Shown here: piece after piece, positions 1 through 64,000 of the stretch
Layout: every line of letters starts with the position of its first letter
Position numbering within the stretch: position 1 is the first letter of the stretch
Origin: Protaetiibacter intestinalis
Lineage (GTDB): Bacteria > Actinomycetota > Actinomycetes > Actinomycetales > Microbacteriaceae
Length of the DNA: 64,000 nucleotides
NCBI RefSeq assembly: GCF_003627075.1
Contig: NZ_CP032630.1
Location: 1,488,001-1,552,000 of the forward strand
Reading direction: 5' to 3'
Translations under genes and position numbers: made by a program
The notes under the pieces: generated by a model
Database searches by the model: none
Told to the model about the DNA's origin: nothing
Seen by the model: only the letters and a program-made list of their open reading frames with translations

Positions 1-236
1 TCGAACATGGCGAAGCCGATCGCGAGCGTCCTGCCCATCCGCTGCACGGGGGTGCCGGGCACGTGCAGACCCCACAGCACCTCGGACGCGGATGCGGCAT
101 CCGCCTCCGCGGGGCCCTGCGGCGCGCGCCGCATCCGGCGCACCACGAGCCCCGCCGCGACGATCACGCCGACGAGCTCGACCACCACGACGAGCGCCAC
201 GGGGAACCCGGGCGCGGTGTCGGCGACGAACGGCAT
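1..236 (-). CDS. Small membrane-anchored protein, 3' part missing at window edge
   Basis: This is the first part of a minus-strand gene that runs off the left edge; 78 residues are visible. After a short extracellular-looking start (MPFVADTAPG) there is one strongly hydrophobic segment at about residues 11-32, followed by a basic stop-transfer (RRMRR) and an Ala-rich linker, then VLWGLHVPGTP. This suggests a protein with a single N-terminal membrane anchor and a cytoplasmic region. I do not recognise the family. The ATG at 236 has no obvious ribosome-binding site, so the true start could lie slightly upstream. Confidence 0.45.
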   Translation of the reverse strand, partial: MPFVADTAPGFPVALVVVVELVGVIVAAGLVVRRMRRAPQGPAEADAASASEVLWGLHVPGTPVQRMGRTLAIGFAMF

Positions 237-323
237 GTCGCGAGCGTAGGCGATCCGCCCGCGGGCGCGTGACGGAGGCCGGCCGCCGCGCGGGCGACCG
301 GCCTCCGGTTCTCGGGCGGTGGC

Positions 324-2498
324 TCAGGCCCCCGTCAGGTTCCAGAGGTGATCGGCCGTGCCGGTGTCACCCCACTGGAGCACCTGGGCGCCCGAGCTCG
401 TGCTCATGTTGGTCACCCCGAGCACGAGACCGCTGTTGGCGTTGCGGATCTTGTAGTGCCCCGCCCCGTCCGACACGAACGTCCAGAAGTGGTCGGCGGT
501 GCCCGTGTTGTTCCACACGAGCGCCGACGCCCCCTGACTCGTCGAGGCGTTCTGGATGCCGAGCACGAGACCGCTCGCCTTGTTCACGATCCGGAACTGG
601 CCGTTGCCCGCATCCTGCAGCGTCCACACCTGCGTGGTCGAGGTGCTCGCGGTCGACTGCACGGCGAGGGTGCCGGCGGTCGTGCCCGCGTTCTGGGTGG
701 CGAGCCGCAGGCCGCTGTTCTGGTTCGTGATGCGGTAGTCGCCGGCGAGCGACGCTGTCGCGGAACCGAGCGTCCACAGGTGATCCTCGGTGCCGTTGTC
801 GGGCCACTGGAGCACCTGGGCGCCCGAGCTCGTGCTCATGTTGGTCACCCCGAGCACGAGACCGCTGTTGGCGTTGCGGATCTTGTAGTGCCCCGCCCCG
901 TCCGACACGAACGTCCACAGGTGGTCGGTCGTGCCGTTGTCGCCCCAGATGAGCGCGGACGCCCCCTGGCTCGTCGAGGCGTTCTGGATGCCGAGCACCA
1001 GGCCGCTCTTCGAGTTGACGATCTTGTACTGGCCGTTCCCCGCATCCGTCACGTTCCACACCTGCGAGGTGCTGGAGCCGTTCGCGGTCGCCTGCTGCAC
1101 GAGCGTGCCGGCCGAGGTGCCCGACCCCGCGGTGTCGAGCGGCAGGCCGCTGTGCACGTTGGTGATGCGGTAGGTGCCGGCGACGCCCGTCGACCCGCCG
1201 CCGGATCCCGGGGTCACGGTGACGCGGTAGGCGTCGTTCGTGGTCGCGGTGATCGGCACCGTGATGCTGCCGTTGACGGGCGTGTAGGTGGCGGTCGAGA
1301 GGGTCGTGGCGCCTGACGACGCCACGGTGCGGCCGAGCGACTGGGTGCGCTCCACCTTGACGGTCACCGTGCTGCCGAGGCTCAGCGAGCCGAGCCCGTT
1401 GATCTGCACGGCCGTGTCGCCCGAGCCGCCGCCGACGATGACACTCACCGTCTTCTTGTCGGCGCTCACGGATGCCGCCCCGTCGATGCCCGTCGACGCG
1501 TTCGGCGGCGTCGTGACGACCATGTTGCCGCTCATCTGGGCGTACCAGGTGTACAGCCAGTAGGCCGCGTTGGGGCTGCCGCCGCGGCTCGTGAGCAGGT
1601 CGCCGAGGGTGCCCGACTGGTTCCAGAACGCGAGCTCGGCGCGCGTGATGCCGTAGCGCTCGAACTTCGCGATGTAGCCGACGAGCGGCCCCGGCAGCCC
1701 GACCTCGGCCGGTGCCGCGTACTCCTCGATGTCGATCGGGCGCTGGCTGATGCCGAGGTCCGAGAGGATGCCGTTCACGGTCTGCAGGTCGGTGATGAGC
1801 TTGCCCGAGCGGATGAGCTCGTGCCACGCCAGGATGTCGGGCAGGGTGCCCGTGTTCTTGGCGTTCTGCAGGAAGGTGCGCATCGTCGAGATGTTGTCCG
1901 AGAAGCTCGGACCCTGGATGGGCTTGGTCGCGTCGATCTTCTTGATCTCCTGCACGGTGCGCGTCCAGAAGTCCTCGAAGGTGCCGTTGGAGGCCAGCCA
2001 CGTGTTGTCCGACTCGTTCCACGGCGCGTAGGCGACGACCGAGGAGTAGTACGGCGAGTTCTTGATCTGCGTGACCATGTCGCGCACGGTCGCGAGCCAG
2101 GTGTCCCACGAGAACTGGTACGGCCAGCCGGCGTAGTAGTCCGACATCCGCAGCACGAGCTTGGCGCCCGCCCGCTGGGCCTTCGAGGCGACCACGAGGA
2201 TGTCGCCCGTGCCCTGCTGGTGACCGCCGGGCGGCATCTGCACGAAGGTGTTCGGCTTGATCGCCTGCACGAGCGCGTCGGACGGGGTGTTCGCGTCGGC
2301 CAGACCGTAGAGGCTTCCGGTGGCCACGTAGCTCACCGGCCTCAGCGTCTGGTCGGCGCTGACGACGAGTGTCGTCGTCGCGGCGGCGGCGGGGGATGCG
2401 GTCAGACCGACCCCCGTCACCGCGAGGAGCGTGCCGAGCAGCAGTGCTGCCGCCCGGCGCCGGGACGTCGGCGCGTCCGCGGTGGTGGTGCTTCGCAT
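324..2498 (-). CDS. Secreted clan GH-A glycoside hydrolase with two ricin-type lectin domains
   Basis: A 724-residue exported enzyme. Residues 1-40 form a signal peptide (Arg-rich start, hydrophobic core, ASPAAAA cleavage region). The catalytic barrel (about 45-330) has the clan GH-A pattern: Asn161-Glu162 in APWNESDNTW as acid/base and Glu258 or Glu259 in DIEEYAAP as nucleophile. A small beta-sandwich follows (about 335-430), then a GSGGGSTG linker and two RICIN carbohydrate-binding domains (about 439-582 and 583-724) with repeated GLVLGIQNAS and GLVLGVTN motifs and QVW/DHLW ends. The ATG is preceded by AAAGGAG. It lies downstream of a GH127 gene, so the substrate may be an L-arabinose-containing plant glycan; that is inference. 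The exact GH family is uncertain (GH39/GH30-like). Confidence 0.8.
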   Translation of the reverse strand: MRSTTTADAPTSRRRAAALLLGTLLAVTGVGLTASPAAAATTTLVVSADQTLRPVSYVATGSLYGLADANTPSDALVQAIKPNTFVQMPPGGHQQGTGDILVVASKAQRAGAKLVLRMSDYYAGWPYQFSWDTWLATVRDMVTQIKNSPYYSSVVAYAPWNESDNTWLASNGTFEDFWTRTVQEIKKIDATKPIQGPSFSDNISTMRTFLQNAKNTGTLPDILAWHELIRSGKLITDLQTVNGILSDLGISQRPIDIEEYAAPAEVGLPGPLVGYIAKFERYGITRAELAFWNQSGTLGDLLTSRGGSPNAAYWLYTWYAQMSGNMVVTTPPNASTGIDGAASVSADKKTVSVIVGGGSGDTAVQINGLGSLSLGSTVTVKVERTQSLGRTVASSGATTLSTATYTPVNGSITVPITATTNDAYRVTVTPGSGGGSTGVAGTYRITNVHSGLPLDTAGSGTSAGTLVQQATANGSSTSQVWNVTDAGNGQYKIVNSKSGLVLGIQNASTSQGASALIWGDNGTTDHLWTFVSDGAGHYKIRNANSGLVLGVTNMSTSSGAQVLQWPDNGTEDHLWTLGSATASLAGDYRITNQNSGLRLATQNAGTTAGTLAVQSTASTSTTQVWTLQDAGNGQFRIVNKASGLVLGIQNASTSQGASALVWNNTGTADHFWTFVSDGAGHYKIRNANSGLVLGVTNMSTSSGAQVLQWGDTGTADHLWNLTGA
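372..917. repeat. Intragenic 114-bp perfect direct repeat encoding lectin units
   Basis: Positions 372-485 and 804-917 are identical over 114 bp, 432 bp (144 codons) apart, inside the two RICIN domains of the secreted hydrolase. Similarity with mismatches continues on both sides. The spacing equals one lectin domain, so this looks like a recent domain duplication or gene conversion between the two domains. Confidence 0.9.
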
Positions 2499-2569
2499 GA
2501 AAGCTCCTTTGCTTCCGATGTGGTGCGCGACGGATGCCGCGCAGTCCCGGCGGGGGCCGGGACGTCTGG

Positions 2570-4456
2570 TCAGCGCACGGTCGGGATCCAGACGCGCATC
2601 GTCGAGGGGCCGCGGTTGGCCCAGTCCTTGTAGGGGCGCAGCCGAGCGCGGATGCCGTCCGCCGGCGCGAGCGGCAGGTCGGCGTCGGTGCGCACGCGCA
2701 GCGCGACCTCGGCGCCGTCGGCCGTCGCGATGACGGGCGCGGCCTCGTCGAGCTCGACGTGTTCGACGTCGACGCCGTCCGGCAGGTCGACGTCTTCGAG
2801 GGCGAGCACGAGCGGGCCGCGCTCCACCGCGAGCTGGCCGCGCACGGCGTCGACGCGGGGGTCGGGCGCGGTGAGGCGCGGCTCGAGCGGCAGCACGAGC
2901 TCGAGCTGCTCGCCCGGTGCGAAGACCCGGCGGGCGGTCGCGTAGCCGGGGGAGGCGGGTGCGGTCGCACCGGCCGCCGTGAACGTCGCGCCGTCGGCCC
3001 AGCCGGGCACCCGCAGCGCGATGCCGACCTCGGCATCCGGGGCCTCGAGCACCGTCACACGCACCCGGCCGTCGTGCGGGTAGGCCGTCTCGACGCGCAC
3101 CGCGAGCGCCCCCGCGTCGAGCTGCACGCGCACCTCGCCCGTCACGAACTGATGCAGCTGCAGCGCCGCACCGTCGGTGGTCGCCACGTAGCCGGCGAGC
3201 GAGGCGAGGGTGCGCGCCACGTTGGTGGGGCAGCACGACACCTCGAACCAGGGCGCGCGCATGCTCGCCTCGGCGCGCTCGCTGAGCTCGTCGTCGGCGT
3301 TCGGATGCGTGCGCACCCGCTGGTGCAGGGTGTTGGCGTAGTAGAACGCGCGACCGTCGTGCCGCGGCGACACGAGCACGGCGTTGAGGAGGGTGCGCTC
3401 GAGCTGGTCGGCGTAACCGGCGTCGCCGGTTCGCAGCAGCAGCCGCCAGGCCACCATGACGGAGCCGATCGCGGCGCAGGTCTCGGCGTAGGCGCGGTCG
3501 GCGGGCAGCTCGTAGTCTTCGCCGAACTCCTCGTTCTGGTGGTGCGATCCGACGCCGCCGGTGAGGTAGCTGCGGCGCTCGATGGAGCGTCGGTACTGCG
3601 CCTCGACGGCGGACGCGAGCTCGTCGTCGCCCGTCTCGTCGGCCACGTCGAGTGCGCCGGCCGAGAGGTAGAGGGCGCGCACCGCGTGGCCGCGCAGCAC
3701 CTCGGCGTCGCGCACCGGCACGTCGTCCTGGAAGTAGTCGCTGCCCTGGAAGAGCGTGGTCGCGAGGGTGCGGTGCCCGCGGCGCTCGACGAACAGACGG
3801 GCGAGTTCGAGGTGGCGGGGCTCGCCCGTGGCCCGGGAGAACTCGGCGAGCGCCACCTCGATCTCGGCGTGGCCGCAGATCGCGTCGCGGCCGTCCGGGC
3901 CGAACGCCTCCCAGAGGTGGTCGGCCACCCGGCGGGCGATCGCGGGCAGCTCGTCGTCGTGGCCCGTGCGCAGCCGGGCGACCGCCGCCTGCAGCAGGTG
4001 CCCCGCGCAGTACAGCTCGTGCCCCCACTCGAGGTCGGAGTAGCGGGCACGCTGACCGGGATGCCCGAAGCTCGTGTTGATGTAGCCGTCGGCATCCTGG
4101 GCAGCGGCGACCCGCGCGACGAGCGCGTCGTAGCGTTCCGCGAGCGCGGGGTCGTCGCGGCGGCCGAGCTCCCAGGCCATCGCCTCGAGCAGCTTGTAGA
4201 CCTCCGAGTCGACGAACTCGATGCCCGCGTGCTCGCCGTCGGCGGTGCCCGCGATCCGGTCGAAGTTCGCGATCCAGCCGATCCGCTCCATCCAGCCGAG
4301 GCAGTGGTCGATGATGGCGCGCGCGTTGAGCTCCTGCAGCCCGCCCCACAGCCCTCCCGTGATGCGCACCTCGGCGAGGCCGAGCGGGCGCAGCGCCCCG
4401 TGGCGCGGGGAGACCGGCCCGCTCGGGGCGGGCGGGGCGGATGCGGTGATGCTCAC
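2570..4456 (-). CDS. GH127 beta-L-arabinofuranosidase (DUF1680 family)
   Basis: A 628-residue enzyme without a signal peptide, so probably cytoplasmic, that would release beta-L-arabinofuranose from imported oligosaccharides. The GH127 zinc-thiolate site is visible: Glu325 and Cys327 in YAETCAAIG, and the Cys408-Cys409 pair in VSCCPTNVARTLASL. These correspond in order and spacing to Glu338, Cys340, Cys417 and Cys418 of the Bifidobacterium enzyme HypBA1. The GG(V/I)GS motif (about 300-304) and the acidic NEEFGEDYELP stretch are also family hallmarks. It starts with GTG. It lies just upstream of the lectin-bearing hydrolase (71-bp gap) and is divergent from the LacI regulator, with operators between, so co-regulation is likely. 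Confidence 0.9.
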   Translation of the reverse strand: MSITASAPPAPSGPVSPRHGALRPLGLAEVRITGGLWGGLQELNARAIIDHCLGWMERIGWIANFDRIAGTADGEHAGIEFVDSEVYKLLEAMAWELGRRDDPALAERYDALVARVAAAQDADGYINTSFGHPGQRARYSDLEWGHELYCAGHLLQAAVARLRTGHDDELPAIARRVADHLWEAFGPDGRDAICGHAEIEVALAEFSRATGEPRHLELARLFVERRGHRTLATTLFQGSDYFQDDVPVRDAEVLRGHAVRALYLSAGALDVADETGDDELASAVEAQYRRSIERRSYLTGGVGSHHQNEEFGEDYELPADRAYAETCAAIGSVMVAWRLLLRTGDAGYADQLERTLLNAVLVSPRHDGRAFYYANTLHQRVRTHPNADDELSERAEASMRAPWFEVSCCPTNVARTLASLAGYVATTDGAALQLHQFVTGEVRVQLDAGALAVRVETAYPHDGRVRVTVLEAPDAEVGIALRVPGWADGATFTAAGATAPASPGYATARRVFAPGEQLELVLPLEPRLTAPDPRVDAVRGQLAVERGPLVLALEDVDLPDGVDVEHVELDEAAPVIATADGAEVALRVRTDADLPLAPADGIRARLRPYKDWANRGPSTMRVWIPTVR

Positions 4457-4514
4457 GTGGGTCCTGTCGTCGAACGCGGAGGAGGATCCCGGTTCGATTT
4501 TGCCGCTTGCATCG

Positions 4515-4528
4515 TCGAACCGGTTCGA
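4515..4528. promoter_or_regulatory. LacI-family operator, copy 1
   Basis: TCGAACCGGTTCGA is a perfect 14-bp palindrome in the divergent region between the GH127 gene and the LacI gene. It sits near the likely promoter of the minus-strand hydrolase genes. A half site (CGGTTCGA, 4490-4497) lies closer to the GH127 start. The central CG and symmetrical arms are typical of LacI-family sites. Confidence 0.8.
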
Positions 4529-4643
4529 TTACCGTAGCCCCCACATCGACCGGATTCAAGCCCGGTTTTCGTCGGATTCGACGCGGCTCTCGCGTTCGAC
4601 CACGAAATCCGGCAGAATCTGGACTCGAATGGCCCCAGATTGA

Positions 4644-4657
4644 TCGAATCGGTTCGA
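4644..4657. promoter_or_regulatory. LacI-family operator, copy 2
   Basis: TCGAATCGGTTCGA differs from copy 1 at a single base. It ends 13 bp before the GTG start of the LacI gene and overlaps its ribosome-binding site (AAGGAG, 4657-4662), suggesting autorepression. Confidence 0.75.
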
Positions 4658-4670
4658 AGGAGAACGGCGC

Positions 4671-5675
4671 GTGGCGACCATCGGCGACGTGGCGAAGGCC
4701 GCGGGAGTGTCCCGCAGCACCGTCTCGTACGCGCTGTCGGGCAAGCGCGCGATCTCCGGCGAGACCCGTGAGCGCATCGAGGAGGCGATCCGCGAGCTCG
4801 GGTTCACCCCGAACGCCGGAGCCCGCGCGCTCGCCACGAGCCAGACCAAGGTCATCGGCCTGCTCGTCCAGTTCTTCCGGGACGAGTTCTCGCCCGCCAT
4901 GCTGCAGTACGTCCTGCCGATCTCGGACGCCGCCCGCGAGGCCGGCTACGACATCCTCATGGTCACCGAGGACGACGGGCCGCGCGCGCTCAAGCGCATC
5001 ACCGACTCCGACATGGTCGACGGCGTCGTGCTGCTCAACGTCGCCGAGCACGACGCGCGCGTGCCGCTGCTGCGCGGCGCACGGCAGCCCGGCGCCCTCG
5101 TCGGCATGCCGCACGACACCGAGGGCCTCGACGTCTTCGACCTCGACTTCGGCGAGGCCGCCCGCATGCTCGTCGACCACCTGCACGAGCTCGGGCACCG
5201 CGAGATCGTGCTGATCTCGCCCAACGAGCACGTCATCACCCGCGGCGGCGCCTACGTGTGGCGCTTCCGCAACGCGGCGCTCGAGCGGGGCGCGCGCTAC
5301 GGACTGCGGATGCACTCCTACTACGGCGAGTCGCAGCAGCCCGCGATCACCGAGGCGTGGAACCGCATCCTCGACGAACGCCCCACCGCCACCGCGGTCA
5401 TCGTGCACAACGACGCGATGATCGCCGCGCTGCCGCCCGTGCTCAACGCGCGCGGCGTCGAGGTGCCGCGCGACCTCTCGGTCGTCGGCATCTTCTCCGA
5501 AGACTTCGGTCGACTGTTCTCGCTGCCCTACACGGCCATCGAGACGTCGCCGGACAAGCTGGGCCGCGCTGCGGTTCAGGCGCTCGTGCAGCGGATGCGG
5601 GACGGCGAGGGCGCTGCAGCCCCCGTCGTCCGGTTCATTGCACCTGAACTGACGGATCGAGGCAGCACCCGCTGA
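4671..5675 (+). CDS. LacI-family transcriptional repressor of the glycan locus
   Basis: A 334-residue regulator. The N-terminal LacI helix-turn-helix is complete (TIGDVAKAAGVSRSTVSYAL, residues 3-22) followed by the hinge helix region GARALATSQT. The rest is a periplasmic-binding-protein-like sensor fold with the usual ending (LGRAAVQALVQ). The GTG start is chosen because AAGGAG precedes it by 8 bp and the helix-turn-helix begins immediately. It lies between the divergent hydrolase genes and the ABC importer genes, and three near-identical palindromes lie before the three transcription units. The inducer is probably an arabinose-containing sugar; this is inferred from context. Confidence 0.92.
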   Translation: MATIGDVAKAAGVSRSTVSYALSGKRAISGETRERIEEAIRELGFTPNAGARALATSQTKVIGLLVQFFRDEFSPAMLQYVLPISDAAREAGYDILMVTEDDGPRALKRITDSDMVDGVVLLNVAEHDARVPLLRGARQPGALVGMPHDTEGLDVFDLDFGEAARMLVDHLHELGHREIVLISPNEHVITRGGAYVWRFRNAALERGARYGLRMHSYYGESQQPAITEAWNRILDERPTATAVIVHNDAMIAALPPVLNARGVEVPRDLSVVGIFSEDFGRLFSLPYTAIETSPDKLGRAAVQALVQRMRDGEGAAAPVVRFIAPELTDRGSTR

Positions 5676-5714
5676 CCCGCGCTGGCGCGGGCGGCATTTT
5701 CCGTCGGCACAGCG

Positions 5715-5728
5715 TCGAACCGGTTCGA
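5715..5728. promoter_or_regulatory. LacI-family operator, copy 3
   Basis: TCGAACCGGTTCGA, identical to copy 1, lies 55 bp before the start of the solute-binding protein gene. It places the importer in the same regulon. Confidence 0.8.
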
Positions 5729-5783
5729 CAGGAATCACCCAACAGAACACATCCCGAACCCGCACCATTCAGAGAGGAATACC

Positions 5784-7019
5784 GTGGACAAGAATCGGAA
5801 GGCCCGCCTCGTCGGCGCCACCGTGCTGAGCGGCGTCTTCGTCGCCGCCGCACTCACCGGATGCTCCACCCCGTCCGGCGACGACACGTCGTCCGGCTCG
5901 ACCGAGTACACCCTGTGGGATCCGTACCCCGACCGCGACGCCAGCTCGGACTGGGCGAAGGCGATCGACGCCTGCGCCGCCGACATCGGCATCACGATCA
6001 AGCGCAACGCCGGCAACACGGGCGACACGGTCAAGGACCTCACGACCGCAGCCGCCGGCAAGCTGCCCGACATCGCGATGGTCGACAACCCCAAGGTGTC
6101 GACGCTCGCCGACGCGGGGCTGCTCACCACGACCGACGACAACGGCCTCGACGTCTCCGACATCCAGGAGAACATCCTCACCGCCGGTGAGATCGACGGG
6201 AAGACCTACGGCGTGCCCGTCGGCGCCAACACCCTCGGCCTCTACTACAACCCCGACGTGCTCGAGGCGGCGGGCGTCGACATCGCCTCCGTCGTCGACG
6301 GCGCCTCGCTCACCGCGGCGCTCGAGAAGGTCGTGGCATCCGGCCACAAGGGCATCACCTTCTCGGCCGTCGGCACCGAGGAGGGCACCTTCCAGTTCCT
6401 CCCGTGGTTCTGGGGTGCCGGCGCCGACCTCACGGCGCTCGACTCCTCCGAAGCGGAGTCGGCCCTGTCGCTGTGGACCGGATGGGTCAGCGACGGCCTC
6501 GCGCCGCAGTCGGTGCTGCAGAACACGCAGGGCACCAGCTGGGACGAGTTCAAGACGGGCGAGTTCGGCTTCGCCGAGAACGGCTCGTGGTTCAAGTCGC
6601 AGGCGGACGAGGCCGGCTACGGCGTCATCCAGATCCCCGGCGAGGACGGCAAGGCCGCCCCGGCACCGACCGGCGGCGAGTTCATCACCATCCCGATCCA
6701 GAAGGACACCTCGCGGTACGCGACCTCCGTCAAGATCGTGAAGTGCCTGACCGAGGGGAACAACGGTGCCGACTCCCTCGGCTACATCGCGCCGACCGCC
6801 GCGGGGCAGCAGGCGCAGCTCGCCGCCGACCCGAGCCTGCAGTTCTGGGTGACGGCCGTCGGCGACGCCAAGCCGCGCACCGCCGACAACCTCGGCGTCT
6901 CGTACGGCATCATCTCGGAGCAGGTCTACACCGCCATCCAGAACGCGCTCTCGGGAGGCTCGAGCCCGGCCGACGCCCTCGCCGCCGCGCAGAAGGCCGC
7001 CGCGGCGAAGCTCGGCTGA
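5784..7019 (+). CDS. ABC transporter sugar-binding lipoprotein
   Basis: A 411-residue extracellular solute-binding protein (family 1, MalE-like). The N-terminus has two Lys/Arg clusters, a hydrophobic stretch and a lipobox (ALTGC, Cys at about residue 27), so it should be anchored to the membrane as a lipoprotein. Typical features are the YTLWDPYPDR start of the mature domain, the LPDIAMVDNPKV segment and the YGVPVGANTLGLYYNPD strand. AGAGAGGA precedes the GTG start. It is the first gene of an operon with two permeases and lies behind a LacI operator. Substrate unknown; arabino-oligosaccharides are suggested by the neighbouring hydrolases. Confidence 0.92.
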   Translation: MDKNRKARLVGATVLSGVFVAAALTGCSTPSGDDTSSGSTEYTLWDPYPDRDASSDWAKAIDACAADIGITIKRNAGNTGDTVKDLTTAAAGKLPDIAMVDNPKVSTLADAGLLTTTDDNGLDVSDIQENILTAGEIDGKTYGVPVGANTLGLYYNPDVLEAAGVDIASVVDGASLTAALEKVVASGHKGITFSAVGTEEGTFQFLPWFWGAGADLTALDSSEAESALSLWTGWVSDGLAPQSVLQNTQGTSWDEFKTGEFGFAENGSWFKSQADEAGYGVIQIPGEDGKAAPAPTGGEFITIPIQKDTSRYATSVKIVKCLTEGNNGADSLGYIAPTAAGQQAQLAADPSLQFWVTAVGDAKPRTADNLGVSYGIISEQVYTAIQNALSGGSSPADALAAAQKAAAAKLG

Positions 7020-7062
7020 GCACCGCACCACCCCGCCCGCACCAGATCACCGGAGACACCTG

Positions 7063-8082
7063 ATGACCACGATGCACACCGCACCACGCACCGGTGCGGG
7101 CGGGGAGCTGTGCCACGACGGGAGGGCGGCGGGGGAGACCCGCGCCGCCCTCCCGCGCCGGGCGCCCGACGAGCGCAGCGCCCGGCAGCGGCGGCAGCGG
7201 CTGCGCGAGCAGCTCGTCGCGTGGGCGTTCATCGCCCCCGTCGCGATCTACATGGTCGTCTTCTACGCCTACCCGCTGCTGCGCAACCTCGACCTGAGCT
7301 TCCGCGACTACACGCTCGCCTCGTTCATCACGGGCGAGGCGCCGTGGGTCGGCATCGCCAACTACATCGAGATCCTCGGCAGCCCCACCTTCGGCCCGGC
7401 GCTGTGGAACACCGTCGTGTTCACCTTCGGCTCGATCATCGTGCAGTTCGCGATCGGCCTCGCGCTCGCGGTGTTCTTCTACCGGCGGTTCCCGCTCGCC
7501 ACCACCCTGCGCGCGCTGTTCCTCGTGCCGTGGCTGCTGCCGCTGCTCGTCTCGGCCTCGGTGTGGGCGTGGATGCTCAACTCCGACTCGGGGATCGTCA
7601 ACTCCGCGCTCGCCGTGCTCGGCATCCCGCAGGTGAACTGGCTCACCTCGCCGCAGTGGTCCATGACGGGCGTGCTGCTCGCCAACATCTGGATCGGCAT
7701 CCCGTTCAACCTCGTCATCATGTACTCGGGGCTGCAGAACATCCCCTCCGAGATCTACGAGGCCTCCTCGCTCGACGGCGCCAACGGCTGGCAGACCTTC
7801 TGGCGCATCACCTTCCCGATGCTGCGGCCCGTCTCGGCCATCACCCTGCTGCTCGGCCTCGTCTACACGCTCAAGGTCTTCGACATCATCTGGATCATGA
7901 CCCGGGGCGGCCCCGGCGACTCGTCGACCACCTTCGCGATCTGGTCGTACCGGCTCGGCTTCGGCGGCGGATCCCCGGACCTCAGCCCGGCCGCCGCGGT
8001 CGGCAACCTGCTGATCCTCATCGCCTTCGTCTTCGGCATCATCTACATCCGCACCCAGCGCAGCACGGAGGACGCGTCGTGA
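7063..8082 (+). CDS. ABC sugar permease, MalF type
   Basis: A 339-residue inner-membrane permease with about six membrane helices. The cytoplasmic EAA loop is present (EASSLDGANGWQTFWRITFPM, about residues 235-255), the contact site for the ATPase. The N-terminal tail before the first helix is long (about 55 residues) and Arg/Gly-rich, as is common in actinobacterial MalF-like proteins. It follows the binding-protein gene by 43 bp and overlaps the next permease (GTGA). Confidence 0.92.
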   Translation: MTTMHTAPRTGAGGELCHDGRAAGETRAALPRRAPDERSARQRRQRLREQLVAWAFIAPVAIYMVVFYAYPLLRNLDLSFRDYTLASFITGEAPWVGIANYIEILGSPTFGPALWNTVVFTFGSIIVQFAIGLALAVFFYRRFPLATTLRALFLVPWLLPLLVSASVWAWMLNSDSGIVNSALAVLGIPQVNWLTSPQWSMTGVLLANIWIGIPFNLVIMYSGLQNIPSEIYEASSLDGANGWQTFWRITFPMLRPVSAITLLLGLVYTLKVFDIIWIMTRGGPGDSSTTFAIWSYRLGFGGGSPDLSPAAAVGNLLILIAFVFGIIYIRTQRSTEDAS

Positions 8083-8897
8083 ACGCCCGCACCACGCGCA
8101 TCCTGACGAGCGCCATCGGGGTCGTGCTGACCGCGATCATGCTGTTCCCGCTGTACTGGATGGTGAACGTCTCGCTGACCCAGCCCGAGCGGCTGCGCAA
8201 GGACCCGCCCGACATCATCCCGATCACCCCGACCTTCGACGGCTACGCGAAGGTGCTCCAGGACCAGCTGCCGTACCTGTTCTCGAGCCTCGTGGTGGGG
8301 CTCGGCACCGTCGTGCTGACCCTCGCGCTCTCGGCACCCGCCGCCTACGCGCTCGCGAAGCTGCGGCCACGCGGCGGCCGGGCGATCGACTTCGTGATGC
8401 TCATCGCGCAGATGATCCCCGGCATCATCATGGCGATGGGGTTCTACCTCATCTTCTTCAACTGGGGGCTGCTCGACTCGATCCCCGGCCTCATCCTCGC
8501 CGACTCGACGCTCGCGGTGCCGTTCGGCGTGCTCATCTTCACCGCGTTCATGTCCGGCATCCCGGACGAGCTCATCTCGGCGGCGAAGATCGACGGGGCG
8601 GGCGCCTGGCGCACCTTCCGCTCGGTCGTGCTGCCGATCAGCCGCAACTCGGTCGTCACGGTCTCGCTCTTCACCTTCCTGTGGGCGTGGTCCGACTTCC
8701 TCTTCGCCTCGACGGTCAACCGCGGCGGCGAGCTGCAGCCCATCACGATCGGCATCTACCGCTACATCGGCAACAACACCCAGGACTGGAATGCCATCAT
8801 GGCCACCGCCGTCGTCGCCTCGATCCCCGCGGCGGTGCTGCTCGTGGTCGCCCAGCGCTACGTCGCGGCCGGCGTGACGGCGGGCGCCGTCAAGTGA
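8079..8897 (+). CDS. ABC sugar permease, MalG type
   Basis: A 272-residue permease with six predicted membrane helices and the EAA-type loop ELISAAKIDGAGAWRTFRSV. The GTG start overlaps the stop of the previous gene (GTGA), which indicates translational coupling. No ATP-binding subunit follows; the importer must use an ATPase encoded elsewhere, as MsiK does for many actinobacterial sugar importers. Confidence 0.92.
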   Translation: MNARTTRILTSAIGVVLTAIMLFPLYWMVNVSLTQPERLRKDPPDIIPITPTFDGYAKVLQDQLPYLFSSLVVGLGTVVLTLALSAPAAYALAKLRPRGGRAIDFVMLIAQMIPGIIMAMGFYLIFFNWGLLDSIPGLILADSTLAVPFGVLIFTAFMSGIPDELISAAKIDGAGAWRTFRSVVLPISRNSVVTVSLFTFLWAWSDFLFASTVNRGGELQPITIGIYRYIGNNTQDWNAIMATAVVASIPAAVLLVVAQRYVAAGVTAGAVK

Positions 8898-8981
8898 GGT
8901 CGGTTGCCCTCGCGGATAGATCCACGATCTCATCGCGGATGAAACATCGATCTGAAACCAGATAGAAGCTAGACTTCGACG

Positions 8982-10238
8982 GTGGCCGGATACCGCGCGC
9001 GAATCCTCGAACATGAGCTGGAGCAGCTCATGCGGGTCGTGGGCGCGGTGGCCATCGACGGCGCGAAGGCAGTCGGCAAGACGAGAACGGCTTCCGAATA
9101 TGCCCAGACGGTGCTCCGTATCGACACCGATGTCGCGACCCGTGCCGCCCTCGAAACCTATCCGGACCAACTCTTCGAGAATCCGACGCCCATTCTCTTC
9201 GACGAGTGGCAGGAGGTGCCGCAACTGTGGAACCTCGTGCGACGCGCGGTCGACGATCACGACGGGCGGGGGCTGTATCTGCTGACCGGCTCTGCGCGAC
9301 CCAGAGATGACGCGCGGTTGCATTCCGGCGCCGGACGCATCGGGCGCCTGACGATGCGTCCGATGAGTCTCCTCGAATCCGGGCACTCGACGGGGGCGGT
9401 GAGCCTCGCCGCGCTGCTCGACGGCGACGCGCCTGCGTCCGCCCGCCCGAGCGCCCTGACCGTCCCCGAGATCTTGACGCGGATCGTGATCGGTGGGTGG
9501 CCCGACACGCTCGCCCTCGACGAGCCAGACGCTCGCAGGTGGCTCGAGGGCTATCTGGCAAACGTGGTCGAGGTCGACGTGCCGGCGATGGGGCCTCGGC
9601 GCGACCCTGCGCGCATCTCCCGACTGCTCGCCGCGCTCGGCCGGGCGGTCGGAACGCCGCTCAAACGGACGGCTCTCGCGGCCGACATCGGGGGTGAGAG
9701 GGGGCCCGTCGCAGCGGAAACGTTGACGAACTACCTCGATTCGCTGGAGAGGCTGATGCTCCTGGAGCCGCTGCCCGCGTGGCGACCTCACATGCGGTCG
9801 CGCGCGCAGCTGCGCACAAGTGCGGTGCATCACTTCGTCGACCCTGCACTGGGTCTCGCGGCGTTGAGGGTGGGAACTCGGGAGCTGCTGGCCGACCTGA
9901 ACGCCGCGGGATTCCATTTCGAGTCACTCGTCCTCCGGGATCTGCGTGTGTACGCGCAGTCGTTGGGGGGAACGTTGTCGTCGTGGCGTGACACCCGGAC
10001 AGGCAGGGAGGTGGACGCCGTCCTCGAGTTGCCGGACGGACGCTGGGCCGCCTTCGAGTTCAAGCTGGGCGAGGCTGCCGCCGACGTGGCCGCCGACGCG
10101 CTCATGTCGTTCGCCGAACGAGTCGACGTGGATCGCCATGGTGCGCCCGCGGCCCTCGTCGTGGTGACCGCGGGTCGCTACACACTTCGGCGCCCCGATG
10201 GCGTGCTCGTCGTCCCCATCTCGGTGCTCGGGCCGTAG
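8982..10238 (+). CDS. AAA ATPase with DUF4143 and nuclease-like C-terminus
   Basis: A 418-residue ATPase. The Walker A motif GAKAVGKT is at residues 27-34, followed by a Walker B-like strand (PTPILFDEWQEVPQLWNLV). The C-terminal DUF4143 part has REVDAVLELPDGRWAAFEFKLG, whose Asp and Glu-x-Lys resemble a PD-(D/E)XK nuclease core. Proteins of this family are common and often mobile in bacteria and archaea; their cellular role is not settled. Codon use is less GC-biased than in the neighbours and the upstream 80 bp are AT-richer, which suggests acquisition. It stands alone between the importer operon and the NRAMP operon. Confidence 0.85.
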   Translation: MAGYRARILEHELEQLMRVVGAVAIDGAKAVGKTRTASEYAQTVLRIDTDVATRAALETYPDQLFENPTPILFDEWQEVPQLWNLVRRAVDDHDGRGLYLLTGSARPRDDARLHSGAGRIGRLTMRPMSLLESGHSTGAVSLAALLDGDAPASARPSALTVPEILTRIVIGGWPDTLALDEPDARRWLEGYLANVVEVDVPAMGPRRDPARISRLLAALGRAVGTPLKRTALAADIGGERGPVAAETLTNYLDSLERLMLLEPLPAWRPHMRSRAQLRTSAVHHFVDPALGLAALRVGTRELLADLNAAGFHFESLVLRDLRVYAQSLGGTLSSWRDTRTGREVDAVLELPDGRWAAFEFKLGEAAADVAADALMSFAERVDVDRHGAPAALVVVTAGRYTLRRPDGVLVVPISVLGP

Positions 10239-10256
10239 GCGACGGGGACCCGGCTC

Positions 10257-10598
10257 TCACCTCTCGTCGGGGGCGAGCTCCGACGGCAACCGCTCGTAGC
10301 CCTCACGGAGCAGCACGCGCCCCGCCGACTCGATGCGGGCCACATCCTCCCAGCGCACGAGGAACGAGCCGCGGTGCATGAACCGCAGGATGCGGTCCAC
10401 GATCACCGGCCGCGAGGCGACGGTGCGCTCGTAGCCGAGGAACGAGGCGGCCGAGCGGGGGCTCACGATGAAGCCCACGAGTCGCGCCTGCGAGGGGGTG
10501 CCGCCGCCCTCGAGGCGGAAGCGCGCGTCGATGATCCGGCCGACGCGCGTGCCGTCCGCCTCCCGCACCTCGTGCCCGAGCACGTCACTCAGGATCAT
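10257..10598 (-). CDS. PRC-barrel-like protein
   Basis: A 113-residue soluble protein beginning MILSDVLGHEVREADGTRVG, the pattern of a PRC-barrel (a small beta-barrel found in ribosome-maturation and photosystem proteins and as a free-standing domain). The ATG at 10598 is chosen because the barrel begins right there; an upstream in-frame extension would overlap the preceding gene much more. It overlaps that gene by 14 bp and is the last gene of a four-gene operon with an NRAMP-like transporter. Its function is unknown; a role in transporter regulation or metal handling is a guess from context. Confidence 0.75.
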   Translation of the reverse strand: MILSDVLGHEVREADGTRVGRIIDARFRLEGGGTPSQARLVGFIVSPRSAASFLGYERTVASRPVIVDRILRFMHRGSFLVRWEDVARIESAGRVLLREGYERLPSELAPDER

Positions 10599-10974
10599 GG
10601 CGACCCCCCGGGATGCGGCCGATGATGTGGTCGCGCACCCAGCGCTCCGGCCAGGTGAGCTCGAGGTCGTCAGCATGCGCGTCGAGGCGGATCGCGATGC
10701 CGAGCTCGGCGATCGAACCCCACGGGATCCGGTGCCACCGGCTCGCGGGCGGTCGGCCGCCGAAGATGCGGGTGCCGAGCACCGCGCCGCTCAGCAGGCC
10801 GTCGATCACGGGCGGCTCGACCCCCGCGAGGTCGGCGTCGAACGGGATGTCGCTCAGCTCGAGGTCGTCGACCGCCGTCACCGGCACGCCCTCGCGGTCG
10901 AGCACCTGCCGGTCGAGCAGGTGCAGTTGCGCGTCGATCACGCGGCCCGCGCGCACCGAGTCGTGCTTCGTCAT
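10585..10974 (-). CDS. PRC-barrel-like protein next to NRAMP transporter
   Basis: A 129-residue soluble protein. Two similar segments, RAGRVIDAQLHLLDRQVLDREG near the start and a PWGSIAELG segment later, fit a PRC-barrel-like fold, as in the following gene. Start and stop overlap its neighbours on both sides: ATGA with the NRAMP-like gene upstream and 14 bp with the gene downstream. The tight coupling suggests that the two small proteins are made in fixed proportion with the transporter. No enzymatic motif is visible. Confidence 0.7.
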   Translation of the reverse strand: MTKHDSVRAGRVIDAQLHLLDRQVLDREGVPVTAVDDLELSDIPFDADLAGVEPPVIDGLLSGAVLGTRIFGGRPPASRWHRIPWGSIAELGIAIRLDAHADDLELTWPERWVRDHIIGRIPGGRHDPE

Positions 10975-12200
10975 GCGCCCGCCCCCGTCACGATCATGAG
11001 CGGGATGGCGGCGAGCGCCGCCACCAGGATGATCCCGAGGTAGACGAGCGCCATCGCGTTGACCGCCCGGCCGTTCACGGCATCCCCCATGTAGTCGGGG
11101 TCGTTCGAGATGATCAGGATCGGCACGTAGGTGAGCGGCAGCGCGACGGCCGAGAACACCACCGAGTACTCGGTGACCGCCACCGGATCGACACCCGTCA
11201 GCAGGATCGCGAGTGCCAGGAGCAACCCGACGATCATCACGAGGTGGAACCGCGCGGCCTGGGCGGGCCGGCGGAACTTGCCCCACGACCATCCGAAGTA
11301 CTGCGCGATCGTGTAGCCGCTCGACAGCGTCGTCTCGAGCGCGGCCCCGAAGAAGGCGGCCAGCATCCCCACCAGCAGGAACGCGAAGGCGATGGTGCCG
11401 CCCGCCTCCACGACCGGCAGCACCACCTGCGAGAGCGAGGTCACGGCGATCGCCTGCGGCAGCAGCACGATCGTCGCGGATGCCGCGATCGCGAGCGAGA
11501 GCAGCCCGCCGAGCGGGAATCCGACGAGCACGTTGACGCGCGCCTGGCCGAGGTCTTTGCGAGTCCAGCCCTCCTCGATCGCGCCCGAGGAGAAGAAGAA
11601 CACCTCGTAGGGGGTCATCGCCGCCCCGAACAGGGCGACGGCGTAGTACCAGTAGGTGGCCGGGCTCTCGGATGCGGGGATGCTCGGCTGCAGGGCCTGG
11701 TGCGCGAGGGCGCCCCAGTCGGGTCCGAGCATCACGACCGCGACGACGAAGACGATGAGGCTGAGGCCGAGCAGCCCCGCCGCGTTCTCGAGCTGCGAGA
11801 ACTTGGCGCGCCAGATGACGATCCACACCGCGAACGCGGCGAGCGGCATCCACAACAGCGGGCCGATGCCCGTGACGAGCTGGATGGCGAGCGCGATGCC
11901 GCCGATCTCGGCGGCCATCGTCATGAGGTTGATGAAGAAGCTCGCGCCGAGGTTCGCGAGCCCCGCGCGCGGCCCGAGGCGCTCGCGGATGATCTCGAAC
12001 GTCGCACGGCCGCTCACCGCGGCGACGCGACCCGACATGTTGGCGAACAGGCAGATGCCGACGACGCCCACCACGACGACCCAGGCGAGCGACATGCCGA
12101 ACCGCGAGCCGACGACCGAGTTGGTCACGAGGTCGCCGATGTCGACGAACCCGCCGATCGCGGTGAGCACGCCGAGGGCGGCGGCGAACAGCTTCTTCAC
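10971..12200 (-). CDS. Divergent NRAMP-family metal-ion transporter
   Basis: A 409-residue integral membrane protein with about 11 helices and the overall NRAMP layout. In canonical manganese/iron NRAMPs, helix 1 carries DPGN and helix 6 carries a metal-binding Met (MPH). Here helix 1 reads DIGD (residues 20-23), so the Pro and Asn are replaced, and helix 6 reads AAMTPYE (193-199), so Met is kept but His is replaced. The substrate may therefore differ from the usual Mn2+/Fe2+. It is coupled by ATGA to a lipoprotein gene upstream and to two PRC-barrel-like genes downstream. Confidence 0.85.
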   Translation of the reverse strand: MKKLFAAALGVLTAIGGFVDIGDLVTNSVVGSRFGMSLAWVVVVGVVGICLFANMSGRVAAVSGRATFEIIRERLGPRAGLANLGASFFINLMTMAAEIGGIALAIQLVTGIGPLLWMPLAAFAVWIVIWRAKFSQLENAAGLLGLSLIVFVVAVVMLGPDWGALAHQALQPSIPASESPATYWYYAVALFGAAMTPYEVFFFSSGAIEEGWTRKDLGQARVNVLVGFPLGGLLSLAIAASATIVLLPQAIAVTSLSQVVLPVVEAGGTIAFAFLLVGMLAAFFGAALETTLSSGYTIAQYFGWSWGKFRRPAQAARFHLVMIVGLLLALAILLTGVDPVAVTEYSVVFSAVALPLTYVPILIISNDPDYMGDAVNGRAVNAMALVYLGIILVAALAAIPLMIVTGAGA

Positions 12201-12613
12201 GGCGCCGCCTCCACGAGGGCGGCGCGGGCCGCGGCGAGCCGGTCCGCCCAGCCGCCGGTGGCCTCACCGCGGCCGAGCGCGGCGCGGGCGCCGACCACGG
12301 CGTCGAGGGCGTCGCGCAGGGCGGCCTCCACCGCGTCGCGGTTCGCTTCGGCGTCCGGGTCGCCGGGGGTGAGCTCGAGCACGCCGCGGGAGGCGTCGGT
12401 CAACTCGGCGATCGCGTCGGCCAGCACGGTGTCGGTCAGCGGCGCGGGCGCCGCGCCGTCGGCGTGCAACTCGAGGGCGAGCACCGACGACCCGGCCGCG
12501 GCGACCCCGGCATCCGCCGCGTCGGCGAGCGCGTCGTCGACGGACGCGCACCCCGCGAGCCCCGCCGCGAGCGCGAGCGCGGCTGCGGTGACGACGAGGC
12601 GGCGGAGGGGCAC
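12197..12613 (-). CDS. Small lipoprotein, first gene of the NRAMP operon
   Basis: A 138-residue predicted lipoprotein. The N-terminus has LRR, a hydrophobic Ala/Leu stretch and the lipobox LAGC. The mature part is Ala- and Asp-rich, without recognisable domains. A GTG start is used, preceded by a GGAGGAAGGTGGAG region that contains a strong ribosome-binding site. Its stop overlaps the NRAMP-like start (ATGA), so it probably works with that transporter on the outer side of the membrane. The family is not recognised. Confidence 0.75.
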   Translation of the reverse strand: MPLRRLVVTAAALALAAGLAGCASVDDALADAADAGVAAAGSSVLALELHADGAAPAPLTDTVLADAIAELTDASRGVLELTPGDPDAEANRDAVEAALRDALDAVVGARAALGRGEATGGWADRLAAARAALVEAAP

Positions 12614-12694
12614 CGCTCCACCTTCCTCCGCCCGCCGCCCGTCACCTACTTCCGCCCGCCCCCTTGACGCGGCCCCGCATCCGGTCTAGCGGGT

Positions 12695-12850
12695 TTCGCA
12701 ACTCAGGAAACCTCGGCGAAAAGGGCTGCCTCGGGCCCGGATCCCGGCATCCCTCCTGAGTTGCGAACCCCGCCGGTTTCGCAACTCAGGAGAAGTGGGA
12801 CGGATGCGGGATGAAGCGCCCCGGATCGCGGACATCTCCTGAGTTGCGGA
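12695..12850. repeat. Two tandem intergenic inverted-repeat elements
   Basis: The arm TTCGCAACTCAGGA at 12695-12708 pairs with TCCTGAGTTGCGAA at 12754-12767. The same arm at 12778-12791 pairs with TCCTGAGTTGCGGA at 12837-12850 (one mismatch). Both loops are exactly 45 bp and differ in sequence. Two units with the same geometry and a 10-bp spacer suggest a duplicated REP-like element. It fills most of the 246-bp gap between the TauE/SafE gene and the NRAMP operon, so it may end the former and lie in the promoter region of the latter. Confidence 0.85.
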
Positions 12851-12859
12851 ATCGCGGCG

Positions 12860-13645
12860 CTAGGGACGCGGGTGCCGACCCCGCAGCACCACGACGACGC
12901 ACACCGCCACGAGGAAGGCGACGAAGAGGATCGAGCCGAGGCGCGGGTCGAGCAGGTGCGCGAGCCACGAGCCGAACGGCGTCACGACGACCGCGGCGGC
13001 GCCGAGGGTGAGGCCCGAGCGCAGGTCGGGGTCGAGGTGCCGGCGATGGGTCAGGATGCCGACGACCGTCGTCGGGATCATCATCGCGAGCGAGGTGCCG
13101 CGTGCGAGCAGGTCGCCCGCTCCGACGAGCACCTCGAGCCCCGGCACCGCGACGACCCCGCCGCCCACGCCGACGAGCCCGGAGAGGATGCCGGCCACGA
13201 GTCCGATGCCGACGAGGGCCGCGCCCGAGGCCCAGGTGATCGCGAGCGCGGAGTCGCGTGAGGGCGGCGAGACGAGCAGCGTCACGATGACGACCGCGAT
13301 GAAGCCGACGAAGATCCACGGCAGCACGCGGTGCGGGATGCGGTGCAGCAGCCGCACGCCGATCGGCGAGCCGACGACGCTGCCGGCGGCGAGCAGGGCG
13401 GCCGCGAGCCAGTGCACCTGACCGCTCAGCGCGTAGACCACCGTGCCCACGACCGAGATCGGCAGCAGGGCGACGAGCGAGGTCGCGGCGGCACGGCGCT
13501 GGTCCATGTGGAACGCGGCGACGAGGGCGGGCACGATGACGATGCCGCCGCCCACCCCGAACAGCCCCGACACGAACCCCGTGAGGGCGCCGATCGCGAG
13601 CAGCGGCACCACGCCGGGGCGGCCGGGCGCGGGGGAGCTCGTCAC
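12860..13645 (-). CDS. TauE/SafE-family sulfite/anion exporter
   Basis: A 261-residue membrane protein with about eight helices and two copies of the family's Gly-rich half-repeat: GALTGFVSGLFGVGGGIVIVP near residue 20 and ILSGLVGVGGGVVAVPG near residue 155. The family exports sulfite or organosulfonates in some bacteria, but many members are uncharacterised. It is transcribed alone; the next gene on the same strand lies beyond the inverted-repeat elements. No regulator is adjacent. Confidence 0.85.
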   Translation of the reverse strand: MTSSPAPGRPGVVPLLAIGALTGFVSGLFGVGGGIVIVPALVAAFHMDQRRAAATSLVALLPISVVGTVVYALSGQVHWLAAALLAAGSVVGSPIGVRLLHRIPHRVLPWIFVGFIAVVIVTLLVSPPSRDSALAITWASGAALVGIGLVAGILSGLVGVGGGVVAVPGLEVLVGAGDLLARGTSLAMMIPTTVVGILTHRRHLDPDLRSGLTLGAAAVVVTPFGSWLAHLLDPRLGSILFVAFLVAVCVVVVLRGRHPRP

Positions 13646-13708
13646 CCTCCCATCCTCGCGCAGGCGATGACCCTCGCCACACCGCTAATTTCGTCATACG
13701 ATATCCCC

Positions 13709-13972
13709 ATGAGCGCGGGCGAGACGATCGACGGCAAGCCGGTCACCGAGGAGCAGATCGCAGCATGGGCCGCCGAGGCCGAGGCGGGGTATGACGTCGA
13801 GGCGCTCAAGAGCCGAGGGCGAGGTCGCCCCGGTCGGGGCGCGGAGCCTTCGCAGGTCGTCGCGCTTCGCCTGACCGCGGAGGAGCTCGCCGCGATCGAT
13901 GCCCGCGCCGCACGGGAGGGGAAGACCCGCTCGGAAGTCATCCGCGATGCTCTTGCGGCATCCGCGGCGTGA
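13709..13972 (+). CDS. Ribbon-helix-helix antitoxin-like protein
   Basis: An 87-residue protein whose C-terminal half is a ribbon-helix-helix DNA-binding fold: VVALRLTAEELAAIDARAA followed by GKTRSEVIRDAL. The N-terminal part (TIDGKPVTEEQIAAWAAEAE) is the conserved lead of actinobacterial antitoxins of this type. Its stop overlaps the GTG start of the following small gene (GTGA), the standard order of a type II antitoxin-toxin pair. It would repress its own promoter; CATACGATATCC just upstream is a plausible -10 region. Confidence 0.8.
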   Translation: MSAGETIDGKPVTEEQIAAWAAEAEAGYDVEALKSRGRGRPGRGAEPSQVVALRLTAEELAAIDARAAREGKTRSEVIRDALAASAA

Positions 13973-14112
13973 AGGTCCACGCATCCGCGCTGAGGCACGG
14001 CATCGCGGCCGAGGACTCTGTTCATGCGGCCACCTGGGCTCTCTGGGTCGAAGAGCTGGATGACGAGAACCCCGCGCGTCAGCTTCGTCAGATGATCGAT
14101 TTGCTTCCGTAG
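13969..14112 (+). pseudogene. Truncated toxin-like gene coupled to the antitoxin
   Basis: A 47-codon reading frame starting with a GTG that overlaps the antitoxin stop. It begins KVHASALRHGIAAEDSVHAA, which resembles the start of actinobacterial toxin partners of these antitoxins, proteins usually about 80-95 residues long. After WALWVEELDDENPARQLRQ it ends at once with MIDLLP, as if a central segment had been lost and the C-terminal tail joined on in frame. I infer an internal deletion that leaves a non-functional toxin. It could instead be a naturally short partner. Confidence 0.5.
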
Positions 14113-14119
14113 CGACGCC

Positions 14120-14935
14120 TCAGCGCCAGGTGCCGCGGCCGGTGGCGGCGATGCGCGCCGTGAGCTGGTGGGCGTGCGAGAGCAGGATGCGGCCGAGCTT
14201 CTCGACACGCTCCGGGGTGAAGCGGAACTGCACGCCGGTGAGGCTGAGCGCCCACTGCGGGTGCCCCGCGCGCGTGAACACGGCTGCGCCGAGGCCGTAG
14301 CTGCCCTCGACGATGAGGCCGGGGTTGAGGGCGTAGCCGTGCTCCTGCGTCTCGGCGAGCCGGGCGCGCAGGCGTTTCTCGCCGTGGGGCGCGCCCCAGC
14401 GTTCGGCGAGCTCCGGATGCCGTGCGAAGTACGCGTCGACCTCCGGCGGGGGCAGGAAGGCGAGGATCGCGAGCCCCGCCGAGGCGACTCCGAGCGGGAA
14501 GCGCACCCCCTCCGAGAGCACGAACGACCGGATGGGGAAGCTGCCGTCCTCGCGCACGAGGCACACCGTCTCATCCCCCTGGCGCACCGAGAAGAAGGCG
14601 CTCTCCTCGGTGACGGCGGCGAGCGAGCGCACGATGTCGCGGGCCAGGTCGGCGACGTCGTAGCGGGCGGCGGCCGCCGTGCCCATGAGGTAGAGCTCGG
14701 GCCCGGGAACCCAGAGGCCGGTCTCGCCGTCGCGGTCGACGAACCCCTCGCGGCGCAGCGCGGCGAGCAGGCGGTGCGTCGTCGGGCGGGTCAGCCCGGC
14801 GCGGTCCGCGAGCTCGGAGACGCGGATGCCGTCGCCGGTGCGCGCGACGAGCTTGAGCAGCCGGGCGGCGCGGGCGACCGCCTGCGTGCCCCCGGCGCTC
14901 GCCGATGTGGACACCGCCGCATCCGAAACGTCCAC
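14120..14935 (-). CDS. IclR-family transcriptional regulator
   Basis: A 271-residue regulator. The N-terminal winged helix is clear (VARAARLLKLVARTGDGIRVSELADRAGLTRPTTHRLLAAL), followed by the IclR effector-binding domain (about residues 90-260, GLAILAF and GLGAAVF motifs). It is divergent from the CoA-transferase/thiolase operon, the usual arrangement for IclR regulators of aromatic or short-chain acid catabolism. The GTG at 14935 is chosen because the helix-turn-helix follows at normal distance; a second in-frame GTG about 30 bp upstream is possible. A 15-bp palindrome overlaps the chosen start, suggesting autoregulation. Confidence 0.85.
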   Translation of the reverse strand: MDVSDAAVSTSASAGGTQAVARAARLLKLVARTGDGIRVSELADRAGLTRPTTHRLLAALRREGFVDRDGETGLWVPGPELYLMGTAAAARYDVADLARDIVRSLAAVTEESAFFSVRQGDETVCLVREDGSFPIRSFVLSEGVRFPLGVASAGLAILAFLPPPEVDAYFARHPELAERWGAPHGEKRLRARLAETQEHGYALNPGLIVEGSYGLGAAVFTRAGHPQWALSLTGVQFRFTPERVEKLGRILLSHAHQLTARIAATGRGTWR

Positions 14936-14944
14936 GATGTGGAC
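14930..14944. promoter_or_regulatory. Putative IclR operator
   Basis: GTCCACGATGTGGAC has 6-bp perfect arms with a 3-bp spacer, over the start of the IclR gene and about 100 bp before the divergent CoA-transferase genes. A related half (TTCCACATCGC) lies at about 14959-14969. Palindromes of about 15 bp are typical IclR sites. Confidence 0.6.
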
Positions 14945-15045
14945 GCTACGCCCGCCGGGTTCCACATCGCAAGGCCCCGCTTCGCCGCGCCGCGCGCCCG
15001 GCGCAGGATGGCCCCGCACCCGGACCCGACGACGGAGGATCGACG

Positions 15046-15822
15046 ATGATCGACAAGCGGATCGCGAGCGCGGCGGAGGCCGTCTCCGACATCCCCGACG
15101 GCGCCTCCCTCGCCGTCGGCGGCTTCGGGCTCTCCGGCAATCCGATCGCCCTCATCGAGGCGCTGCTCGCGCAGGGCACCCGCGAGCTGTCGATCGTCTC
15201 CAACAACTGCGGCGTCGACGACTGGGGACTCGGCATCCTGCTGCAGGCGCAGCGCATCCGCAAGATGACCTCCTCGTACGTCGGCGAGAACAAGGAGTTC
15301 GAGCGGCAGTTCCTCTCGGGCGAGCTCGAGCTGGAGCTCACGCCGCAGGGCACCCTCGCCGAGAAGCTGCGCGCGGGCGGCTCCGGGATCGCGGCCTTCT
15401 TCACGCAGACCGGCGTCGGCACGCAGGTGGCAGGCGGTGGTCTGCCCCGCCGCTACGACGGCGCGGGCGGGGTCGCGGTCGCGTCGCCCGTCAAGGACGT
15501 GCGCGTCTTCACGGTCGGCGGCAGCTCCCGCGAGTACGTGCTCGAGGAGGCCATCACGACCGACTTCTCGCTCGTGCACGCCGCCGCCGGCGACCGCTAC
15601 GGCAACCTCGTGTTCCACAAGGCCGCGCGCAACTTCAACCCGCTCGCCGCGATGGCGGGGCGTGTCTGCATCGCCCAGGTCGAGCGGCTCGTCGAACCGG
15701 GCGAACTCGACCCCGACAGCATCCACCTGCCCGGCGTCTTCGTGCATCGCGTCGTCGAGGTGGGCACCGACATCGAGAAGCGCATCGAGCGACGCACCGT
15801 CGCCGCGGCGGAGGGGAAGTAG
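15046..15822 (+). CDS. scoA: 3-oxoacid CoA-transferase, subunit A
   Basis: A 258-residue alpha subunit of a family I CoA-transferase. The hallmark motif near the start is [10 protein letters not shown], and [37 protein letters not shown] is characteristic of the subunit. With subunit B it would activate acetoacetate (or another 3-oxoacid) with CoA from succinyl-CoA. GGAGG precedes the ATG. The B subunit and a thiolase follow with almost no gap, so acetoacetate breakdown to two acetyl-CoA is the simplest role; 3-oxoadipate transfer (PcaIJ) is the alternative. Confidence 0.88.
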
Positions 15823-15826
15823 ACGG

Positions 15827-16483
15827 ATGGCGCTCACCCGCGACGAGATGGCCGCCCGCGCGGCCCGCGAGCTGGCCGACGGCTCCTACGTGAACCTCGG
15901 CATCGGCCTGCCGACGCTCGTGCCGAACTTCGTGCCCGACGATGTGACGGTCGTGCTGCAGTCGGAGAACGGCATCCTGGGCGTCGGCCCCTACCCGACG
16001 GAGGACGCGGTCGACCCCGACCTCATCAACGCCGGCAAGGAGACCGTGACGGTGCTGCCGGGCGCGGCGTTCTTCGACTCGGCGACGAGCTTCGGCATGA
16101 TCCGCGGCGGCAAGATCGACGCCGCGATCCTCGGGGCGATGCAGGTGTCGGTCGCCGGCGACCTCGCCAACTGGATGATCCCCGGCAAGATGGTGAAGGG
16201 ACCGGGCGGCGCGATGGACCTCGTGCACGGGGCGGCGCGCGTGATCGTGCTCATGGAGCACGTCGCCAAGGACGGCTCGGCGAAGATCGTGAACTCCTGC
16301 ACGCTGCCGCTCACCGGCCGCGGCGTCGTCGACCGCATCATCACCGACCTCGCCGTGATCGACGTGACGCCCGAGGGCCTCGTGCTCGTCGAGACCGCGC
16401 CGGGCGTGACCGTCGACGAGGTCGTCGCGGCGACCGAGCCGCCGCTCGCCGTGGCACCGCGACTCGTGGGGGCGGCCGGATGA
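15827..16483 (+). CDS. scoB: 3-oxoacid CoA-transferase, subunit B
   Basis: A 218-residue beta subunit. The catalytic glutamate lies in the conserved [10 protein letters not shown] motif (about residue 46), and the G(I/L)GLPTLVPNF motif precedes it. The [15 protein letters not shown] segment is also diagnostic. It begins 4 bp after subunit A stops and overlaps the thiolase start (ATGA), so the three proteins are co-translated. Confidence 0.9.
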
Positions 16484-17667
16484 GCGACGTCGCGGAGGTC
16501 GTCGTCGTCGCGGCCGCCCGCACGCCCCAGGGGCGGCTGCGGGGCGCGCTCGCACCGCTCACCGCCGTGCAGCTCGGCTCGGCGGCGATCCGCGGGGCCC
16601 TCGAGCGCGGCGGCATCCCGGCATCCGCGGTCGATGCCGTGCTCGTCGGGCAGGTGCTCACCGCGGGTGCGGGGCAGAACCCGGCGCGCCAGGCCGCGCT
16701 CGGCGCGGGCCTCGGCTGGGACGTGCACGCGGCATCCGTCGGCAAGGTGTGCCTCTCGGGGCTCACCGCGGTGATCGACGCCGCCCGGATGCTGCGCTCC
16801 GGCGACGCGGGGGTCGTGGTGGCCGCCGGCATGGAGTCGATGACGCGCGCCCCGCATCTGCTCATGGGGTCGCGTGAGGGCTGGGCGTACGGCAGCGTCG
16901 AGGTGCTCGACCACCTGGCGCTCGACGGCCTCACCGACGCGTACGAGCACGACAGCATGGGCGCCTCGACCGAGCGCCGCAATCCCGAGCTCGGCATCAC
17001 GCGCGAGGCGCAGGACGCCGTGGCGGCGCGCTCGCATCAGCGCGCCGCGGCGGCGCAGCGCGACGGGGTCTTCGACGCCGAGCTCGTGCCCGTCGAGATC
17101 CCGCAGCGCCGGGGCGAGCCGGCGCGGGTGACCGCCGACGAGGGCGTCCGACCCGACACGACGGCGGAGACGCTCGCGGGGCTGCGCCCGGCGTTCGCGG
17201 AGGGCGGCACCATCACGGCGGGCAACGCCTCGCCCATCTCTGACGGCGCATCCGCCGTCGTGCTCACGACGCGGGTGCGCGCAGCGTCCGAGGGCTGGCC
17301 GGTGCTCGCGACCGTCGGCGCCGCGGGCCAGGTCGCGGGGCCCGACAACTCGCTGCACTCCCAGCCGGCGCGGGCCATCGAGGCCGCCTGCGCGAAGCAG
17401 GGGATCACGCCCGCCGCGCTCGACGTCGTCGAGATCAACGAGGCGTTCGGCGCGGTCGTCGTGCGGTCCCAGGCCGAGCTCGGCCTCGCCGACGAGGTCG
17501 TCAACATCCACGGGGGCGCGATCGCGCTCGGCCACCCGATCGGCGCATCCGGCAACCGGCTCGTCGTGCACGCGGTGCACGAGCTCGTGCGTCGCGGCAC
17601 CGGCACGGCCGCGGTCGCCCTGTGCGGGGGCGGCGGGCAGGGCGACGCGCTCATCCTGACGCGCTGA
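16480..17667 (+). CDS. Acetyl-CoA C-acetyltransferase (thiolase)
   Basis: A 395-residue thiolase. The acyl-accepting Cys91 is in VGKVCLSGL, the catalytic His352 in GHPIGASG and the second Cys382 in [10 protein letters not shown]. The motif around Cys91 resembles acetoacetyl-CoA thiolases more than 3-oxoadipyl-CoA thiolases, which supports cleavage of acetoacetyl-CoA made by the CoA-transferase encoded just upstream. The ATG overlaps the stop of subunit B. Regulation is probably by the divergent IclR protein. Confidence 0.9.
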
Positions 17668-17676
17668 GGTGCGCCC

Positions 17677-18603
17677 TCAGGCGCGCACCGGGAACGGGTC
17701 CGCCACGCCGGCGAGCTCGGCGAGCTGCGCCCACACGTCTCGGGCGAGTTCGGCATCCGGATGCGCGGTGAAGGCGGGCGGGTCGATGCGCACGGGCGAT
17801 CCGATGCGGCCGTTCGGGGGTGCGTAGAGCTCGCCGCCCTGCGCCGCGGGGTCGGTGAGCGCGCGCACGGCCGACCAGGCGGCCGCGTCCTTGCCCTGCG
17901 CCCACGGCGTGTAGGGGTTGGGCAGGTGCCGCGTCACCCCCTCGCGCTCGGGGGTCTTGGCGTCGACGCCCACGCCGGGGCGGCTGACGAGCGAGAGCAC
18001 GGGCACCCCGTGCGCGCGCAGGCGCCGGTCGAGCTCGAAGGCGAGCAGCTCGGTGAGCGCCTTCGCCCGGGTGTAGGCCACGATCCCGAGGCGCGGCGTG
18101 CGACGCACCTCGCGCAGCTGCGGCCGCCGGATGCGGTCGACGAAGCCGCTCGAGGTGTGCACGATCCGGCCGGGGCGCTCCGGCGTGCCGTCGGCGGCGA
18201 GCCTCGGCAGCAGCCGGGTCAGGAGCGCGGTGTTGGCGACGACGTGGGTCGCGAGCACCATCGGCAGCCCGTCGGCGCTGCGCTCGCTCCAGCGCGACAT
18301 GGCGCCGCCGTTGAGTAGCAGCCCGTCGAGACGGTCGAGGGCGGCGAGCTCGTCGGCCGCGCGCGCGACGGAGACGAGCGAGGCGAGGTCGACGCCCACC
18401 TGCCGCAGTCGCGCCCCGGCGACGTGCCGGCGGATCGCGTGGGCGGCGGCGTCGAGCCGTGCGGCCGAGCGCCCGGCGAGCACCACCTCGGCCCCGGCGG
18501 CGGCGAGCTGTTCGGCGGCGAAGTAGCCGATGCCGGCGGTCGCACCCGTGACGACGTGGGTGCGTCCGGTCTGGTCGGGCAGGCGGTGGGGGTTCCAGGT
18601 CAT
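17677..18603 (-). CDS. Short-chain dehydrogenase/reductase
   Basis: A 308-residue SDR. The NAD(P)-binding motif is TGATAGIG (about residues 19-26), followed by AGRSAARLDAA, where Arg suggests NADPH. The usual NNAG reads LNGG. Ser in HTSSGFVDR and Tyr-x-x-x-Lys in YTRAK form the active site. It is divergent from a TetR gene with a palindromic operator between, so it is probably the regulated target. The substrate is unknown; the C-terminal extension (YAPPNGRIGSPVRIDPP) is typical of retinol-dehydrogenase-like SDRs. Confidence 0.85.
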   Translation of the reverse strand: MTWNPHRLPDQTGRTHVVTGATAGIGYFAAEQLAAAGAEVVLAGRSAARLDAAAHAIRRHVAGARLRQVGVDLASLVSVARAADELAALDRLDGLLLNGGAMSRWSERSADGLPMVLATHVVANTALLTRLLPRLAADGTPERPGRIVHTSSGFVDRIRRPQLREVRRTPRLGIVAYTRAKALTELLAFELDRRLRAHGVPVLSLVSRPGVGVDAKTPEREGVTRHLPNPYTPWAQGKDAAAWSAVRALTDPAAQGGELYAPPNGRIGSPVRIDPPAFTAHPDAELARDVWAQLAELAGVADPFPVRA

Positions 18604-18620
18604 GTCGACTCCTCGAGACT

Positions 18621-18674
18621 AAATGGATGAACTATCCGGTTGACGGTAGCATTAAACGGATGCTTCATCCATTT
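18621..18674. promoter_or_regulatory. TetR operator pair between SDR and TetR genes
   Basis: AAATGGATGAA (18621-18631) and its exact complement TTCATCCATTT (18664-18674) form 11-bp arms 32 bp apart. The right copy also forms a tighter near-palindrome with AAACGGATG (18653-18661). The region is AT-rich compared with the surroundings and covers both divergent promoters, as expected for control by the adjacent TetR protein. Confidence 0.75.
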
Positions 18675-18689
18675 CGCTATGATCGAGGC

Positions 18690-19220
18690 ATGGTGAGATC
18701 GGATGCCGTGCGCAGTCGTGCGCGCATCCTCGACGCCGCGCGGGGCTGCGAGGGCGCCGAGCTGCGGCTCAACGAGGTCGCGCACCGCGCCGGTGTCGGC
18801 GTCGGCACCGTCTACCGTCACTTCCCGACCGTCGACGCCCTCGCCGCGGCGCTCGCCGAGGGTGCGCTCGAACGGCTGCGCGAACTCGCGCGCGAGGCGG
18901 AAGCCGACCCCGACCCGGGTGCGGCGCTCGCCCGGCTCGTGCGCGGCGCGCTCGCCCTGCAGGTCGACGACCCCGGGCTCCAGACCGCGCTCATGGCCGA
19001 CCCGTCCGACATCCCGGAGCTGGCCGCGCTGCGCGCCGAGGTCGGCGAGGTCGGCGAACGGGTGTTCGCACGCGCGCAGGCCGCGGGCGTCGTGCGAGCC
19101 GAGCTCACGCTCGGCTCACTGCAGCGCCTCATCTGCGGACTCGAGCACGCCGTGCGCCTCGGCGACGCCGACGACCGCGAGCTCTACCTCGACATGCTGC
19201 TCGCGGGCATCCGCCCCTGA
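18690..19220 (+). CDS. TetR-family transcriptional regulator
   Basis: A 176-residue regulator with the TetR helix-turn-helix LNEVAHRAGVGVGTVYRHFPTVDAL (about residues 29-53) and a short all-helical ligand domain. The ATG at 18690 is preferred because the DNA-binding domain then has its normal position; an earlier ATG at 18627 would lie inside the operator. Divergent from the SDR gene. Its last 37 bp overlap the end of the convergent TetR gene. Confidence 0.85.
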   Translation: MVRSDAVRSRARILDAARGCEGAELRLNEVAHRAGVGVGTVYRHFPTVDALAAALAEGALERLRELAREAEADPDPGAALARLVRGALALQVDDPGLQTALMADPSDIPELAALRAEVGEVGERVFARAQAAGVVRAELTLGSLQRLICGLEHAVRLGDADDRELYLDMLLAGIRP

Positions 19221-19858
19221 CCGAGCGCCCTGAGTGCCGCATCCGACGCCCCCGCCGCGCGCAGTCGCGCACGCACCGCGGATGCCGCGAGCGCGTACGG
19301 GCGGTCGTCGCCCGTGAGCAGGGAACGGGCGTTCGCGGCGTCGGTGAGGGCGAACAGCTCGAAGGCGAGGCTCTCGGCATCCGTGCCGGCGGCGAGCTCG
19401 CCGGCCTCGATCGCGAACCGCAGCTGGCTCTCGAGGTAGCCGTGCCAGGTGCGCATCCAGTCGCGCACGGCGTCGCCGACCGGGCCGGGCTTCGAGTCGA
19501 GGTCGGCGGCCGTCGCGGCGAAGAAGCAGCCGCCGGGGAAGACACGCTCGCGGGAGTAGTCGAGCTGGCCGCGCAGCAGCCTCGCGATGCGCGCCACACC
19601 GCGGGGGAGTTCGCGGGCGGGGTCGACGACGCGCGCCTGGAACACCTCGGCGGCGGCCGCGACGGTCGCGAGCTGCAGGGCCTCCTTGCTGCCGAACAGG
19701 GTCGCGATGCTCGACTTGCCGTGGCCGCTCGCCTCGGCGAGGCGCCCGATCGTCACGCCGTCGAGCCCCTCGACGGATGCCAGGTCGGCCGCCCGGGCGA
19801 GGATCGCCCGGCGCGAGGCGTCGCCGCGGGCGCGGCGTCCGTCGGTCGCGATCGTCAT
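19184..19858 (-). CDS. TetR-family transcriptional regulator
   Basis: A 224-residue TetR protein with helix-turn-helix VTIGRLAEASGHGKSSIATLFGSKEAL (about residues 35-61). The effector domain contains FPGGCFFAATAADLDSKPG, a motif of the TetR_C_7-like group. It is divergent from an alpha/beta hydrolase gene, and a perfect 16-bp inverted repeat lies between the two starts. It probably represses that hydrolase and itself. The 3' end overlaps the convergent TetR gene. Confidence 0.87.
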   Translation of the reverse strand: MTIATDGRRARGDASRRAILARAADLASVEGLDGVTIGRLAEASGHGKSSIATLFGSKEALQLATVAAAAEVFQARVVDPARELPRGVARIARLLRGQLDYSRERVFPGGCFFAATAADLDSKPGPVGDAVRDWMRTWHGYLESQLRFAIEAGELAAGTDAESLAFELFALTDAANARSLLTGDDRPYALAASAVRARLRAAGASDAALRALGQGRMPASSMSR

Positions 19859-19868
19859 GCCGACAGTT

Positions 19869-19912
19869 TACGTACGATCGTTCGCTATGTATAGTACGAA
19901 CGATCGTACGTA
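19869..19912. promoter_or_regulatory. Perfect 16-bp inverted-repeat operator
   Basis: TACGTACGATCGTTCG (19869-19884) and its exact complement (19897-19912) flank a 12-bp spacer containing TATAGT, a good -10 hexamer for the plus strand. Each arm also contains the self-complementary core CGATCG. This is an unusually perfect TetR-type operator over both promoters. Confidence 0.85.
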
Positions 19913-19927
19913 TAGATGGGAACCGTC

Positions 19928-20791
19928 ATGCCGACCGTCGTCGACGCCGCATCCGCCGTCATCCGCGTCGCCGACGCGGTCTCGCCCCGCCTCGGGGCGC
20001 GTCTCGCCTTCGACACCTTCTTCTCGACGAGCCCGCGCCTGCGCGAGCAGCCGCGCGACGCCGACGTGATGCGTCGCGCCGAGACCGGGTGGCTCGAGGT
20101 GCGCGGGCGCCGCATCCCCACCTACCGCTGGGGCGAGCAGGGGCCCGTGGTGGTGCTCGTGCACGGCTGGCGCGGCCGCGCGTCGCAGTTCGCCTCGCTC
20201 ATCGACCCGCTGCGCGAGGCGGGCTACCGCGTCGTCGCCTTCGACGCACCCGGCCACGGTGCCGCCGCGCGCGGGCGCACCGACGTGCGCGACTGGCTCG
20301 CCGCGCTCGAATCGCTGCAGTGGCGCCACGGGCGGCTCCGCGCCCTCGTCGGCCACTCCTTCGGAGGCTTCGCGAGCATCACCGCGGCCCGGCACGGCAT
20401 CCGGGCGGATGCCGTGGTCTCGATCGCGGGAACCGGCACCCCGGCCGCGTTCCTGGGGGAGTTCGCCCGGATGACGCGGCTGCGCCCGGCGACCGCCGCC
20501 CGCCTCGAGGAGCGCTTCGTGCGCCACCTCGGCGAGACACCCGTGAGCTTCGCCGAGCGCTACGACGCCCTCGCGCATCCGCTGCCGGAGCTGCTGCCGC
20601 TGCTGCTCGTGCACGGCACGGCCGACCGCCAGCTGCCCGCCGAGGCCTCCCGACTGCTTCAGGCCGCGCACCCCTCGGCCGAACTGCTGTTGCTCGACGG
20701 CGTCGGTCACACCCGCGTGCTCAGCGCGCCCGAGACCCGCGACGCGGTGCTCGCGCACCTCGCGCGGGCGGCGATCCCCGCGCATCCGTAG
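19928..20791 (+). CDS. Alpha/beta hydrolase
   Basis: A 287-residue hydrolase. The oxyanion region VVLVHGWRGRASQ, the nucleophile elbow GHSFGGFAS (catalytic Ser), and the late Asp in VHGTADRQLP and His in GVGHTR complete the triad. The ATG at 19928 has GGGA upstream; an in-frame ATG at 19916 would give four more residues and an almost leaderless transcript from the TATAGT promoter. Regulated by the divergent TetR protein. The natural substrate, probably an ester or lactone, is unknown. Confidence 0.85.
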   Translation: MPTVVDAASAVIRVADAVSPRLGARLAFDTFFSTSPRLREQPRDADVMRRAETGWLEVRGRRIPTYRWGEQGPVVVLVHGWRGRASQFASLIDPLREAGYRVVAFDAPGHGAAARGRTDVRDWLAALESLQWRHGRLRALVGHSFGGFASITAARHGIRADAVVSIAGTGTPAAFLGEFARMTRLRPATAARLEERFVRHLGETPVSFAERYDALAHPLPELLPLLLVHGTADRQLPAEASRLLQAAHPSAELLLLDGVGHTRVLSAPETRDAVLAHLARAAIPAHP

Positions 20792-20936
20792 CCCCGCAGG
20801 GCCCCCATGTGACGCCGCGTTTCCGCGGATGACGCGGTGACGCCGCGCGTTACGAAACGCGTTTGGCCTCGTGGCGAGCCTGGCGTGTACTGGGCTCTCC
20901 CCGCACCCGGGAGACTCCACCACGAAGGGAACCACC

Positions 20937-21929
20937 GTGTCCGACGAGAAGTCGACGCCCGAGGGTCAGAGCGAACTGCGCTCGGCCGTCGCGGCCACAG
21001 CCAAGAAGAAGCGCAACACCCTGCTCGCCGTCCTCGCGGTCGTCGCCGTCGCGGCGATCGTCGTGGGAGGCGTGTTCCTGTTCAAGGCACTCGGCACCGA
21101 GAAGGCCGAGGCCGCCGGCGACGACGTCACCGAGCCGATCACGGTCAAGATCGCCGTCGCCGAGGACTCCAAGTTCCAGGACGCCATCAAGGAGGTCGCG
21201 GCCGAGAAGGGCCTCGACGTCGAGTGGGTCAACGTCGACGACTGGGTGCTTCCCAACACCGAGCTGCAGGCAGGCAACGTCGACGCGAACGCGTTCCAGC
21301 ACATCCTCTACCTCTCGGCGTTCAACGCCGAGTCGGGCGCCGACATCACCCCGGTGTTCTCGACCGTCATCACCCAGTGGGGCATCTTCTCCGCCACGCT
21401 CGACGACGTCGCCGACATCCCCGAGGGCGGCAAGATCGCCATCCCCGACGACCCGTCCAACGGCGGCCGCGCCCTCAACATCCTCGCCTCGGCTGGTCTC
21501 ATCGAGCTCGCCGACGACGCGGGCGACTTCCCCACCACGGACGACGTGACCTCGAACCCGAAGAACCTCGAGTTCGTCGCGCTCGGCGCCCGCACCATCC
21601 CGACCCAGTTCGACGACCCGAGCCTCTCGGCCGTCGTCGTCGGAACCTCCTACTTCGACCCGGCCCAGGGCGTCACCAAGGAGGACGCGCTCTTCCTCGA
21701 CGACTCGCTCGACGAGAAGAACCTGCCGTACATCAACGTCGTCGCGGTGAACTCCGACGACGTCGACAACCCGGCCTGGGCGATCCTCAAGGAGGCGTAC
21801 GCCGACCCGCGCGTCGCCGACGCCCTCGAGGAGGAGTACTTCGGCAACACGATCCTCGTGGACGTGCCCGTCGAGAAGCTCCGCTCCAAGCTCGCCGAGC
21901 TGCAGAAGTCGGCGGAGCAGAACAAGTAG
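20937..21929 (+). CDS. MetQ/NlpA-type substrate-binding protein, membrane-anchored
   Basis: A 330-residue binding protein of the NlpA (methionine) family, with the typical body (TVKIAVAEDSKFQDAIKEVA, NVDANAFQHILYLSAFN, TSYFDPAQGVTKEDALFLDD). Unlike usual members it lacks a signal-peptide lipobox; instead a charged cytoplasmic tail (residues 1-27, with KKKR) leads to one membrane helix (about 28-51). So it is tethered as a type II membrane protein. GAAGGGA precedes the GTG start. It opens an operon with MetN- and MetI-like subunits and four oxidoreductases; the cargo may be an organosulfur compound rather than methionine itself. Confidence 0.85.
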   Translation: MSDEKSTPEGQSELRSAVAATAKKKRNTLLAVLAVVAVAAIVVGGVFLFKALGTEKAEAAGDDVTEPITVKIAVAEDSKFQDAIKEVAAEKGLDVEWVNVDDWVLPNTELQAGNVDANAFQHILYLSAFNAESGADITPVFSTVITQWGIFSATLDDVADIPEGGKIAIPDDPSNGGRALNILASAGLIELADDAGDFPTTDDVTSNPKNLEFVALGARTIPTQFDDPSLSAVVVGTSYFDPAQGVTKEDALFLDDSLDEKNLPYINVVAVNSDDVDNPAWAILKEAYADPRVADALEEEYFGNTILVDVPVEKLRSKLAELQKSAEQNK

Positions 21930-22018
21930 CACCCGCTGAGCGGGGCCGACTCGGACACGATCCGGGCGGCCCCGCCTCGGCATGAACACGCAGGAACCGG
22001 CATGAGGAGGACCCACCC

Positions 22019-23062
22019 ATGACCACCGCCATCACCTTCGACCAGGTCTCGAAGAGCTTCCAGACGAAGGGGCGCACCTTCGAGGCGTTGCGCGACGTCG
22101 ACCTCACGATCGAGGCGGGCGAGATCTACGGCATCGTCGGCTACTCGGGCGCGGGCAAGTCGACCCTGCTGCGCACGATCAACGCGCTCGAGCGGCCGAC
22201 GAGCGGGCGGGTGCTGGTCGGTGGACGCGAGATCTCGAGCCTCACCGGCCCGGAGCTGTACCGCGCCCGGCAGCGCATCGGCATGATCTTCCAGCAGTTC
22301 AACCTGCTGCGCTCGCGCACCGTCTACCGGAACGTCGCCTACCCGCTCGCCCTCGCCGGCGTCGGCAAGGAGGAGACCCTCGACCGCGTCGAGGAGCTGC
22401 TCGACTTCGTCGGCCTCACCGACAAGGCACTCGCCTACCCCTCGCAGCTCTCCGGCGGCCAGAAGCAGCGCGTCGGCATCGCGCGCGCCCTCGCCACCCG
22501 CCCCGACATCCTCATCTCCGACGAGGCCACGAGCGCACTCGACCCGCAGACCACGGGCGAGGTGCTCGAGCTGCTGCAGCGGGTCAACGCCGAGTACGGC
22601 GTCACGATCGTGCTCGTCACCCACGAGATCGACGTGATCCGCCGCATCGCCGACAAGGTCGCCGTGATGGATGCCGGCCGCGTCGTCGAACACGGTGCGG
22701 TCTACGAGGTGTTCTCGAACCCGCAGAACCCCACGACGCAGCGCTTCGTCTCCTCGGTGCTGCACCACGTGCCGTCGGCCGAGACGCTCGCCGCCATCCG
22801 CGCCGTGCACCACGGGCGGATCGTGCAGCTGCACGTCGAGAACCGCGAGTCCAACGACCCCTTTCTCTCGCGTGTCGCGCGGGCGCACGGGGTCGACTTC
22901 AACATCGTCTACGGGGGTGTGGACGAGCTGCAGTCGCGCCTGTTCGGCAGCCTCACCGTCGAGCTGCTGGGCGACAACGCCTCGGTGGATGCGGCGCTCG
23001 CCGAGCTCGGCGAGACGACCTCCGTGCGCGAGATCACCGACCGGGAGGCAGTCCATGCGTGA
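22019..23062 (+). CDS. MetN-type ABC ATPase with NIL domain
   Basis: A 347-residue ATPase. Walker A is GYSGAGKST, the signature is LSGGQKQR and Walker B is ILISDEATSALD. The C-terminal ~80 residues (from about VENRESNDPFLSR) are the NIL domain, which in MetN binds substrate amino acid for trans-inhibition of uptake. The family is therefore methionine-type. It overlaps the permease gene by 8 bp. Confidence 0.9.
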   Translation: MTTAITFDQVSKSFQTKGRTFEALRDVDLTIEAGEIYGIVGYSGAGKSTLLRTINALERPTSGRVLVGGREISSLTGPELYRARQRIGMIFQQFNLLRSRTVYRNVAYPLALAGVGKEETLDRVEELLDFVGLTDKALAYPSQLSGGQKQRVGIARALATRPDILISDEATSALDPQTTGEVLELLQRVNAEYGVTIVLVTHEIDVIRRIADKVAVMDAGRVVEHGAVYEVFSNPQNPTTQRFVSSVLHHVPSAETLAAIRAVHHGRIVQLHVENRESNDPFLSRVARAHGVDFNIVYGGVDELQSRLFGSLTVELLGDNASVDAALAELGETTSVREITDREAVHA

Positions 23063-23717
23063 GTTCGACCTCGAGGCGTTCCTGCCCCGGTTCTGGAAGG
23101 CGCTCGGCGAGACGCTCGTCATGACGGGCGTCTCGTTCGCGGCGGCGGCCGTCATCGGCATCCTGCTGGCGCTGTGGCTCTACGCCTCGCGCCCCGGCAA
23201 CCTGCTCGAGAACCGCGTCGTCTACGCGGTGCTCAACTTCGTCATCAACCTCGTGCGGCCGGTGCCGTTCCTCATCGTGGCGATCGCGCTCGTGGGTGTC
23301 ACCCGGCTCGTGTTCGGCACCGGCTTCGGCCCCCTGGCCGCGACGCTGCCGCTCACGATCGTCGCGAGCGTGGCGATCGCGCGCGTCATCGAGACGAACC
23401 TCGTCGCGGTCGACGCGGGTGCCGTCGAGGCGGGCGCGGCGATGGGCGCGAGCCCCGTGCGCGTGCTCTTCACGATCGTCATCCCGGAGTCGCTCGGGCC
23501 GATGATCCTCGGCCTGACCTACATCGTCGTCGCCCTCGTCGACGCGACCGCGGTCGCCGGCACGCTCGGGGGCGGCGGGCTCGGCTACCTCGCCCTCAAC
23601 TACGGGTGGGCGCGGTTCGACTACACCGTCATCTGGATCGTGGTCATCGCGCTGGTCGTGCTCGTGCAGGGACTCCAGGCGATCGGCAACCGGATCGCGC
23701 GGAGCGTGATGCATTGA
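23055..23717 (+). CDS. MetI-type ABC permease
   Basis: A 220-residue permease with five predicted helices and the binding-protein-dependent transport loop EAGAAMGASPVRVLFTIVIP. The length matches E. coli MetI (about 217). It overlaps the ATPase gene by 8 bp, and its stop overlaps the next gene's TTG start. Confidence 0.9.
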   Translation: MREFDLEAFLPRFWKALGETLVMTGVSFAAAAVIGILLALWLYASRPGNLLENRVVYAVLNFVINLVRPVPFLIVAIALVGVTRLVFGTGFGPLAATLPLTIVASVAIARVIETNLVAVDAGAVEAGAAMGASPVRVLFTIVIPESLGPMILGLTYIVVALVDATAVAGTLGGGGLGYLALNYGWARFDYTVIWIVVIALVVLVQGLQAIGNRIARSVMH

Positions 23718-24871
23718 GCGCCGCCTTCGACGAGGCCGCCTTCGAGGCGTTCCTCGACAGCATCCGCACGACCGCCGCCGAGCGCGAGCGCGAGCGGCGG
23801 CTGCTCGGCCCGCAGCTCGCCGAGCTGCGCGAGCTCGGCTTCACGACCCTGCGGGTGCCCGCCGAGCGAGGGGGAGACCCCGTGTCGCTCGAGCGGCTCT
23901 TCGCCCTGCTCATCCGGCTCGCCGCCGCCGACCCGAGCCTCGCCCACATCCAGCGCGGACACCTCGCCTTCGTCGAGTCGCTGCGCGTGCAGGGTGCGGA
24001 TGCGCCGCAGCTGTGGTGGGATCGCGTGCTCGCCGGCGACTTCGTCGGCAACGCGCAGTCGGAGCGCCAGGAGACCGCACGGCTCGAGACCCGCATCTCG
24101 CGCGACGGAGACGAGCTGCGCCTCAGCGGCACGAAGTACTACACGACGGGCTCGATCTACGCCGACTGGATCCACCTCTCCGCCCTCGACGGCGACGAGC
24201 GGGTCGGCGTGACCGTCTCGGCCCACCAGGACGGCGTGCGGTCGGTCGACGACTGGGACGGCTTCGGCCAGCCCCTCACCGGCTCCGGCACGACCACCTT
24301 CGATGCCGCCCGCATCGACGCGGACGACATCGTGCCGCCGCAGACGGATGCCGCCCGCTGGCACCACCTCGGCTCGGTGTACCAGCTGACGCTGCTCGCC
24401 GTCATCGCGGGGATCGCGCAGCGCGCCCTCGACGACACGGTCGACTTCGTCCGCCCCAGACGCCGCACCTTCGGGTTCGCCGGCGAGACGCTGCCGCGCG
24501 AGGACCCGCTCGTGCAGCTCGTCGTCGGCGAACTGAGCGTCGCCGCCGCGACCGCCCGGCGTCTCGTGCTGTCGGTTGCCGCCGAGCTCGGGCGGGCGAC
24601 CGACGGCGAGGTGGATGCCGGGGAGCTGCAGGAGCTCCAGCTCGAGGTGTTCCGCCTGCAGGAGGTCGTGCCCGCGCTCGTGCTCGACGCGACCACGCGG
24701 CTGTTCGAGGTGGGCGGCGCCTCCGCGGTCGGCGCGGGTCCGGCGCTCGACCGGCACTGGCGGAACGTGCGCACCATCGCCTCCCACAACCCCGTGATCC
24801 AGCGCACGCGCGCCGTCGGCCAGTGGGAGCTGAACGGCACGCTGCCCGACTGGAAGGCGCCCGGCGCATGA
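23714..24871 (+). CDS. DszC/SfnC-like flavin monooxygenase (acyl-CoA dehydrogenase fold)
   Basis: A 385-residue member of the acyl-CoA dehydrogenase superfamily branch that acts as FMNH2-dependent monooxygenases on sulfur compounds. Features are GDFVGNAQSERQE, KYYTTGSIYADW, DDWDGFGQPLTGSGTT and the C-terminal HWRNVRTIASHNP. The WDGFGQ..TGSGTT and HWRN..H motifs are typical of DszC-like proteins. The start is a TTG overlapping the MetI-like stop (TTGA), which is unusual but gives a normal N-terminus. It needs a flavin reductase, none of which is encoded nearby. A similar gene lies two genes downstream. Confidence 0.8.
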   Translation: MSAAFDEAAFEAFLDSIRTTAAERERERRLLGPQLAELRELGFTTLRVPAERGGDPVSLERLFALLIRLAAADPSLAHIQRGHLAFVESLRVQGADAPQLWWDRVLAGDFVGNAQSERQETARLETRISRDGDELRLSGTKYYTTGSIYADWIHLSALDGDERVGVTVSAHQDGVRSVDDWDGFGQPLTGSGTTTFDAARIDADDIVPPQTDAARWHHLGSVYQLTLLAVIAGIAQRALDDTVDFVRPRRRTFGFAGETLPREDPLVQLVVGELSVAAATARRLVLSVAAELGRATDGEVDAGELQELQLEVFRLQEVVPALVLDATTRLFEVGGASAVGAGPALDRHWRNVRTIASHNPVIQRTRAVGQWELNGTLPDWKAPGA

Positions 24872-25860
24872 CCGAACTGGCAGGACTCGAGGTCGGGGAG
24901 CAGGGCTTCGGCGGCATGGCGCTCGCCGAGGTGTACGGCCCGACCGACGAGGCGAGCGCCCTCGCCACCCTGCACCACGCGCTCGACGCGGGCATCCGCC
25001 TCATCGACACGGCGGATGTGTACGGCGCCGGCTCCAACGAGCGCCTCGTCGGGCGGGTGCTGCGCGAACGGCGGGACGAGGTGGTGCTCGCCACCAAGTT
25101 CGGCTTCCTGCGCGACCCGGCGCCGGGCGGGCCGCGGTTCCGCGGCGATCCCGCCTACGTGCGCGAGGCCGTGCAGGGGAGCCTCGGCCGGCTCGGGGTC
25201 GAGCGCATCGAGCTGTACTACTACCACCGCGTCGACCCCCGGGTGCCGATCGAGGAGACGGTCGGCGCCCTCGCCGAACTCGTGGCCGAGGGCGTCGTCG
25301 AGCGCATCGGGCTCTCCGAGGTGACGGCTGCCGAGCTCGAACGCGCCCACGCCGTGCACCCGATCACGGCGGTGCAGTCGGAGTGGTCGATCTGGAGTCG
25401 CGACGTCGAGACCGCGGTCATCCCGACGGCGGCGCGACTCGGGGTGGGCTTCGTCGCCTACTCGCCGCTCGGACGCGGCTTCCTCGTCTCGCCGGTGACG
25501 CAGCTGCCCGAGGGCGACCTGCGCCGCAACTTCCCGCGCTTCGACGCCGAGCGTCTCGCCGCGAACGCCCCCATCGGCGAGACGGTGCGCGCGGTCGCGG
25601 AGGCCGAGGGCATCACGCCCGCCCAGCTCGCGCTCGCCTGGCTCGGCGAGCAGGGTCGCGCGCTCGGCGTCGACGTCGTGCCGATCCCGTCGACCAGGCG
25701 TCCGGAGCGCATCGACGAGAACCTCGCGGCGTCCGGCATCCGCCTGAGCGCCGCCGCGCTCGCCGCCCTCGAACCGCTCGGCGCGCGCGTCGCGGGCGAC
25801 CGCGCCCGGCACGTCGGCGACATCTCGCAGGGCCGTGAGCGCACCGAGGCCGCCGGATGA
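24868..25860 (+). CDS. Aldo/keto reductase
   Basis: A 330-residue aldo/keto reductase of the AKR11/13-like group. The catalytic tetrad is visible: Asp and Tyr in RLIDTADVYG, Lys in LATKFGFL and His in LYYYHRVDP. NADPH-binding segments (AYSPLGRGFL, VPIPSTRRPERIDENL) are present. It is coupled by ATGA on both sides, between two DszC-like genes, so it probably reduces an aldehyde or ketone released by the monooxygenases. Confidence 0.88.
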   Translation: MTELAGLEVGEQGFGGMALAEVYGPTDEASALATLHHALDAGIRLIDTADVYGAGSNERLVGRVLRERRDEVVLATKFGFLRDPAPGGPRFRGDPAYVREAVQGSLGRLGVERIELYYYHRVDPRVPIEETVGALAELVAEGVVERIGLSEVTAAELERAHAVHPITAVQSEWSIWSRDVETAVIPTAARLGVGFVAYSPLGRGFLVSPVTQLPEGDLRRNFPRFDAERLAANAPIGETVRAVAEAEGITPAQLALAWLGEQGRALGVDVVPIPSTRRPERIDENLAASGIRLSAAALAALEPLGARVAGDRARHVGDISQGRERTEAAG

Positions 25861-27035
25861 GCGGGCTCGTCGCCCGCTTCGCCCCCGTCTTCGACGAGGT
25901 GGGCGCCGAGGCGGTGGCGCGCGAGCACGAACGGCGGCTGCCGTACGCCGAGGTCGAGCGCTTGCGGGAGGCGGGCTTCACGCGCGTCACGCTGCCGCGC
26001 GAGCACGGCGGCGACGCGGCCGACCACGCGGAGCTCTTCGAACTGCTCGCCGAGCTCGCCCGCCGCGACCCGAACCTCGCGCAGCTGTTCCGATCGCACT
26101 TCTCCTTCATCGACCGCACCCTGCACGCCCCGGCCTCTGCCACCCGCGAGGCGCGGCTCGCCCTGCTCGCGGACGGCGCCATCCACGGCAACGCGACGTT
26201 CGAGAAGGGCACCGCGAAGGTCGGCGGCTACGACACGCGCCTCACCTCCGACGGCGACGGCCTGCGGCTCGACGGCCGCAAGTTCTACTCCACGGGCACG
26301 CTCTTCGCCGACCTCGTCTCGGTGCTCGCCGACCGCGAGGGCACCCCGGTGGGCGTGCTCGTGCGCACGGATGCGGCGGGCGTCGCGCGTCTCGACGACT
26401 GGGACGGCTTCGGCCAGCGGATGACCGGATCCGGGACGACCGTGTTCGAGGGGGTGCGGGTGCGCGATGCCGACGTGCTCGAACGCGACGATCGGCCCAC
26501 CCATGCCGGCCCCTTCGTGCAGCTCGTGCTGCTGGCCGTGCTCGCCGGGATCGGGCGTGCCGTCGTCGACGACGGCGTGCGCTTCGTGCGGGCCCGCACG
26601 CGGAGCTACTCGCACGCGGTCGCCGCCCTGCCGCGCGAGGATCCCATCGTGCAGGAGACCGTGGGCGAGCTTTCGGCGGCGTCGTTCGCCGCGGATGCCG
26701 CCCTCGCCCACGCGGTCGCCGCCCTGCGGCGCTCGAGCGCGGCGATCCTCGCGGACGCGCCCGACGACGAGCAGCGCGCCCGGGTGGACGACGCCGAACT
26801 CGCCATGACCCGTGCACAGCTCGTCGTCATCCCGAACGTGCTGCGGGCCGCCACCGAGCTGTTCGAGGTGGGCGGCGCGAGCGCCGTCTCGACCGGCCTC
26901 GCCCTCGACCGCCACTGGCGCAACGCGCGCACCGTGGCATCCCACAACCCCGCGCGCTTCAAGGCGCGCAACGTCGGCGACCACCTCGTGAACGGCACCC
27001 CCGTGGTGTCGTGGTGGACCAACGGCGAGAGCTAG
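25857..27035 (+). CDS. Second DszC/SfnC-like flavin monooxygenase
   Basis: A 392-residue paralog of the monooxygenase encoded two genes upstream, with the same landmarks: GRKFYSTGTLFADL, DDWDGFGQRMTGSGTT and HWRNARTVASHNP. Sequence divergence from the first copy is substantial, suggesting different substrates or a heteromer. The ATG overlaps the reductase stop. It is followed after 10 bp by an NtaA-like gene. Confidence 0.8.
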   Translation: MSGLVARFAPVFDEVGAEAVAREHERRLPYAEVERLREAGFTRVTLPREHGGDAADHAELFELLAELARRDPNLAQLFRSHFSFIDRTLHAPASATREARLALLADGAIHGNATFEKGTAKVGGYDTRLTSDGDGLRLDGRKFYSTGTLFADLVSVLADREGTPVGVLVRTDAAGVARLDDWDGFGQRMTGSGTTVFEGVRVRDADVLERDDRPTHAGPFVQLVLLAVLAGIGRAVVDDGVRFVRARTRSYSHAVAALPREDPIVQETVGELSAASFAADAALAHAVAALRRSSAAILADAPDDEQRARVDDAELAMTRAQLVVIPNVLRAATELFEVGGASAVSTGLALDRHWRNARTVASHNPARFKARNVGDHLVNGTPVVSWWTNGES

Positions 27036-27045
27036 GAAGAGACCC

Positions 27046-28446
27046 GTGCCCGAGAAGAAGCAGCTCATCCTCAACCTGTTCGAGATGAACACGGTGAGCC
27101 ACATCACCCACGGCCTGTGGACGCTGCCCGGCAACAACCGGCACCGCTTCGACGACATCTCCTACTGGCTCGAACTCGCGCAGCTGCTCGAGGACGGCGG
27201 CTTCCACGGGGTGTTCCTCGCGGATGTCGTGGGCGCCTACGACACCTTCCGCGGCGGCTTCGAGACGGCCGCCCGCGAGGGGCTGCAACTGCCCTCGAAC
27301 GACCCGCTGCTCGTCATCCCGGCGATGGCCGCCGTCACCCGCCACCTCGGCTTCGGGGTCACCTTCTCGACGAGCTACGAGCCGCCGTTCACCTTCGCGC
27401 GGCGCATGTCGACCCTCGACCACCTCACCCGCGGGCGCGTCGGCTGGAACATCGTCACCTCCTACCTGCCGAACGCCGCCCGCAACTTCGGGCTCGACGA
27501 CGAGATCCCGCACGACCGCCGCTACGAGATCGCCGACGAGTTCCTCGACGTCGTCTACAAGCTGTGGGAGGGCTCCTGGGACGACGACGCGATCGTCGCG
27601 GATGCGGCGCGCGGCGTCTACGCGGACCCGGCGAAGGTGCGCTACATCGACCACGTGGGCGAGAACTTCCGCGTCGCGGGCCCGCACCTGAGCGCCCCCT
27701 CGCCGCAGCGCACCCCCGTGCTCTACCAGGCCACCGGCTCGCCCGCCGGCATCGAGTTCGCGGGGCGGCACGCCGAGCTCGTCTTCACGGGCGGCCGCAG
27801 TGCCGCGGACTTCCGGGCGAACGCGGCGCGGATGCGGGAGGCCGCCGTGCGCCACGGACGCGACGGATCGGACCTGCGCTTCGTCGTGCAGGCGGGCGTC
27901 GTGGTCGGCCGCACCGAGGAGGAGGCCGCCGACCGCTGGCGGCTGTACCAGGAGCGCACGAGCATCGACGGCATCCTCGCGCACAGCAGCTTCCCGATCG
28001 ACCTGCCCGCGCTGCCGCCGGAGCAGACCATCGGTGCGGCACTCGACGCCGCGGGCGTGCCGCACTCGGCGGTGCCGTACCTCGCGCCCGACACGACCGT
28101 GGGGGAGGCGCTCGCCACCGTGCGCACCTCCCGCGAGGGGCGGTACTTCGTAGCGGGCACGCCGGAGGTGGTGGCCGACGAGATCGAGCGCTGGCTCGAC
28201 GAGGACGGGGTCGACGGCATCAACCTGCGGCAGTACCACTCCTTCGACACCGCCCGCGATTTCGCCGAACTCGTCGTGCCGGAGCTCCGCCGCCGCGGCC
28301 GGCTCGCCGAGCGTCCGGCCGAGCCGCGCACCCTGCGCGAGACGCTCTTCGGTGCGGGCCCCCGGCTGCCCGACGCGCATCCGGCCCGGCGCTACCGCGG
28401 CGGTGCCGCCCTCGAGGTGCCGCGCGAGGCGCTGCGGTTCGGGTAG
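27046..28446 (+). CDS. NtaA/SnaA/DszA-family FMN-dependent monooxygenase
   Basis: A 466-residue luciferase-like flavin monooxygenase. Characteristic motifs are LLEDGGFHGVFLADVVGAYD near residue 50, GRVGWNIVTSYLPNAARNFG (about 128-147) and LYQATGSPAGIEFAGRHAE. Relatives oxidise nitrilotriacetate, EDTA, dimethyl sulfide or dibenzothiophene sulfone. It starts with GTG after GGAAGAGA. It is the last gene of the sulfur operon; together with the two DszC-like proteins it recalls the DszA/DszC pair that cleaves carbon-sulfur bonds. Confidence 0.85.
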   Translation: MPEKKQLILNLFEMNTVSHITHGLWTLPGNNRHRFDDISYWLELAQLLEDGGFHGVFLADVVGAYDTFRGGFETAAREGLQLPSNDPLLVIPAMAAVTRHLGFGVTFSTSYEPPFTFARRMSTLDHLTRGRVGWNIVTSYLPNAARNFGLDDEIPHDRRYEIADEFLDVVYKLWEGSWDDDAIVADAARGVYADPAKVRYIDHVGENFRVAGPHLSAPSPQRTPVLYQATGSPAGIEFAGRHAELVFTGGRSAADFRANAARMREAAVRHGRDGSDLRFVVQAGVVVGRTEEEAADRWRLYQERTSIDGILAHSSFPIDLPALPPEQTIGAALDAAGVPHSAVPYLAPDTTVGEALATVRTSREGRYFVAGTPEVVADEIERWLDEDGVDGINLRQYHSFDTARDFAELVVPELRRRGRLAERPAEPRTLRETLFGAGPRLPDAHPARRYRGGAALEVPREALRFG

Positions 28447-28494
28447 CCCCGCAACCCCCTTGCCAAGCGGCGCCGACAGGCGTGCACTGGTGTC

Positions 28495-28701
28495 ATGAAC
28501 GATTCAGCGCAGAACGTGCAGGATCACCCCCTCGACGAGTCGACCGGCGTGCATCCCCAGCATTTCGACGCCGACGGCTACGTCGTCGGCCAGCCCCACC
28601 ACACGAGCGTCTCGCGCGACGAGCTCGGCTCGCTCGTGCCCCCGGGCACCGACACCGCCATCCCCGTGATCGCCGCACCACCGTCGAGCCCGGTGACCTG
28701 A
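28495..28701 (+). CDS. Small hypothetical protein
   Basis: A 68-residue acidic, His- and Pro-containing protein (VHPQHFDADGYVVGQPHHTS) without membrane segments or known motifs. It lies alone between the monooxygenase and permease genes. No convincing ribosome-binding site precedes the ATG. The plausible amino-acid composition supports a real gene, but this is only moderate evidence. Confidence 0.45.
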   Translation: MNDSAQNVQDHPLDESTGVHPQHFDADGYVVGQPHHTSVSRDELGSLVPPGTDTAIPVIAAPPSSPVT

Positions 28702-28738
28702 GCGCGCGCGGGCGCTGATCCGCCCGTATCGTGAGGGC

Positions 28739-30340
28739 GTGGAGCCTCTCGACCCCGTCATCGCCACCGTCGTCATCCTGCTCCTCGCGGTCGTCGCGTT
28801 CGCCTCCGGCAAGGTGCCGCTCGCGGTCGTCGCCGGCGGTGTCATGGTGGCGCTCTGGGCCACCGGCGTGCTCGAGCTGGGGCAGGTGCTCGCGGGGTTC
28901 GCCGAGCCGACCGTGCTGCTCATCGCGTGCCTCTTCATCGTGAGCGAGGCCCTCGACGCGACCGGGGTGACCGCATGGGTGGGTCAGCTGGTGATCTCAC
29001 GCGCGGGCACCGCGCGCCGGCCGCTCACGCTCGTGATCGCCCTCATCGTCGCCGTGCTGACGGCGTTCATCAGCATCAACGGCGCCGTCGCCGCGCTCGT
29101 GCCCGTCGTCGTGGTGGTCGCGAGTCGCGCCGGGATCGTGCCGTCGAAGCTGCTGCTGCCGGTCGCGTTCGCGGCGAGCGCCGGGTCGCTGCTCACCCTC
29201 ACGGGCACCCCGGTCAACCTGCTCGTGTCGGAGCTCGCGGTCGCCGCGGGCGGCAGGCCCTTCGGCTTCTTCGAGTTCGCGCTCGTCGGCCTTCCGCTCG
29301 TCGTCTGCACGGCGGCGATCGTCGCGCTCGGCGGCGGACGGCTGCTGCCCGTGCGGCAGCCGGACCGCCTCGGCGTGCCGCGCGACGCACGGGCGACCGC
29401 GAAGACGCTGCGCGAGTCGTACCAGCTCGAGCTCGAGCGCCCGCTCATCGGGGTGCGCGAGGGGGTCGTCGAGGTGATGATCGCGCCGCGGTCGACCCTC
29501 ATCGGCCGCGAGATCATCGCCGGCATGCGCACCCGCGACGAGGACCTCGTGATCCTCGCGATCCGCCACGCCAACCCCGACGGCACCGAGGAGTCGCGGC
29601 CCAACGCCGACGGCACGACCACCCTGCGGGCGGGCGATGCCGTGCTCGTGCAGGGCCCGTGGGATGCGCTCGAGCGGTACGCGCGCTCGGCCGACGTCAT
29701 CGCGGTGACGCCGCCCCAGGAGCTGCGTCGGGCGGTGCCGCTGGGGGCCGGCGCGAAGCGTTCGCTCGGGGTGCTCGCCGCCCTCGTGCTGCTGCTCGCG
29801 ACCGCGATCGTGCCGCCCGTGATCGCGGGACTGCTCGCCGTGATGGCCCTCATCGTCGCGCGCGTGCTCTCGCCCGCACAGGCGTTCCGGGCCGTCTCGT
29901 GGACGACGATCGTGCTCATCGCCGGCATGGTGCCGCTGTCGACCGCGTTCGTCACGACGGGCGCGGCCGGGGGCGTGGCGGATGCCGTGCTCGGCTTCAT
30001 CGGGTCGGGGTCGCCGCACCTCGCGCTGCTCGTGCTGGGCGTCATCACCCTCGTGCTCGGCCAGTTCATCTCGAACGTGGCGACGGTGCTCGTGGTCGCC
30101 CCGATCTCGATCGCCCTCGCCCAGTCGATGCAGGTGAGCGTGCAGCCGTTCATGATGGCGCTCACCGTGGTCGGCGCCGCCTCGTTCCTCACCCCGCTCG
30201 CGACGCCCGCGAACCTCATGGTCATGCAGCCCGCCGGCTACCGCTTCGGCGACTACTGGCGCCTCGGGCTGCCCCTCGCGCTGCTCTTCCTCGCGGTCTC
30301 GGTGCTCTACGTGCCGCTCATCTGGCCGTTCGAGCCCTGA
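28739..30340 (+). CDS. SLC13/DASS-family permease with TrkA-C domain
   Basis: A 533-residue membrane protein of the divalent anion/Na+ symporter type. Two membrane halves (about residues 5-205 and 340-530) flank a cytoplasmic TrkA-C-like domain (about 235-325; VREGVVEVMIAPRSTLIGRE, LRAGDAVLVQG). Conserved half-repeat motifs are SINGAVAALVPVV...LTGTPVNLLVSE and FISNVATVLVVAP...TPLATPANLMVMQPA. Such proteins carry sulfate, dicarboxylates or other anions. It starts with GTG. The neighbouring sulfur genes hint at sulfate, but it is a separate unit. Confidence 0.87.
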   Translation: MEPLDPVIATVVILLLAVVAFASGKVPLAVVAGGVMVALWATGVLELGQVLAGFAEPTVLLIACLFIVSEALDATGVTAWVGQLVISRAGTARRPLTLVIALIVAVLTAFISINGAVAALVPVVVVVASRAGIVPSKLLLPVAFAASAGSLLTLTGTPVNLLVSELAVAAGGRPFGFFEFALVGLPLVVCTAAIVALGGGRLLPVRQPDRLGVPRDARATAKTLRESYQLELERPLIGVREGVVEVMIAPRSTLIGREIIAGMRTRDEDLVILAIRHANPDGTEESRPNADGTTTLRAGDAVLVQGPWDALERYARSADVIAVTPPQELRRAVPLGAGAKRSLGVLAALVLLLATAIVPPVIAGLLAVMALIVARVLSPAQAFRAVSWTTIVLIAGMVPLSTAFVTTGAAGGVADAVLGFIGSGSPHLALLVLGVITLVLGQFISNVATVLVVAPISIALAQSMQVSVQPFMMALTVVGAASFLTPLATPANLMVMQPAGYRFGDYWRLGLPLALLFLAVSVLYVPLIWPFEP

Positions 30341-30346
30341 GCTTTC

Positions 30347-30417
30347 CGTTCGGGAGGATGACACGCCGCTCAGCACCCCACCTCGGCGCTCGAGGCGGCG
30401 TGTCGTCCTCCCGAACG
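30347..30417. repeat. 71-bp inverted-repeat element, copy 1 (convergent intergenic)
   Basis: CGTTCGGGAGGATGACACGCCGC (arm 30347-30369 in two parts: CGTTCGGGAGGA, TGACACGCCGC) pairs with 30395-30417, 23 bp with one G-T exception. The 25-bp loop is 30370-30394. It fills the space between two convergent genes, so it may act as a bidirectional terminator. A second copy with nearly the same arms and the same loop length is at 60171-60241. Confidence 0.85.
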
Positions 30418-30432
30418 AAGGGGAGGCGAGCG

Positions 30433-31893
30433 CTACTCCGGGGCGTGCGCCTCGAGGAACTCGTACACCTCGGTCAGGTCGACGCCCGTGAAGGTGCCGG
30501 TCGGCATCGCCGCGAGGAGCGACGAGTGCAGGCGCGCGCTCGGCCACGCCGCGTCCTCCCAGCGGGCCGCGAGCGCATCCGGCGGCCGCCGGCAGCACGC
30601 CGGGTCGGGGCAGGTCGACGCGCGGCGCACCGGGGTGTCGCGCCCGCGGAACCACTTGACGTTCACGAACGGCGTGCCCACGCTCACCGAGAACGAGCCG
30701 TTGCCGGTCGACTGGATGCTCGAGGTGCACCAGTAGGTGCCGTTGGGCTTGTCGGTGTACTGGTGGTACGGGCTGAAGCGGTCCTCCACGTCGAACACCT
30801 GACGGGCCGACCAGTAGCGGCACACCACCTGCCCCTCCACCGCGCCCAGCGCATCCGTCGGGAACAGCGCGCCGTCGTTCTCGTAGGCCTTCGAGATCGC
30901 GCCCGACTCGTGCACCTTGAGGAAGTGCACGGGGATGTCGAGGTGCCGGGTCGCGAGGTTCGTGAAGCGGTGCGCGGCCGTCTCGTAGCTCGTCGCGAAG
31001 GCGTCGCGCAGGTCCTCGACCGAGAGCTCGCGCTTCGCCTTCGCCGAGGTGAGGAAGTCGACCGCGCTCTGCTCGGGGATGAGCAGGGCGCCCGCGAGGT
31101 AGTTCGTCTCGACGCGCTGCCGCAGCAGCTCGGCGTAGTCGCGCGGCTCCTGCTTGCCGAGCACGTGGGCGGCGAGCGCCTGCAGCAGGGCGCTGCGCGG
31201 GTCGCCGCCCTGCCGCACCGGCAGGTAGATGCGCCCGTTCGCGTGGTCGGTGACGGATCGCGTGGTGCTCGGCAGGTCGGCCACGTAGTGCAGGGTGAAG
31301 CCGAGGTGGCGGGCGAGCTCGGAGGCGACGCGCTGGGAGAGCGGGCCGCCCTCGTGCCCGACGGCGGCGAGCAGCTCGGCGGCGGTGCGCTCGAGCTCGG
31401 GGAAGTGGTTGCCTGCCTTGCGCTGCTCGCGGCGCAGCTCGGCGTTGGCGCGGCGGGCCTCCTCGGGGGTGGCCGCGCGCTCGCGGTGCAGGCGGCCGAG
31501 CTCGTCGTGCAGCGCGAGGATCGTCTCGATCGCGTCGTCGCTGAGCGTCTTGCGGATCGGCACCGGGTCGAGGCCGAGGCTCTGGAACAGCGGCCCGCGG
31601 CCGGCGCGTTCGAGCGCGATCTCGAGGGCGGCGCGCCTGCTCGGCGGTTCCTGCTTGAGCAGTTCGTCGACACTCGTGTCGAGGATGCGGGCGAGCCGCT
31701 GCAGCTCGCCGAGCTTGAGCTCGCGCTTGCCGTTCTCGATGAGCGAGACCTGCGAGATGGCGCGGCCGAGCTGGGTCGCGAGGGCGTCGAGGGTCATGCC
31801 GCGGTCGAGGCGCAGCTGCCGGATGCGCCGACCGACGGTCAGGGAGTCGAGCACGTCCTCATCGTCGAACGTCGCGTCGGCTGCCGTGGTCAT
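30433..31893 (-). CDS. ramB: RamB-type regulator of acetate/glyoxylate metabolism
   Basis: A 486-residue regulator with an N-terminal XRE helix-turn-helix ([26 protein letters not shown], about residues 34-59), a middle ImmA/IrrE-like region and a C-terminal short-chain fatty-acyl regulator domain (DUF2083) with Cys residues ([33 protein letters not shown]). It is divergent from isocitrate lyase, the arrangement known for RamB in Corynebacterium and Mycobacterium, where it controls aceA and aceB. No clear copy of the corynebacterial RamB site was seen in the 145-bp divergent region. Confidence 0.88.
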
Positions 31894-32038
31894 GCGTCGA
31901 TCGTCGCATCCGCCGTTCTTCTGCTCAAGAGAAAAAGCTGAGAATTTCGGGCGGATTCTGTGGAGAAACCCGGATGCGGCGGGCGCACGATCGATCTACG
32001 CACCGCATCCCGCGGACCCGAATCGGAAGGAACCGACC

Positions 32039-33355
32039 ATGAGCACGACCCCCGCCCGCCCCGGCGACCAGACCCAGACCGCAGCCGAGCTGGAGGCCGA
32101 GTGGGCCGCCGACCCGCGGTGGAGCGGCATCCGCCGCGACTACACCGCGGAGGACGTCGTCGCGCTGCGCGGGCCGGTCCGCGAGGAGGCGACGCTCGCC
32201 CGTCGTGGCGCCGAGCGGCTGTGGGAGTCGATCCTCGCCAACTCCGAGAACCCCGAGCACTGGATCGCCGCCCTGGGCGCCCTCACCGGCAACCAGGCCG
32301 TGCAGCAGGTGCGCGCGGGCCTCGAGGCCATCTACCTCTCCGGCTGGCAGGTCGCCGCCGACGCGAACCTCTCCGGCCAGACCTACCCCGACCAGAGCCT
32401 CTACCCGGCCAACTCGGTGCCGGCCGTCGTGCGCCGAATCAACAACGCGCTGCAGCGCGCCGCGCAGATCGAGTTCGCCGAGACCGGCGAGACGAGCCGC
32501 GACTGGATGGCGCCGATCGTCGCGGATGCCGAGGCCGGCTTCGGCGGCCCGCTCAACGCCTACGAGCTCATGCACCAGATGATCCAGGCGGGCGCGGCGG
32601 GCGTGCACTGGGAGGACCAGCTGGCCTCCGAGAAGAAGTGCGGCCACATGGGCGGCAAGGTGCTCGTGCCCACCAGCCAGCACATCCGCACCCTCAACGC
32701 GGCCCGGCTCGCGGCCGACGTCGCGGGCACCCCGACCGTCATCATCGCCCGCACCGACGCGCTCGCCGCGACGCTGCTCACGAGCGACCACGACGAGCGC
32801 GACCGCGAGTTCCTCACCGGCACCCGCACGGCCGAGGGCTTCTACGAGGTGCAGAACGGCATCGGTCCGGTCATCGCCCGCGGTCACGCCTACGCGCCGT
32901 ACGCCGACCTGCTGTGGGTCGAGTCGGCCGAGCCCGACCTCGAGCTCGCGCGGGCCTTTGCCGAGTCGATCCACTCCGAGTTCCCCGAGCAGAAGCTGTC
33001 GTACAACTGCTCGCCCAGCTTCAACTGGAAGCGCCACCTCGACGACGACCAGATCGCGAAGTTCCAGCGCGAGCTCTCCGCCATGGGGTACGCCTTCCAG
33101 TTCATCACCCTCGCCGGCTTCCACTCCCTCAACCACGGGATGTTCGAGCTCGCGAAGGACTACTCGGCGCGGCACATGACCGCCTACGTCGAGCTGCAGG
33201 AGGCGGAGTTCGCCTCCGAGAAGAGCGGCTACACCGCCACCAAGCACCAGCGCGAGGTGGGCACCGGCTACTTCGACCGGATCGCCACCGCGCTCAACCC
33301 CGACTCGGCCACCCTCGCCCTCGTGGGCAGCACCGAGTCCGACCAGTTCCACTGA
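32039..33355 (+). CDS. aceA: Isocitrate lyase
   Basis: A 438-residue enzyme that splits isocitrate to glyoxylate and succinate, the first step of the glyoxylate shunt. The active-site signature KKCGHMGGK is at residues 199-207 (catalytic Cys201); WEDQLASE and the NCSPSFNWK motif are also present. GGAAGGAA precedes the ATG. It is divergent from ramB and followed by malate synthase. Confidence 0.97.
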
Positions 33356-33363
33356 CCCTCGAT

Positions 33364-33438
33364 GGCCATAGACATGTCTCTGACCCGATAGACACCGGCA
33401 CGCGGGTGTCCAACTGGTCGCTAGACATGTCTATGGCC
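33364..33438. repeat. Cruciform-like inverted repeat between aceA and aceB
   Basis: GGCCATAGACATGTCT (33364-33379) and its exact complement (33423-33438) form 16-bp arms around 43 bp. Inside, GACACC (33391-33396) pairs with GGTGTC (33405-33410). Each outer arm also contains the palindrome AGACATGTCT. It may be a terminator for aceA, a regulator site for aceB, or both. It lies 25 bp before the malate-synthase start. Confidence 0.8.
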
Positions 33439-33462
33439 TCCGAAACCACACGGAGACTTGAG

Positions 33463-35124
33463 ATGAACGCACGGATGGAGGTGCTCGGCCCGCAGGGCGA
33501 GCGCTTCGACGAGATCCTCACCCCGGAGGCGCTGCGCTTCCTCACGCGGCTGCACGACCGCTTCGTCGGCCGCCGGCACGAGATCCTCGCCACCCGGATG
33601 GAGCGGCGTCGGGCGATCGAGAACGGACGCGACCTGCGCTTCCTGCCCGAGACCCGCGAGATCCGCGAGGACCCGGAGTGGCGCGTCGCCGGCGCCGGCC
33701 CCGGCCTCGAGGACCGCCGCGTGGAGATCACCGGCCCGACCGACCGCAAGATGACGATCAACGCCATGAACTCGGGCGCCAAGGTCTGGCTCGCCGACCA
33801 CGAGGATGCGATGAGCCCCACCTGGGCGAACGTCGTGGGCGGCCAGCTCAACCTGTTCGACGCGATCCGTCGGCAGGTCGACTTCACGAGCCCCGAGGGC
33901 AAGGAGTACCGCCTCGGCGAGCAGACCCCGACGATCGTGTTCCGCCCGCGCGGCTGGCACCTCGTCGAGAAGCACCTGCGCTACACGGACGCCCCCGGCA
34001 TCGCCGGCCCCGCGTCCGGTTCGCTCGTCGACTTCGGCCTGTACGCATTCCACAACGCGCATGAGCTGATCGCGCGCGGCTCGGGGCCGTACTTCTACCT
34101 GCCGAAGCTCGAGTCGCACCTCGAGGCGCGGCTGTGGGACGACGTCTTCAGCTTCACCGAGGAACTGCTCGGCATCCCGCACGGCACCATCCGCGCGACG
34201 GTGCTCATCGAGACGATCCCGGCGGCCTTCGAGATGGAGGAGATCCTCTACGAGCTGCGCGACCACTGCGCGGGCCTCAACGCGGGACGGTGGGACTACA
34301 TCTTCTCGATCATCAAGAACTTCCGCGGGCGCGGGGCGGCGTTCACCCTGCCCGACCGCGCGCGGATCACGATGACCGTGCCGTTCATGCGCGCCTACAC
34401 CGAGCTGCTCGTCGCCACCTGCCACAAGCGGGGGGCGCATGCGATCGGCGGCATGAGCGCGTTCATTCCGAACCGCCGCGACCCCGAGGTCACCGCCCGG
34501 GCGCTCGAGCAGGTCTCCGCCGACAAGCGCCGGGAGGCCGGCGACGGTTTCGACGGCACCTGGGTGGCGCATCCCGACCTCATCGACACGGCCCGCGCCG
34601 AGTTCGACGCCGTGCTCGGCGACAAGCCCAACCAGGTGGACCGCCTGCGCGACGACGTGCACGTCGAGGCCCGCGAGCTCGTCGATCTGCGCATCGACGG
34701 CGAGGTGACGGATGCCGGGGTCGCCGCGAACGTGTCGATCGCGTTGCGCTACCTCGAGTCGTGGTTGCGGGGCGTCGGCGCCGCGGCGATCGACAACCTC
34801 ATGGAGGACGCCGCGACCGCGGAGATCAGCCGCTCGCAGCTGTGGCAGTGGATCCGTCAGGGCACCGTCACGAAGGAGGGCACCAAGGTGACCGCCGCCC
34901 ACGTCGAGAACCTGCTCGGTGCGGCGCTCGCCGAGCACCGCACCGAGGACGGCCGCTTCGACGACGCTGCGGAGCTCGTGCGGGGCCTCGCCCTCGGCGA
35001 GGAGTTCCCCACCTTCCTCACGATCGAGGCGTACTCGCGCTTCCTCGTGGAGCCCGAGGTGACCGCGGCCCTCGAGGCGCGTTCGACGGGTCCGATCCCG
35101 GTGGGCGAGGGGCGGGCCGCCTGA
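33463..35124 (+). CDS. aceB: Malate synthase A
   Basis: A 553-residue enzyme that condenses glyoxylate with acetyl-CoA to malate, the second glyoxylate-shunt step. The signature [20 protein letters not shown] (about residues 95-115) includes the catalytic Asp region, and the family Arg/Glu segment [16 protein letters not shown] is present. The ATG at 33463 is chosen because CGGAG precedes it; an in-frame ATG at 33426 lies inside the inverted repeat and would overlap its arm. The stop overlaps the next gene's start (TGATG). Confidence 0.95.
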
Positions 35125-35678
35125 TGCGCATCGTGCTGGTCGGTCCTCCCGGTGCGGGCAAGGGCACGCAGGGCGAGCTCGTCGCCGAACGGCTGAACGT
35201 GCCGCGCATCGTCGTCGGCGACCTGCTCCGCGCCCACATCGCCGACGGCACCGCGCTCGGCGAGCGGGCGAGGGCCTACGTCGACCGCGGCGAGCTGGTG
35301 CCCGACCATCTCGTGGTGGGCATCGTCGAGCAGGAGCTCGAGCCGCACACCTCGGGCTTCGTGCTCGACGGCTTCCCGCGCTCGGTCATCCAGGCCCGGC
35401 TGCTCGATCGCTTCCTGCGGGCGCGCGCCGCCGAGCTCGACGTCGCGCTGCACTTCGACGTCGAGGATGCCGTGCTCGCCTCGCGGCTGTCGGCTCGCGA
35501 GCGCGCCGACGACACCCCCGAGGTGATCGCGACGCGCATCGGCGGCTTCCGCGCCGCCGAGGAGGCCCTGCTCGAGCACTACCGCGGTCGGGTCGTCGAA
35601 CTGGATGCCGTGGGCGAGGTCGACGAGGTCTTCGAGCGGCTGCTCGACGGGCTGCGCGAGGCGCTCATCGCGGCCTGA
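35124..35678 (+). CDS. Short adenylate-kinase-like protein
   Basis: A 184-residue nucleoside monophosphate kinase of the adenylate kinase family, with P-loop GPPGAGKGTQ, GDLLRAHIADGT, the LDGFPRS motif and DDTPEVIATRI. The LID region is the short form. The standard actinobacterial adk normally sits in the ribosomal-protein cluster after secY and reads STGDMLR; here the equivalent is VVGDLLR. This is therefore likely a second, specialised copy. It is translationally coupled to malate synthase (TGATG), an odd partnership. Confidence 0.85.
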   Translation: MRIVLVGPPGAGKGTQGELVAERLNVPRIVVGDLLRAHIADGTALGERARAYVDRGELVPDHLVVGIVEQELEPHTSGFVLDGFPRSVIQARLLDRFLRARAAELDVALHFDVEDAVLASRLSARERADDTPEVIATRIGGFRAAEEALLEHYRGRVVELDAVGEVDEVFERLLDGLREALIAA

Positions 35679-35690
35679 TCTGTGAGTCCT

Positions 35691-35727
35691 CTCCGAGAGG
35701 TGTCAACACTGTTGACACCTCTCGGAG
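35691..35727. terminator. Perfect 17-bp hairpin after adenylate-kinase-like gene
   Basis: CTCCGAGAGGTGTCAAC (35691-35707), loop ACT, and the exact complement (35711-35727). It begins 12 bp after the stop codon. No T-run follows, so it may be a factor-independent terminator of the high-GC type or an operator for the downstream SDR gene. Confidence 0.7.
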
Positions 35728-35784
35728 GCGTGTCCAGACTTGTCCTGAGCCTCGACGTCGAGGCCGCAGAAAGGACAGGTCATC

Positions 35785-36816
35785 ATGGCCAAGGACAAGC
35801 CCCTCACCGCGAAGTCGTCGGTCGGCGACTGGCTCAGGCATCCGGTCGGCGGCGAGCTGCTCCGGGAGCTGCTCGCGCAGGGCGGCCAGACCGAGAAGGC
35901 GCTCGCGCCGGTCAAGCTGTTCCCCCTGCAGCGCCTCGTCGCCCTCAGCAAGGGCCAGCTCCCGCAGGCGGTCATCGACGAGATGGTCGTCAAGGTCAAC
36001 GGCGGGGTCGCTCCCGTCGAGGAGGAGGACGACGCCACCGCCCCCACGGCATCCGCCTGGGTCGAGCGGGTCACGCCGGGTCGCTTCGCCGGCAAGACCG
36101 TCGTCGTCACGGGAGCCGGCTCGGGCATCGGCAGGGCGACCGCGTCGCGTGTCGCACGCGAGGGCGGCCGGGTCATCGCGGTCGACGTCTCGCAGCCGCG
36201 CCTCGACGAGTTCGCCGCCGAGCACGCGGGCGACGACGTCGCGATCGTCGCGGGCGACATCACGGACCCCGACTCGGTCGCCGCGATCGTGGCGGCGGCG
36301 GGCGGCCGGATCGACGCGCTCGCCAACGTCGCGGGGATCATGGACGACATGACGCCGCTGCACGAGGTGACGGACGCCGTCTGGGACCGCGTCATGAACG
36401 TCAACGTCGACGGCATGTTCAAGCTGACGCGCGCCGTGCTGCCCCTCATGCTCGAGGCGGGCGGCGGGTCGATCGTCAACGTCGCCTCCGAGGCGGCGCT
36501 GCGCGGCTCGGCCGCGGGCCTCGCCTACACGACCTCGAAGCACGCGGTCGTCGGGCTCACCCGCTCGAGCGCGTTCATGTATGCCGGCAAGGGCATCCGC
36601 GTGAACGCGGTCGCGCCGGGAGCCGTCGCGACCAACATCGAGGCGAGCTTCGCCTCCGAGCTCGGGCAGGAGCGCGTCGGATCGCTGCTCACCACGATCC
36701 CGCCGGTCGCCGAGCCCGCGCAGCTCGCCGCATCCATCACCTGGCTGCTGAGCGACGACGCCACCAACGTGACGGGTCAGATCCTCGCCTCCGACGGAGG
36801 CTGGCAGGTGCAGTAA
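35785..36816 (+). CDS. SDR oxidoreductase with extra N-terminal domain
   Basis: A 343-residue protein. Residues from about 103 form a classical SDR: TGAGSGIG, Asp in VIAVDVSQ (so NAD preferred), NVAG in place of NNAG, Ser in NVASEAAL and YTTSK. The first about 90 residues are an additional helical domain (SSVGDWLRHPVGGELLREL, LFPLQRLVALSKGQLPQAVI) not present in ordinary SDRs. I recall similar stretches appended to other actinobacterial enzymes but cannot name the domain. GAAAGGA precedes the ATG. Substrate unknown. Confidence 0.85.
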   Translation: MAKDKPLTAKSSVGDWLRHPVGGELLRELLAQGGQTEKALAPVKLFPLQRLVALSKGQLPQAVIDEMVVKVNGGVAPVEEEDDATAPTASAWVERVTPGRFAGKTVVVTGAGSGIGRATASRVAREGGRVIAVDVSQPRLDEFAAEHAGDDVAIVAGDITDPDSVAAIVAAAGGRIDALANVAGIMDDMTPLHEVTDAVWDRVMNVNVDGMFKLTRAVLPLMLEAGGGSIVNVASEAALRGSAAGLAYTTSKHAVVGLTRSSAFMYAGKGIRVNAVAPGAVATNIEASFASELGQERVGSLLTTIPPVAEPAQLAASITWLLSDDATNVTGQILASDGGWQVQ

Positions 36817-36844
36817 CCCAGCCCCAGCCCTCACCCGACATACG

Positions 36845-36901
36845 TGACTGGTCGGTTTCTGGCCTCAAACCACACGAATGGGGCGAGAAACCGACCAGTC
36901 A
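36845..36901. repeat. Inverted repeat between convergent SDR and TetR genes
   Basis: TGACTGGTCGGTTTCT (36845-36860) pairs perfectly with 36886-36901; the pairing continues inwards with one mismatch. The direct loop is 25 bp. Its position between convergent stops suggests a bidirectional terminator. Confidence 0.8.
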
Positions 36902-36904
36902 GCG

Positions 36905-37447
36905 TCACGGGGTGATGAGGGACTGGAGGAGGGCGCCGTAGCGGCGGACGAGGTCGGCGTGGTCGGCGGCGAGGAGCTGCTCGTCGCCCACCACCCACAG
37001 GCTGTAGAGCAGGCCGCCGACGAGGGCGGCCGCGAGGCGCGCGCGGAGCTCGGCATCCGGCCCCTCGAGTCGGGAGAGCAGGGGCGCCACGAACGCCGTC
37101 TCGTGCATGAGCCGCAGCCGCGGCGCGACGCCCTCCGACTCGCTCGCACGCAGCAGCGCCAGGAACACCCCGCGCACCTCGTCGTCGGGCGTCAGCACGT
37201 AGTCGATGAAGCGCTCCCCGAGCGTCTCGAGCGGCCCGTCGAGCAGCGGCGGGGCCGACTCGTCGACGCGCATGATCTCGAGGAACAGCCCCTCCTTCGA
37301 CCCGTAGTGGCGGATGACGAGCGCCGGATCCACGCCGGCCTCGGCGGCGATGTCGCGCACCGAGGTGCCCGTGTAGCCCTTCACCGGGAAGAGCTTCGCC
37401 GCCGCCGCGCGGATCGACTCCTTGGCCGGCACGCGGGGGGTGGTCAC
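36905..37447 (-). CDS. TetR-family regulator at end of the lipid operon
   Basis: A 180-residue TetR protein with the helix-turn-helix SVRDIAAEAGVDPALVIRHYGSKEGLF (about residues 29-55) and a QacR/ActR-like C-terminal domain. Its GTG start overlaps the stop of the preceding membrane-protein gene (GTGA), so it is co-transcribed as the last gene of a five-gene operon. It may control that operon by feedback, perhaps sensing an acyl compound; this is inference. Confidence 0.85.
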   Translation of the reverse strand: MTTPRVPAKESIRAAAAKLFPVKGYTGTSVRDIAAEAGVDPALVIRHYGSKEGLFLEIMRVDESAPPLLDGPLETLGERFIDYVLTPDDEVRGVFLALLRASESEGVAPRLRLMHETAFVAPLLSRLEGPDAELRARLAAALVGGLLYSLWVVGDEQLLAADHADLVRRYGALLQSLITP

Positions 37448-38115
37448 CCGGCGACTCTATCGCTGGGGCCGCCCTCGCCCTCCGGGATGCGGCGCAGCGC
37501 GAAGCGGCCGGGGGAGGTCTGCTCCCAGCGGTAGCGCCCGCTCGCCATCCGGGAGCCGACGACGAGCTCGATCACGTCGACCACTGCGTGCAGCACGACG
37601 AGCGCGACCGCGACGGTCGACGGCAGGCCGAACGCGGCGATGAGCCACACGGCGCCGAGAATCACGACGTGCAGCACGATGACGCGCCCGTACGCGCTCC
37701 CGATCCCGCCCGGGCGCGGCGGCACCACCCGCAGCGCGAGCACCCACTGCACCGCCGTCGTCAGGAGCCACGCGAGGAGCACCCACCAAGGGTTGAAGGG
37801 CGCGCCCGGGGTGTCGGTCATGATCGGGATGAGCGTGATCCCGACGATCACGAACACCCCGTGCACGAAGGTGAACAGCCCGTAGTGCATGAGGAAGAAC
37901 GCCGCCGGGAACCCGGCCTGCACGCCCTCGCCGCCGCGGGCGCGGCGCACGAGCGAGATGAACACGACCCCGCCGATGGTGATGTTCTCGAGCCAGTACA
38001 GCAGCACGATGGGACGCCAGTCCCAGCCCCACGCGAACAGGCCGACGAGCGGCAGCACGAGGTACACGGCGACGCTGAGCCAGAGCCCCGCCGTGCGCAG
38101 CGGTGCGGGGATCAC
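37444..38115 (-). CDS. DUF6498-like membrane protein
   Basis: A 223-residue integral membrane protein with five or six helices. The segment VLLYWLENITIGG near residue 30 is the mark of the DUF6498 family; function unknown. The start GTG overlaps the stop of the ferritin-like gene, and its stop overlaps the TetR gene. It may be a membrane partner of the adjacent fatty-acyl enzymes. Confidence 0.75.
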   Translation of the reverse strand: MIPAPLRTAGLWLSVAVYLVLPLVGLFAWGWDWRPIVLLYWLENITIGGVVFISLVRRARGGEGVQAGFPAAFFLMHYGLFTFVHGVFVIVGITLIPIMTDTPGAPFNPWWVLLAWLLTTAVQWVLALRVVPPRPGGIGSAYGRVIVLHVVILGAVWLIAAFGLPSTVAVALVVLHAVVDVIELVVGSRMASGRYRWEQTSPGRFALRRIPEGEGGPSDRVAG

Positions 38116-38906
38116 GCCGCGATGCCGCGCTTCTCGAGCGAGTCCTCGACGATCGTGAGGCCCTCCATGCCCGGCAGCTTCGCGATGTGCGAGTCGACGT
38201 CGCGCACGAGCTTGCGACCCTCCGGCCCCGCGAACAGGTGGGTCATGACGTGCGTCACCTCCGACTCCTCCTGCACCCCCGAGCCCACCGGGCCCCAGAA
38301 CCGCGACAGCGCGAACCGGGCGATCTTCTGCGCCTTCTTCGAGTCCTTCAGCCGGTCGCGTGCCTGGGATGCGTAGAAGGCGACGTGCCGCGTCTCCTGC
38401 CGCGCGATCCGCTTCAGCAGTTCGCCGAGCACGGGGTTGCCCTCGAGCTCCGCCATGCGCAGGTAGGCGGCGTTCGCCGACCACTCGTTGGCGGCGCCCC
38501 ACGCCATGTGCACGGCGACGAAGTCGCCTCCGACGAGTCCGCCCATGATCGACTGCTTGATGGGGTCGAGGCGGTCCTTCCAGCCGAGCTTGAGGCGGGT
38601 GGCCTTGAGGATGTCGTAGTCGACGGTGATGCCGTGCTTGGCGAGCACCGCGGCGAGCGCCTCGCCGTGCCAGAACTCCTCGCGGTTCCACATCGTCATG
38701 AACGCGCCCACCTCGGGCTCGTTGTGCGAGGGGGTCGTGAGCAGGTCCCGCAGGTAGCAGGTGGTGTGGTACTCGATGTCGCACATGTAGCGCAGGGTGC
38801 GCAGCGTGTTCTCGGGCAGCGGATGCTCGTCGAAGACGTCGAAGTCGAGGTCGGCCCAGGCGACGGCATCCGAGTTCGCCGTGTACTTGTCGATGTCGAA
38901 TGCCAT
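38112..38906 (-). CDS. Diiron ferritin-like protein (acyl-desaturase/oxygenase-like)
   Basis: A 264-residue all-helical protein with a complete carboxylate-bridged diiron ligand set in the correct order: Glu45 (DIEYH), Glu77-x-x-His80 (EEFWHGE), Glu141 (ANEW) and Glu171-x-x-His174 (QETRH). This is the pattern of acyl-ACP desaturases, AurF-like oxygenases and aldehyde-deformylating oxygenases. It is encoded just after an acyl-reductase/HAD fusion (14-bp gap), so a fatty acyl or aldehyde substrate is likely. A degenerate paralog is the first gene of the same operon. Exact reaction unknown. Confidence 0.8.
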   Translation of the reverse strand: MAFDIDKYTANSDAVAWADLDFDVFDEHPLPENTLRTLRYMCDIEYHTTCYLRDLLTTPSHNEPEVGAFMTMWNREEFWHGEALAAVLAKHGITVDYDILKATRLKLGWKDRLDPIKQSIMGGLVGGDFVAVHMAWGAANEWSANAAYLRMAELEGNPVLGELLKRIARQETRHVAFYASQARDRLKDSKKAQKIARFALSRFWGPVGSGVQEESEVTHVMTHLFAGPEGRKLVRDVDSHIAKLPGMEGLTIVEDSLEKRGIAA

Positions 38907-38920
38907 GGGCGCTCGGGCGG

Positions 38921-41236
38921 TCAGCGACGGCCGCCCGCTCCTTCCTCGGGGGTGCCGGATGCGGTGCCTTCCGCCATCAAAGCACGGTTCGCGGCGCGGG
39001 ATCCGCTCTTCCAGGTGTCGATGCGCCACCGCCGCCGGCCGGCCTCGCGCGCGAGGCGGCTGTCGGGGTTGACCGCGTGCGGGTGGCCGAGCAGTTCGAG
39101 CCAGACCAGGTCGGCGTGGCTGTCGCCGTAGCCGTAGGAGGCCGACAGGTCGTAGCCGCCGCGTTCGGCGTACTGCCGCAGCCAGTTGGCGCGCGCCTCG
39201 TCGACGAGCGGCGGGCGGCCGAGGTAGCCGGTGAGCTGGCCGTCCTTGACGTGCATCTGCCCGCCGACGACCTCGTCGAAGGCGGCCGCGACGGGGGCGG
39301 TGAGCGTGCCGATGGATCCCGTGACGAGCACCGTGCGGTGCCCGGCCGCGCGGTGGGCGGCGGCCCGCTCGAGCGCCGTGGTCGCGGTGTGGCCGAGCAT
39401 CGTGTCGGCGTAGCCGCCGTCGACGATCTTCTCGAGGCGGGCCTGGGGCATCCCCTCGTAGCGTCGCAGGAAGGTGCGGATGAACTCGCCGCGGTCGCGT
39501 CGCTCGGCCCGCAGGTAGACGGGCAGCCGGGCGAGGATCGAGGCGACGGATGCCGGCCAGGCCGCCCAGCCCCATCCGGCGGAGCGCACCCACAGGTACT
39601 GCTCGACGAGGTTGGTGTCGACGACGGTGCCCTCGAGGTCGAAGACGGCCACGACGTCGGTGCGCTCCGGCAGCTCCTTGGCGGGCCGGCCCTCGGTGGA
39701 GCTCGCCTCGGGGCGGCGCGAGAAGGCCCGCGTGAGGGTCGTGATGGCGGGGAAGTGCACGCGCTGCAGGTAGTCCTGCCAGTCGATCGCGGCCACGTCG
39801 AAGCCGCGGTCGGCCTGCAGCTTCTTCGGGATGGCGGCGTGCAGGGCGCGCGTGTTGGTGTCGTCGAAGATGATCTCGGTCTGCACGTAGGCGCGGTACA
39901 GCTCGGCGAAGTTCTCGAGGGTCTCGAGGTCGCTGCGCCGGGTGGCGAGCTCGGCGAGCTGGGCGCGCGTGCGGGCGGTGGAGCGCCCCCGTGAGAGCTG
40001 CCGTTCGCGCCGTTCGAGCCGCGCGCGCGAGCGGCGCAGCGCGCGCTCGACCGTGCGTCCGCCCGGGAAGCGCCAGGTGGGCACCGGGATGTCGCCGCCG
40101 CGCGGGGACGGCATGGGGTTCGCCGTGAAGTACTCGCGCACGTTCTCGTACATCTGGTGGAACGGCAGCGGGTTGGTGGCGCCCGAGCTCACGTGGAAGT
40201 ACTCGGGCTCGCCGCCGGGCGGGTTGGCGGCGGCGGCGAGGATGGCGTTCACGACGTGGTCGACGGGGATGAGGTCGAGCACGCTGTCGGGCAGCCCCGG
40301 GAACTCGGGCAGCAGCCCGCGGCCGTAGGCGAGGATGAGCGGGTCGGCGACCTTGAAGCCGTCGATCCAGCCGGGGAAGGGGTGCGCGAGCGCCGACTCG
40401 ATGATCGCGGGCCGCACGACGGAGAGCGAGCCGCCGGTTCCCGCCCACAGCTCCTCGGCGGCGCGCTCGGCGAACGCCTTGGTGAGCGTGTAGACGTCGG
40501 TCCAGCCGAGCGACTCGGCGCGCGTGCGCCCGGCGTCCACGAGGCGCGCGGTGACCCACGCGACGCGGGCCTCCTCGCTCGCGCGGGCGACCGCCTGCGG
40601 GCCCTCCTTGCCGTGCTCGGCGCGGGCGCGGTCCATGAACTCGCGCAGCTGGTCGGGGTGGCGCGAGAGCAGTTCGACGCGCTCGCGGGCCGAACGGGCG
40701 GCCGCGTACTCGGCGCGCCAGTCGACGTCGTGGCCGAGCCGCGCTTCCGGCACGACGCCCTTCCGCAGACCCCCGACGTAGCAGGTGGAGACGTGCACGA
40801 CGTGCGGGGTGGAACCGGATGCCCGCAGCGCCTCGTACAGCCCGATGGCGCCGCCGACGTTGGTGTCGAAGGCCTGGTCGATGGGCGGGTCGAACGACAC
40901 GGTGGAGGCGGAGTGGATGACCACGTCGATGTCGCCGGGCAGCTCGGGCACCGAGCCGAGGCCGCCCTCGACGATGCGGATGCGGCGGGCCACGGCATCC
41001 TCGACACCCGCCTCGCCGACGGCCGCGCGCCAGGCCTTGAAGACGGGCTTCCGCAGCAGGGTGCGCAGCCGGTCGTCGCCGCCCGCCGAGCCCTTGGTGC
41101 GCACGAGCAGCGAGATCGTGGTGCCCGGATGCGTCGACAGCAGCCGCTCGAGCACGGCCTGCCCGACGAAGCCGGTGCCGCCCGTGAGGAAGACGTGGGC
41201 GTCGCCGAGCTCGGTCTTCGCGCGCTTCGGCGTCAC
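38921..41236 (-). CDS. Fatty-acyl reductase (SDR) fused to HAD-IB phosphatase-like domain
   Basis: A 771-residue two-domain protein. The N-terminal half is an extended SDR of the NAD_binding_4 (fatty acyl-CoA reductase) type: TGGTGFVG (residues 18-25), HSAS (108-111), HVSTCYVGG and the catalytic Tyr249-x-x-x-Lys253. An Arg-rich linker leads to a HAD-IB domain: FDLEGTVVD with Asp533 (the usual second Asp is Glu535), VLVTGS and YGYGDSHADL. Such fusions occur in actinobacteria and would yield a fatty alcohol or aldehyde. The GTG start overlaps the preceding stop (GTGA). It lies between the pseudo-diiron and diiron genes of one operon. Confidence 0.85.
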   Translation of the reverse strand: MTPKRAKTELGDAHVFLTGGTGFVGQAVLERLLSTHPGTTISLLVRTKGSAGGDDRLRTLLRKPVFKAWRAAVGEAGVEDAVARRIRIVEGGLGSVPELPGDIDVVIHSASTVSFDPPIDQAFDTNVGGAIGLYEALRASGSTPHVVHVSTCYVGGLRKGVVPEARLGHDVDWRAEYAAARSARERVELLSRHPDQLREFMDRARAEHGKEGPQAVARASEEARVAWVTARLVDAGRTRAESLGWTDVYTLTKAFAERAAEELWAGTGGSLSVVRPAIIESALAHPFPGWIDGFKVADPLILAYGRGLLPEFPGLPDSVLDLIPVDHVVNAILAAAANPPGGEPEYFHVSSGATNPLPFHQMYENVREYFTANPMPSPRGGDIPVPTWRFPGGRTVERALRRSRARLERRERQLSRGRSTARTRAQLAELATRRSDLETLENFAELYRAYVQTEIIFDDTNTRALHAAIPKKLQADRGFDVAAIDWQDYLQRVHFPAITTLTRAFSRRPEASSTEGRPAKELPERTDVVAVFDLEGTVVDTNLVEQYLWVRSAGWGWAAWPASVASILARLPVYLRAERRDRGEFIRTFLRRYEGMPQARLEKIVDGGYADTMLGHTATTALERAAAHRAAGHRTVLVTGSIGTLTAPVAAAFDEVVGGQMHVKDGQLTGYLGRPPLVDEARANWLRQYAERGGYDLSASYGYGDSHADLVWLELLGHPHAVNPDSRLAREAGRRRWRIDTWKSGSRAANRALMAEGTASGTPEEGAGGRR

Positions 41237-42039
41237 GGCACGAGCCTCGCGACGACGGTGCGGCCCTCCGCCGCGCCGAGGCCGGGCAGCGCGGCGAGCC
41301 GTTCGCCGATCCGCGCGGTGGCATCCCGTCCCTCGGCGTCGCCGAACACGAAGGCCTCGAAGAAGCTGCGGTCGGCCGCGGGGATCTCGGTGGCGCCGAT
41401 CGGCCAGGCCGCCTGTGCGATGGCCTTCTTGGCGAGCCGCACGGCGCGCCTCGAGGCGGCGAGCTTGTGCTCGGCCTCCTCGGCGAGGAAGCGCACGTGG
41501 CGGTCCTTCACCGCGAGCAGGGTGGTGGCGATCGAGGAGAGCACGGATGCCGCCTCGCCGAGCCGCCGGTAGGCGACCTCCGAGATGAGCTCGTCGACGA
41601 GCCCCGTGCTGACGTGCCCGGCGACGATGTCGGCTCCCGCGATGTTCCCGGCGATGGCCCGCCGGATCGGCCCGCGCCGTTCGGCCCGTTCGGAAGAGGT
41701 GCGTCGGAGCGGGCCGCTGAGCGGGGTCGTCTCGACGCCGACCGCGGCGAGCACCGTGTCGAGGGCGTCGGCGATCCAGTACTTCTCGAACGCCCAGGTC
41801 GCGAGGAACGCGGTGACCCGGGCGTCCTTGTGGGTCGCGGTCACGAGCAGGTTCCGCATCCGCTCGAGGGTCCCGCGCTCGAGGTCGCGCAGCACCCGGA
41901 TGAGGCGCACGACGTCGGGGGCGAGCCCTTCGCGGGCGATCTCGTCGCCGTCGATCTCGGCGCGGTGGCTTCCGCGTGCGGTCGCCGCGAACTCCCGCAC
42001 GTCGAACGGTTCGGTCACCGTCGTTGCTCGGGGGGTCAT
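41233..42039 (-). CDS. Degenerate ferritin-like paralog (pseudo-diiron protein)
   Basis: A 268-residue paralog of the diiron protein encoded two genes downstream. Alignment by eye of WAFEKYWIADALDTVLAAVGVE with MWNREEFWHGEALAAVLAKHGI, and AVKDRHVRFLAEEA with RQETRHVAFYASQA, shows common origin. Of the ligands, Glu54, Glu150 and His181 remain, but the positions of Glu77, His80 and Glu171 are Lys86, Ile89 and Lys178. It therefore should not bind a normal diiron centre and may be a structural or regulatory partner. It is the first gene of the operon and overlaps the reductase start (GTGA). Confidence 0.75.
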   Translation of the reverse strand: MTPRATTVTEPFDVREFAATARGSHRAEIDGDEIAREGLAPDVVRLIRVLRDLERGTLERMRNLLVTATHKDARVTAFLATWAFEKYWIADALDTVLAAVGVETTPLSGPLRRTSSERAERRGPIRRAIAGNIAGADIVAGHVSTGLVDELISEVAYRRLGEAASVLSSIATTLLAVKDRHVRFLAEEAEHKLAASRRAVRLAKKAIAQAAWPIGATEIPAADRSFFEAFVFGDAEGRDATARIGERLAALPGLGAAEGRTVVARLVP

Positions 42040-42110
42040 GCGGGTGGTGGGCCTTCCTGACGGGCGCGCACGGGAGGGGCACGCCTCGGAATGACCGTAT
42101 CGTAAGCCAT

Positions 42111-42887
42111 ATGCCCATCGCTCTCGTGACCGGCGCCACCGCCGGCATCGGCGCCGCGTTCGCCCGCGCCCTCGCCGCCCGCGGCTACGATCTCGTGCTC
42201 GTCGCGCGCACCCAGTCGCGCCTCGAGGAGTCGGCCGAGCAGCTGCGCGCGACGGGCCGCCAGGTGGAGGTGCTCGTGGCCGACCTCGGCCGCGACATCG
42301 ACGTGCACCGGGTGGCGCGCCGCCTCGACGACCGCGAGCGTCCCGTCGACCTGCTCGTGAACAATGCCGGTTACGGCATGAAGTCGCGGCTCGGCAACCC
42401 CGACCTGGTCGAGGCGTCGGATGCGATGAGCGTCATGATGCACACCCCGCTCGTGCTCTCGGCGGCGGCGGTGCCCGGCATGCGCGACCGCGGGCGCGGC
42501 TCGGTCATCAACGTCGCGAGCATCGCCGGCTACCTCAACATGGGCCTCTACTCGGCGATCAAGGCGTGGTTCCGCGTCTACAGCGAGAGCCTCGCGAACG
42601 AGTTGCACGGCACGGGCGTCACCGTCACCGCGCTCATGCCCGGCTGGGTGCGCACCGAGTTCCACGACCGCGCCGCGATCCGCAAGTCGTCGATCCCCTC
42701 GTGGCTGTGGCTCGAGGCGGATGCCCTGGTCGCGACGTGCCTGCGGGATGCGGAGCGCGGCCGGGTGCTGTCGATGCCCACCCTGCGCTACCGCTTCCTC
42801 GCGTGGCTGCTGCGGCACCTGCCGCCGCGCACCGTGCGCTGGGTCTCGCGGAAGATCTCGGGCTCTCGCCACCGCGACACGGCGTAG
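42111..42887 (+). CDS. Short-chain dehydrogenase/reductase
   Basis: A 258-residue SDR with TGATAGIG, ARTQSRLEE (NADPH-type), NNAG (in LVNNAGYG), Ser in NVASIAGYL and the catalytic YSAIK. The C-terminus (LLRHLPPRTVRWVSRKIS) is amphipathic and basic, as in membrane-associated SDRs that act on lipids. It is divergent from the diiron/acyl-reductase operon, 71 bp away. No ribosome-binding site is close to the ATG and TATCGTAA lies about 10 bp upstream, so the message may be leaderless. Confidence 0.85.
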   Translation: MPIALVTGATAGIGAAFARALAARGYDLVLVARTQSRLEESAEQLRATGRQVEVLVADLGRDIDVHRVARRLDDRERPVDLLVNNAGYGMKSRLGNPDLVEASDAMSVMMHTPLVLSAAAVPGMRDRGRGSVINVASIAGYLNMGLYSAIKAWFRVYSESLANELHGTGVTVTALMPGWVRTEFHDRAAIRKSSIPSWLWLEADALVATCLRDAERGRVLSMPTLRYRFLAWLLRHLPPRTVRWVSRKISGSRHRDTA

Positions 42888-43028
42888 GTCGGCGCGCGTA
42901 TCGACGTCGGAGTCCAGGGTCTCCGTCCCGAACAGCTGAATCGCGCTAGGGCGATCCTGCGCGACAAGATCGTCACCTCGCCTGAGGGGGAGATGAACGG
43001 CCAGGGGATGAAGGTCTACCCCGGGTAA
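42888..43028 (+). pseudogene. Possible gene remnant at island border
   Basis: Directly after the SDR stop and in the same frame there are 46 sense codons ending in TAA. They read like a protein C-terminus (RPEQLNRARAILRDKI, SPEGEMNGQGMKVYPG), with less GC-biased codons than the neighbours. There is no start codon or ribosome-binding site at the beginning. It could be the tail of a gene cut off when the defence island was inserted. I do not recognise the family; chance coding is possible. Confidence 0.3.
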
Positions 43029-43071
43029 GCGAAAGGCCTCGGAGAACCCAGGGCCAGCGCTCGTGCGCGGA

Positions 43072-46000
43072 CTACGCCACCTCGGGGTCTGCGCTCGCGT
43101 TCAACGCCCGCACGATCGCGACGAGCCCGTCGACCTCCGCCTCCGGGAAGAGCGACGCGGGCCCGGCGGGTGCGTGGTCGGTGAAGGGTGACTCGAAGAG
43201 CCGACCGGGTTCCATGACCCCGTTGCGGGTCAGTTCGTCGACGATGAGGGTGACGAACCGGATCTGGTCGAGTGTGAATCGGGTGTCGTCGAGGTACTGC
43301 GCAAACGCGTCCTGCACGGTGGCGCGGTCGAGCCCGACCAGCGAGCGGATGAACGCGCCCAGCCCCTCCGATTCCGCGCGAGCAAGCGCGCCGGCGTCGG
43401 CGCCCGCGGCGACGAGCATCCGTTCGAGCGCCTCGATGTCGCTGCGGGTGAGCGCGCGCCCGCGCCGGAGGCGCTGGAGGGCGAGGTCGTCGTCGTGTTC
43501 GCGCAGGTACGCGCGGGCTTTCGCGCGGAAGCGTTCGAAGTCGACGCCGGGGGTGAGGCCGGGCAGGGCGATCTCTTCCGCTTCGCCGAGCACGTCTTCG
43601 AGGTCGGCGTATACGGGGTCGCGGCGGGTTTTGGCGGGGATGCGGATGAGCCCCCGCAGTCGGATGCGCACCAGTTCGAGCTCGGCGAGGGCGACGTGCT
43701 GCCACCAGCCGTCGTCGGCGAGCTGTTCGAGCAGGGGGGCGTGCGCGGCGATGGCGGGGATCGCGGTGTTCGCGAGCAGCCAGTGCGCGATGTCTTGGAT
43801 GGTGGCGCGCAGTCGTTCCGCGTGCGCGTGGTCGCCGTCGAGCTGGGCGAGTTGGCGGCGCAGGATGAGCAGGTCGAAGCGTTTGGCGTCGTCGTCTTCG
43901 TCGCGCACCGCCGTGGGCAGCCCGGCGAGGGTGCTGGCGAGTTCTGCGTCGTCCGGGGTGAGCGCATCCCAGGCGCTGCGGGCCGCGAAGCGTTCGAGCG
44001 CCATCCGGTGCGGGCGCACGAGGAAGTTGTCGAGGTTCATGCCGGCGACGGCGTCGTGCAGCGTTGTGGCGGTCGCGTCGCGCAGTTGCGGGTCGTGGTC
44101 GTCGATGCCGACGAGGAGCGCGACGCGGGCCGCGAAGATCCGCTGGGTGAGCGAGGGTTGCACGCGGCCTTCGGAGCTCGGCAGGTCCTGGCTGAAGTAT
44201 TCGAGGTTGCCGCAGAAGTCGAACACCAGGAAGTCGCGTTTGTCGCGCCCTGGCCCGAACACGTCGGGGGAGAGGCGGGTGCCGCGCCCGATCATCTGCC
44301 AGAACTTCGACTTCGAGCGCACGGCTTTGAAGAACACCAGGTTGAGCACCTCGGGCACGTCGATGCCGGTGTCGAGCATGTCGACGCTGATGGCGATGTC
44401 GGGTTGTTTGGCGGGCTGCGAGAAGTCGTCGATGAGGGTTTGGGCGTACGCGGTCTGGTGGGTGATGACGCGCGCGGTCTTGCCGGCGAGCTCCGGGTAG
44501 GCGTGGTCGAAGCGCTGCTGGATGAATTCGGCGTGGCGCTGGTTGGCGGCGAAGATGATCGTCTTGCCGATGCGGTCGCCGCCTGCCACGTGGTGGCCGC
44601 GGGTGACGAGCGTTTCGAGCACCTTGTCGACGGTGTCTTCGTTGAACAGGAAGCGGTTCAGTTCGCCGGCGCCGATCTCGGTGGGGATTGCGCCGTCGTC
44701 GCCCCAGTCGAGCTGGTCCCACTGGTCTTTCTCGTCGTCGCTCAGCTCGTCGTAGCGGATGCCGTCGCGCACGAAGCTGAGGGGTACCGCGACCCCGCGC
44801 GGGGGAACGAGGTAGCCGTCGCGCACGGCCTCTTCGAGCGTGTACGCGTCGGTGGGCACGCCGTCTTCGAGGTGGAACAGCCGGTAGGTGTTGTGGTCGA
44901 CCTCGTCTTTCGGGGTGGCAGTGAGGCCGACGAGCATCGCGTCGAAGTAGTCGAAGATGGCCGCGTATTTGGCGTAGACGGAGCGGTGGGCTTCGTCGAT
45001 GACGATGAGGTCGAAGTGGCCCGGCCCGAACCGCCGCCCCGCATCGTCGGTCTCGTCGATGAGGTTCATCATCGTCGGGTAGGTGGAGACGTAGACGCGG
45101 CCTTCGGTCTGCTTCTCGGTGACGAGGTTGACGGTGGTGGTGCCCGGAAGGTGCGCGGTGAAGGCGTTGGCGGCCTGCGTGACGAGCGCGGCGCGGTCGG
45201 CGAGGAACAGTACGCGCTTGACCCATCCGCGTTCCTGCAGCTGTTTGACGAGCGCGATGACGGTGCGGGTCTTGCCGGAGCCGGTGGCCATCACGAGCAG
45301 GGCTTCGCGCTGTTTGCGGTCGAACGCGTCGCCGACAGCCGCGATGGCGCGCCGCTGGTAGGGCCGTTCGACGATCGCCGCGTCGATGGCGGCGGATGCG
45401 AGGGGCAGTCGGGTGGTGCGGCGTTGAATGGTGAGTTCGAGTTCGTCCGCCGTCATGAACCCGGCGACCTGGCGCGGGGGGTAGCCGGCGGCGTCATCCC
45501 ACAGCCAGTGCTGGTAGCCGTTGGTGGTGTAGATGACGGGCCGCCGCCCGGTCGTCGCCTGGAGTCGTTCGGCGTACAGTTCGGCCTGGCGTTGGCCGTC
45601 TTGGGGGCTGCGGCGGGTGCGTTTGGCTTCGACGACGGCGAGCGGCAGGCCGTCGGCGCCCCACAGCACGTAGTCGGCATAGCCGGTGCCGAGTGCGTTC
45701 GGCATCCCGGTCACCTCGTGCTCGACGGTTGCGACGCCCGCGTGCGGCCCGGGGGTGCCGGCGTCGCGGATCGTCCATCCGGCTTCCCGCAGCAGCAAGT
45801 CGATGAAGAGGTCGCGCGTGTCGTCTTCGCGCACGTCGAGGGGTGCGGGTGCTGCCGCGGCCTGTGCGGTGGCGATCTGTGCTTTGAGTTCGTCGATCTC
45901 GGCCGTGAGCTGGGCGTTCTGTTCCCGCAGTGCGGTGGCGGCCGCATCCTGTTGCTGGAAGCGGGCGAGCAGTTGCCGCACCTCGTTCGGGGTGAGCGGC

Positions 46001-46431
46001 GCTGCTTTCGCGGCGAGGGCCGGGTCGAACGGGGTTGCGGTGGGTGCGGCGGCCGGATGCGGCGAGTGGTGGGCGCTCGCCCACAGCATCAGCAGGTACA
46101 CCTCGCGCACGAGGCCGAGCGCGTCGCGCGGGGTCGGGGCGATCGTCTTGTGCACGGCGTCGTTGCCGAGCTTGCGCACGTAGTTGAGTTTCGCGGTGAC
46201 GGCGGGGCCGGTGCGGGCCGTGAGGGCGGGGGCGTTCGTCTTGGCCGCGAGGTCGTCTTTGTAGGGCAGCGGGAGGCTGAGCACCTTGTAGAGGTAGTCG
46301 ACGAGCAGTTCGACGGCCCGGCGACCGTAGATGCAGGCGGCCCGCGGGTCACTCGTGAGGTACGACTCGGCGCGTGCGCAGTCTTCGTGGAGGTGCGGGA
46401 TGCTCTGCCGCACGAACTCGAAATTGCCCAT
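43072..46431 (-). CDS. hsdR: Type I restriction enzyme, HsdR subunit
   Basis: A 1119-residue motor/nuclease subunit. Residues 1-120 form a DUF4145-like helical domain, then a predicted coiled coil (about 155-190). The nuclease has Asp253 in GYADYVLWG and Glu268-x-Lys270 in VVEAK. The superfamily 2 translocase follows: Walker A ATGSGKT (382-388), DEAH (479-482), TATPKDE and further motifs. The C-terminus carries the HsdR helical region. With HsdM and HsdS it cuts unmodified DNA after translocation. It is the last gene of the island, 13 bp after mrr. Confidence 0.93.
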   Translation of the reverse strand: MGNFEFVRQSIPHLHEDCARAESYLTSDPRAACIYGRRAVELLVDYLYKVLSLPLPYKDDLAAKTNAPALTARTGPAVTAKLNYVRKLGNDAVHKTIAPTPRDALGLVREVYLLMLWASAHHSPHPAAAPTATPFDPALAAKAAPLTPNEVRQLLARFQQQDAAATALREQNAQLTAEIDELKAQIATAQAAAAPAPLDVREDDTRDLFIDLLLREAGWTIRDAGTPGPHAGVATVEHEVTGMPNALGTGYADYVLWGADGLPLAVVEAKRTRRSPQDGQRQAELYAERLQATTGRRPVIYTTNGYQHWLWDDAAGYPPRQVAGFMTADELELTIQRRTTRLPLASAAIDAAIVERPYQRRAIAAVGDAFDRKQREALLVMATGSGKTRTVIALVKQLQERGWVKRVLFLADRAALVTQAANAFTAHLPGTTTVNLVTEKQTEGRVYVSTYPTMMNLIDETDDAGRRFGPGHFDLIVIDEAHRSVYAKYAAIFDYFDAMLVGLTATPKDEVDHNTYRLFHLEDGVPTDAYTLEEAVRDGYLVPPRGVAVPLSFVRDGIRYDELSDDEKDQWDQLDWGDDGAIPTEIGAGELNRFLFNEDTVDKVLETLVTRGHHVAGGDRIGKTIIFAANQRHAEFIQQRFDHAYPELAGKTARVITHQTAYAQTLIDDFSQPAKQPDIAISVDMLDTGIDVPEVLNLVFFKAVRSKSKFWQMIGRGTRLSPDVFGPGRDKRDFLVFDFCGNLEYFSQDLPSSEGRVQPSLTQRIFAARVALLVGIDDHDPQLRDATATTLHDAVAGMNLDNFLVRPHRMALERFAARSAWDALTPDDAELASTLAGLPTAVRDEDDDAKRFDLLILRRQLAQLDGDHAHAERLRATIQDIAHWLLANTAIPAIAAHAPLLEQLADDGWWQHVALAELELVRIRLRGLIRIPAKTRRDPVYADLEDVLGEAEEIALPGLTPGVDFERFRAKARAYLREHDDDLALQRLRRGRALTRSDIEALERMLVAAGADAGALARAESEGLGAFIRSLVGLDRATVQDAFAQYLDDTRFTLDQIRFVTLIVDELTRNGVMEPGRLFESPFTDHAPAGPASLFPEAEVDGLVAIVRALNASADPEVA

Positions 46432-46444
46432 CTGAGGTCGCGGC

Positions 46445-47389
46445 CTACTCGAAGAAGTCCTCGTTGAGGCGGACGATCTCGACGGCGCGATCGACTTCGA
46501 CCCCGACTCGATGCTTGATCATGAGTTCCGCAAGGCGGAGCCCATCAACGAGCGCGATGTCATGGGAGACGCGCTCGGCGGCTTCGATGGCGCCATCGGC
46601 GAATCGGCTGGTTGTGAAGAAGACGCCTGTTGCTGCGCCTCTCGTCGCGAGTGCTCCGACGAACTCCTGGACTGCGGGCCGCCCGACTGTAGCGTCGGCG
46701 TACCGCTTGGCCTGGATGTAGATACGGCTGAGGCCGAGCTCGTCGCGGTCAACGACGCCGTCGATTCCGCTGTCTCCGGGCCCCCTCAGCTTGGAAAGCT
46801 GACCTTCCCGCCCGTAACCCATTTTGACGAGGAGTTGACGCACCACGCGCTCGAAGAACCTCGGGTCACCTTCCTTGAGGCGGGTGAGGAGCTGTGTCTT
46901 GATGTCCTCCTCGACCTCACTAATCGCGTCGTCGATCCGCTCGTCGGGTGTCTGCGCGTCAGTCGTGTGATCGTCGATCTCGCCTGTGGTTGCAATGCGA
47001 ATGTCGCCCGACCGTATTCGACGTCTTGGCACATACTCGTCCCACGCCGGGAGGGCCTCGAGGTCAGCCTTGGTGAACCCAGCAGGGTGATCGGCCAGGA
47101 ACGTACGGCCTGCATCGGTGATGCGAAACACCCCGCGGCGGATCGACTCGATCAAGCGAGCGCGGGTCAGCTCCGACTTCGCCCAGCCGACCCTGTTCTC
47201 CGCCGCATAGTGACCCGAGGTACCGTACTGGAGTTCTCGCAGCTCTTGGCTGACTCCTGCCGCGTCGAGGGTCGCCACGACGAGGTCCTGCCGGGTCCAT
47301 TCGTTGCCATCTGCGATCACTTGCAAGAGCGGAAGCGCGAGTTGGCCATGCTGGGGGATACCGGCGTCGGTGAGGTTGATGTCCGTCAT
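46445..47389 (-). CDS. mrr: Mrr-family restriction endonuclease
   Basis: A 314-residue protein with an N-terminal winged-helix Mrr domain (about 10-100, GHYAAENRVGWAKSELTRARLIE) and a C-terminal Mrr nuclease (about 170-290). The catalytic set is Asp210 in GDSGIDGVVD and Gln226-x-Lys228 in YIQAKRY, a standard Mrr variant of the PD-(D/E)XK fold. Mrr enzymes cut methylated or foreign DNA. Codon use is noticeably less GC-rich than in the chromosome. It sits between hepT and hsdR, inside a type I system, as a further defence layer. Confidence 0.9.
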   Translation of the reverse strand: MTDINLTDAGIPQHGQLALPLLQVIADGNEWTRQDLVVATLDAAGVSQELRELQYGTSGHYAAENRVGWAKSELTRARLIESIRRGVFRITDAGRTFLADHPAGFTKADLEALPAWDEYVPRRRIRSGDIRIATTGEIDDHTTDAQTPDERIDDAISEVEEDIKTQLLTRLKEGDPRFFERVVRQLLVKMGYGREGQLSKLRGPGDSGIDGVVDRDELGLSRIYIQAKRYADATVGRPAVQEFVGALATRGAATGVFFTTSRFADGAIEAAERVSHDIALVDGLRLAELMIKHRVGVEVDRAVEIVRLNEDFFE

Positions 47390-47419
47390 GACCCTGCCCT
47401 TGCGCCCGTGATGTTCATG

Positions 47420-47791
47420 TCAGCCTCTCTCGGTGAGAATGCGTTGCACGGCGGCGAGGTCGACGGGCACGTCGTTCTCGACCGTGTTCCAGAGGGTGTG
47501 CCAGTCGATGCTGTCGCCGTAGATGTGGCCGATCTTGTCGCGGGTTCCCATGAGGGCGCGCCAGCGCACCGCGGGGTGCGCCGCACGGAAGGTGTCGGGC
47601 AGGTCTTTCGCGGCGTTGCCGATCTGGATGAGCGCGGCGAGCGCGGCGTAGCGGTTGACGAAGTCGGTGCCGAGGAAGGCGTCGCGGCCGCGCCCGGCGA
47701 GGTCGACGCATTCGGCGAGGTGGCGTTCGATGGCGCCGAGGTTCGCGTCGATTCGGCCGTCGCGGTCGGCCGCTTTCGGGTCGACGCTCAT
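47420..47791 (-). CDS. hepT: HepT-like toxin
   Basis: A 123-residue helical HEPN-fold protein (DUF86/HepT). The active-site motif R-x4-H-x-Y is intact: Arg84, His89, Tyr91 in RDKIGHIY. In the MntA-HepT system the toxin acts as an RNase and is neutralised when MntA adds AMP to the Tyr of this motif. Start overlaps the antitoxin stop (ATGA). Confidence 0.88.
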   Translation of the reverse strand: MSVDPKAADRDGRIDANLGAIERHLAECVDLAGRGRDAFLGTDFVNRYAALAALIQIGNAAKDLPDTFRAAHPAVRWRALMGTRDKIGHIYGDSIDWHTLWNTVENDVPVDLAAVQRILTERG

Positions 47792-48240
47792 GCGGCGCTC
47801 GTGGGGCGCAGCTCGACGGCGGTGGCGAGCATCTCGGCGGATGCGGTGCGTGCCGACAGCACCTCGACCTCGACGCCGAGCAGCTGCGCGACTTCGTCTT
47901 CCAGGTGGAACAGGTCGAAGAGCGAGGTGGTGGGGGCGGGGTCGACGAGCAGGTCGAGGTCGGAGTCGACGGTGTCGCGCCCTTTGGCGACGGAGCCGAT
48001 CACCCGCACGCGGGTGGCGCCGTTGCGTTCGGCGATCTGCAGCACCTCGGCCTCGTGCCCGCGCAGCGCCTCGGAGGGTGTGGGGCGCATGGCGGCGATC
48101 AGCCGCTCGCGTACCTCGGGGGAGGGCACTTTGGCGCCCGACTCGTATGCCGCGATGTTGGGTCGCGCGGTGCCGGCGCGCGCCGCCAGCTCGGCCTGGG
48201 TGAGCCCCGCCGCGAGCCGCATCGCCCGAATCTCGGTCAT
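47788..48240 (-). CDS. mntA: MntA-like antitoxin with helix-turn-helix
   Basis: A 150-residue fusion. Residues 1-50 are an XRE-type helix-turn-helix (RLAAGLTQAELAARAGTARPNIAAYE), and residues 60-150 a minimal nucleotidyltransferase with the exact G82-S83-x10-D94-x-D96 motif (IGSVAKGRDTVDSDLDLLVD). It should AMPylate and silence the HepT partner and, through its helix-turn-helix, repress its own promoter. An AT-rich palindrome ends at the start codon. The pair lies between hsdS and mrr on the same strand. Confidence 0.88.
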   Translation of the reverse strand: MTEIRAMRLAAGLTQAELAARAGTARPNIAAYESGAKVPSPEVRERLIAAMRPTPSEALRGHEAEVLQIAERNGATRVRVIGSVAKGRDTVDSDLDLLVDPAPTTSLFDLFHLEDEVAQLLGVEVEVLSARTASAEMLATAVELRPTSAA

Positions 48241-48254
48241 GTATATGAATATAC
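48241..48254. promoter_or_regulatory. AT-rich palindrome at the antitoxin start
   Basis: GTATATGAATATAC has 6-bp perfect arms with a 2-bp centre and abuts the ATG of the mntA-like gene. In a high-GC region such an AT-rich palindrome is likely the promoter -10 region and operator of the toxin-antitoxin pair, making a leaderless message controlled by the antitoxin. Confidence 0.65.
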
Positions 48255-48273
48255 GGATGCCGCGACCGTGTGC

Positions 48274-49434
48274 CTAGAGTCCGCCCGAGAACGCGCGCGA
48301 CTGCAGCGACGCGAACAGCTCGTCGTCGGCCGCGAGCGCCCGCTCGACGCGGGCGCGCTCGGCGTCGATCGCGGCGGCGCGTGCGGCGAATGCGTCCTGC
48401 TCGGCGAGTGGAGGAACGAGCATCGGGAATCGGGACAGCTGGCCCTTGTTGATCGTCGCTATGCCGGTGGTCTGCTTTGCGACCTTGAGGAAGTAGCTCC
48501 GGCCTGAGGGGGAGCTGATGTAAGCGGCCGCGAAATCCGAGCGCAGGTCGGTTGTGATCCGAACCCTGAATATGTGGTTCTGGTGAATCGCAAGCGGGAT
48601 CTCGTTTCGCCAGACGGTGCCGCGGCCGAGCTTGTCCGGGTCGCCACCCTCAGTGAGCACCAGATCTCCATCCACAAGACGGAACCGTTCGATCTCATCA
48701 GTGGTAGCGGGGATCGTCTTGACCGTGTCCAGCGCCAGCGCTCCGGCCTGAACGTTCGCCACGGCCAAGTACGGAACCTCGATAGTGGGGCCGGTGGTTT
48801 TCCTCCCCTTTGTCACCCCTGAGGTGATCTCAGCGAGGTCGCCGAGATGCTGTGTCGGCGATGAGGACCCTCCGAAAAGGTCGCGGAAGGTTGCCAAGGT
48901 CAGCGAGCCGAGCTGGGTGAGCAGCGCCCGGCGCTTGGCGCGAATCGAGTCGGCGGCGTCGAGGATCGCGGCGATCCGCCGCTGCTCGTCGAGCGGCGGC
49001 ATCACGAACTGAAGATCGCGCAGGAAGGCGGCCGGGACACGACGTTGTCCCGCGCTCCCGGTCATCCGTGCTGCGCCGGTCATACGCACTCCAGGCTGCC
49101 GAAGGAGATGCAGGGCGAAGCGTCGGTCCAGCCGTTCACCCGGGCGAATCACATGGAACTCGGTCGAGCCGACCCCTATCGCATGATCGAGTTCGGCGAT
49201 GCCAACTTTTCCGTTCTCCCAGGACGGCGTGATTCTTGCTGCTAGGAGGTCCGCATTCTCGAACACGGTGTAGCCCTTGGACACATCAGCGAACCGACGT
49301 GAGCGCAGCGGAATCGCACAAGCGCTGATCGCGTCCAACTCAGCGAGGCCGACGAACGAGACTTGTTGCTCGGGCGGCACGGGACGCGCTGGCGGGTTTA
49401 TCTCGGCAACCTCGCCAAGCGTGACGACCGTCAC
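48274..49434 (-). CDS. hsdS: Type I restriction enzyme, HsdS specificity subunit
   Basis: A 386-residue subunit with two target-recognition domains, each followed by a conserved helical spacer: VMPPLDEQRRIAAILDAADSIRAKRRALL (about 140-170) and VPPLAEQDAFAARAAAIDAERARVER (about 340-365). The two recognition domains set the two halves of the bipartite target, which cannot be read from sequence. GC is lower in the recognition domains, as expected for shuffled modules. It overlaps hsdM (ATGA). Confidence 0.93.
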   Translation of the reverse strand: MTVVTLGEVAEINPPARPVPPEQQVSFVGLAELDAISACAIPLRSRRFADVSKGYTVFENADLLAARITPSWENGKVGIAELDHAIGVGSTEFHVIRPGERLDRRFALHLLRQPGVRMTGAARMTGSAGQRRVPAAFLRDLQFVMPPLDEQRRIAAILDAADSIRAKRRALLTQLGSLTLATFRDLFGGSSSPTQHLGDLAEITSGVTKGRKTTGPTIEVPYLAVANVQAGALALDTVKTIPATTDEIERFRLVDGDLVLTEGGDPDKLGRGTVWRNEIPLAIHQNHIFRVRITTDLRSDFAAAYISSPSGRSYFLKVAKQTTGIATINKGQLSRFPMLVPPLAEQDAFAARAAAIDAERARVERALAADDELFASLQSRAFSGGL

Positions 49435-50888
49435 CCGAGCATCGCCTTCAGCTCAGCGACGCCCGCCTCGATCTCGGCGTTCAGTGTCTCGATGTCGGCG
49501 AGGATGTCGAGCGGGTTGCGGTGCTCGACCTCCTCGTGCACGATCTCGCGGTAGCGGTTGAGCGAGAGGTCGTAGCCCTGGGCGGCGATCTCCGCCTTCG
49601 GCACGGTGAACGACTGCTCGGTGCGGGCGCGGTCGCGCTCGGCGCCGACGCGCTCCGGCCAGCGGGCGAGCGCATCCGGCAGGTCGTTCGCGTCGACCGG
49701 CATCCGCTTGTCGTCGAGGCTGAAGCCGTCGGCGCGCACGTCGTAGAACCACACCTCGTCGGTACCACCCGAATCGGTGCGCTGGAAGAACAGGACCGCC
49801 GTCGACACCCCCGCATACGGTCGGAAGACACCCGACGGCAGCTTCACCACTGCATCCAGCTTCTGCTCCTCCACGAGCGCCCTGCGTAGCGCCTTGTGGG
49901 CGGTCGACGAACCGAACAGCACGCCATCCGGCACGATCACCGCGGCACGCCCACCCGGCTTCAGCAGCTTGAGGAACAGTGCCAGAAACAGCAGCTCCGT
50001 CTTCTTCGTCTTCACCACCCGGGTGAGATCCTTCGCGATGCCGTCCGCATCCAGCGAGCCCGCGAACGGCGGGTTCGCCAGGATCAGCGTGTACTTTGCG
50101 GCGTCGCCCGACGCCGACTCCGACAGCGAATCCTGGTAGCGGATGTCGGGCGCCTCCACCCCGTGCATGAGCATGTTCATGCTGCCGATGCGCAGCATCG
50201 TCGAATCGAAGTCGTAGCCGTGGAACATGCTGCGGTGGAAGTGCTCACGCTGGGTCGCATCCAGCAGCGCCTCCGGATGCCGCTCCCGCAGGAACTCGCT
50301 CGCCGCCACCAGGAACCCGGCCGTGCCGCAGGCAGGGTCGACGATCTCGTCAGCCGGCGTCGGCGCCATCAGCTCCACCATGAACTGGATGATGTGGCGC
50401 GGGGTGCGGAACTGCCCGTTCACGCCCGCCGAGGCGATCTTCCCGAGCAGGTACTCGTAGAGGTCGCCGTTGGTGTCGCGGTCGTTCATCGGCAAGGCGT
50501 CGACCATGTCGACTACGCGCGAAAGCAGGGCGGGCGTCGGGATGGTGAAGCGCGCATCCTTCATCTGCTGCGAATACGTGGAGCCGTCGCCACCGAGCTC
50601 ACGCAGCAACGGGAACACCCGCTCGCCGACCGTGCGGAACATCGCCTCCGGTTCGGTGTTCTTGAACACGCTCCACCGCAGTTCCTGCTGAGCGGCGTCG
50701 AAGTACAGCGGCTCGGGCTTGCCGGTCACGCGTGCCTTCTGCTCGGCCCGGGTGGTGAGGTCGTCGAGACGGCGGATGAACAGCAGGTAGGTGATCTGCT
50801 CGATCACCTCCAGCGGGTTGCTGATGCCGCCCGACCAGAAGGCGTCCCAGACGCGGTCGACTCTGCTTTTCAGCTCACCGGTGATCAC
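49431..50888 (-). CDS. hsdM: Type I restriction enzyme, HsdM methyltransferase
   Basis: A 485-residue N6-adenine methyltransferase. AdoMet-binding motif I is DPACGTAGF (residues 184-192) and the catalytic motif IV is NPPF (272-275). The N-terminal HsdM domain (LKSRVDRVWDAFWSGG, YLLFIRRLDD) is complete. It is the first gene of the island operon and starts 55 bp from the end of the LuxR-type gene on the same strand. Confidence 0.95.
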   Translation of the reverse strand: MITGELKSRVDRVWDAFWSGGISNPLEVIEQITYLLFIRRLDDLTTRAEQKARVTGKPEPLYFDAAQQELRWSVFKNTEPEAMFRTVGERVFPLLRELGGDGSTYSQQMKDARFTIPTPALLSRVVDMVDALPMNDRDTNGDLYEYLLGKIASAGVNGQFRTPRHIIQFMVELMAPTPADEIVDPACGTAGFLVAASEFLRERHPEALLDATQREHFHRSMFHGYDFDSTMLRIGSMNMLMHGVEAPDIRYQDSLSESASGDAAKYTLILANPPFAGSLDADGIAKDLTRVVKTKKTELLFLALFLKLLKPGGRAAVIVPDGVLFGSSTAHKALRRALVEEQKLDAVVKLPSGVFRPYAGVSTAVLFFQRTDSGGTDEVWFYDVRADGFSLDDKRMPVDANDLPDALARWPERVGAERDRARTEQSFTVPKAEIAAQGYDLSLNRYREIVHEEVEHRNPLDILADIETLNAEIEAGVAELKAMLG

Positions 50889-50941
50889 CCCGGCAGCCTA
50901 TGACGGCTGTGGTGGGTAGTGCGTCCCGCGCAGGTCCCCCC

Positions 50942-53821
50942 TCAGGCGTCGCCGAGCAGGCGCGCCCCGCGCACCGCGGCATCCGTGCGGGTCGATGCCC
51001 CGAGCTTGCGCAGGATCGCCGTGACGTGCACGCTCACCGTCTTGGGGCTGAGGTAGAGCCGTTCGCCGATCTGCCGGTTGCTGAGCCCCTCGGCGACGAG
51101 GGCGAGCACCTCGCGCTCGCGGGCGGTCAGGCCTCCGGCCGCACCCGCAGCCGACCCCCCGCCCCCTCCGAGCCGCGACGCGAGCTCCCGGGCGAGGCGC
51201 ACGTCCCTGCTCGCCCCGAACCCGCGCGCGAGCTCGAGCGAACGCTCCGCGTCGGCGCGCGCGGCCTCGCGGTCGCCGGCCGACGCGTGCGCCTCGGCCC
51301 GCCGCCGCAGCACGTGGGGCAGCACCCAGCGGTGCACGCGCGGTTGGTCGAGCGCGACGACCGCCGCATCCCACGCCTCGACCTCGTCGGGCGAGAGCGC
51401 GGCGTCGGCGAGCACCGCCCACGCCTCGAAGTGCGGGATCGCGCGCAGCGCCGTGCGGGCCCCGGCGAGGAACGCGGCCGCGGCATCCGCGGGCGTGCCC
51501 GTGCGGCGGGCCGCGTCGAGGGTCTCGGCGGCGGCGAGCACGTGCGCCGGCAACTCGGACACGATGATCTCGGCGAGCTCGCCGTGCAGGCTGGTGAGGG
51601 CCGTCTCGGCCTGGGCGATCTCGCCCTCGGCGGCGGCGATCGCGGCGGTGATCGCGCGCTGCCCCCAGCGCTCCTCGGCCTGGTCGACCGCCACGTCGTC
51701 CAACAGCTCGCGGTGGTTCCAGAGACGCGCGCGGGCGGATGCCGGGTCGTCGCGCAGCACGTCGAGGCGCGCGAGCTGGCGCACCGAATAGCTGACAAAC
51801 GTCGAATCGGTGCCCTGGGTCGCAGACCGCTCAGCCATCTCCGCCGCCTCCTCCAGGAAGCCGAGCGCCGCGGCGTCGTCGGCGAGGTTCGCGGCGATGA
51901 GCGCCGCCCACCCCCGCTGCCCGTAGGCGTCGGCGCGGGCGAGGGCGTCGCGCCCCAACTCGGCGGCCTCCGCGAACAGCCCCAGGCGGTGCAGGGTGTC
52001 GGCGGTGTTGAGCGCGAGCCGCAGTTCCAGCTCGGGCGAGGCGATCGTGTGGGTGCGCACCCAGCCGAGGTGCTCGAGCGCCGCGTCGACGTCGCCGCGC
52101 TCCATGGCGCTCATGTTGATGAGGTGGCGTACGTAGCCCTCCACCCCGGCGTCGCCCGTCAGGGAGGCGAGGCGCAGCGCCTCGGCGCGATGCTCGGCGG
52201 CGAGCTCGACATCCCCCAGCTGCTCGGCGGCGTCGACCACGTTGGCGTGCAGGGTGGCGCGGTGCTCGAGCGTGCGCAGATCGTCGACGTCGGCAAGGCA
52301 GGCGGCCGCCTCGAGGCCATACTCGATCGCGTCGCGTGCCCGGCGGCCGTTGATCGCGTGGGACACGCGTCGCACCAGCAGCTCGCCCCTGCCGCGTCGG
52401 TCGTCGGGGGTGAGCAGGGTCTCGGCGACGTCGAGCAGGGTGTCGGCGCGGGAGGTGCGGCCGGCCTCCGTCCAGGCGGTCGCGGCATTGACCAGCAGCA
52501 GCGCGCGGGTGACGCCGGAGCGCTCCGCCGCATCCGGAACCGAGGGCCACAGCTCGACGAGCTGCTCGAGGATCGCCGCCTCGGTCTCGGTGGCGTAGGT
52601 GGCCTGCGCGTCGCCGAGCGCGAGGAGGTAGGCGTCGAAGGCGAGCGAGGGCTCGTGCGCGTCGAGCCAGTGCCGTGCCAGGTCGCCGGCGCGCGCGGGA
52701 TCGTGGGCGGCCTCGAGGGTGCGCGCGTAGGCGCGGTGCACGCGGTCGCGCTCGCCGGGCAGCAGCTCCTGGGCGACGGCCTCCTGGCTGAGGGCGTGGC
52801 GGAAGGCGTAGGTGTCGCCGCGGATCACGAGGATGCCGCCCGCGACCGCCTCGTCGATCGACGCGTCCAGCTCCGCGTCGTCGAGCCCGAGCTCCGCCGC
52901 GACCCCGCGCAGCAGCCGGTGGTCGACGTCGACGCTCGCCGCGATCATCCGCAGCACCCGTCGGGTGGGGTCGCTCATGCGGTCGTAGCGGGCCAGCACG
53001 AGCTCGCGGAGGTTGGCGGGCAGTTGCTGTTCGCTCAGCCCGAGCAGCTCCTCGACGAAGAAGGGGATGCCGTCGCTGCGTTCCGTGATGCGGTCGAGCT
53101 CGATGCCGTGCAGGGCGCGGCCGAGCTGCGCCGAGCCGATCTCCGCGATGGCCTCGCGCGCGAGCCGTGCGGGCTCGATGCGGGTCGCGAGGCGCCCGCG
53201 GTCGAGGTCGGCGAGGAAGGGCCGGAGCGGGTGTCCGCGGCCGACGTCGTCGGAGCGGTACGACATCACGAGCAGACGCCTGCCCGTGGAGCGGTAGCGC
53301 AGCACGGCGCCGAGGAACCCGATGGTCGACGGGTCGACCCAGTGCAGGTCCTCGAACACGACCACGAGGGGACGCTCGGCCGAGAGGTTCTCGAGCAGCA
53401 GGTCGAGCGCCTCGTGCACGCGCACCGGCGAGAGGGCGTCGCCGGAGGTGGTGCCCCCGGGGAGCAGACCGGCGAGGGTGCGGGCGACGGGTGCGAGGGC
53501 GGCGTCGAAGCGCTCCTGCCCCACGACCGCGGGCAGGTTCCGCAGGATCTGCCGCACCGGAAGGTAGGCGGCCAGCTCCTGGGCCTCGTAGCAGTTGCCG
53601 ACCACGACATCCGCGCGCTCGGCGAGGGAGTCGACGAACTCGGCGATGAGGCGGGTCTTGCCGATGCCCGCCTCGCCGCTCACGACGACCGCGCGCTGCC
53701 CGCCGGCCTCGACCGCACCGAGCGCCGCGGCGAGCTGGTCCAGCTCGTCGGTGCGCTGCACGGCGGCGCGGCCCGCGGGAGAGGTCACACCTGATTCTGG
53801 CGTGACGGCGACGCCGCTCAC
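50942..53821 (-). CDS. Large ATP-binding LuxR-type regulator (LAL/MalT-like)
   Basis: A 959-residue regulator. Near the N-terminus is an AAA_16 ATPase with Walker [12 protein letters not shown] and Walker [14 protein letters not shown]; a long TPR-like helical middle follows (about 350-860), then a C-terminal LuxR helix-turn-helix ([40 protein letters not shown]). The GTG at 53821 overlaps the stop of the small gene upstream (GTGA) and is preferred; an in-frame GTG at 53788 would shorten it by 11 residues. Such proteins integrate a small-molecule signal with ATP to activate genes; the target here is unknown. Confidence 0.88.
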
Positions 53822-54030
53822 CAGAACTGGATGTCGAGCGTCGTCGCCCAGCGGCGGCGGGCGCGCAGCTCCGAGAGGCGGCCGACGAGGCTCTTGAGGG
53901 GGTGGGGGCGCACGGGCGTGGCCGCGGTGAGGCGATCGCGGGCGGTGCGCAGCGTGTCGATGACGGTGGTGGCGACGCGGGCGTCCGAGGCGTAGCTGCG
54001 GAGGGCGAAGTCGGCGGTGACGAGGGACAT
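53818..54030 (-). CDS. Small protein coupled to the LuxR-type regulator
   Basis: A 70-residue basic protein ([21 protein letters not shown], a helical RTARDRL region, then [18 protein letters not shown]). AGAAGGAG 7 bp before the ATG is an excellent ribosome-binding site, and the stop overlaps the regulator start, which strongly supports a real gene. No known domain. It may be a partner of the regulator. Confidence 0.7.
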
Positions 54031-54146
54031 GAGGGGCTCCTTCTGGACGGATCGGCGGGTGCCGATGACCAGAGACTCCTCGCTGAGGTGGGCGGGCGGG
54101 ATCGGACGATCGCCCAGGATCCGGCCGCCGCATCCCGCCCGTCGCC

Positions 54147-54167
54147 GCCTAAGGACCCTCCTTAGGC
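54147..54167. promoter_or_regulatory. Palindrome between LuxR unit and plsC
   Basis: GCCTAAGGA-CCC-TCCTTAGGC has perfect 9-bp arms. It lies 33 bp before the plsC-like start and about 115 bp before the divergent small gene. It could be an operator for the LuxR-type protein or a plsC promoter element. Confidence 0.55.
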
Positions 54168-54199
54168 GCGCGGAATGCGTGGGGGACTAGCCTGGCACC

Positions 54200-54955
54200 A
54201 TGGTGGACGCCGGCGCTCAGCAGAACCCGCGCCGCGACCGTTTCACCTCCAAGTCGCAGGCGGCCGCGCGGTATGTGGCGCAGCGCGGCATCCTGAAGCC
54301 CGTCGCCTGGTCGACGGTCAAGGTGACGATCGTGGGGGCCCGGCAGCTGCGGAGCCTGCCGAAGTCTTTCGTGGTGATCGCCAACCACTCCAGCCACCTC
54401 GACGCGCCGCTCATCATGGGCTCCCTCCCGCGCAAGCAGGCGCGCTACCTCGCCGCGGGGGCCGCCGCCGACTACTTCTTCGACGTGTGGTGGCGCCGCG
54501 GGCTCACCGCGCTGTTCTTCAACGCCTTCCCCGTCGACCGCTCGGGCGTCAATCCCCGCAGCATCTCGGCGCGTTCGCTGCTCGAGCGCGGCGTGCCGCT
54601 GCTCGTGTTCCCGGAGGGCACCCGCTCGAAGGACGGACGGATGGGGCACTTCAAGCCCGGGGCGGCCTCCCTCGCCATCGCCTCCGGGGTCCCCTGCGTG
54701 CCGGTCGCGCTCGTGGGTGCGGGGATCGCGCACCCGCGCGGCAGCAGCTGGCCGAAGCCCGGCCGCCTGCCCGTCGGCGTGGTGTTCGGTGCGCCCATGC
54801 TGCCCGAGGAGGGCGAGACGGCCGCCGAGTTCACCGCCCGCATCCGCGCCGAGATCGTGAAACTGCACGACGCCCATGCACCCCGTATCCTGGGCCCGTC
54901 GCCCGAGGCCGTGCCCGGCACCGACGACCCGTCGCCCGAAGGAGAGAGACCGTGA
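54200..54955 (+). CDS. 1-acyl-glycerol-3-phosphate acyltransferase (PlsC-like)
   Basis: A 251-residue membrane-associated acyltransferase. The catalytic HX4D motif is His63-SSHL-Asp68 (NHSSHLD), and the substrate motif is FPEGTRS (about residue 140). It transfers an acyl chain to a (lyso)phosphatidate-like acceptor. The stop overlaps the GTG of the alkyl-DHAP-synthase-like gene (GTGA). Co-translation of these two suggests ether-phospholipid assembly: acylation plus ether bond formation. Confidence 0.88.
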   Translation: MVDAGAQQNPRRDRFTSKSQAAARYVAQRGILKPVAWSTVKVTIVGARQLRSLPKSFVVIANHSSHLDAPLIMGSLPRKQARYLAAGAAADYFFDVWWRRGLTALFFNAFPVDRSGVNPRSISARSLLERGVPLLVFPEGTRSKDGRMGHFKPGAASLAIASGVPCVPVALVGAGIAHPRGSSWPKPGRLPVGVVFGAPMLPEEGETAAEFTARIRAEIVKLHDAHAPRILGPSPEAVPGTDDPSPEGERP

Positions 54956-56652
54956 CCGACGTCGAGCACATGAAGTGGTGGGGCTGGGGCGTCGAGGGCG
55001 TCGGCTTCCATCACGAGGACAAGCCCGGGTTCGCGCCGTTCGTGCTGCAGGCCGTGGGACTCGACCTCGCGACCGCGCAGAAGGCCGAGCAGCCCTCCTT
55101 CGAGGAGCTCGACCTCGCCGACCCGGTCGCCCCCGCCGAACTCGTCGCGGCGCTCGCCGCGATCGTCGGCGAGGACTTCGTGCGCACGGACGCCATGGAG
55201 CGCGTCGTGCACACCTACGGCAAGAGCCTGCGCGACCTCGTCCGCATCCGCACGGGCGACATCGCGCGTGCCGTCGACGTGGTCGTGTACCCGGCCGACG
55301 AGGACGACGTGCAGCGCATCGTCGACGCGGTCGTCGCGGCGGATGCCGTGCTCATCCCGTTCGGCGGCGGCAGCAACATCGCGGGCAGCCTCGAGCCGCA
55401 GGCCGGCGAGCAGCGCCCGGTCGTGTCGGTCGACATGGGGCGCATGAGCGCCGTCATCGACATCGACGCCGACTCGGGCCTCGCCCGCATCCAGGCCGGC
55501 GCTCTCGGCCCGCACCTGGAGGCGCAGCTCGCCGCACAGGGCTGGACGATCGGCCACTTCCCCGACAGCTTCACCCACTCCACGATCGGCGGCTGGGCGG
55601 CCACCCGCTCCTCCGGAATGCAGTCGGACAAGTACGGCGACATCGCGCAGATCGTGCGCGGGCTGCGCGTCGTGCGCCCCTCGCATCCGGACCGCGACGG
55701 CGTGCTCGTGATCCCCGCGATCCCGTCCGCCTCGACCGGGCCGAGCGTGCGCGAGATGATCGTCGGCTCGGAGGGGCGCCTCGGCGTCATCACCGAGGTG
55801 ACCGCGCAGGTGCACCGGGTGGCCGAGGTGCGCGAGATCCAGGCCTACTTCTTCCCCAACTGGGCGGCCGGCCTGAAGGCCATGCAGGCGATCTCCGTGT
55901 CGGATGCGACGCCCATCATCACGCGCGTCTCCGACGCCCGCGAGACGGGCTTCTCGCTCGCGACGAGCAAGGAACGCCACGGCATGGACGCGATCCTCGC
56001 CGAGAAGGTGCTGCCCGGCATCATGCGCTCGAAGGGGTGGACCCTCGAGGACATCTGCCTCTCGTTCATCGGCTTCGAGGGCTCGGCCGAACACGTGAAG
56101 CGGCAGAAGAAGCTCGTCGGCGCGATCGTCAAGCAGCACGGCGGCATGGGGGTCGGCACCGGCCCCGGCGTGCTCTACGACCAGAAGAAGTTCGACACCC
56201 CCTACCTGCGCGACTTCCTGCTCGACCGGGGCGCCGCGGGCGACGTGTCGGAGACGGCGGCGCCGTGGTCGAAGCTCGCGGGCGTCTACGACGCGGTGAT
56301 CGCCGCGGCGGAGGGCGCCTACGCCGAGATCGGCACCAAGGGCTGGATCATGTGCCACCTCTCGCACTCGTACCACTCGGGCGCGTGCCTCTACTTCACC
56401 TTCGCGTTCGTGTTCGGCGACGACCCGCTCGGCGAGTACGACGTGGTGAAGAGCGCCATCCAGCAGGCCTTCGTCGACAACGGCGCCACCATCTCGCACC
56501 ACCACGGCGTGGGTGTCGAGCACTCCCCGTGGATCGAGCAGGACATCTCGCCGGAGGGTGTCGCGGTCGTGCGCGGCCTGTTCGGCGCGGTCGACCCGGG
56601 CGACCACTTCAACCCCGGCAAGGTCGTGCCCTCCGTCAGCGAACGGGTCTAG
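54952..56652 (+). CDS. Alkyldihydroxyacetonephosphate-synthase-like FAD enzyme
   Basis: A 566-residue FAD-binding oxidase-type protein of the AgpS family. The FAD (PP-loop) motif PFGGGSNIAGS, THSTIGGWAATRSSGMQSDKYG and the C-terminal SHSYHSG and HHHGVG motifs match alkyl-DHAP synthases, which exchange an acyl chain for a fatty alcohol to make the ether bond of ether lipids. The short N-terminal lead MKWWGWG is typical. GGAGAG precedes the GTG. It is coupled to plsC. Whether the bacterium makes ether lipids is not shown by sequence alone. Confidence 0.85.
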   Translation: MTDVEHMKWWGWGVEGVGFHHEDKPGFAPFVLQAVGLDLATAQKAEQPSFEELDLADPVAPAELVAALAAIVGEDFVRTDAMERVVHTYGKSLRDLVRIRTGDIARAVDVVVYPADEDDVQRIVDAVVAADAVLIPFGGGSNIAGSLEPQAGEQRPVVSVDMGRMSAVIDIDADSGLARIQAGALGPHLEAQLAAQGWTIGHFPDSFTHSTIGGWAATRSSGMQSDKYGDIAQIVRGLRVVRPSHPDRDGVLVIPAIPSASTGPSVREMIVGSEGRLGVITEVTAQVHRVAEVREIQAYFFPNWAAGLKAMQAISVSDATPIITRVSDARETGFSLATSKERHGMDAILAEKVLPGIMRSKGWTLEDICLSFIGFEGSAEHVKRQKKLVGAIVKQHGGMGVGTGPGVLYDQKKFDTPYLRDFLLDRGAAGDVSETAAPWSKLAGVYDAVIAAAEGAYAEIGTKGWIMCHLSHSYHSGACLYFTFAFVFGDDPLGEYDVVKSAIQQAFVDNGATISHHHGVGVEHSPWIEQDISPEGVAVVRGLFGAVDPGDHFNPGKVVPSVSERV

Positions 56653-56687
56653 CCCGCACCACCCACCACGGCTCGAAGGGAATCCCG

Positions 56688-58343
56688 ATGATCCCGAGTC
56701 CTTCCCCCTCCACGGTGCGCCTCGTCGCGGGCGTGGCCTGCCTGGCGCTCGCGGCGCCCGTGCTCGTCGGATGCTTCCCGACGACGCGTCAGCCGGCCCC
56801 CGTTCCCGAGGAGCTCGCCTGGACGATCGAGCAGTCGACGCCCACCGACGTCACGACGCAACTCGACGCGGCCGGCGCGGTGAGCGCCGTGATCCCGGTC
56901 TCCGGCGGCACCCTGACCGCGACCGGGGCCGACGGCACGAGCTACACGCTCACCATCCCGGCGGATGCGCTCCGGGTGGCGACGGAGGTGACGCTGACCC
57001 CGGTGGCGTCGACCACCGGGCTGCCGTTCGGCGAGACGGCGAGCTACGGGGTGGACATCGGTCCCGACGGGACGGAGCTCGACGCGTTCGCCACGATCCA
57101 GATCGTGCCGGCGACGCCCATCCCCGGCGACCAGCAGGTGCTCTACCAATACCGGGGCTCCGGAGACGACCTCGCGTTCGCCCTCCCCACCCCTGACGCC
57201 ACCGGGATCTCCATCTCGACAGACCACTTCAGCGGTTACGGCACGGCGGCGACCGCCCCGAATGTCGTGCAGGAGGAGTACCGGCTGGGCGGGGATGCGG
57301 CGCGCGCGATCATGAGCGAGCTCGCCCACCGCATCCAGACCCACACCCAGCCTCGCGCCGACGGCAGCCGCCCCCCGATCGACCCGGACGATCTGCAGCC
57401 CTTCCTCGACCTCTTCCGTGACTACGTGCTCGAGCCGCGGATCGCGCACGCCACCGACAGCTGCGCCGCAGGGGTGCTCGCGGCGCGCACCTACGGCGAG
57501 TTCCAGCGGCACCTGGCACTGCTGGGGATGAGCCCGCAGCCGGACGGCCGCCTGCCGGGCCTCGTGACGACGATGGCGAAGACCTGCATCGACCAGGAGT
57601 ACAGCTACTGCAGGGACGAGCACCTCACCTACCGGATCCTGCCGCTGTACGTGGCCATGATCCGTGCCGTCGCGGTGGCCGGCGACGTCGATCCGTCGGT
57701 CGATGAGGAGCTGCGGGCCAAGGTCGTCGACTGTCTGAGCTTCCGCCTCGACTTCACCTCGGAGGCCGTGGTGGAGGGCGACTCCGGCTGGGCCTCGGCT
57801 GTCGAGGCGAGCGTCGACCTCACCTTCGACCTCGACGGAATCGACGCGAAGACGGGCAGCTGGAAGCCGCAGTTCCGCGAGGCGTCCACGGAGCTCGTCA
57901 ACACCTCGGTCTCGGCGGAACAGGCCGGCTGGAGCGGCTGCACCGCGACGGCGACGCCGAGCGACGGCGAGTTCTTCTTCTACGGCATGGAGCTGCTTGC
58001 GAGCGGCTACGACGCGATGGCCGTGGAGAGCGGGCCGCAGCGGGTCGGGCGGCTCGACGACGTCCGCCTCCGGTTCGGCACGACGGTCGCCGGAGGGGAC
58101 TGGCAGGTCACCTGCCCGGACTACCCGTTCCAGCCGCCCGCGATCTCGGGCATCTGGTACGTGACCTTCCTCGGCGCCCACGCGGACGATCTCATCGCCG
58201 ACCAGAGCCAGGGCGGTATCGAGTTCACCGGCTGGGAGCCGGGCGCCCCGGGCAACGCCACGATCGCCACCCGCGAGTGGACCGCGACGGGCGATCGAGT
58301 GCACGAGACCGGCACCCTGACCCTCGTCCACACCCCGCGCTAG
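56688..58343 (+). CDS. Lipoprotein with ZU5-like N-terminal domain
   Basis: A 551-residue predicted lipoprotein: signal with lipobox LVGC (Cys about residue 29). Next comes a beta-rich segment (SGGTLTATGADGTSYTLTIP, FGETASYGVDIGPDGTELD) resembling ZU5-type extracellular domains, then a helical Cys-containing middle (Cys in TDSCAAGVLAA, TCIDQEYSYCRDE) and a beta-rich C-terminus. The even number of Cys suggests disulfides. GAAGGGA precedes the ATG. The overall family is not recognised, and the flanking genes give no clue. Confidence 0.75.
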   Translation: MIPSPSPSTVRLVAGVACLALAAPVLVGCFPTTRQPAPVPEELAWTIEQSTPTDVTTQLDAAGAVSAVIPVSGGTLTATGADGTSYTLTIPADALRVATEVTLTPVASTTGLPFGETASYGVDIGPDGTELDAFATIQIVPATPIPGDQQVLYQYRGSGDDLAFALPTPDATGISISTDHFSGYGTAATAPNVVQEEYRLGGDAARAIMSELAHRIQTHTQPRADGSRPPIDPDDLQPFLDLFRDYVLEPRIAHATDSCAAGVLAARTYGEFQRHLALLGMSPQPDGRLPGLVTTMAKTCIDQEYSYCRDEHLTYRILPLYVAMIRAVAVAGDVDPSVDEELRAKVVDCLSFRLDFTSEAVVEGDSGWASAVEASVDLTFDLDGIDAKTGSWKPQFREASTELVNTSVSAEQAGWSGCTATATPSDGEFFFYGMELLASGYDAMAVESGPQRVGRLDDVRLRFGTTVAGGDWQVTCPDYPFQPPAISGIWYVTFLGAHADDLIADQSQGGIEFTGWEPGAPGNATIATREWTATGDRVHETGTLTLVHTPR

Positions 58344-58361
58344 GCGCGTTACCGTGGAGGG

Positions 58362-59279
58362 ATGACCGCTTTCCACGTCTCCGCAGAGGTCGCCGACGCG
58401 CTCGCCGACGGCCGCCCCGTCGTCGCGCTCGAGTCGACCATCATCAGCCACGGCCTCCCGCGGCCCCGCAACCACGAGGCGGCGATCGAGTTCGAGGAGA
58501 TCCTGCGCGAGAAGGGCGTGACCCCCGCGACGATCGCGGTGCTCGACGGCGTGCCGCAGATCGGCCTGGATGCGGAGGGCGTCCGCCGCATCGCGGAGGA
58601 GGAGCTCGCGAAGGCCTCGGTGCGCGACCTGCCGATCCTCGCCGCGCTCGGGCGTTCGGGTGCCACCACGGTCGCCGCGACCGCGTACCTCGCCGCGCTC
58701 GCGGGGGTGCGGGTGTTCGCGACCGGCGGGCTCGGCGGCGTGCACCGCGGCGCATCCTCGACCTTCGACGAGTCGGCCGACCTGCCGACGCTCGCCGAGA
58801 ACCCGATCACGGTCGTGTCGGCAGGCGTCAAGAGCGTGCTCGACATCCCCGCCACGCTCGAGCGGCTCGAGACGCTCAGCGTGCCGGTGATCGGCTACCG
58901 CACGACCGCGTTCCCCGCGTTCTGGCTGCGCGAATCCGGATACGAGCTCGACTGGAAGGTCGACTCGGCCGACGAGGTGGCGGCCGTCATGGCCGCCCGC
59001 GACGGGCTCGGCTCGACGAGCGGCATCGTGCTCGCGAACCCGGTGCCGCTCGAGCAGCAGTGGGATCCGGTCGAGCACGACCGCGTGCTCGCGACCGCCT
59101 TCGCGGCCGCGGATGCCGCCGAGGTGCACGGCAAGGCCGTCACGCCGTTCCTGCTCGGCTACATCGTCGAGGCCTCGGGCGGCAGGAGCCTCGAGGTGAA
59201 CCTCGATCTCGCCCGCAACAACGTGCGCGTCGCGGCGGAGGTCGCGACCGCCTGGGCGCGGATCGCACCCCGGCCGTGA
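58362..59279 (+). CDS. psuG: Pseudouridine-5'-phosphate glycosidase
   Basis: A 305-residue enzyme that splits pseudouridine 5'-phosphate into uracil and ribose 5-phosphate. Family motifs are ALESTIISHGLPRPRN (about residues 22-37), FATGGLGGVHRG and VVSAGVKSVLDIP with the catalytic Lys157. The stop overlaps the kinase start (GTGA). Uracil produced would be salvaged by uracil phosphoribosyltransferase, encoded 4 kb away. Confidence 0.93.
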   Translation: MTAFHVSAEVADALADGRPVVALESTIISHGLPRPRNHEAAIEFEEILREKGVTPATIAVLDGVPQIGLDAEGVRRIAEEELAKASVRDLPILAALGRSGATTVAATAYLAALAGVRVFATGGLGGVHRGASSTFDESADLPTLAENPITVVSAGVKSVLDIPATLERLETLSVPVIGYRTTAFPAFWLRESGYELDWKVDSADEVAAVMAARDGLGSTSGIVLANPVPLEQQWDPVEHDRVLATAFAAADAAEVHGKAVTPFLLGYIVEASGGRSLEVNLDLARNNVRVAAEVATAWARIAPRP

Positions 59280-60163
59280 CCGGGTCGCGGATCGTCATCG
59301 TCGGCGACCTCATCAACGACATCGTCGCCGTCACCCGCGAACCGCTGCGCCCCGACACCGACACGACCGCCACCATCCGCCCGAGCTCGGGCGGCTCGGC
59401 CGCCAACACGGCGGTGTGGCTCGCCCGGGCCGGTGCCGCCGTCGACTTCGTCGCCGCGGTCGGCGCCCACGACGCCCACCTGCACGAGGAGGAGCTCGCC
59501 GAGGCGGGCGTCACCCCGCACCTGCAGGTCGAGGTGGCCGCCCCGACCGGCACGATCATCATCATCGTGCAGGGCTCCGAGCGCACCATGCTCACCGAGC
59601 GCGGCGCGAACTCGCTGCTCACCTCGGCCGCGGTGACGGATGCGCTGCTCGCCGACGCGGCGCTGCTGCACGTGAGCGGCTACAGCATCGTCGACGGGTT
59701 CCGGGTGGCGGGCACCCGGGCGCTGCTCGACCGCGCGGCGGCGGCGGGCGTGCCCGTGTCGGTGAACCCCGGCTCGATCGGCTTCATCGCCGACTTCGGG
59801 GTGGAGGCGTTCCTCGAGGCGATCGCGGGGGCGTCTCTGCTGTTCCTGAGCGGCGACGAGGCGCGGCTGCTGACGGGACTCGACGGCGCGGAGCGCCAGG
59901 CGCGCGCCCTCGCGCGCGACTTCCCGATCGTGGCCCTCACCCGCGGTGCCGAGGGCGTCCTCCTGGTGGTCGACGGCGGCGAGCCCGTCGCGATCCCCGC
60001 ACGAAGCGTGCGGGCGATCGACCCGACCGGTGCGGGCGACGCCTTCATCGGCGGCTTCCTCGCCTCCTGGACGCAGGCCCCGGATGCCGTGGCCGCCGCC
60101 GAGGCGGGCGTCTTCACCGCCGCTCGCGCCGTGATGGCGATCGGCGGCCGCCCCCCGATCTGA
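59276..60163 (+). CDS. psuK: PfkB-family kinase, probable pseudouridine kinase
   Basis: A 295-residue ribokinase-like kinase. The N-terminal GGSAANTAVWLARAG and the C-terminal PfkB signature DPTGAGDAFIGGF (catalytic Asp) are intact. Coupling to psuG makes phosphorylation of pseudouridine the likely reaction. No nucleoside transporter is adjacent. It starts with GTG. Confidence 0.87.
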   Translation: MTGSRIVIVGDLINDIVAVTREPLRPDTDTTATIRPSSGGSAANTAVWLARAGAAVDFVAAVGAHDAHLHEEELAEAGVTPHLQVEVAAPTGTIIIIVQGSERTMLTERGANSLLTSAAVTDALLADAALLHVSGYSIVDGFRVAGTRALLDRAAAAGVPVSVNPGSIGFIADFGVEAFLEAIAGASLLFLSGDEARLLTGLDGAERQARALARDFPIVALTRGAEGVLLVVDGGEPVAIPARSVRAIDPTGAGDAFIGGFLASWTQAPDAVAAAEAGVFTAARAVMAIGGRPPI

Positions 60164-60170
60164 ACCTCTC

Positions 60171-60241
60171 CGTTCGGGAGGACGACGCGCCGCATCGCGC
60201 CGCTGGGCTGCGCGCGCGGCGGCGTGTCATCCTCCCGAACG
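60171..60241. repeat. 71-bp inverted-repeat element, copy 2 (convergent intergenic)
   Basis: The arms (60171-60193 and 60219-60241) are 23 bp with two G-T-type exceptions, and the loop is 25 bp, exactly as in the copy at 30347-30417. The arms share CGTTCGGGAGGA and TCCTCCCGAACG with that copy; the loops differ. It again fills the gap between convergent genes. Confidence 0.85.
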
Positions 60242-60249
60242 GAAACGCG

Positions 60250-60690
60250 TCAGCCGGGGATCGCGCCGGCGCGCAGCTTGTCGGTGAGCTCGGCGAGCTG
60301 GCGCTGCTCCGCGCGGCTCAGCACCGACATCCGGGCGATGATCGAGCGGCCGTGCTGCGCCCCGATCCGCCGGAACACCTCGACCCCGCGGTCGGTGAGC
60401 GTGACGATCGTGCCGCGCGCATCCGCCGGGTCGGGGCTCTTCTCGACGAGGTGGCGCGCGACGAGCCGGTCGAGCAGCCTGCTCACGCTCGGCTGGGTGA
60501 GCAGCAGGTGCTTGTTGAGGTCGCGGATGCGCAGCGCCTGCCCCGGCTGCCGGTACAGGTTGAAGAGCACGTCGTACTCGGTGAACGAGATCTCGTCGTC
60601 GGGGAACTCGGCCAGCAGCTGGCGGAGCACCGCGACCTGGGCGCGGTACAGCGACTCCCAGGCGTCGACGGCATCCGCGCGATCGGTCAC
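60250..60690 (-). CDS. MarR-family transcriptional regulator
   Basis: A 146-residue regulator with the MarR winged helix (LRIRDLNKHLLLTQPSVSRLLDRLVARHLVEKSP, followed by the Asp-Arg wing DPADARGTIVTLT). It starts with GTG. It lies 26 bp after the EamA-type transporter gene on the same strand, so it may be cotranscribed and also under the riboswitch, or have its own promoter. Confidence 0.87.
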   Translation of the reverse strand: MTDRADAVDAWESLYRAQVAVLRQLLAEFPDDEISFTEYDVLFNLYRQPGQALRIRDLNKHLLLTQPSVSRLLDRLVARHLVEKSPDPADARGTIVTLTDRGVEVFRRIGAQHGRSIIARMSVLSRAEQRQLAELTDKLRAGAIPG

Positions 60691-60716
60691 GATGACACTC
60701 TAGGCAACCGCCACGG

Positions 60717-61586
60717 TCAGAGCGCGATGAGCAGCACGCCCGTGACGACGACGCCGGCGGAGGCGACGCGCCACATCGCGTTGCCCTCGCGCAGCACGAG
60801 CGCCCCGAACAGGCTCACGAGCACGACGCTCACCTCGCGCATCGGCGCCACGAGCGAGACCGGCGCGATGGTCACGGCCGTCAGCACGAGGATGTACGAC
60901 AGCGGCGAGAGGATGCCGAAGGCGAGCATCGTGCGCCAGCGCTCGCGCAGCAGCCGCACCGCCTCGCGCGTGCGGCTGCGCAGCGCGAGCGTGTACAGGG
61001 GGATCTCGAGGAAGGTGCAGCCGACCATGAAGGCGACCGGGGGGATCTGCCAGCTGCGGATCGCGTGCGCGTCCCACAGCGTGTAGGCGGCGATGGAGAC
61101 GCCCGTGAGGGCGCCCGCGACGAGGGCGGGGTCGATCCGGCGACGGGAGCCCGGCAGGGCGGGCGGACGGTCGACGATGCCGAGCGCCACGACCCCCACG
61201 ACGATCGCGAGCACCCCCGCGAGCGCGAAGGGGGCGGGCCGCTCGCCGAGCACCGCGATCGCGACGATGACGGTGAGCAGGGGGCCGGTGCCGCGCGCCG
61301 TCGCGTAGACGGTCGAGAGGTTGCCGAGGGCGTAGCCGCGCTGCAGCACGAGCATGTAGGCGACGTGCAGCACGCCCGAGACTCCGATGCCGAGCAGGAA
61401 GCCGCCGAGCTGCTCGGTGGGGATGCCGCCGGTGAGCGGGATGAGCGGGGCCCACAGCACGGTCGCCGAGACGGCGGCGCCCCAGAGGAACAGCATCCCG
61501 CCGCCGCTGGAGCGGTGCGCGAGCACGTTCCAGGCGGCGTGCGAGACGGCGGCGCCGAGCACGAGGAGGACGGCTTCGACGGACAT
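60717..61586 (-). CDS. EamA/DMT-family transporter under guanidine riboswitch
   Basis: A 289-residue membrane protein with ten predicted helices in two EamA halves (first half about 1-135, second about 150-289). Motifs are SHAAWNVLAHRS, YATARGTGPLLTV and VSLVAPMREVSVVLVSL. It belongs to the drug/metabolite transporter superfamily, as do the four-helix SMR guanidine exporters (Gdx). The guanidine-I riboswitch just upstream suggests it exports guanidine or a related compound; the EamA fold in this role would be unusual. GAAGGG lies 8 bp before the ATG. Confidence 0.87.
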   Translation of the reverse strand: MSVEAVLLVLGAAVSHAAWNVLAHRSSGGGMLFLWGAAVSATVLWAPLIPLTGGIPTEQLGGFLLGIGVSGVLHVAYMLVLQRGYALGNLSTVYATARGTGPLLTVIVAIAVLGERPAPFALAGVLAIVVGVVALGIVDRPPALPGSRRRIDPALVAGALTGVSIAAYTLWDAHAIRSWQIPPVAFMVGCTFLEIPLYTLALRSRTREAVRLLRERWRTMLAFGILSPLSYILVLTAVTIAPVSLVAPMREVSVVLVSLFGALVLREGNAMWRVASAGVVVTGVLLIAL

Positions 61587-61612
61587 GCGGGACCCTTCGG
61601 CCCGCCGCGGGC

Positions 61613-61731
61613 GCGACGGACGGGTCCTCCGGGCTTTTGTCCTGTCAGATGACGGCGTCCACGAGGGTGGTCGCCGTGGCGCCGCTCGGACCAGTCGAGG
61701 CGAGCCTCCGGAACCCTAGGCGCTGTCGCGG
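61613..61731 (-). ncRNA. Guanidine-I (ykkC) riboswitch
   Basis: On the minus strand the leader contains, in order, CCUAGGGUUCCGG (about 61721-61709), ACUGGUCCGAG (about 61695-61685), the stem ACGGCG/CGCCGU (about 61678-61652) and GACAGGACAAAAGCCCGGAGGA (about 61646-61625; GACAGGACAAAAGCCCGG is the near-invariant 3' core). This order and these words match the guanidine-I class. Downstream, GGACCC (61627-61622) can pair with GGGUCC (61593-61588 region) which overlaps the ribosome-binding site GAAGGG, so guanidine binding would free translation of the EamA gene. Confidence 0.88.
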
Positions 61732-62017
61732 CCGAGCGTAGGGGCCGTCGGTGAACGGCCGGTTAACGTGATTGAGGGTCGGCCGCAGAGGCAAGCGGCC
61801 GACCCTCTCCCTTGCACCAAGAGTGTCCTGCAATCACATTCCGCTTGGTTCGCCACAGCAAACGAATCAAGCTCTATGAATGTATAACGAGAAGGTAACG
61901 CTGTCTAGTTATCAGACCGTTATTTTTCTGCGAGTTCGCCCAGCGCCCGATCGGAGGCGGTGCGACGCGCGCGAAGGCGCGGTCAGGCGACGCGAGTCGA
62001 CCTCTCGGTGCCGCGCC
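61732..62017. other. Intergenic region with hairpin and AT-rich patch
   Basis: No gene. A perfect 13-bp hairpin (GAGGGTCGGCCGC at 61774-61786, complement at 61795-61807) probably ends the winged-helix gene on the minus strand. An unusually AT-rich patch at about 61860-61935 contains GTTATACATTC on the minus strand, a candidate promoter. The promoter for the riboswitch RNA must lie here too, but no clear -35/-10 pair stands out. Confidence 0.55.
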
Positions 62018-62746
62018 TCAGAAGACGTCGGGCGACGGCGTCGACGCCCAGCGGATGGTGACATCCGCGTGGCGGTCGAAGCGGTACCCGGAGCCGCGCA
62101 CGGTGCGCACGATGTCCTCGTAGGCGCCGAGCTTGGAGCGCAGCCGCCGCACGTGCACGTCGATCGTGCGCTCGTTCGGGGTCTCCTCGTCGCCGCCGTC
62201 CGACCACAGGGTCGAGATGATCTCGGCGCGGTCGATCGTGCGCCCCTCGCGCAGCACGAGGAACTGCAGCAGCTCGAACTCCTTGTAGGTGAGCGGCGCG
62301 ATCTCGCCGTCGAGCTGTACGCGCTTGCGGGAGATGTCGATCACGACACCGCCCTTCGGCTCCGGCGGCTCGGCGGGGGCGACCGTCTGGCGGTGCTTGG
62401 CGAGCGCGGCCGGGTCCTGCAGGGCGAGGCGCACGACCTCGACGTCGCGGCCGCCCGCACCCTGCGGGGCGAGCGCCACGGCGGCGTAGGTCTCGGCATC
62501 CGGCACGAGGTCGGCCACGGTGCGCTTGAGGGCCTCCACGAGCTGCGGCAGCGAGACGCCGGCGCCGAGCGCCTTCAGCTCGTCGACGCCCACGTAGAGG
62601 GCGAAGCCGCGCGCCTCGGTGCCCTCGGGCACGGCGCGGATGCGCGGACGCTCGGGCTCCGCCACGGGTGCCGGGCGGGGCGCGATGCGCGGGGCGGGGT
62701 AGGAGCGGGTCTGGGGACGGAGGGTGTCGAGGGTGGCGAGAGACAT
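62018..62746 (-). CDS. Winged-helix (OmpR-type) DNA-binding protein without receiver domain
   Basis: A 242-residue protein. The C-terminal 100 residues are an OmpR/PhoB winged helix (PLTYKEFELLQFLVLREGRTIDRAEIISTLW, TIDVHVRRLRSKLG, TVRGSGYRF). The N-terminal half lacks the receiver Asp/Lys residues; instead it has a conserved-looking FALYVGVDELKALGAGVSLPQL region. The ATG at 62746 is preferred because AAGGAT precedes it; an upstream in-frame ATG at 62857 has no ribosome-binding site. An orphan regulator whose activity is not phosphorylation-dependent. Confidence 0.82.
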   Translation of the reverse strand: MSLATLDTLRPQTRSYPAPRIAPRPAPVAEPERPRIRAVPEGTEARGFALYVGVDELKALGAGVSLPQLVEALKRTVADLVPDAETYAAVALAPQGAGGRDVEVVRLALQDPAALAKHRQTVAPAEPPEPKGGVVIDISRKRVQLDGEIAPLTYKEFELLQFLVLREGRTIDRAEIISTLWSDGGDEETPNERTIDVHVRRLRSKLGAYEDIVRTVRGSGYRFDRHADVTIRWASTPSPDVF

Positions 62747-63057
62747 GTCGTCGAATCCTTGCGAGGTGTCGGCGGCCGCATCGGAGGCGGCGGGCCGGGA
62801 GTTGTCGAAGCGGGAGACGCCATCCGGATCGGAACCGGACGTCGGGGAGTTCACCATGCGGGGTTCACTCGGGCGAGGGGCGGCCTAGGCGCACATTCGA
62901 CAACACATGACCGAGCGCACCGGCATCATCATGCCGGCGTTCCCGAGGGCCTCGAAGGAGGTCGTGGGGCGCGCGTGAACGGTCATGCCTGCCAGTGTGT
63001 GCCAGCGTTACGCCGCGTGTCAACCGCGACGGAACGTGTCGTAACAGAAGGAAAGAC
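62747..63057. other. Intergenic region, no gene seen
   Basis: About 310 bp between upp and the winged-helix gene. It holds a short hairpin (CCGGCAT-CATC-ATGCCGG, 62920-62937), possibly a weak terminator for upp on the minus strand. No convincing reading frame. Confidence 0.5.
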
Positions 63058-63690
63058 TCACACCAGCCCGTAGAGGCGGTCGCCCGCGTCGCCGAGGCCG
63101 GGCACGATGTAGCCCTTCTCGTTGAGCCGCTCGTCGAGTGCGCCGACCACGACGGTCACCTCGCGGCCCTCGGTCGCCTTGCGCACGGCCTCGATGCCCT
63201 CGGGGGCCGCGATGAGGCACACGGCGGTCACGTCGACCGCGCCGCGCTGGAACAGGAACTCGATCGCCGCGCCGAGCGAGCCGCCCGTGGCGAGCATGGG
63301 GTCGAGGATGAAGCACTGGCGGTTCGAGAGGTCGTCGGGCAGCCGCTCGGCGTAGGTCGTGGGCTGCAGGGTCTCCTCGTCGCGCACCATGCCGAGGAAG
63401 CCGACCTCCGCGGTCGGGACGAGCTTGACCATGCCCTCCAGCATCCCGAGGCCGGCGCGCAGGATCGGCACGACGAGCGGCTTCGGCTCGGCGATCGCGA
63501 GGCCCGTGGTCTCGGCGACGGGCGTCTGCACGGTGACGGGGGTGGTGCGCACGTTGCGGGTCGCCTCGTAGGCGAGCAGCGTCACGAGCTCTTCGGCGAG
63601 GGCCCGGAAGACGGGCGACGGGGTGCGCTCGTCGCGCAGCACCGTCAGCTTGTGGGTGATCAGCGGATGGTCGGCCACATGCACTCGCAT
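63058..63690 (-). CDS. upp: Uracil phosphoribosyltransferase
   Basis: A 210-residue salvage enzyme converting uracil and PRPP to UMP. The motifs [26 protein letters not shown] (PRPP-binding) and the C-terminal [12 protein letters not shown] are diagnostic. Length matches the family. The ATG at 63690 is only 12 bp from the divergent tadA start, so the two promoters lie within each other's coding region. Links with psuG, which releases uracil. Confidence 0.96.
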
Positions 63691-63702
63691 AGGCTTCAAT
63701 CT

Positions 63703-64000
63703 ATGCCCTCGGGAGCCGATGAGGAGGCGATGCGCCTCGCCCTCGCGGAGGCGGAGCTCGCGCTCGGCTCGGGGGATGTGCCGGTCGGGGCGGTCGTGCT
63801 CGACCGCGACGGCACGGTGCTCGCGGTGGGACGCAACGAGCGCGAGGCGCACGGCGACCCGACCGCGCACGCCGAGGTGGTGGCGATCCGGCGGGCGGCC
63901 CAGGTGCGCGGCGACTGGCACCTGGACGGCACGACGCTCGTCGTGACGCTCGAGCCGTGCGTCATGTGCGCGGGCGCGATCCTCGCCGCCCGGATCCCGC
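63703..64000 (+). CDS. tadA: tRNA adenosine deaminase, 3' part missing
   Basis: The first 99 residues of a cytidine-deaminase-fold protein. Zinc-site motifs are [10 protein letters not shown] (His-Ala-Glu) and [10 protein letters not shown] (Pro-Cys-x-x-Cys). TadA converts A34 to inosine in tRNA-Arg(ACG). The ATG at 63703 gives the usual MRLAL position about ten residues in; with so little space to upp the message may be leaderless. It runs off the right edge. Confidence 0.93.

Follow-up and report, generated by a model that had tools for sequence, protein, structure and literature searches.

The leader in front of an EamA-type transporter gene of Protaetiibacter intestinalis is very probably a translational riboswitch of the orphan ykkC subtype 2d, assigned by the published description of that subtype, as given in the accessible parts of PMC7266159 and PMC5912903, and not by a letter-by-letter consensus. 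New here is that in Microbacteriaceae RNAs of this type co-occur with the TIGR03364 aminophosphonate oxidase family. The window, by which we mean the whole 64,000-nucleotide stretch of DNA analysed, carries this ykkC-type leader on the minus strand, directly 5′ of the 289-codon EamA gene (61586-60717). With its 5′ and 3′ flanks the aptamer occupies 61619..61734 (minus strand), as supported by a 50-bit match to RF00442, by covariation among 80 relatives and by our own model R2, which was built from five leaders, the window's included, so that its 125.4 bits at the window are no independent test.

The sequence-only reading had taken the leader for a guanidine-I riboswitch and had named a covariance-model search with that family as a check. 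This search, run on 501 bases, matched the full-length Guanidine-I model (RF00442) at 61730-61625(-) with 50.0 bits and an E-value of 4.9e-8, which is below the gathering score of 63 bits, and in a gathering-score Rfam search of the whole window nothing reached the cut-off. Rfam gave no match to a subtype 2d model. A mir-341 match (E 5.2) was rejected as an inverted repeat matched by chance. A long GC inverted repeat (GGGTCGGCCGC/GCGGCCGACCC), possibly a terminator, lies at 61763-61818, between the leader and the regulator gene upstream of it. When the whole genome was searched, the leader was its sole RF00442 match. RF00442 matched 7 of 99 genomes when relatives were included: five of these matches were one Microbacteriaceae type, one was a canonical leader (L001), and one (L007 in G087, 37.9 bits) was judged to be due to chance and dropped because the aligned stretch lacked ykkC words, a weak rejection given that the plus strand was taken and the match was on the minus strand. 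Five leaders of the window's type have in common GAYAGCGCCUAGGGUUCCG..CUGGUYCGAGCGG..CAUCUSA..GGAYARAAGCCYGGAGGACC. On the minus strand the conserved words follow one another as the sequence-only reading had listed them, and its claim of a riboswitch ahead of an EamA gene was borne out, with a ykkC fold. The paired ACGGCG stem that it pointed to is also present, but as the P2 hairpin; the ACGG strand of P3 that binds guanidine is a different element and is absent here.

Relatives of the leader were collected with a contig pattern scan that gave at least 119 stretches; the pattern demanded C or T at position 46 and GCCYNGAG, so that conservation in these columns is partly built in. When the leaders were sorted by eye, at least 104 of the matches listed belonged to type A, the window's type, and at least five each to types B, C and D. 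Directly downstream of the 104 type A leaders among the matches listed were 86 EamA and 9 TauE genes, the remaining nine being unassigned, seven of them at a locus end. Class B leaders were found in Proteobacteria and had an apparent P0 helix (at least five loci), class C leaders in Brevibacillus and Paenibacillus lay 5′ of a gene that we take to be xpt-like (at least five loci), and class D leaders lay 5′ of another EamA subfamily (at least five loci). The P0-bearing leaders of Proteobacteria (TCGAC/GTCGA by eye; L057, L072, L099, L119 and L126) precede EamA genes of the same family as the window's, and one EamA family is thus served by two ykkC architectures. P0-bearing subtype-2 leaders in front of a different EamA subfamily were seen in Actinomadura and actinobacterial metagenome-assembled genomes (L052, L063, L102, L105 and L165; L044 and L047 are similar), with CACCUCA in P3 in four of these five loci and CACCCGA in L102. 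The EamA and TauE genes behind the window's type agree with the accessible part of PMC7266159, which places RNAs of subtype 2d in front of genes for EamA (originally phn_DUF6) and TauE transporters and lists them as orphans as of 2020. Also in keeping with subtype 2d are the ykkC fold, the changes in the guanidine pocket and the guanidine-I-like sequence, since the 2d consensus is described as nearest to guanidine-I (PMC5912903, accessible text).

Model R2 found the RNA in 39 of 398 Microbacteriaceae genomes, 38 of them at 90-130 bits and one at 59.5; panels of more than 40 genomes were searched with stricter filters, so copies may have been missed in some genomes scored as lacking the RNA. 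The 59.5-bit leader (L197, 9795-9917, genome G142) deviates strongly, with CAUUCGC in P3, and lies 5′ of EamA and a full phn cluster; it may be decaying or may represent a further specificity. In the phylum panel R2 matched 16 of 396 genomes. Five of these were of the window's type, four in Microbacteriaceae, the window's included, and one elsewhere in the class, in a different family. The remaining eleven scored 29-49 bits, and among the eight leaders read there were six canonical and two class-D-like ones. An alignment of 80 leaders (A3) was made from 76 of the 104 pattern-found type A loci among the matches listed, together with the window, L008, L039 and L197. In this alignment, which was fitted to the R2 model, 94.4% of the pair cells were paired. 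Cells with changes on both sides numbered 246, compared to 83.6 in shuffled and 28-58 in slid controls, and were located in P1, P1b and P2. Counted by pair, both-side changes were less striking: they occurred in 13 pairs, a number reached in 39 of 500 shuffles, and P3 showed no two-sided change among the 80 aligned leaders. The window sequence alone showed no unusual stability (z -0.35).

The pocket itself departs from guanidine-I. After CCGAG, at 61684 (minus strand), where guanidine-I has A46 and the PRPP aptamer C49, the window leader has a C, as do 80 of 80 aligned relatives, a count that is partly built in because 76 of them had been selected with a scan pattern that allowed just C or T there. 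Pattern-free searches gave C in 31 of 31 leaders read, from 33 loci of the window's type, five genomes of the search set being the source of the R2 training leaders. The canonical guanidine-I leaders that could be verified in the order and phylum panels (L001, L041, L042, L045, L046, L048 and L049) had an A at this position, within CCGAGAG, in six of seven cases and a G in L048; L043, L050 and L051 had no anchor words and were not counted as verified. According to the accessible part of PMC6031431, A46 is a marker of guanidine aptamers and a pyrimidine (C49) stands there in subtypes 2a and 2b, so that the C of the window is the form that marks subtype 2. The same text places most differences among ykkC aptamers around the S-turn. 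In P3, the seven verified canonical leaders all read ACGG...GCCCGGGAG compared to CAUCUGACAGG...GCCCGGAG in the window, where CAUCUGA replaces the guanidine ACGG strand and the GGG of the S-turn is one G short, and the 80 aligned relatives are alike. By alignment column counts and comparison with the canonical loci, the pocket strands CAUCUGACAGGACAAAAGCCCGGAG (61627..61651, minus strand) replace CACGG..GGGACAAAAGCCCGGGAG of guanidine-I. The inner P3 pair (alignment columns 162 and 174, window 61643 and 61631) is a coupled mismatch, with C.U in 30, A.C in 25 and G.U in 22 of the 80 leaders, which suggests a conserved non-standard pair.

With a score below the cut-off, C in place of A46, CAUCUGA in place of ACGG and a missing S-turn G, the leader is, judged from its sequence, very unlikely to be a guanidine-I aptamer. 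The wider proposal of the sequence-only reading, a guanidine-I riboswitch that controls a new type of guanidine exporter, can draw on RF00442 as the only notable Rfam match and on a fold and most conserved words in common, namely P1, P1a/b, P2, the docking words CUAGGGUUCCG and CUGGUCCGAG, and AAAAGCC. Weighed against the altered pocket in the window and its aligned relatives, however, this proposal seems extremely improbable. Its gene context differs as well, in that the canonical leader L001, of the same order, is followed by a gene of the arginase family, the 2d context is published for EamA and TauE genes, and in Microbacteriaceae it is phosphonate-metabolism genes that accompany the RNA. 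The new exporter type thus found no support. A sub-threshold Rfam match can conceal a different ligand.

Upstream of the aptamer, a -10 promoter box, TACGCT, was placed at 61735..61740 (minus strand). L197 had no CTAGGG anchor; the other 79 of the 80 leaders all carried TANNNT 19-26 bases upstream of it, 72 of them at a distance of 20 or 21, and 200 shuffles averaged 3.7 such leaders and never exceeded 10. In 72 of the 79 leaders the end of the box lay 6 or 7 nt upstream of the conserved GAYA, and in the other seven nearby. The transcript is therefore predicted to start near 61727, at GAYA, and a transcript starting there would be too short at its 5′ end to form the P0 helix of subtypes 2a-2c. 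P0 would accordingly be lacking in the window's type, as far as a start site placed from the -10 box goes; leaders of classes B, C and D showed P0-like complements on inspection by eye.

When the numbering of the PRPP aptamer, in which G48, C49 and C78 touch the 5-phosphate or its metal (PMC6031431, accessible text), was placed on the window RNA, we inferred that positions 49 and 78 are C and position 77 is U, and that the RNA has no G in position 96. By this mapping of our own, the window RNA resembles the PRPP and ppGpp riboswitches (ykkC 2b and 2a) in the C at position 49 and in C78. A ppGpp, PRPP or NDP riboswitch of subtype 2a-2c would fit the pyrimidine at the C49 position and, if the mapping holds, the lack of a G at the G96 position, as in ppGpp aptamers. 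It would not fit a transcript that apparently starts at the aptamer and has no P0, the U at the C77 position in 74 of 80 aligned leaders, or the different gene contexts, and we consider it very improbable.

Downstream of the aptamer, a helix that would hide the Shine-Dalgarno sequence was found. Its left arm, GACCC (61622..61626, minus strand), adjoins the 3′ end of the aptamer, its right arm is GGGTC (61591..61595, minus strand), and the Shine-Dalgarno sequence AAGGG (61593..61597, minus strand), with a 6-nt spacer to the ATG, lies partly within the right arm. Among 77 of the 80 leaders (L197, L151 and L120 were left out), 55 had an exact complement of their own left arm. Forty leaders had a left arm other than GACCC, and of these 25 had a right arm exactly complementary to it, compared with just five that had the consensus complement GGGTC. 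A looser count that allowed G-U pairs at any position separated own from foreign arms weakly (5.25 vs 4.92 of 6 pairs). The compensatory changes (25/40 vs 5/40) support the translational platform put forward in the sequence-only reading, a GGACCC/GGGUCC pairing over the ribosome-binding site. The left arm directly adjoins the conserved 3′ end of the aptamer, so a ligand-bound aptamer and a hidden ribosome-binding site are probably mutually exclusive states. Binding would hold the aptamer 3′ end (GGAG|GACCC), the hiding helix could then not form, and the transporter would be translated, so the arrangement would make an ON switch. Guanidine, ppGpp and PRPP aptamers are described as ON switches in the accessible part of PMC6031431. 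Two EamA leaders in which the RNA was not detected (L222 and L223, genomes G109 and G226) retain GGGTTCCG and CCTCACC near the start codon, and L223 scored 15.4 bits (E 0.18); these words are possibly a remnant of the aptamer.

The transporter gene (60717..61586, minus strand) encodes an EamA (phn_DUF6-like) protein of 289 amino acids. PF00892 matched in two EamA stretches with 56 bits, above its gathering score of 28.2, and the best NCBIfam match was TIGR03340 (phn_DUF6), for which the protein stayed far below the cut-off (112.9 vs 288.15 bits). A simple script gave ten hydropathy segments. The predicted structure (model confidence 88.5) has a drug/metabolite-transporter fold, with LicB (TM 0.80), nucleotide-sugar carriers, a triose-phosphate/phosphate translocator and 5i20, presumably YddG, as structural matches, and the next gene is thus the ten-helix EamA protein that the sequence-only reading described. 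A sequence search of the PDB gave no match. Residues H16, H74, R98, D172, R250, E251 and R273 were invariant in 61 aligned EamA sequences, four of class B included, and we would guess that such arginines and acids suit a zwitterion such as 2-aminoethylphosphonate (AEP). Our guess is also that EamA exports the ligand as a relief valve; import is possible, and the title of LicB, a choline importer, allows either direction. A MarR-type regulator gene lies 26 bp 3′ of EamA on the same strand (60250-60690); it was rejected as part of the EamA unit, being found beside none of the 61 other type A EamA loci among the matches listed. A PF04227 gene, which we take to be of the pseudouridine-5′-phosphate glycosidase type, and an overlapping frame that looked sugar-kinase-like by eye are convergent with EamA (58362-60163); the latter frame, whose start was guessed, gave no family match.

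A phosphonate link for the EamA of Microbacteriaceae was firmly supported by neighbouring genes and by co-occurrence. In high-GC loci with genes called by a rough script, clustering of the neighbours among the matches listed gave a PhnD protein in 33 loci with 13 genus labels, beside EamA itself and mirror-frame artefacts. The neighbour set scored above the NCBIfam cut-offs for TIGR01098 (PhnD), TIGR02315 (PhnC), TIGR03364, TIGR03351 and TIGR03366, and below the cut-off for PhnE, in a gene cut by the locus end, and for a PhnF-like regulator. Of the EamA loci among the matches listed, 61 extended 3 kb or more downstream, and 29 of these also contained phn genes. TIGR03364 was present in 112 of the 398 Microbacteriaceae genomes, namely in all 39 genomes with the RNA and in 73 of the 359 without it (Fisher, 1e-24, which overstates independence since the genomes share ancestry). 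At genus level, all 15 RNA-bearing genera fell within the 37 of 85 genera with TIGR03364 (5e-7), and among the nine genomes of the window's genus the two with the RNA were the two with TIGR03364. The gene lay within 10 kb of the RNA in 27 of the 39 genomes and far off or on another contig in 12, the window's genome included; the pair thus persists without linkage. In the window's own genome a PhnD-PhnC-PhnE-FAD-HAD-ADH run was located at 1,363-1,370 kb, 183 kb from the leader, with PhnD (TIGR01098), PhnC, TIGR03364 and TIGR03366 above and TIGR03351 just below the cut-off.

The association extended to the transporter gene. EamA-like genes were searched for at E 1e-55 with at most six candidates scored per genome, and all 38 genomes listed, which leave out 8 of the 39 RNA-bearing ones, also had TIGR03364. 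Seven of the 38 had no detected RNA, and in two of those the gene had only 43-45% identity. Three of the RNA-less EamA copies lay within a phn cluster (G053), beside TIGR03366 (G118) and alone (G391). One member of TIGR03364 is PbfD1, an enzyme that converts N-methyl-AEP and AEP oxidatively into phosphonoacetaldehyde, in a study whose accessible text leaves the Microbacteriaceae enzymes outside its scope (PMC10590968), and the text of the TIGR03364 model suggests an aminophosphonate slightly unlike AEP as substrate.

These genes also bear on the proposal of the class authors, who, in the accessible text of PMC5912903, call the 2d transporter phosphonate-associated yet propose a guanidine-like toxic compound as the ligand. 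That 2d is nearest to guanidine-I and that the transporter shares a superfamily with guanidine transporters would suit an aptamer for a small toxic guanidine-like cation. However, the A46 position and, in our mapping, the G72 position are C, as in phosphate-binding ykkC aptamers, the co-occurring genes handle phosphonates, and R98 and R250 of the transporter are invariant (61/61 aligned), though so are D172 and E251. We therefore regard such a cation as unlikely.

Outside Microbacteriaceae the link differed between types of carrier. Among genomes reached through their loci, whose completeness is not stated, TIGR03364 was present in 12 of 14 EamA-type carriers, which makes a phosphonate link likely for the EamA of other Actinobacteria. 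It was present in 3 of 10 TauE-type carriers (3 of 12 with two unassigned TauE-like loci), in one of two loci that ended early, in none of five class B, five class D, two class-D-like (G733 and G466) and two class C genomes, and in one of seven verified canonical and none of three unverified guanidine-I carriers. In a further panel of 35 genomes, the phosphonatase TIGR01422 scored above cut-off in a single genome, of class B, and gave six weaker matches, each of them in a TauE-type genome; PhnJ was found in three genomes, in which class B, the TauE type and the EamA type were represented once each. The five class B EamA carriers included one with PhnX and one with PhnJ. No recurring neighbour was seen by eye in the seven TauE-type loci listed, and a purF-like gene lay near L085. 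The TauE-type and proteobacterial carriers thus showed no clear phosphonate link.

This leaves some room for an aptamer that senses another phosphate-, sulfonate- or phosphate-ester-like anion, the phn linkage being a habit of Microbacteriaceae. The pocket would retain G48, C49 and C78, the phosphate or metal contacts of the PRPP aptamer (PMC6031431, accessible text; inferred mapping), and most TauE-type carriers are without TIGR03364. The co-occurrence in Microbacteriaceae (39/39 and 38/38), kept when the genes are unlinked, and the 12 of 14 EamA-type carriers elsewhere speak against this possibility, which we rate as somewhat doubtful.

From the gene context we tentatively favour a small phosphonate as the ligand, most likely an aminophosphonate or the product phosphonoacetaldehyde, which EamA would move. 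It is conceivable, and we put it forward with similar caution, that ykkC-2d aptamers in general sense a C-P compound (AEP, N-methyl-AEP or phosphonoacetaldehyde) through the phosphate site of the PRPP and ppGpp aptamers without P0, and turn on an EamA or TauE transporter. To our knowledge, a riboswitch for a C-P compound would be the first of its kind. The literature searched, which covered few subscription papers and not the primary 2d work, gave no link between ykkC RNAs and a phosphonate ligand; apart from PMC5912903, the papers that mention both ykkC and phosphonate deal, where they treat ykkC, with guanidine or the YkkCD proteins. In a 2020 review (PMC7266159, accessible text) subtype 2d alone among the ykkC classes lacked a ligand, and the link to one enzyme set, comprising PhnCDE, the TIGR03364 oxidase, a phosphonatase-like hydrolase and the HpnZ dehydrogenase, gives a short list of candidate compounds. 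If the phosphonate reading is true, phosphonates would join the riboswitch ligands, a family of phosphonate transporters would be named, and the last orphan of the ykkC group would be settled.
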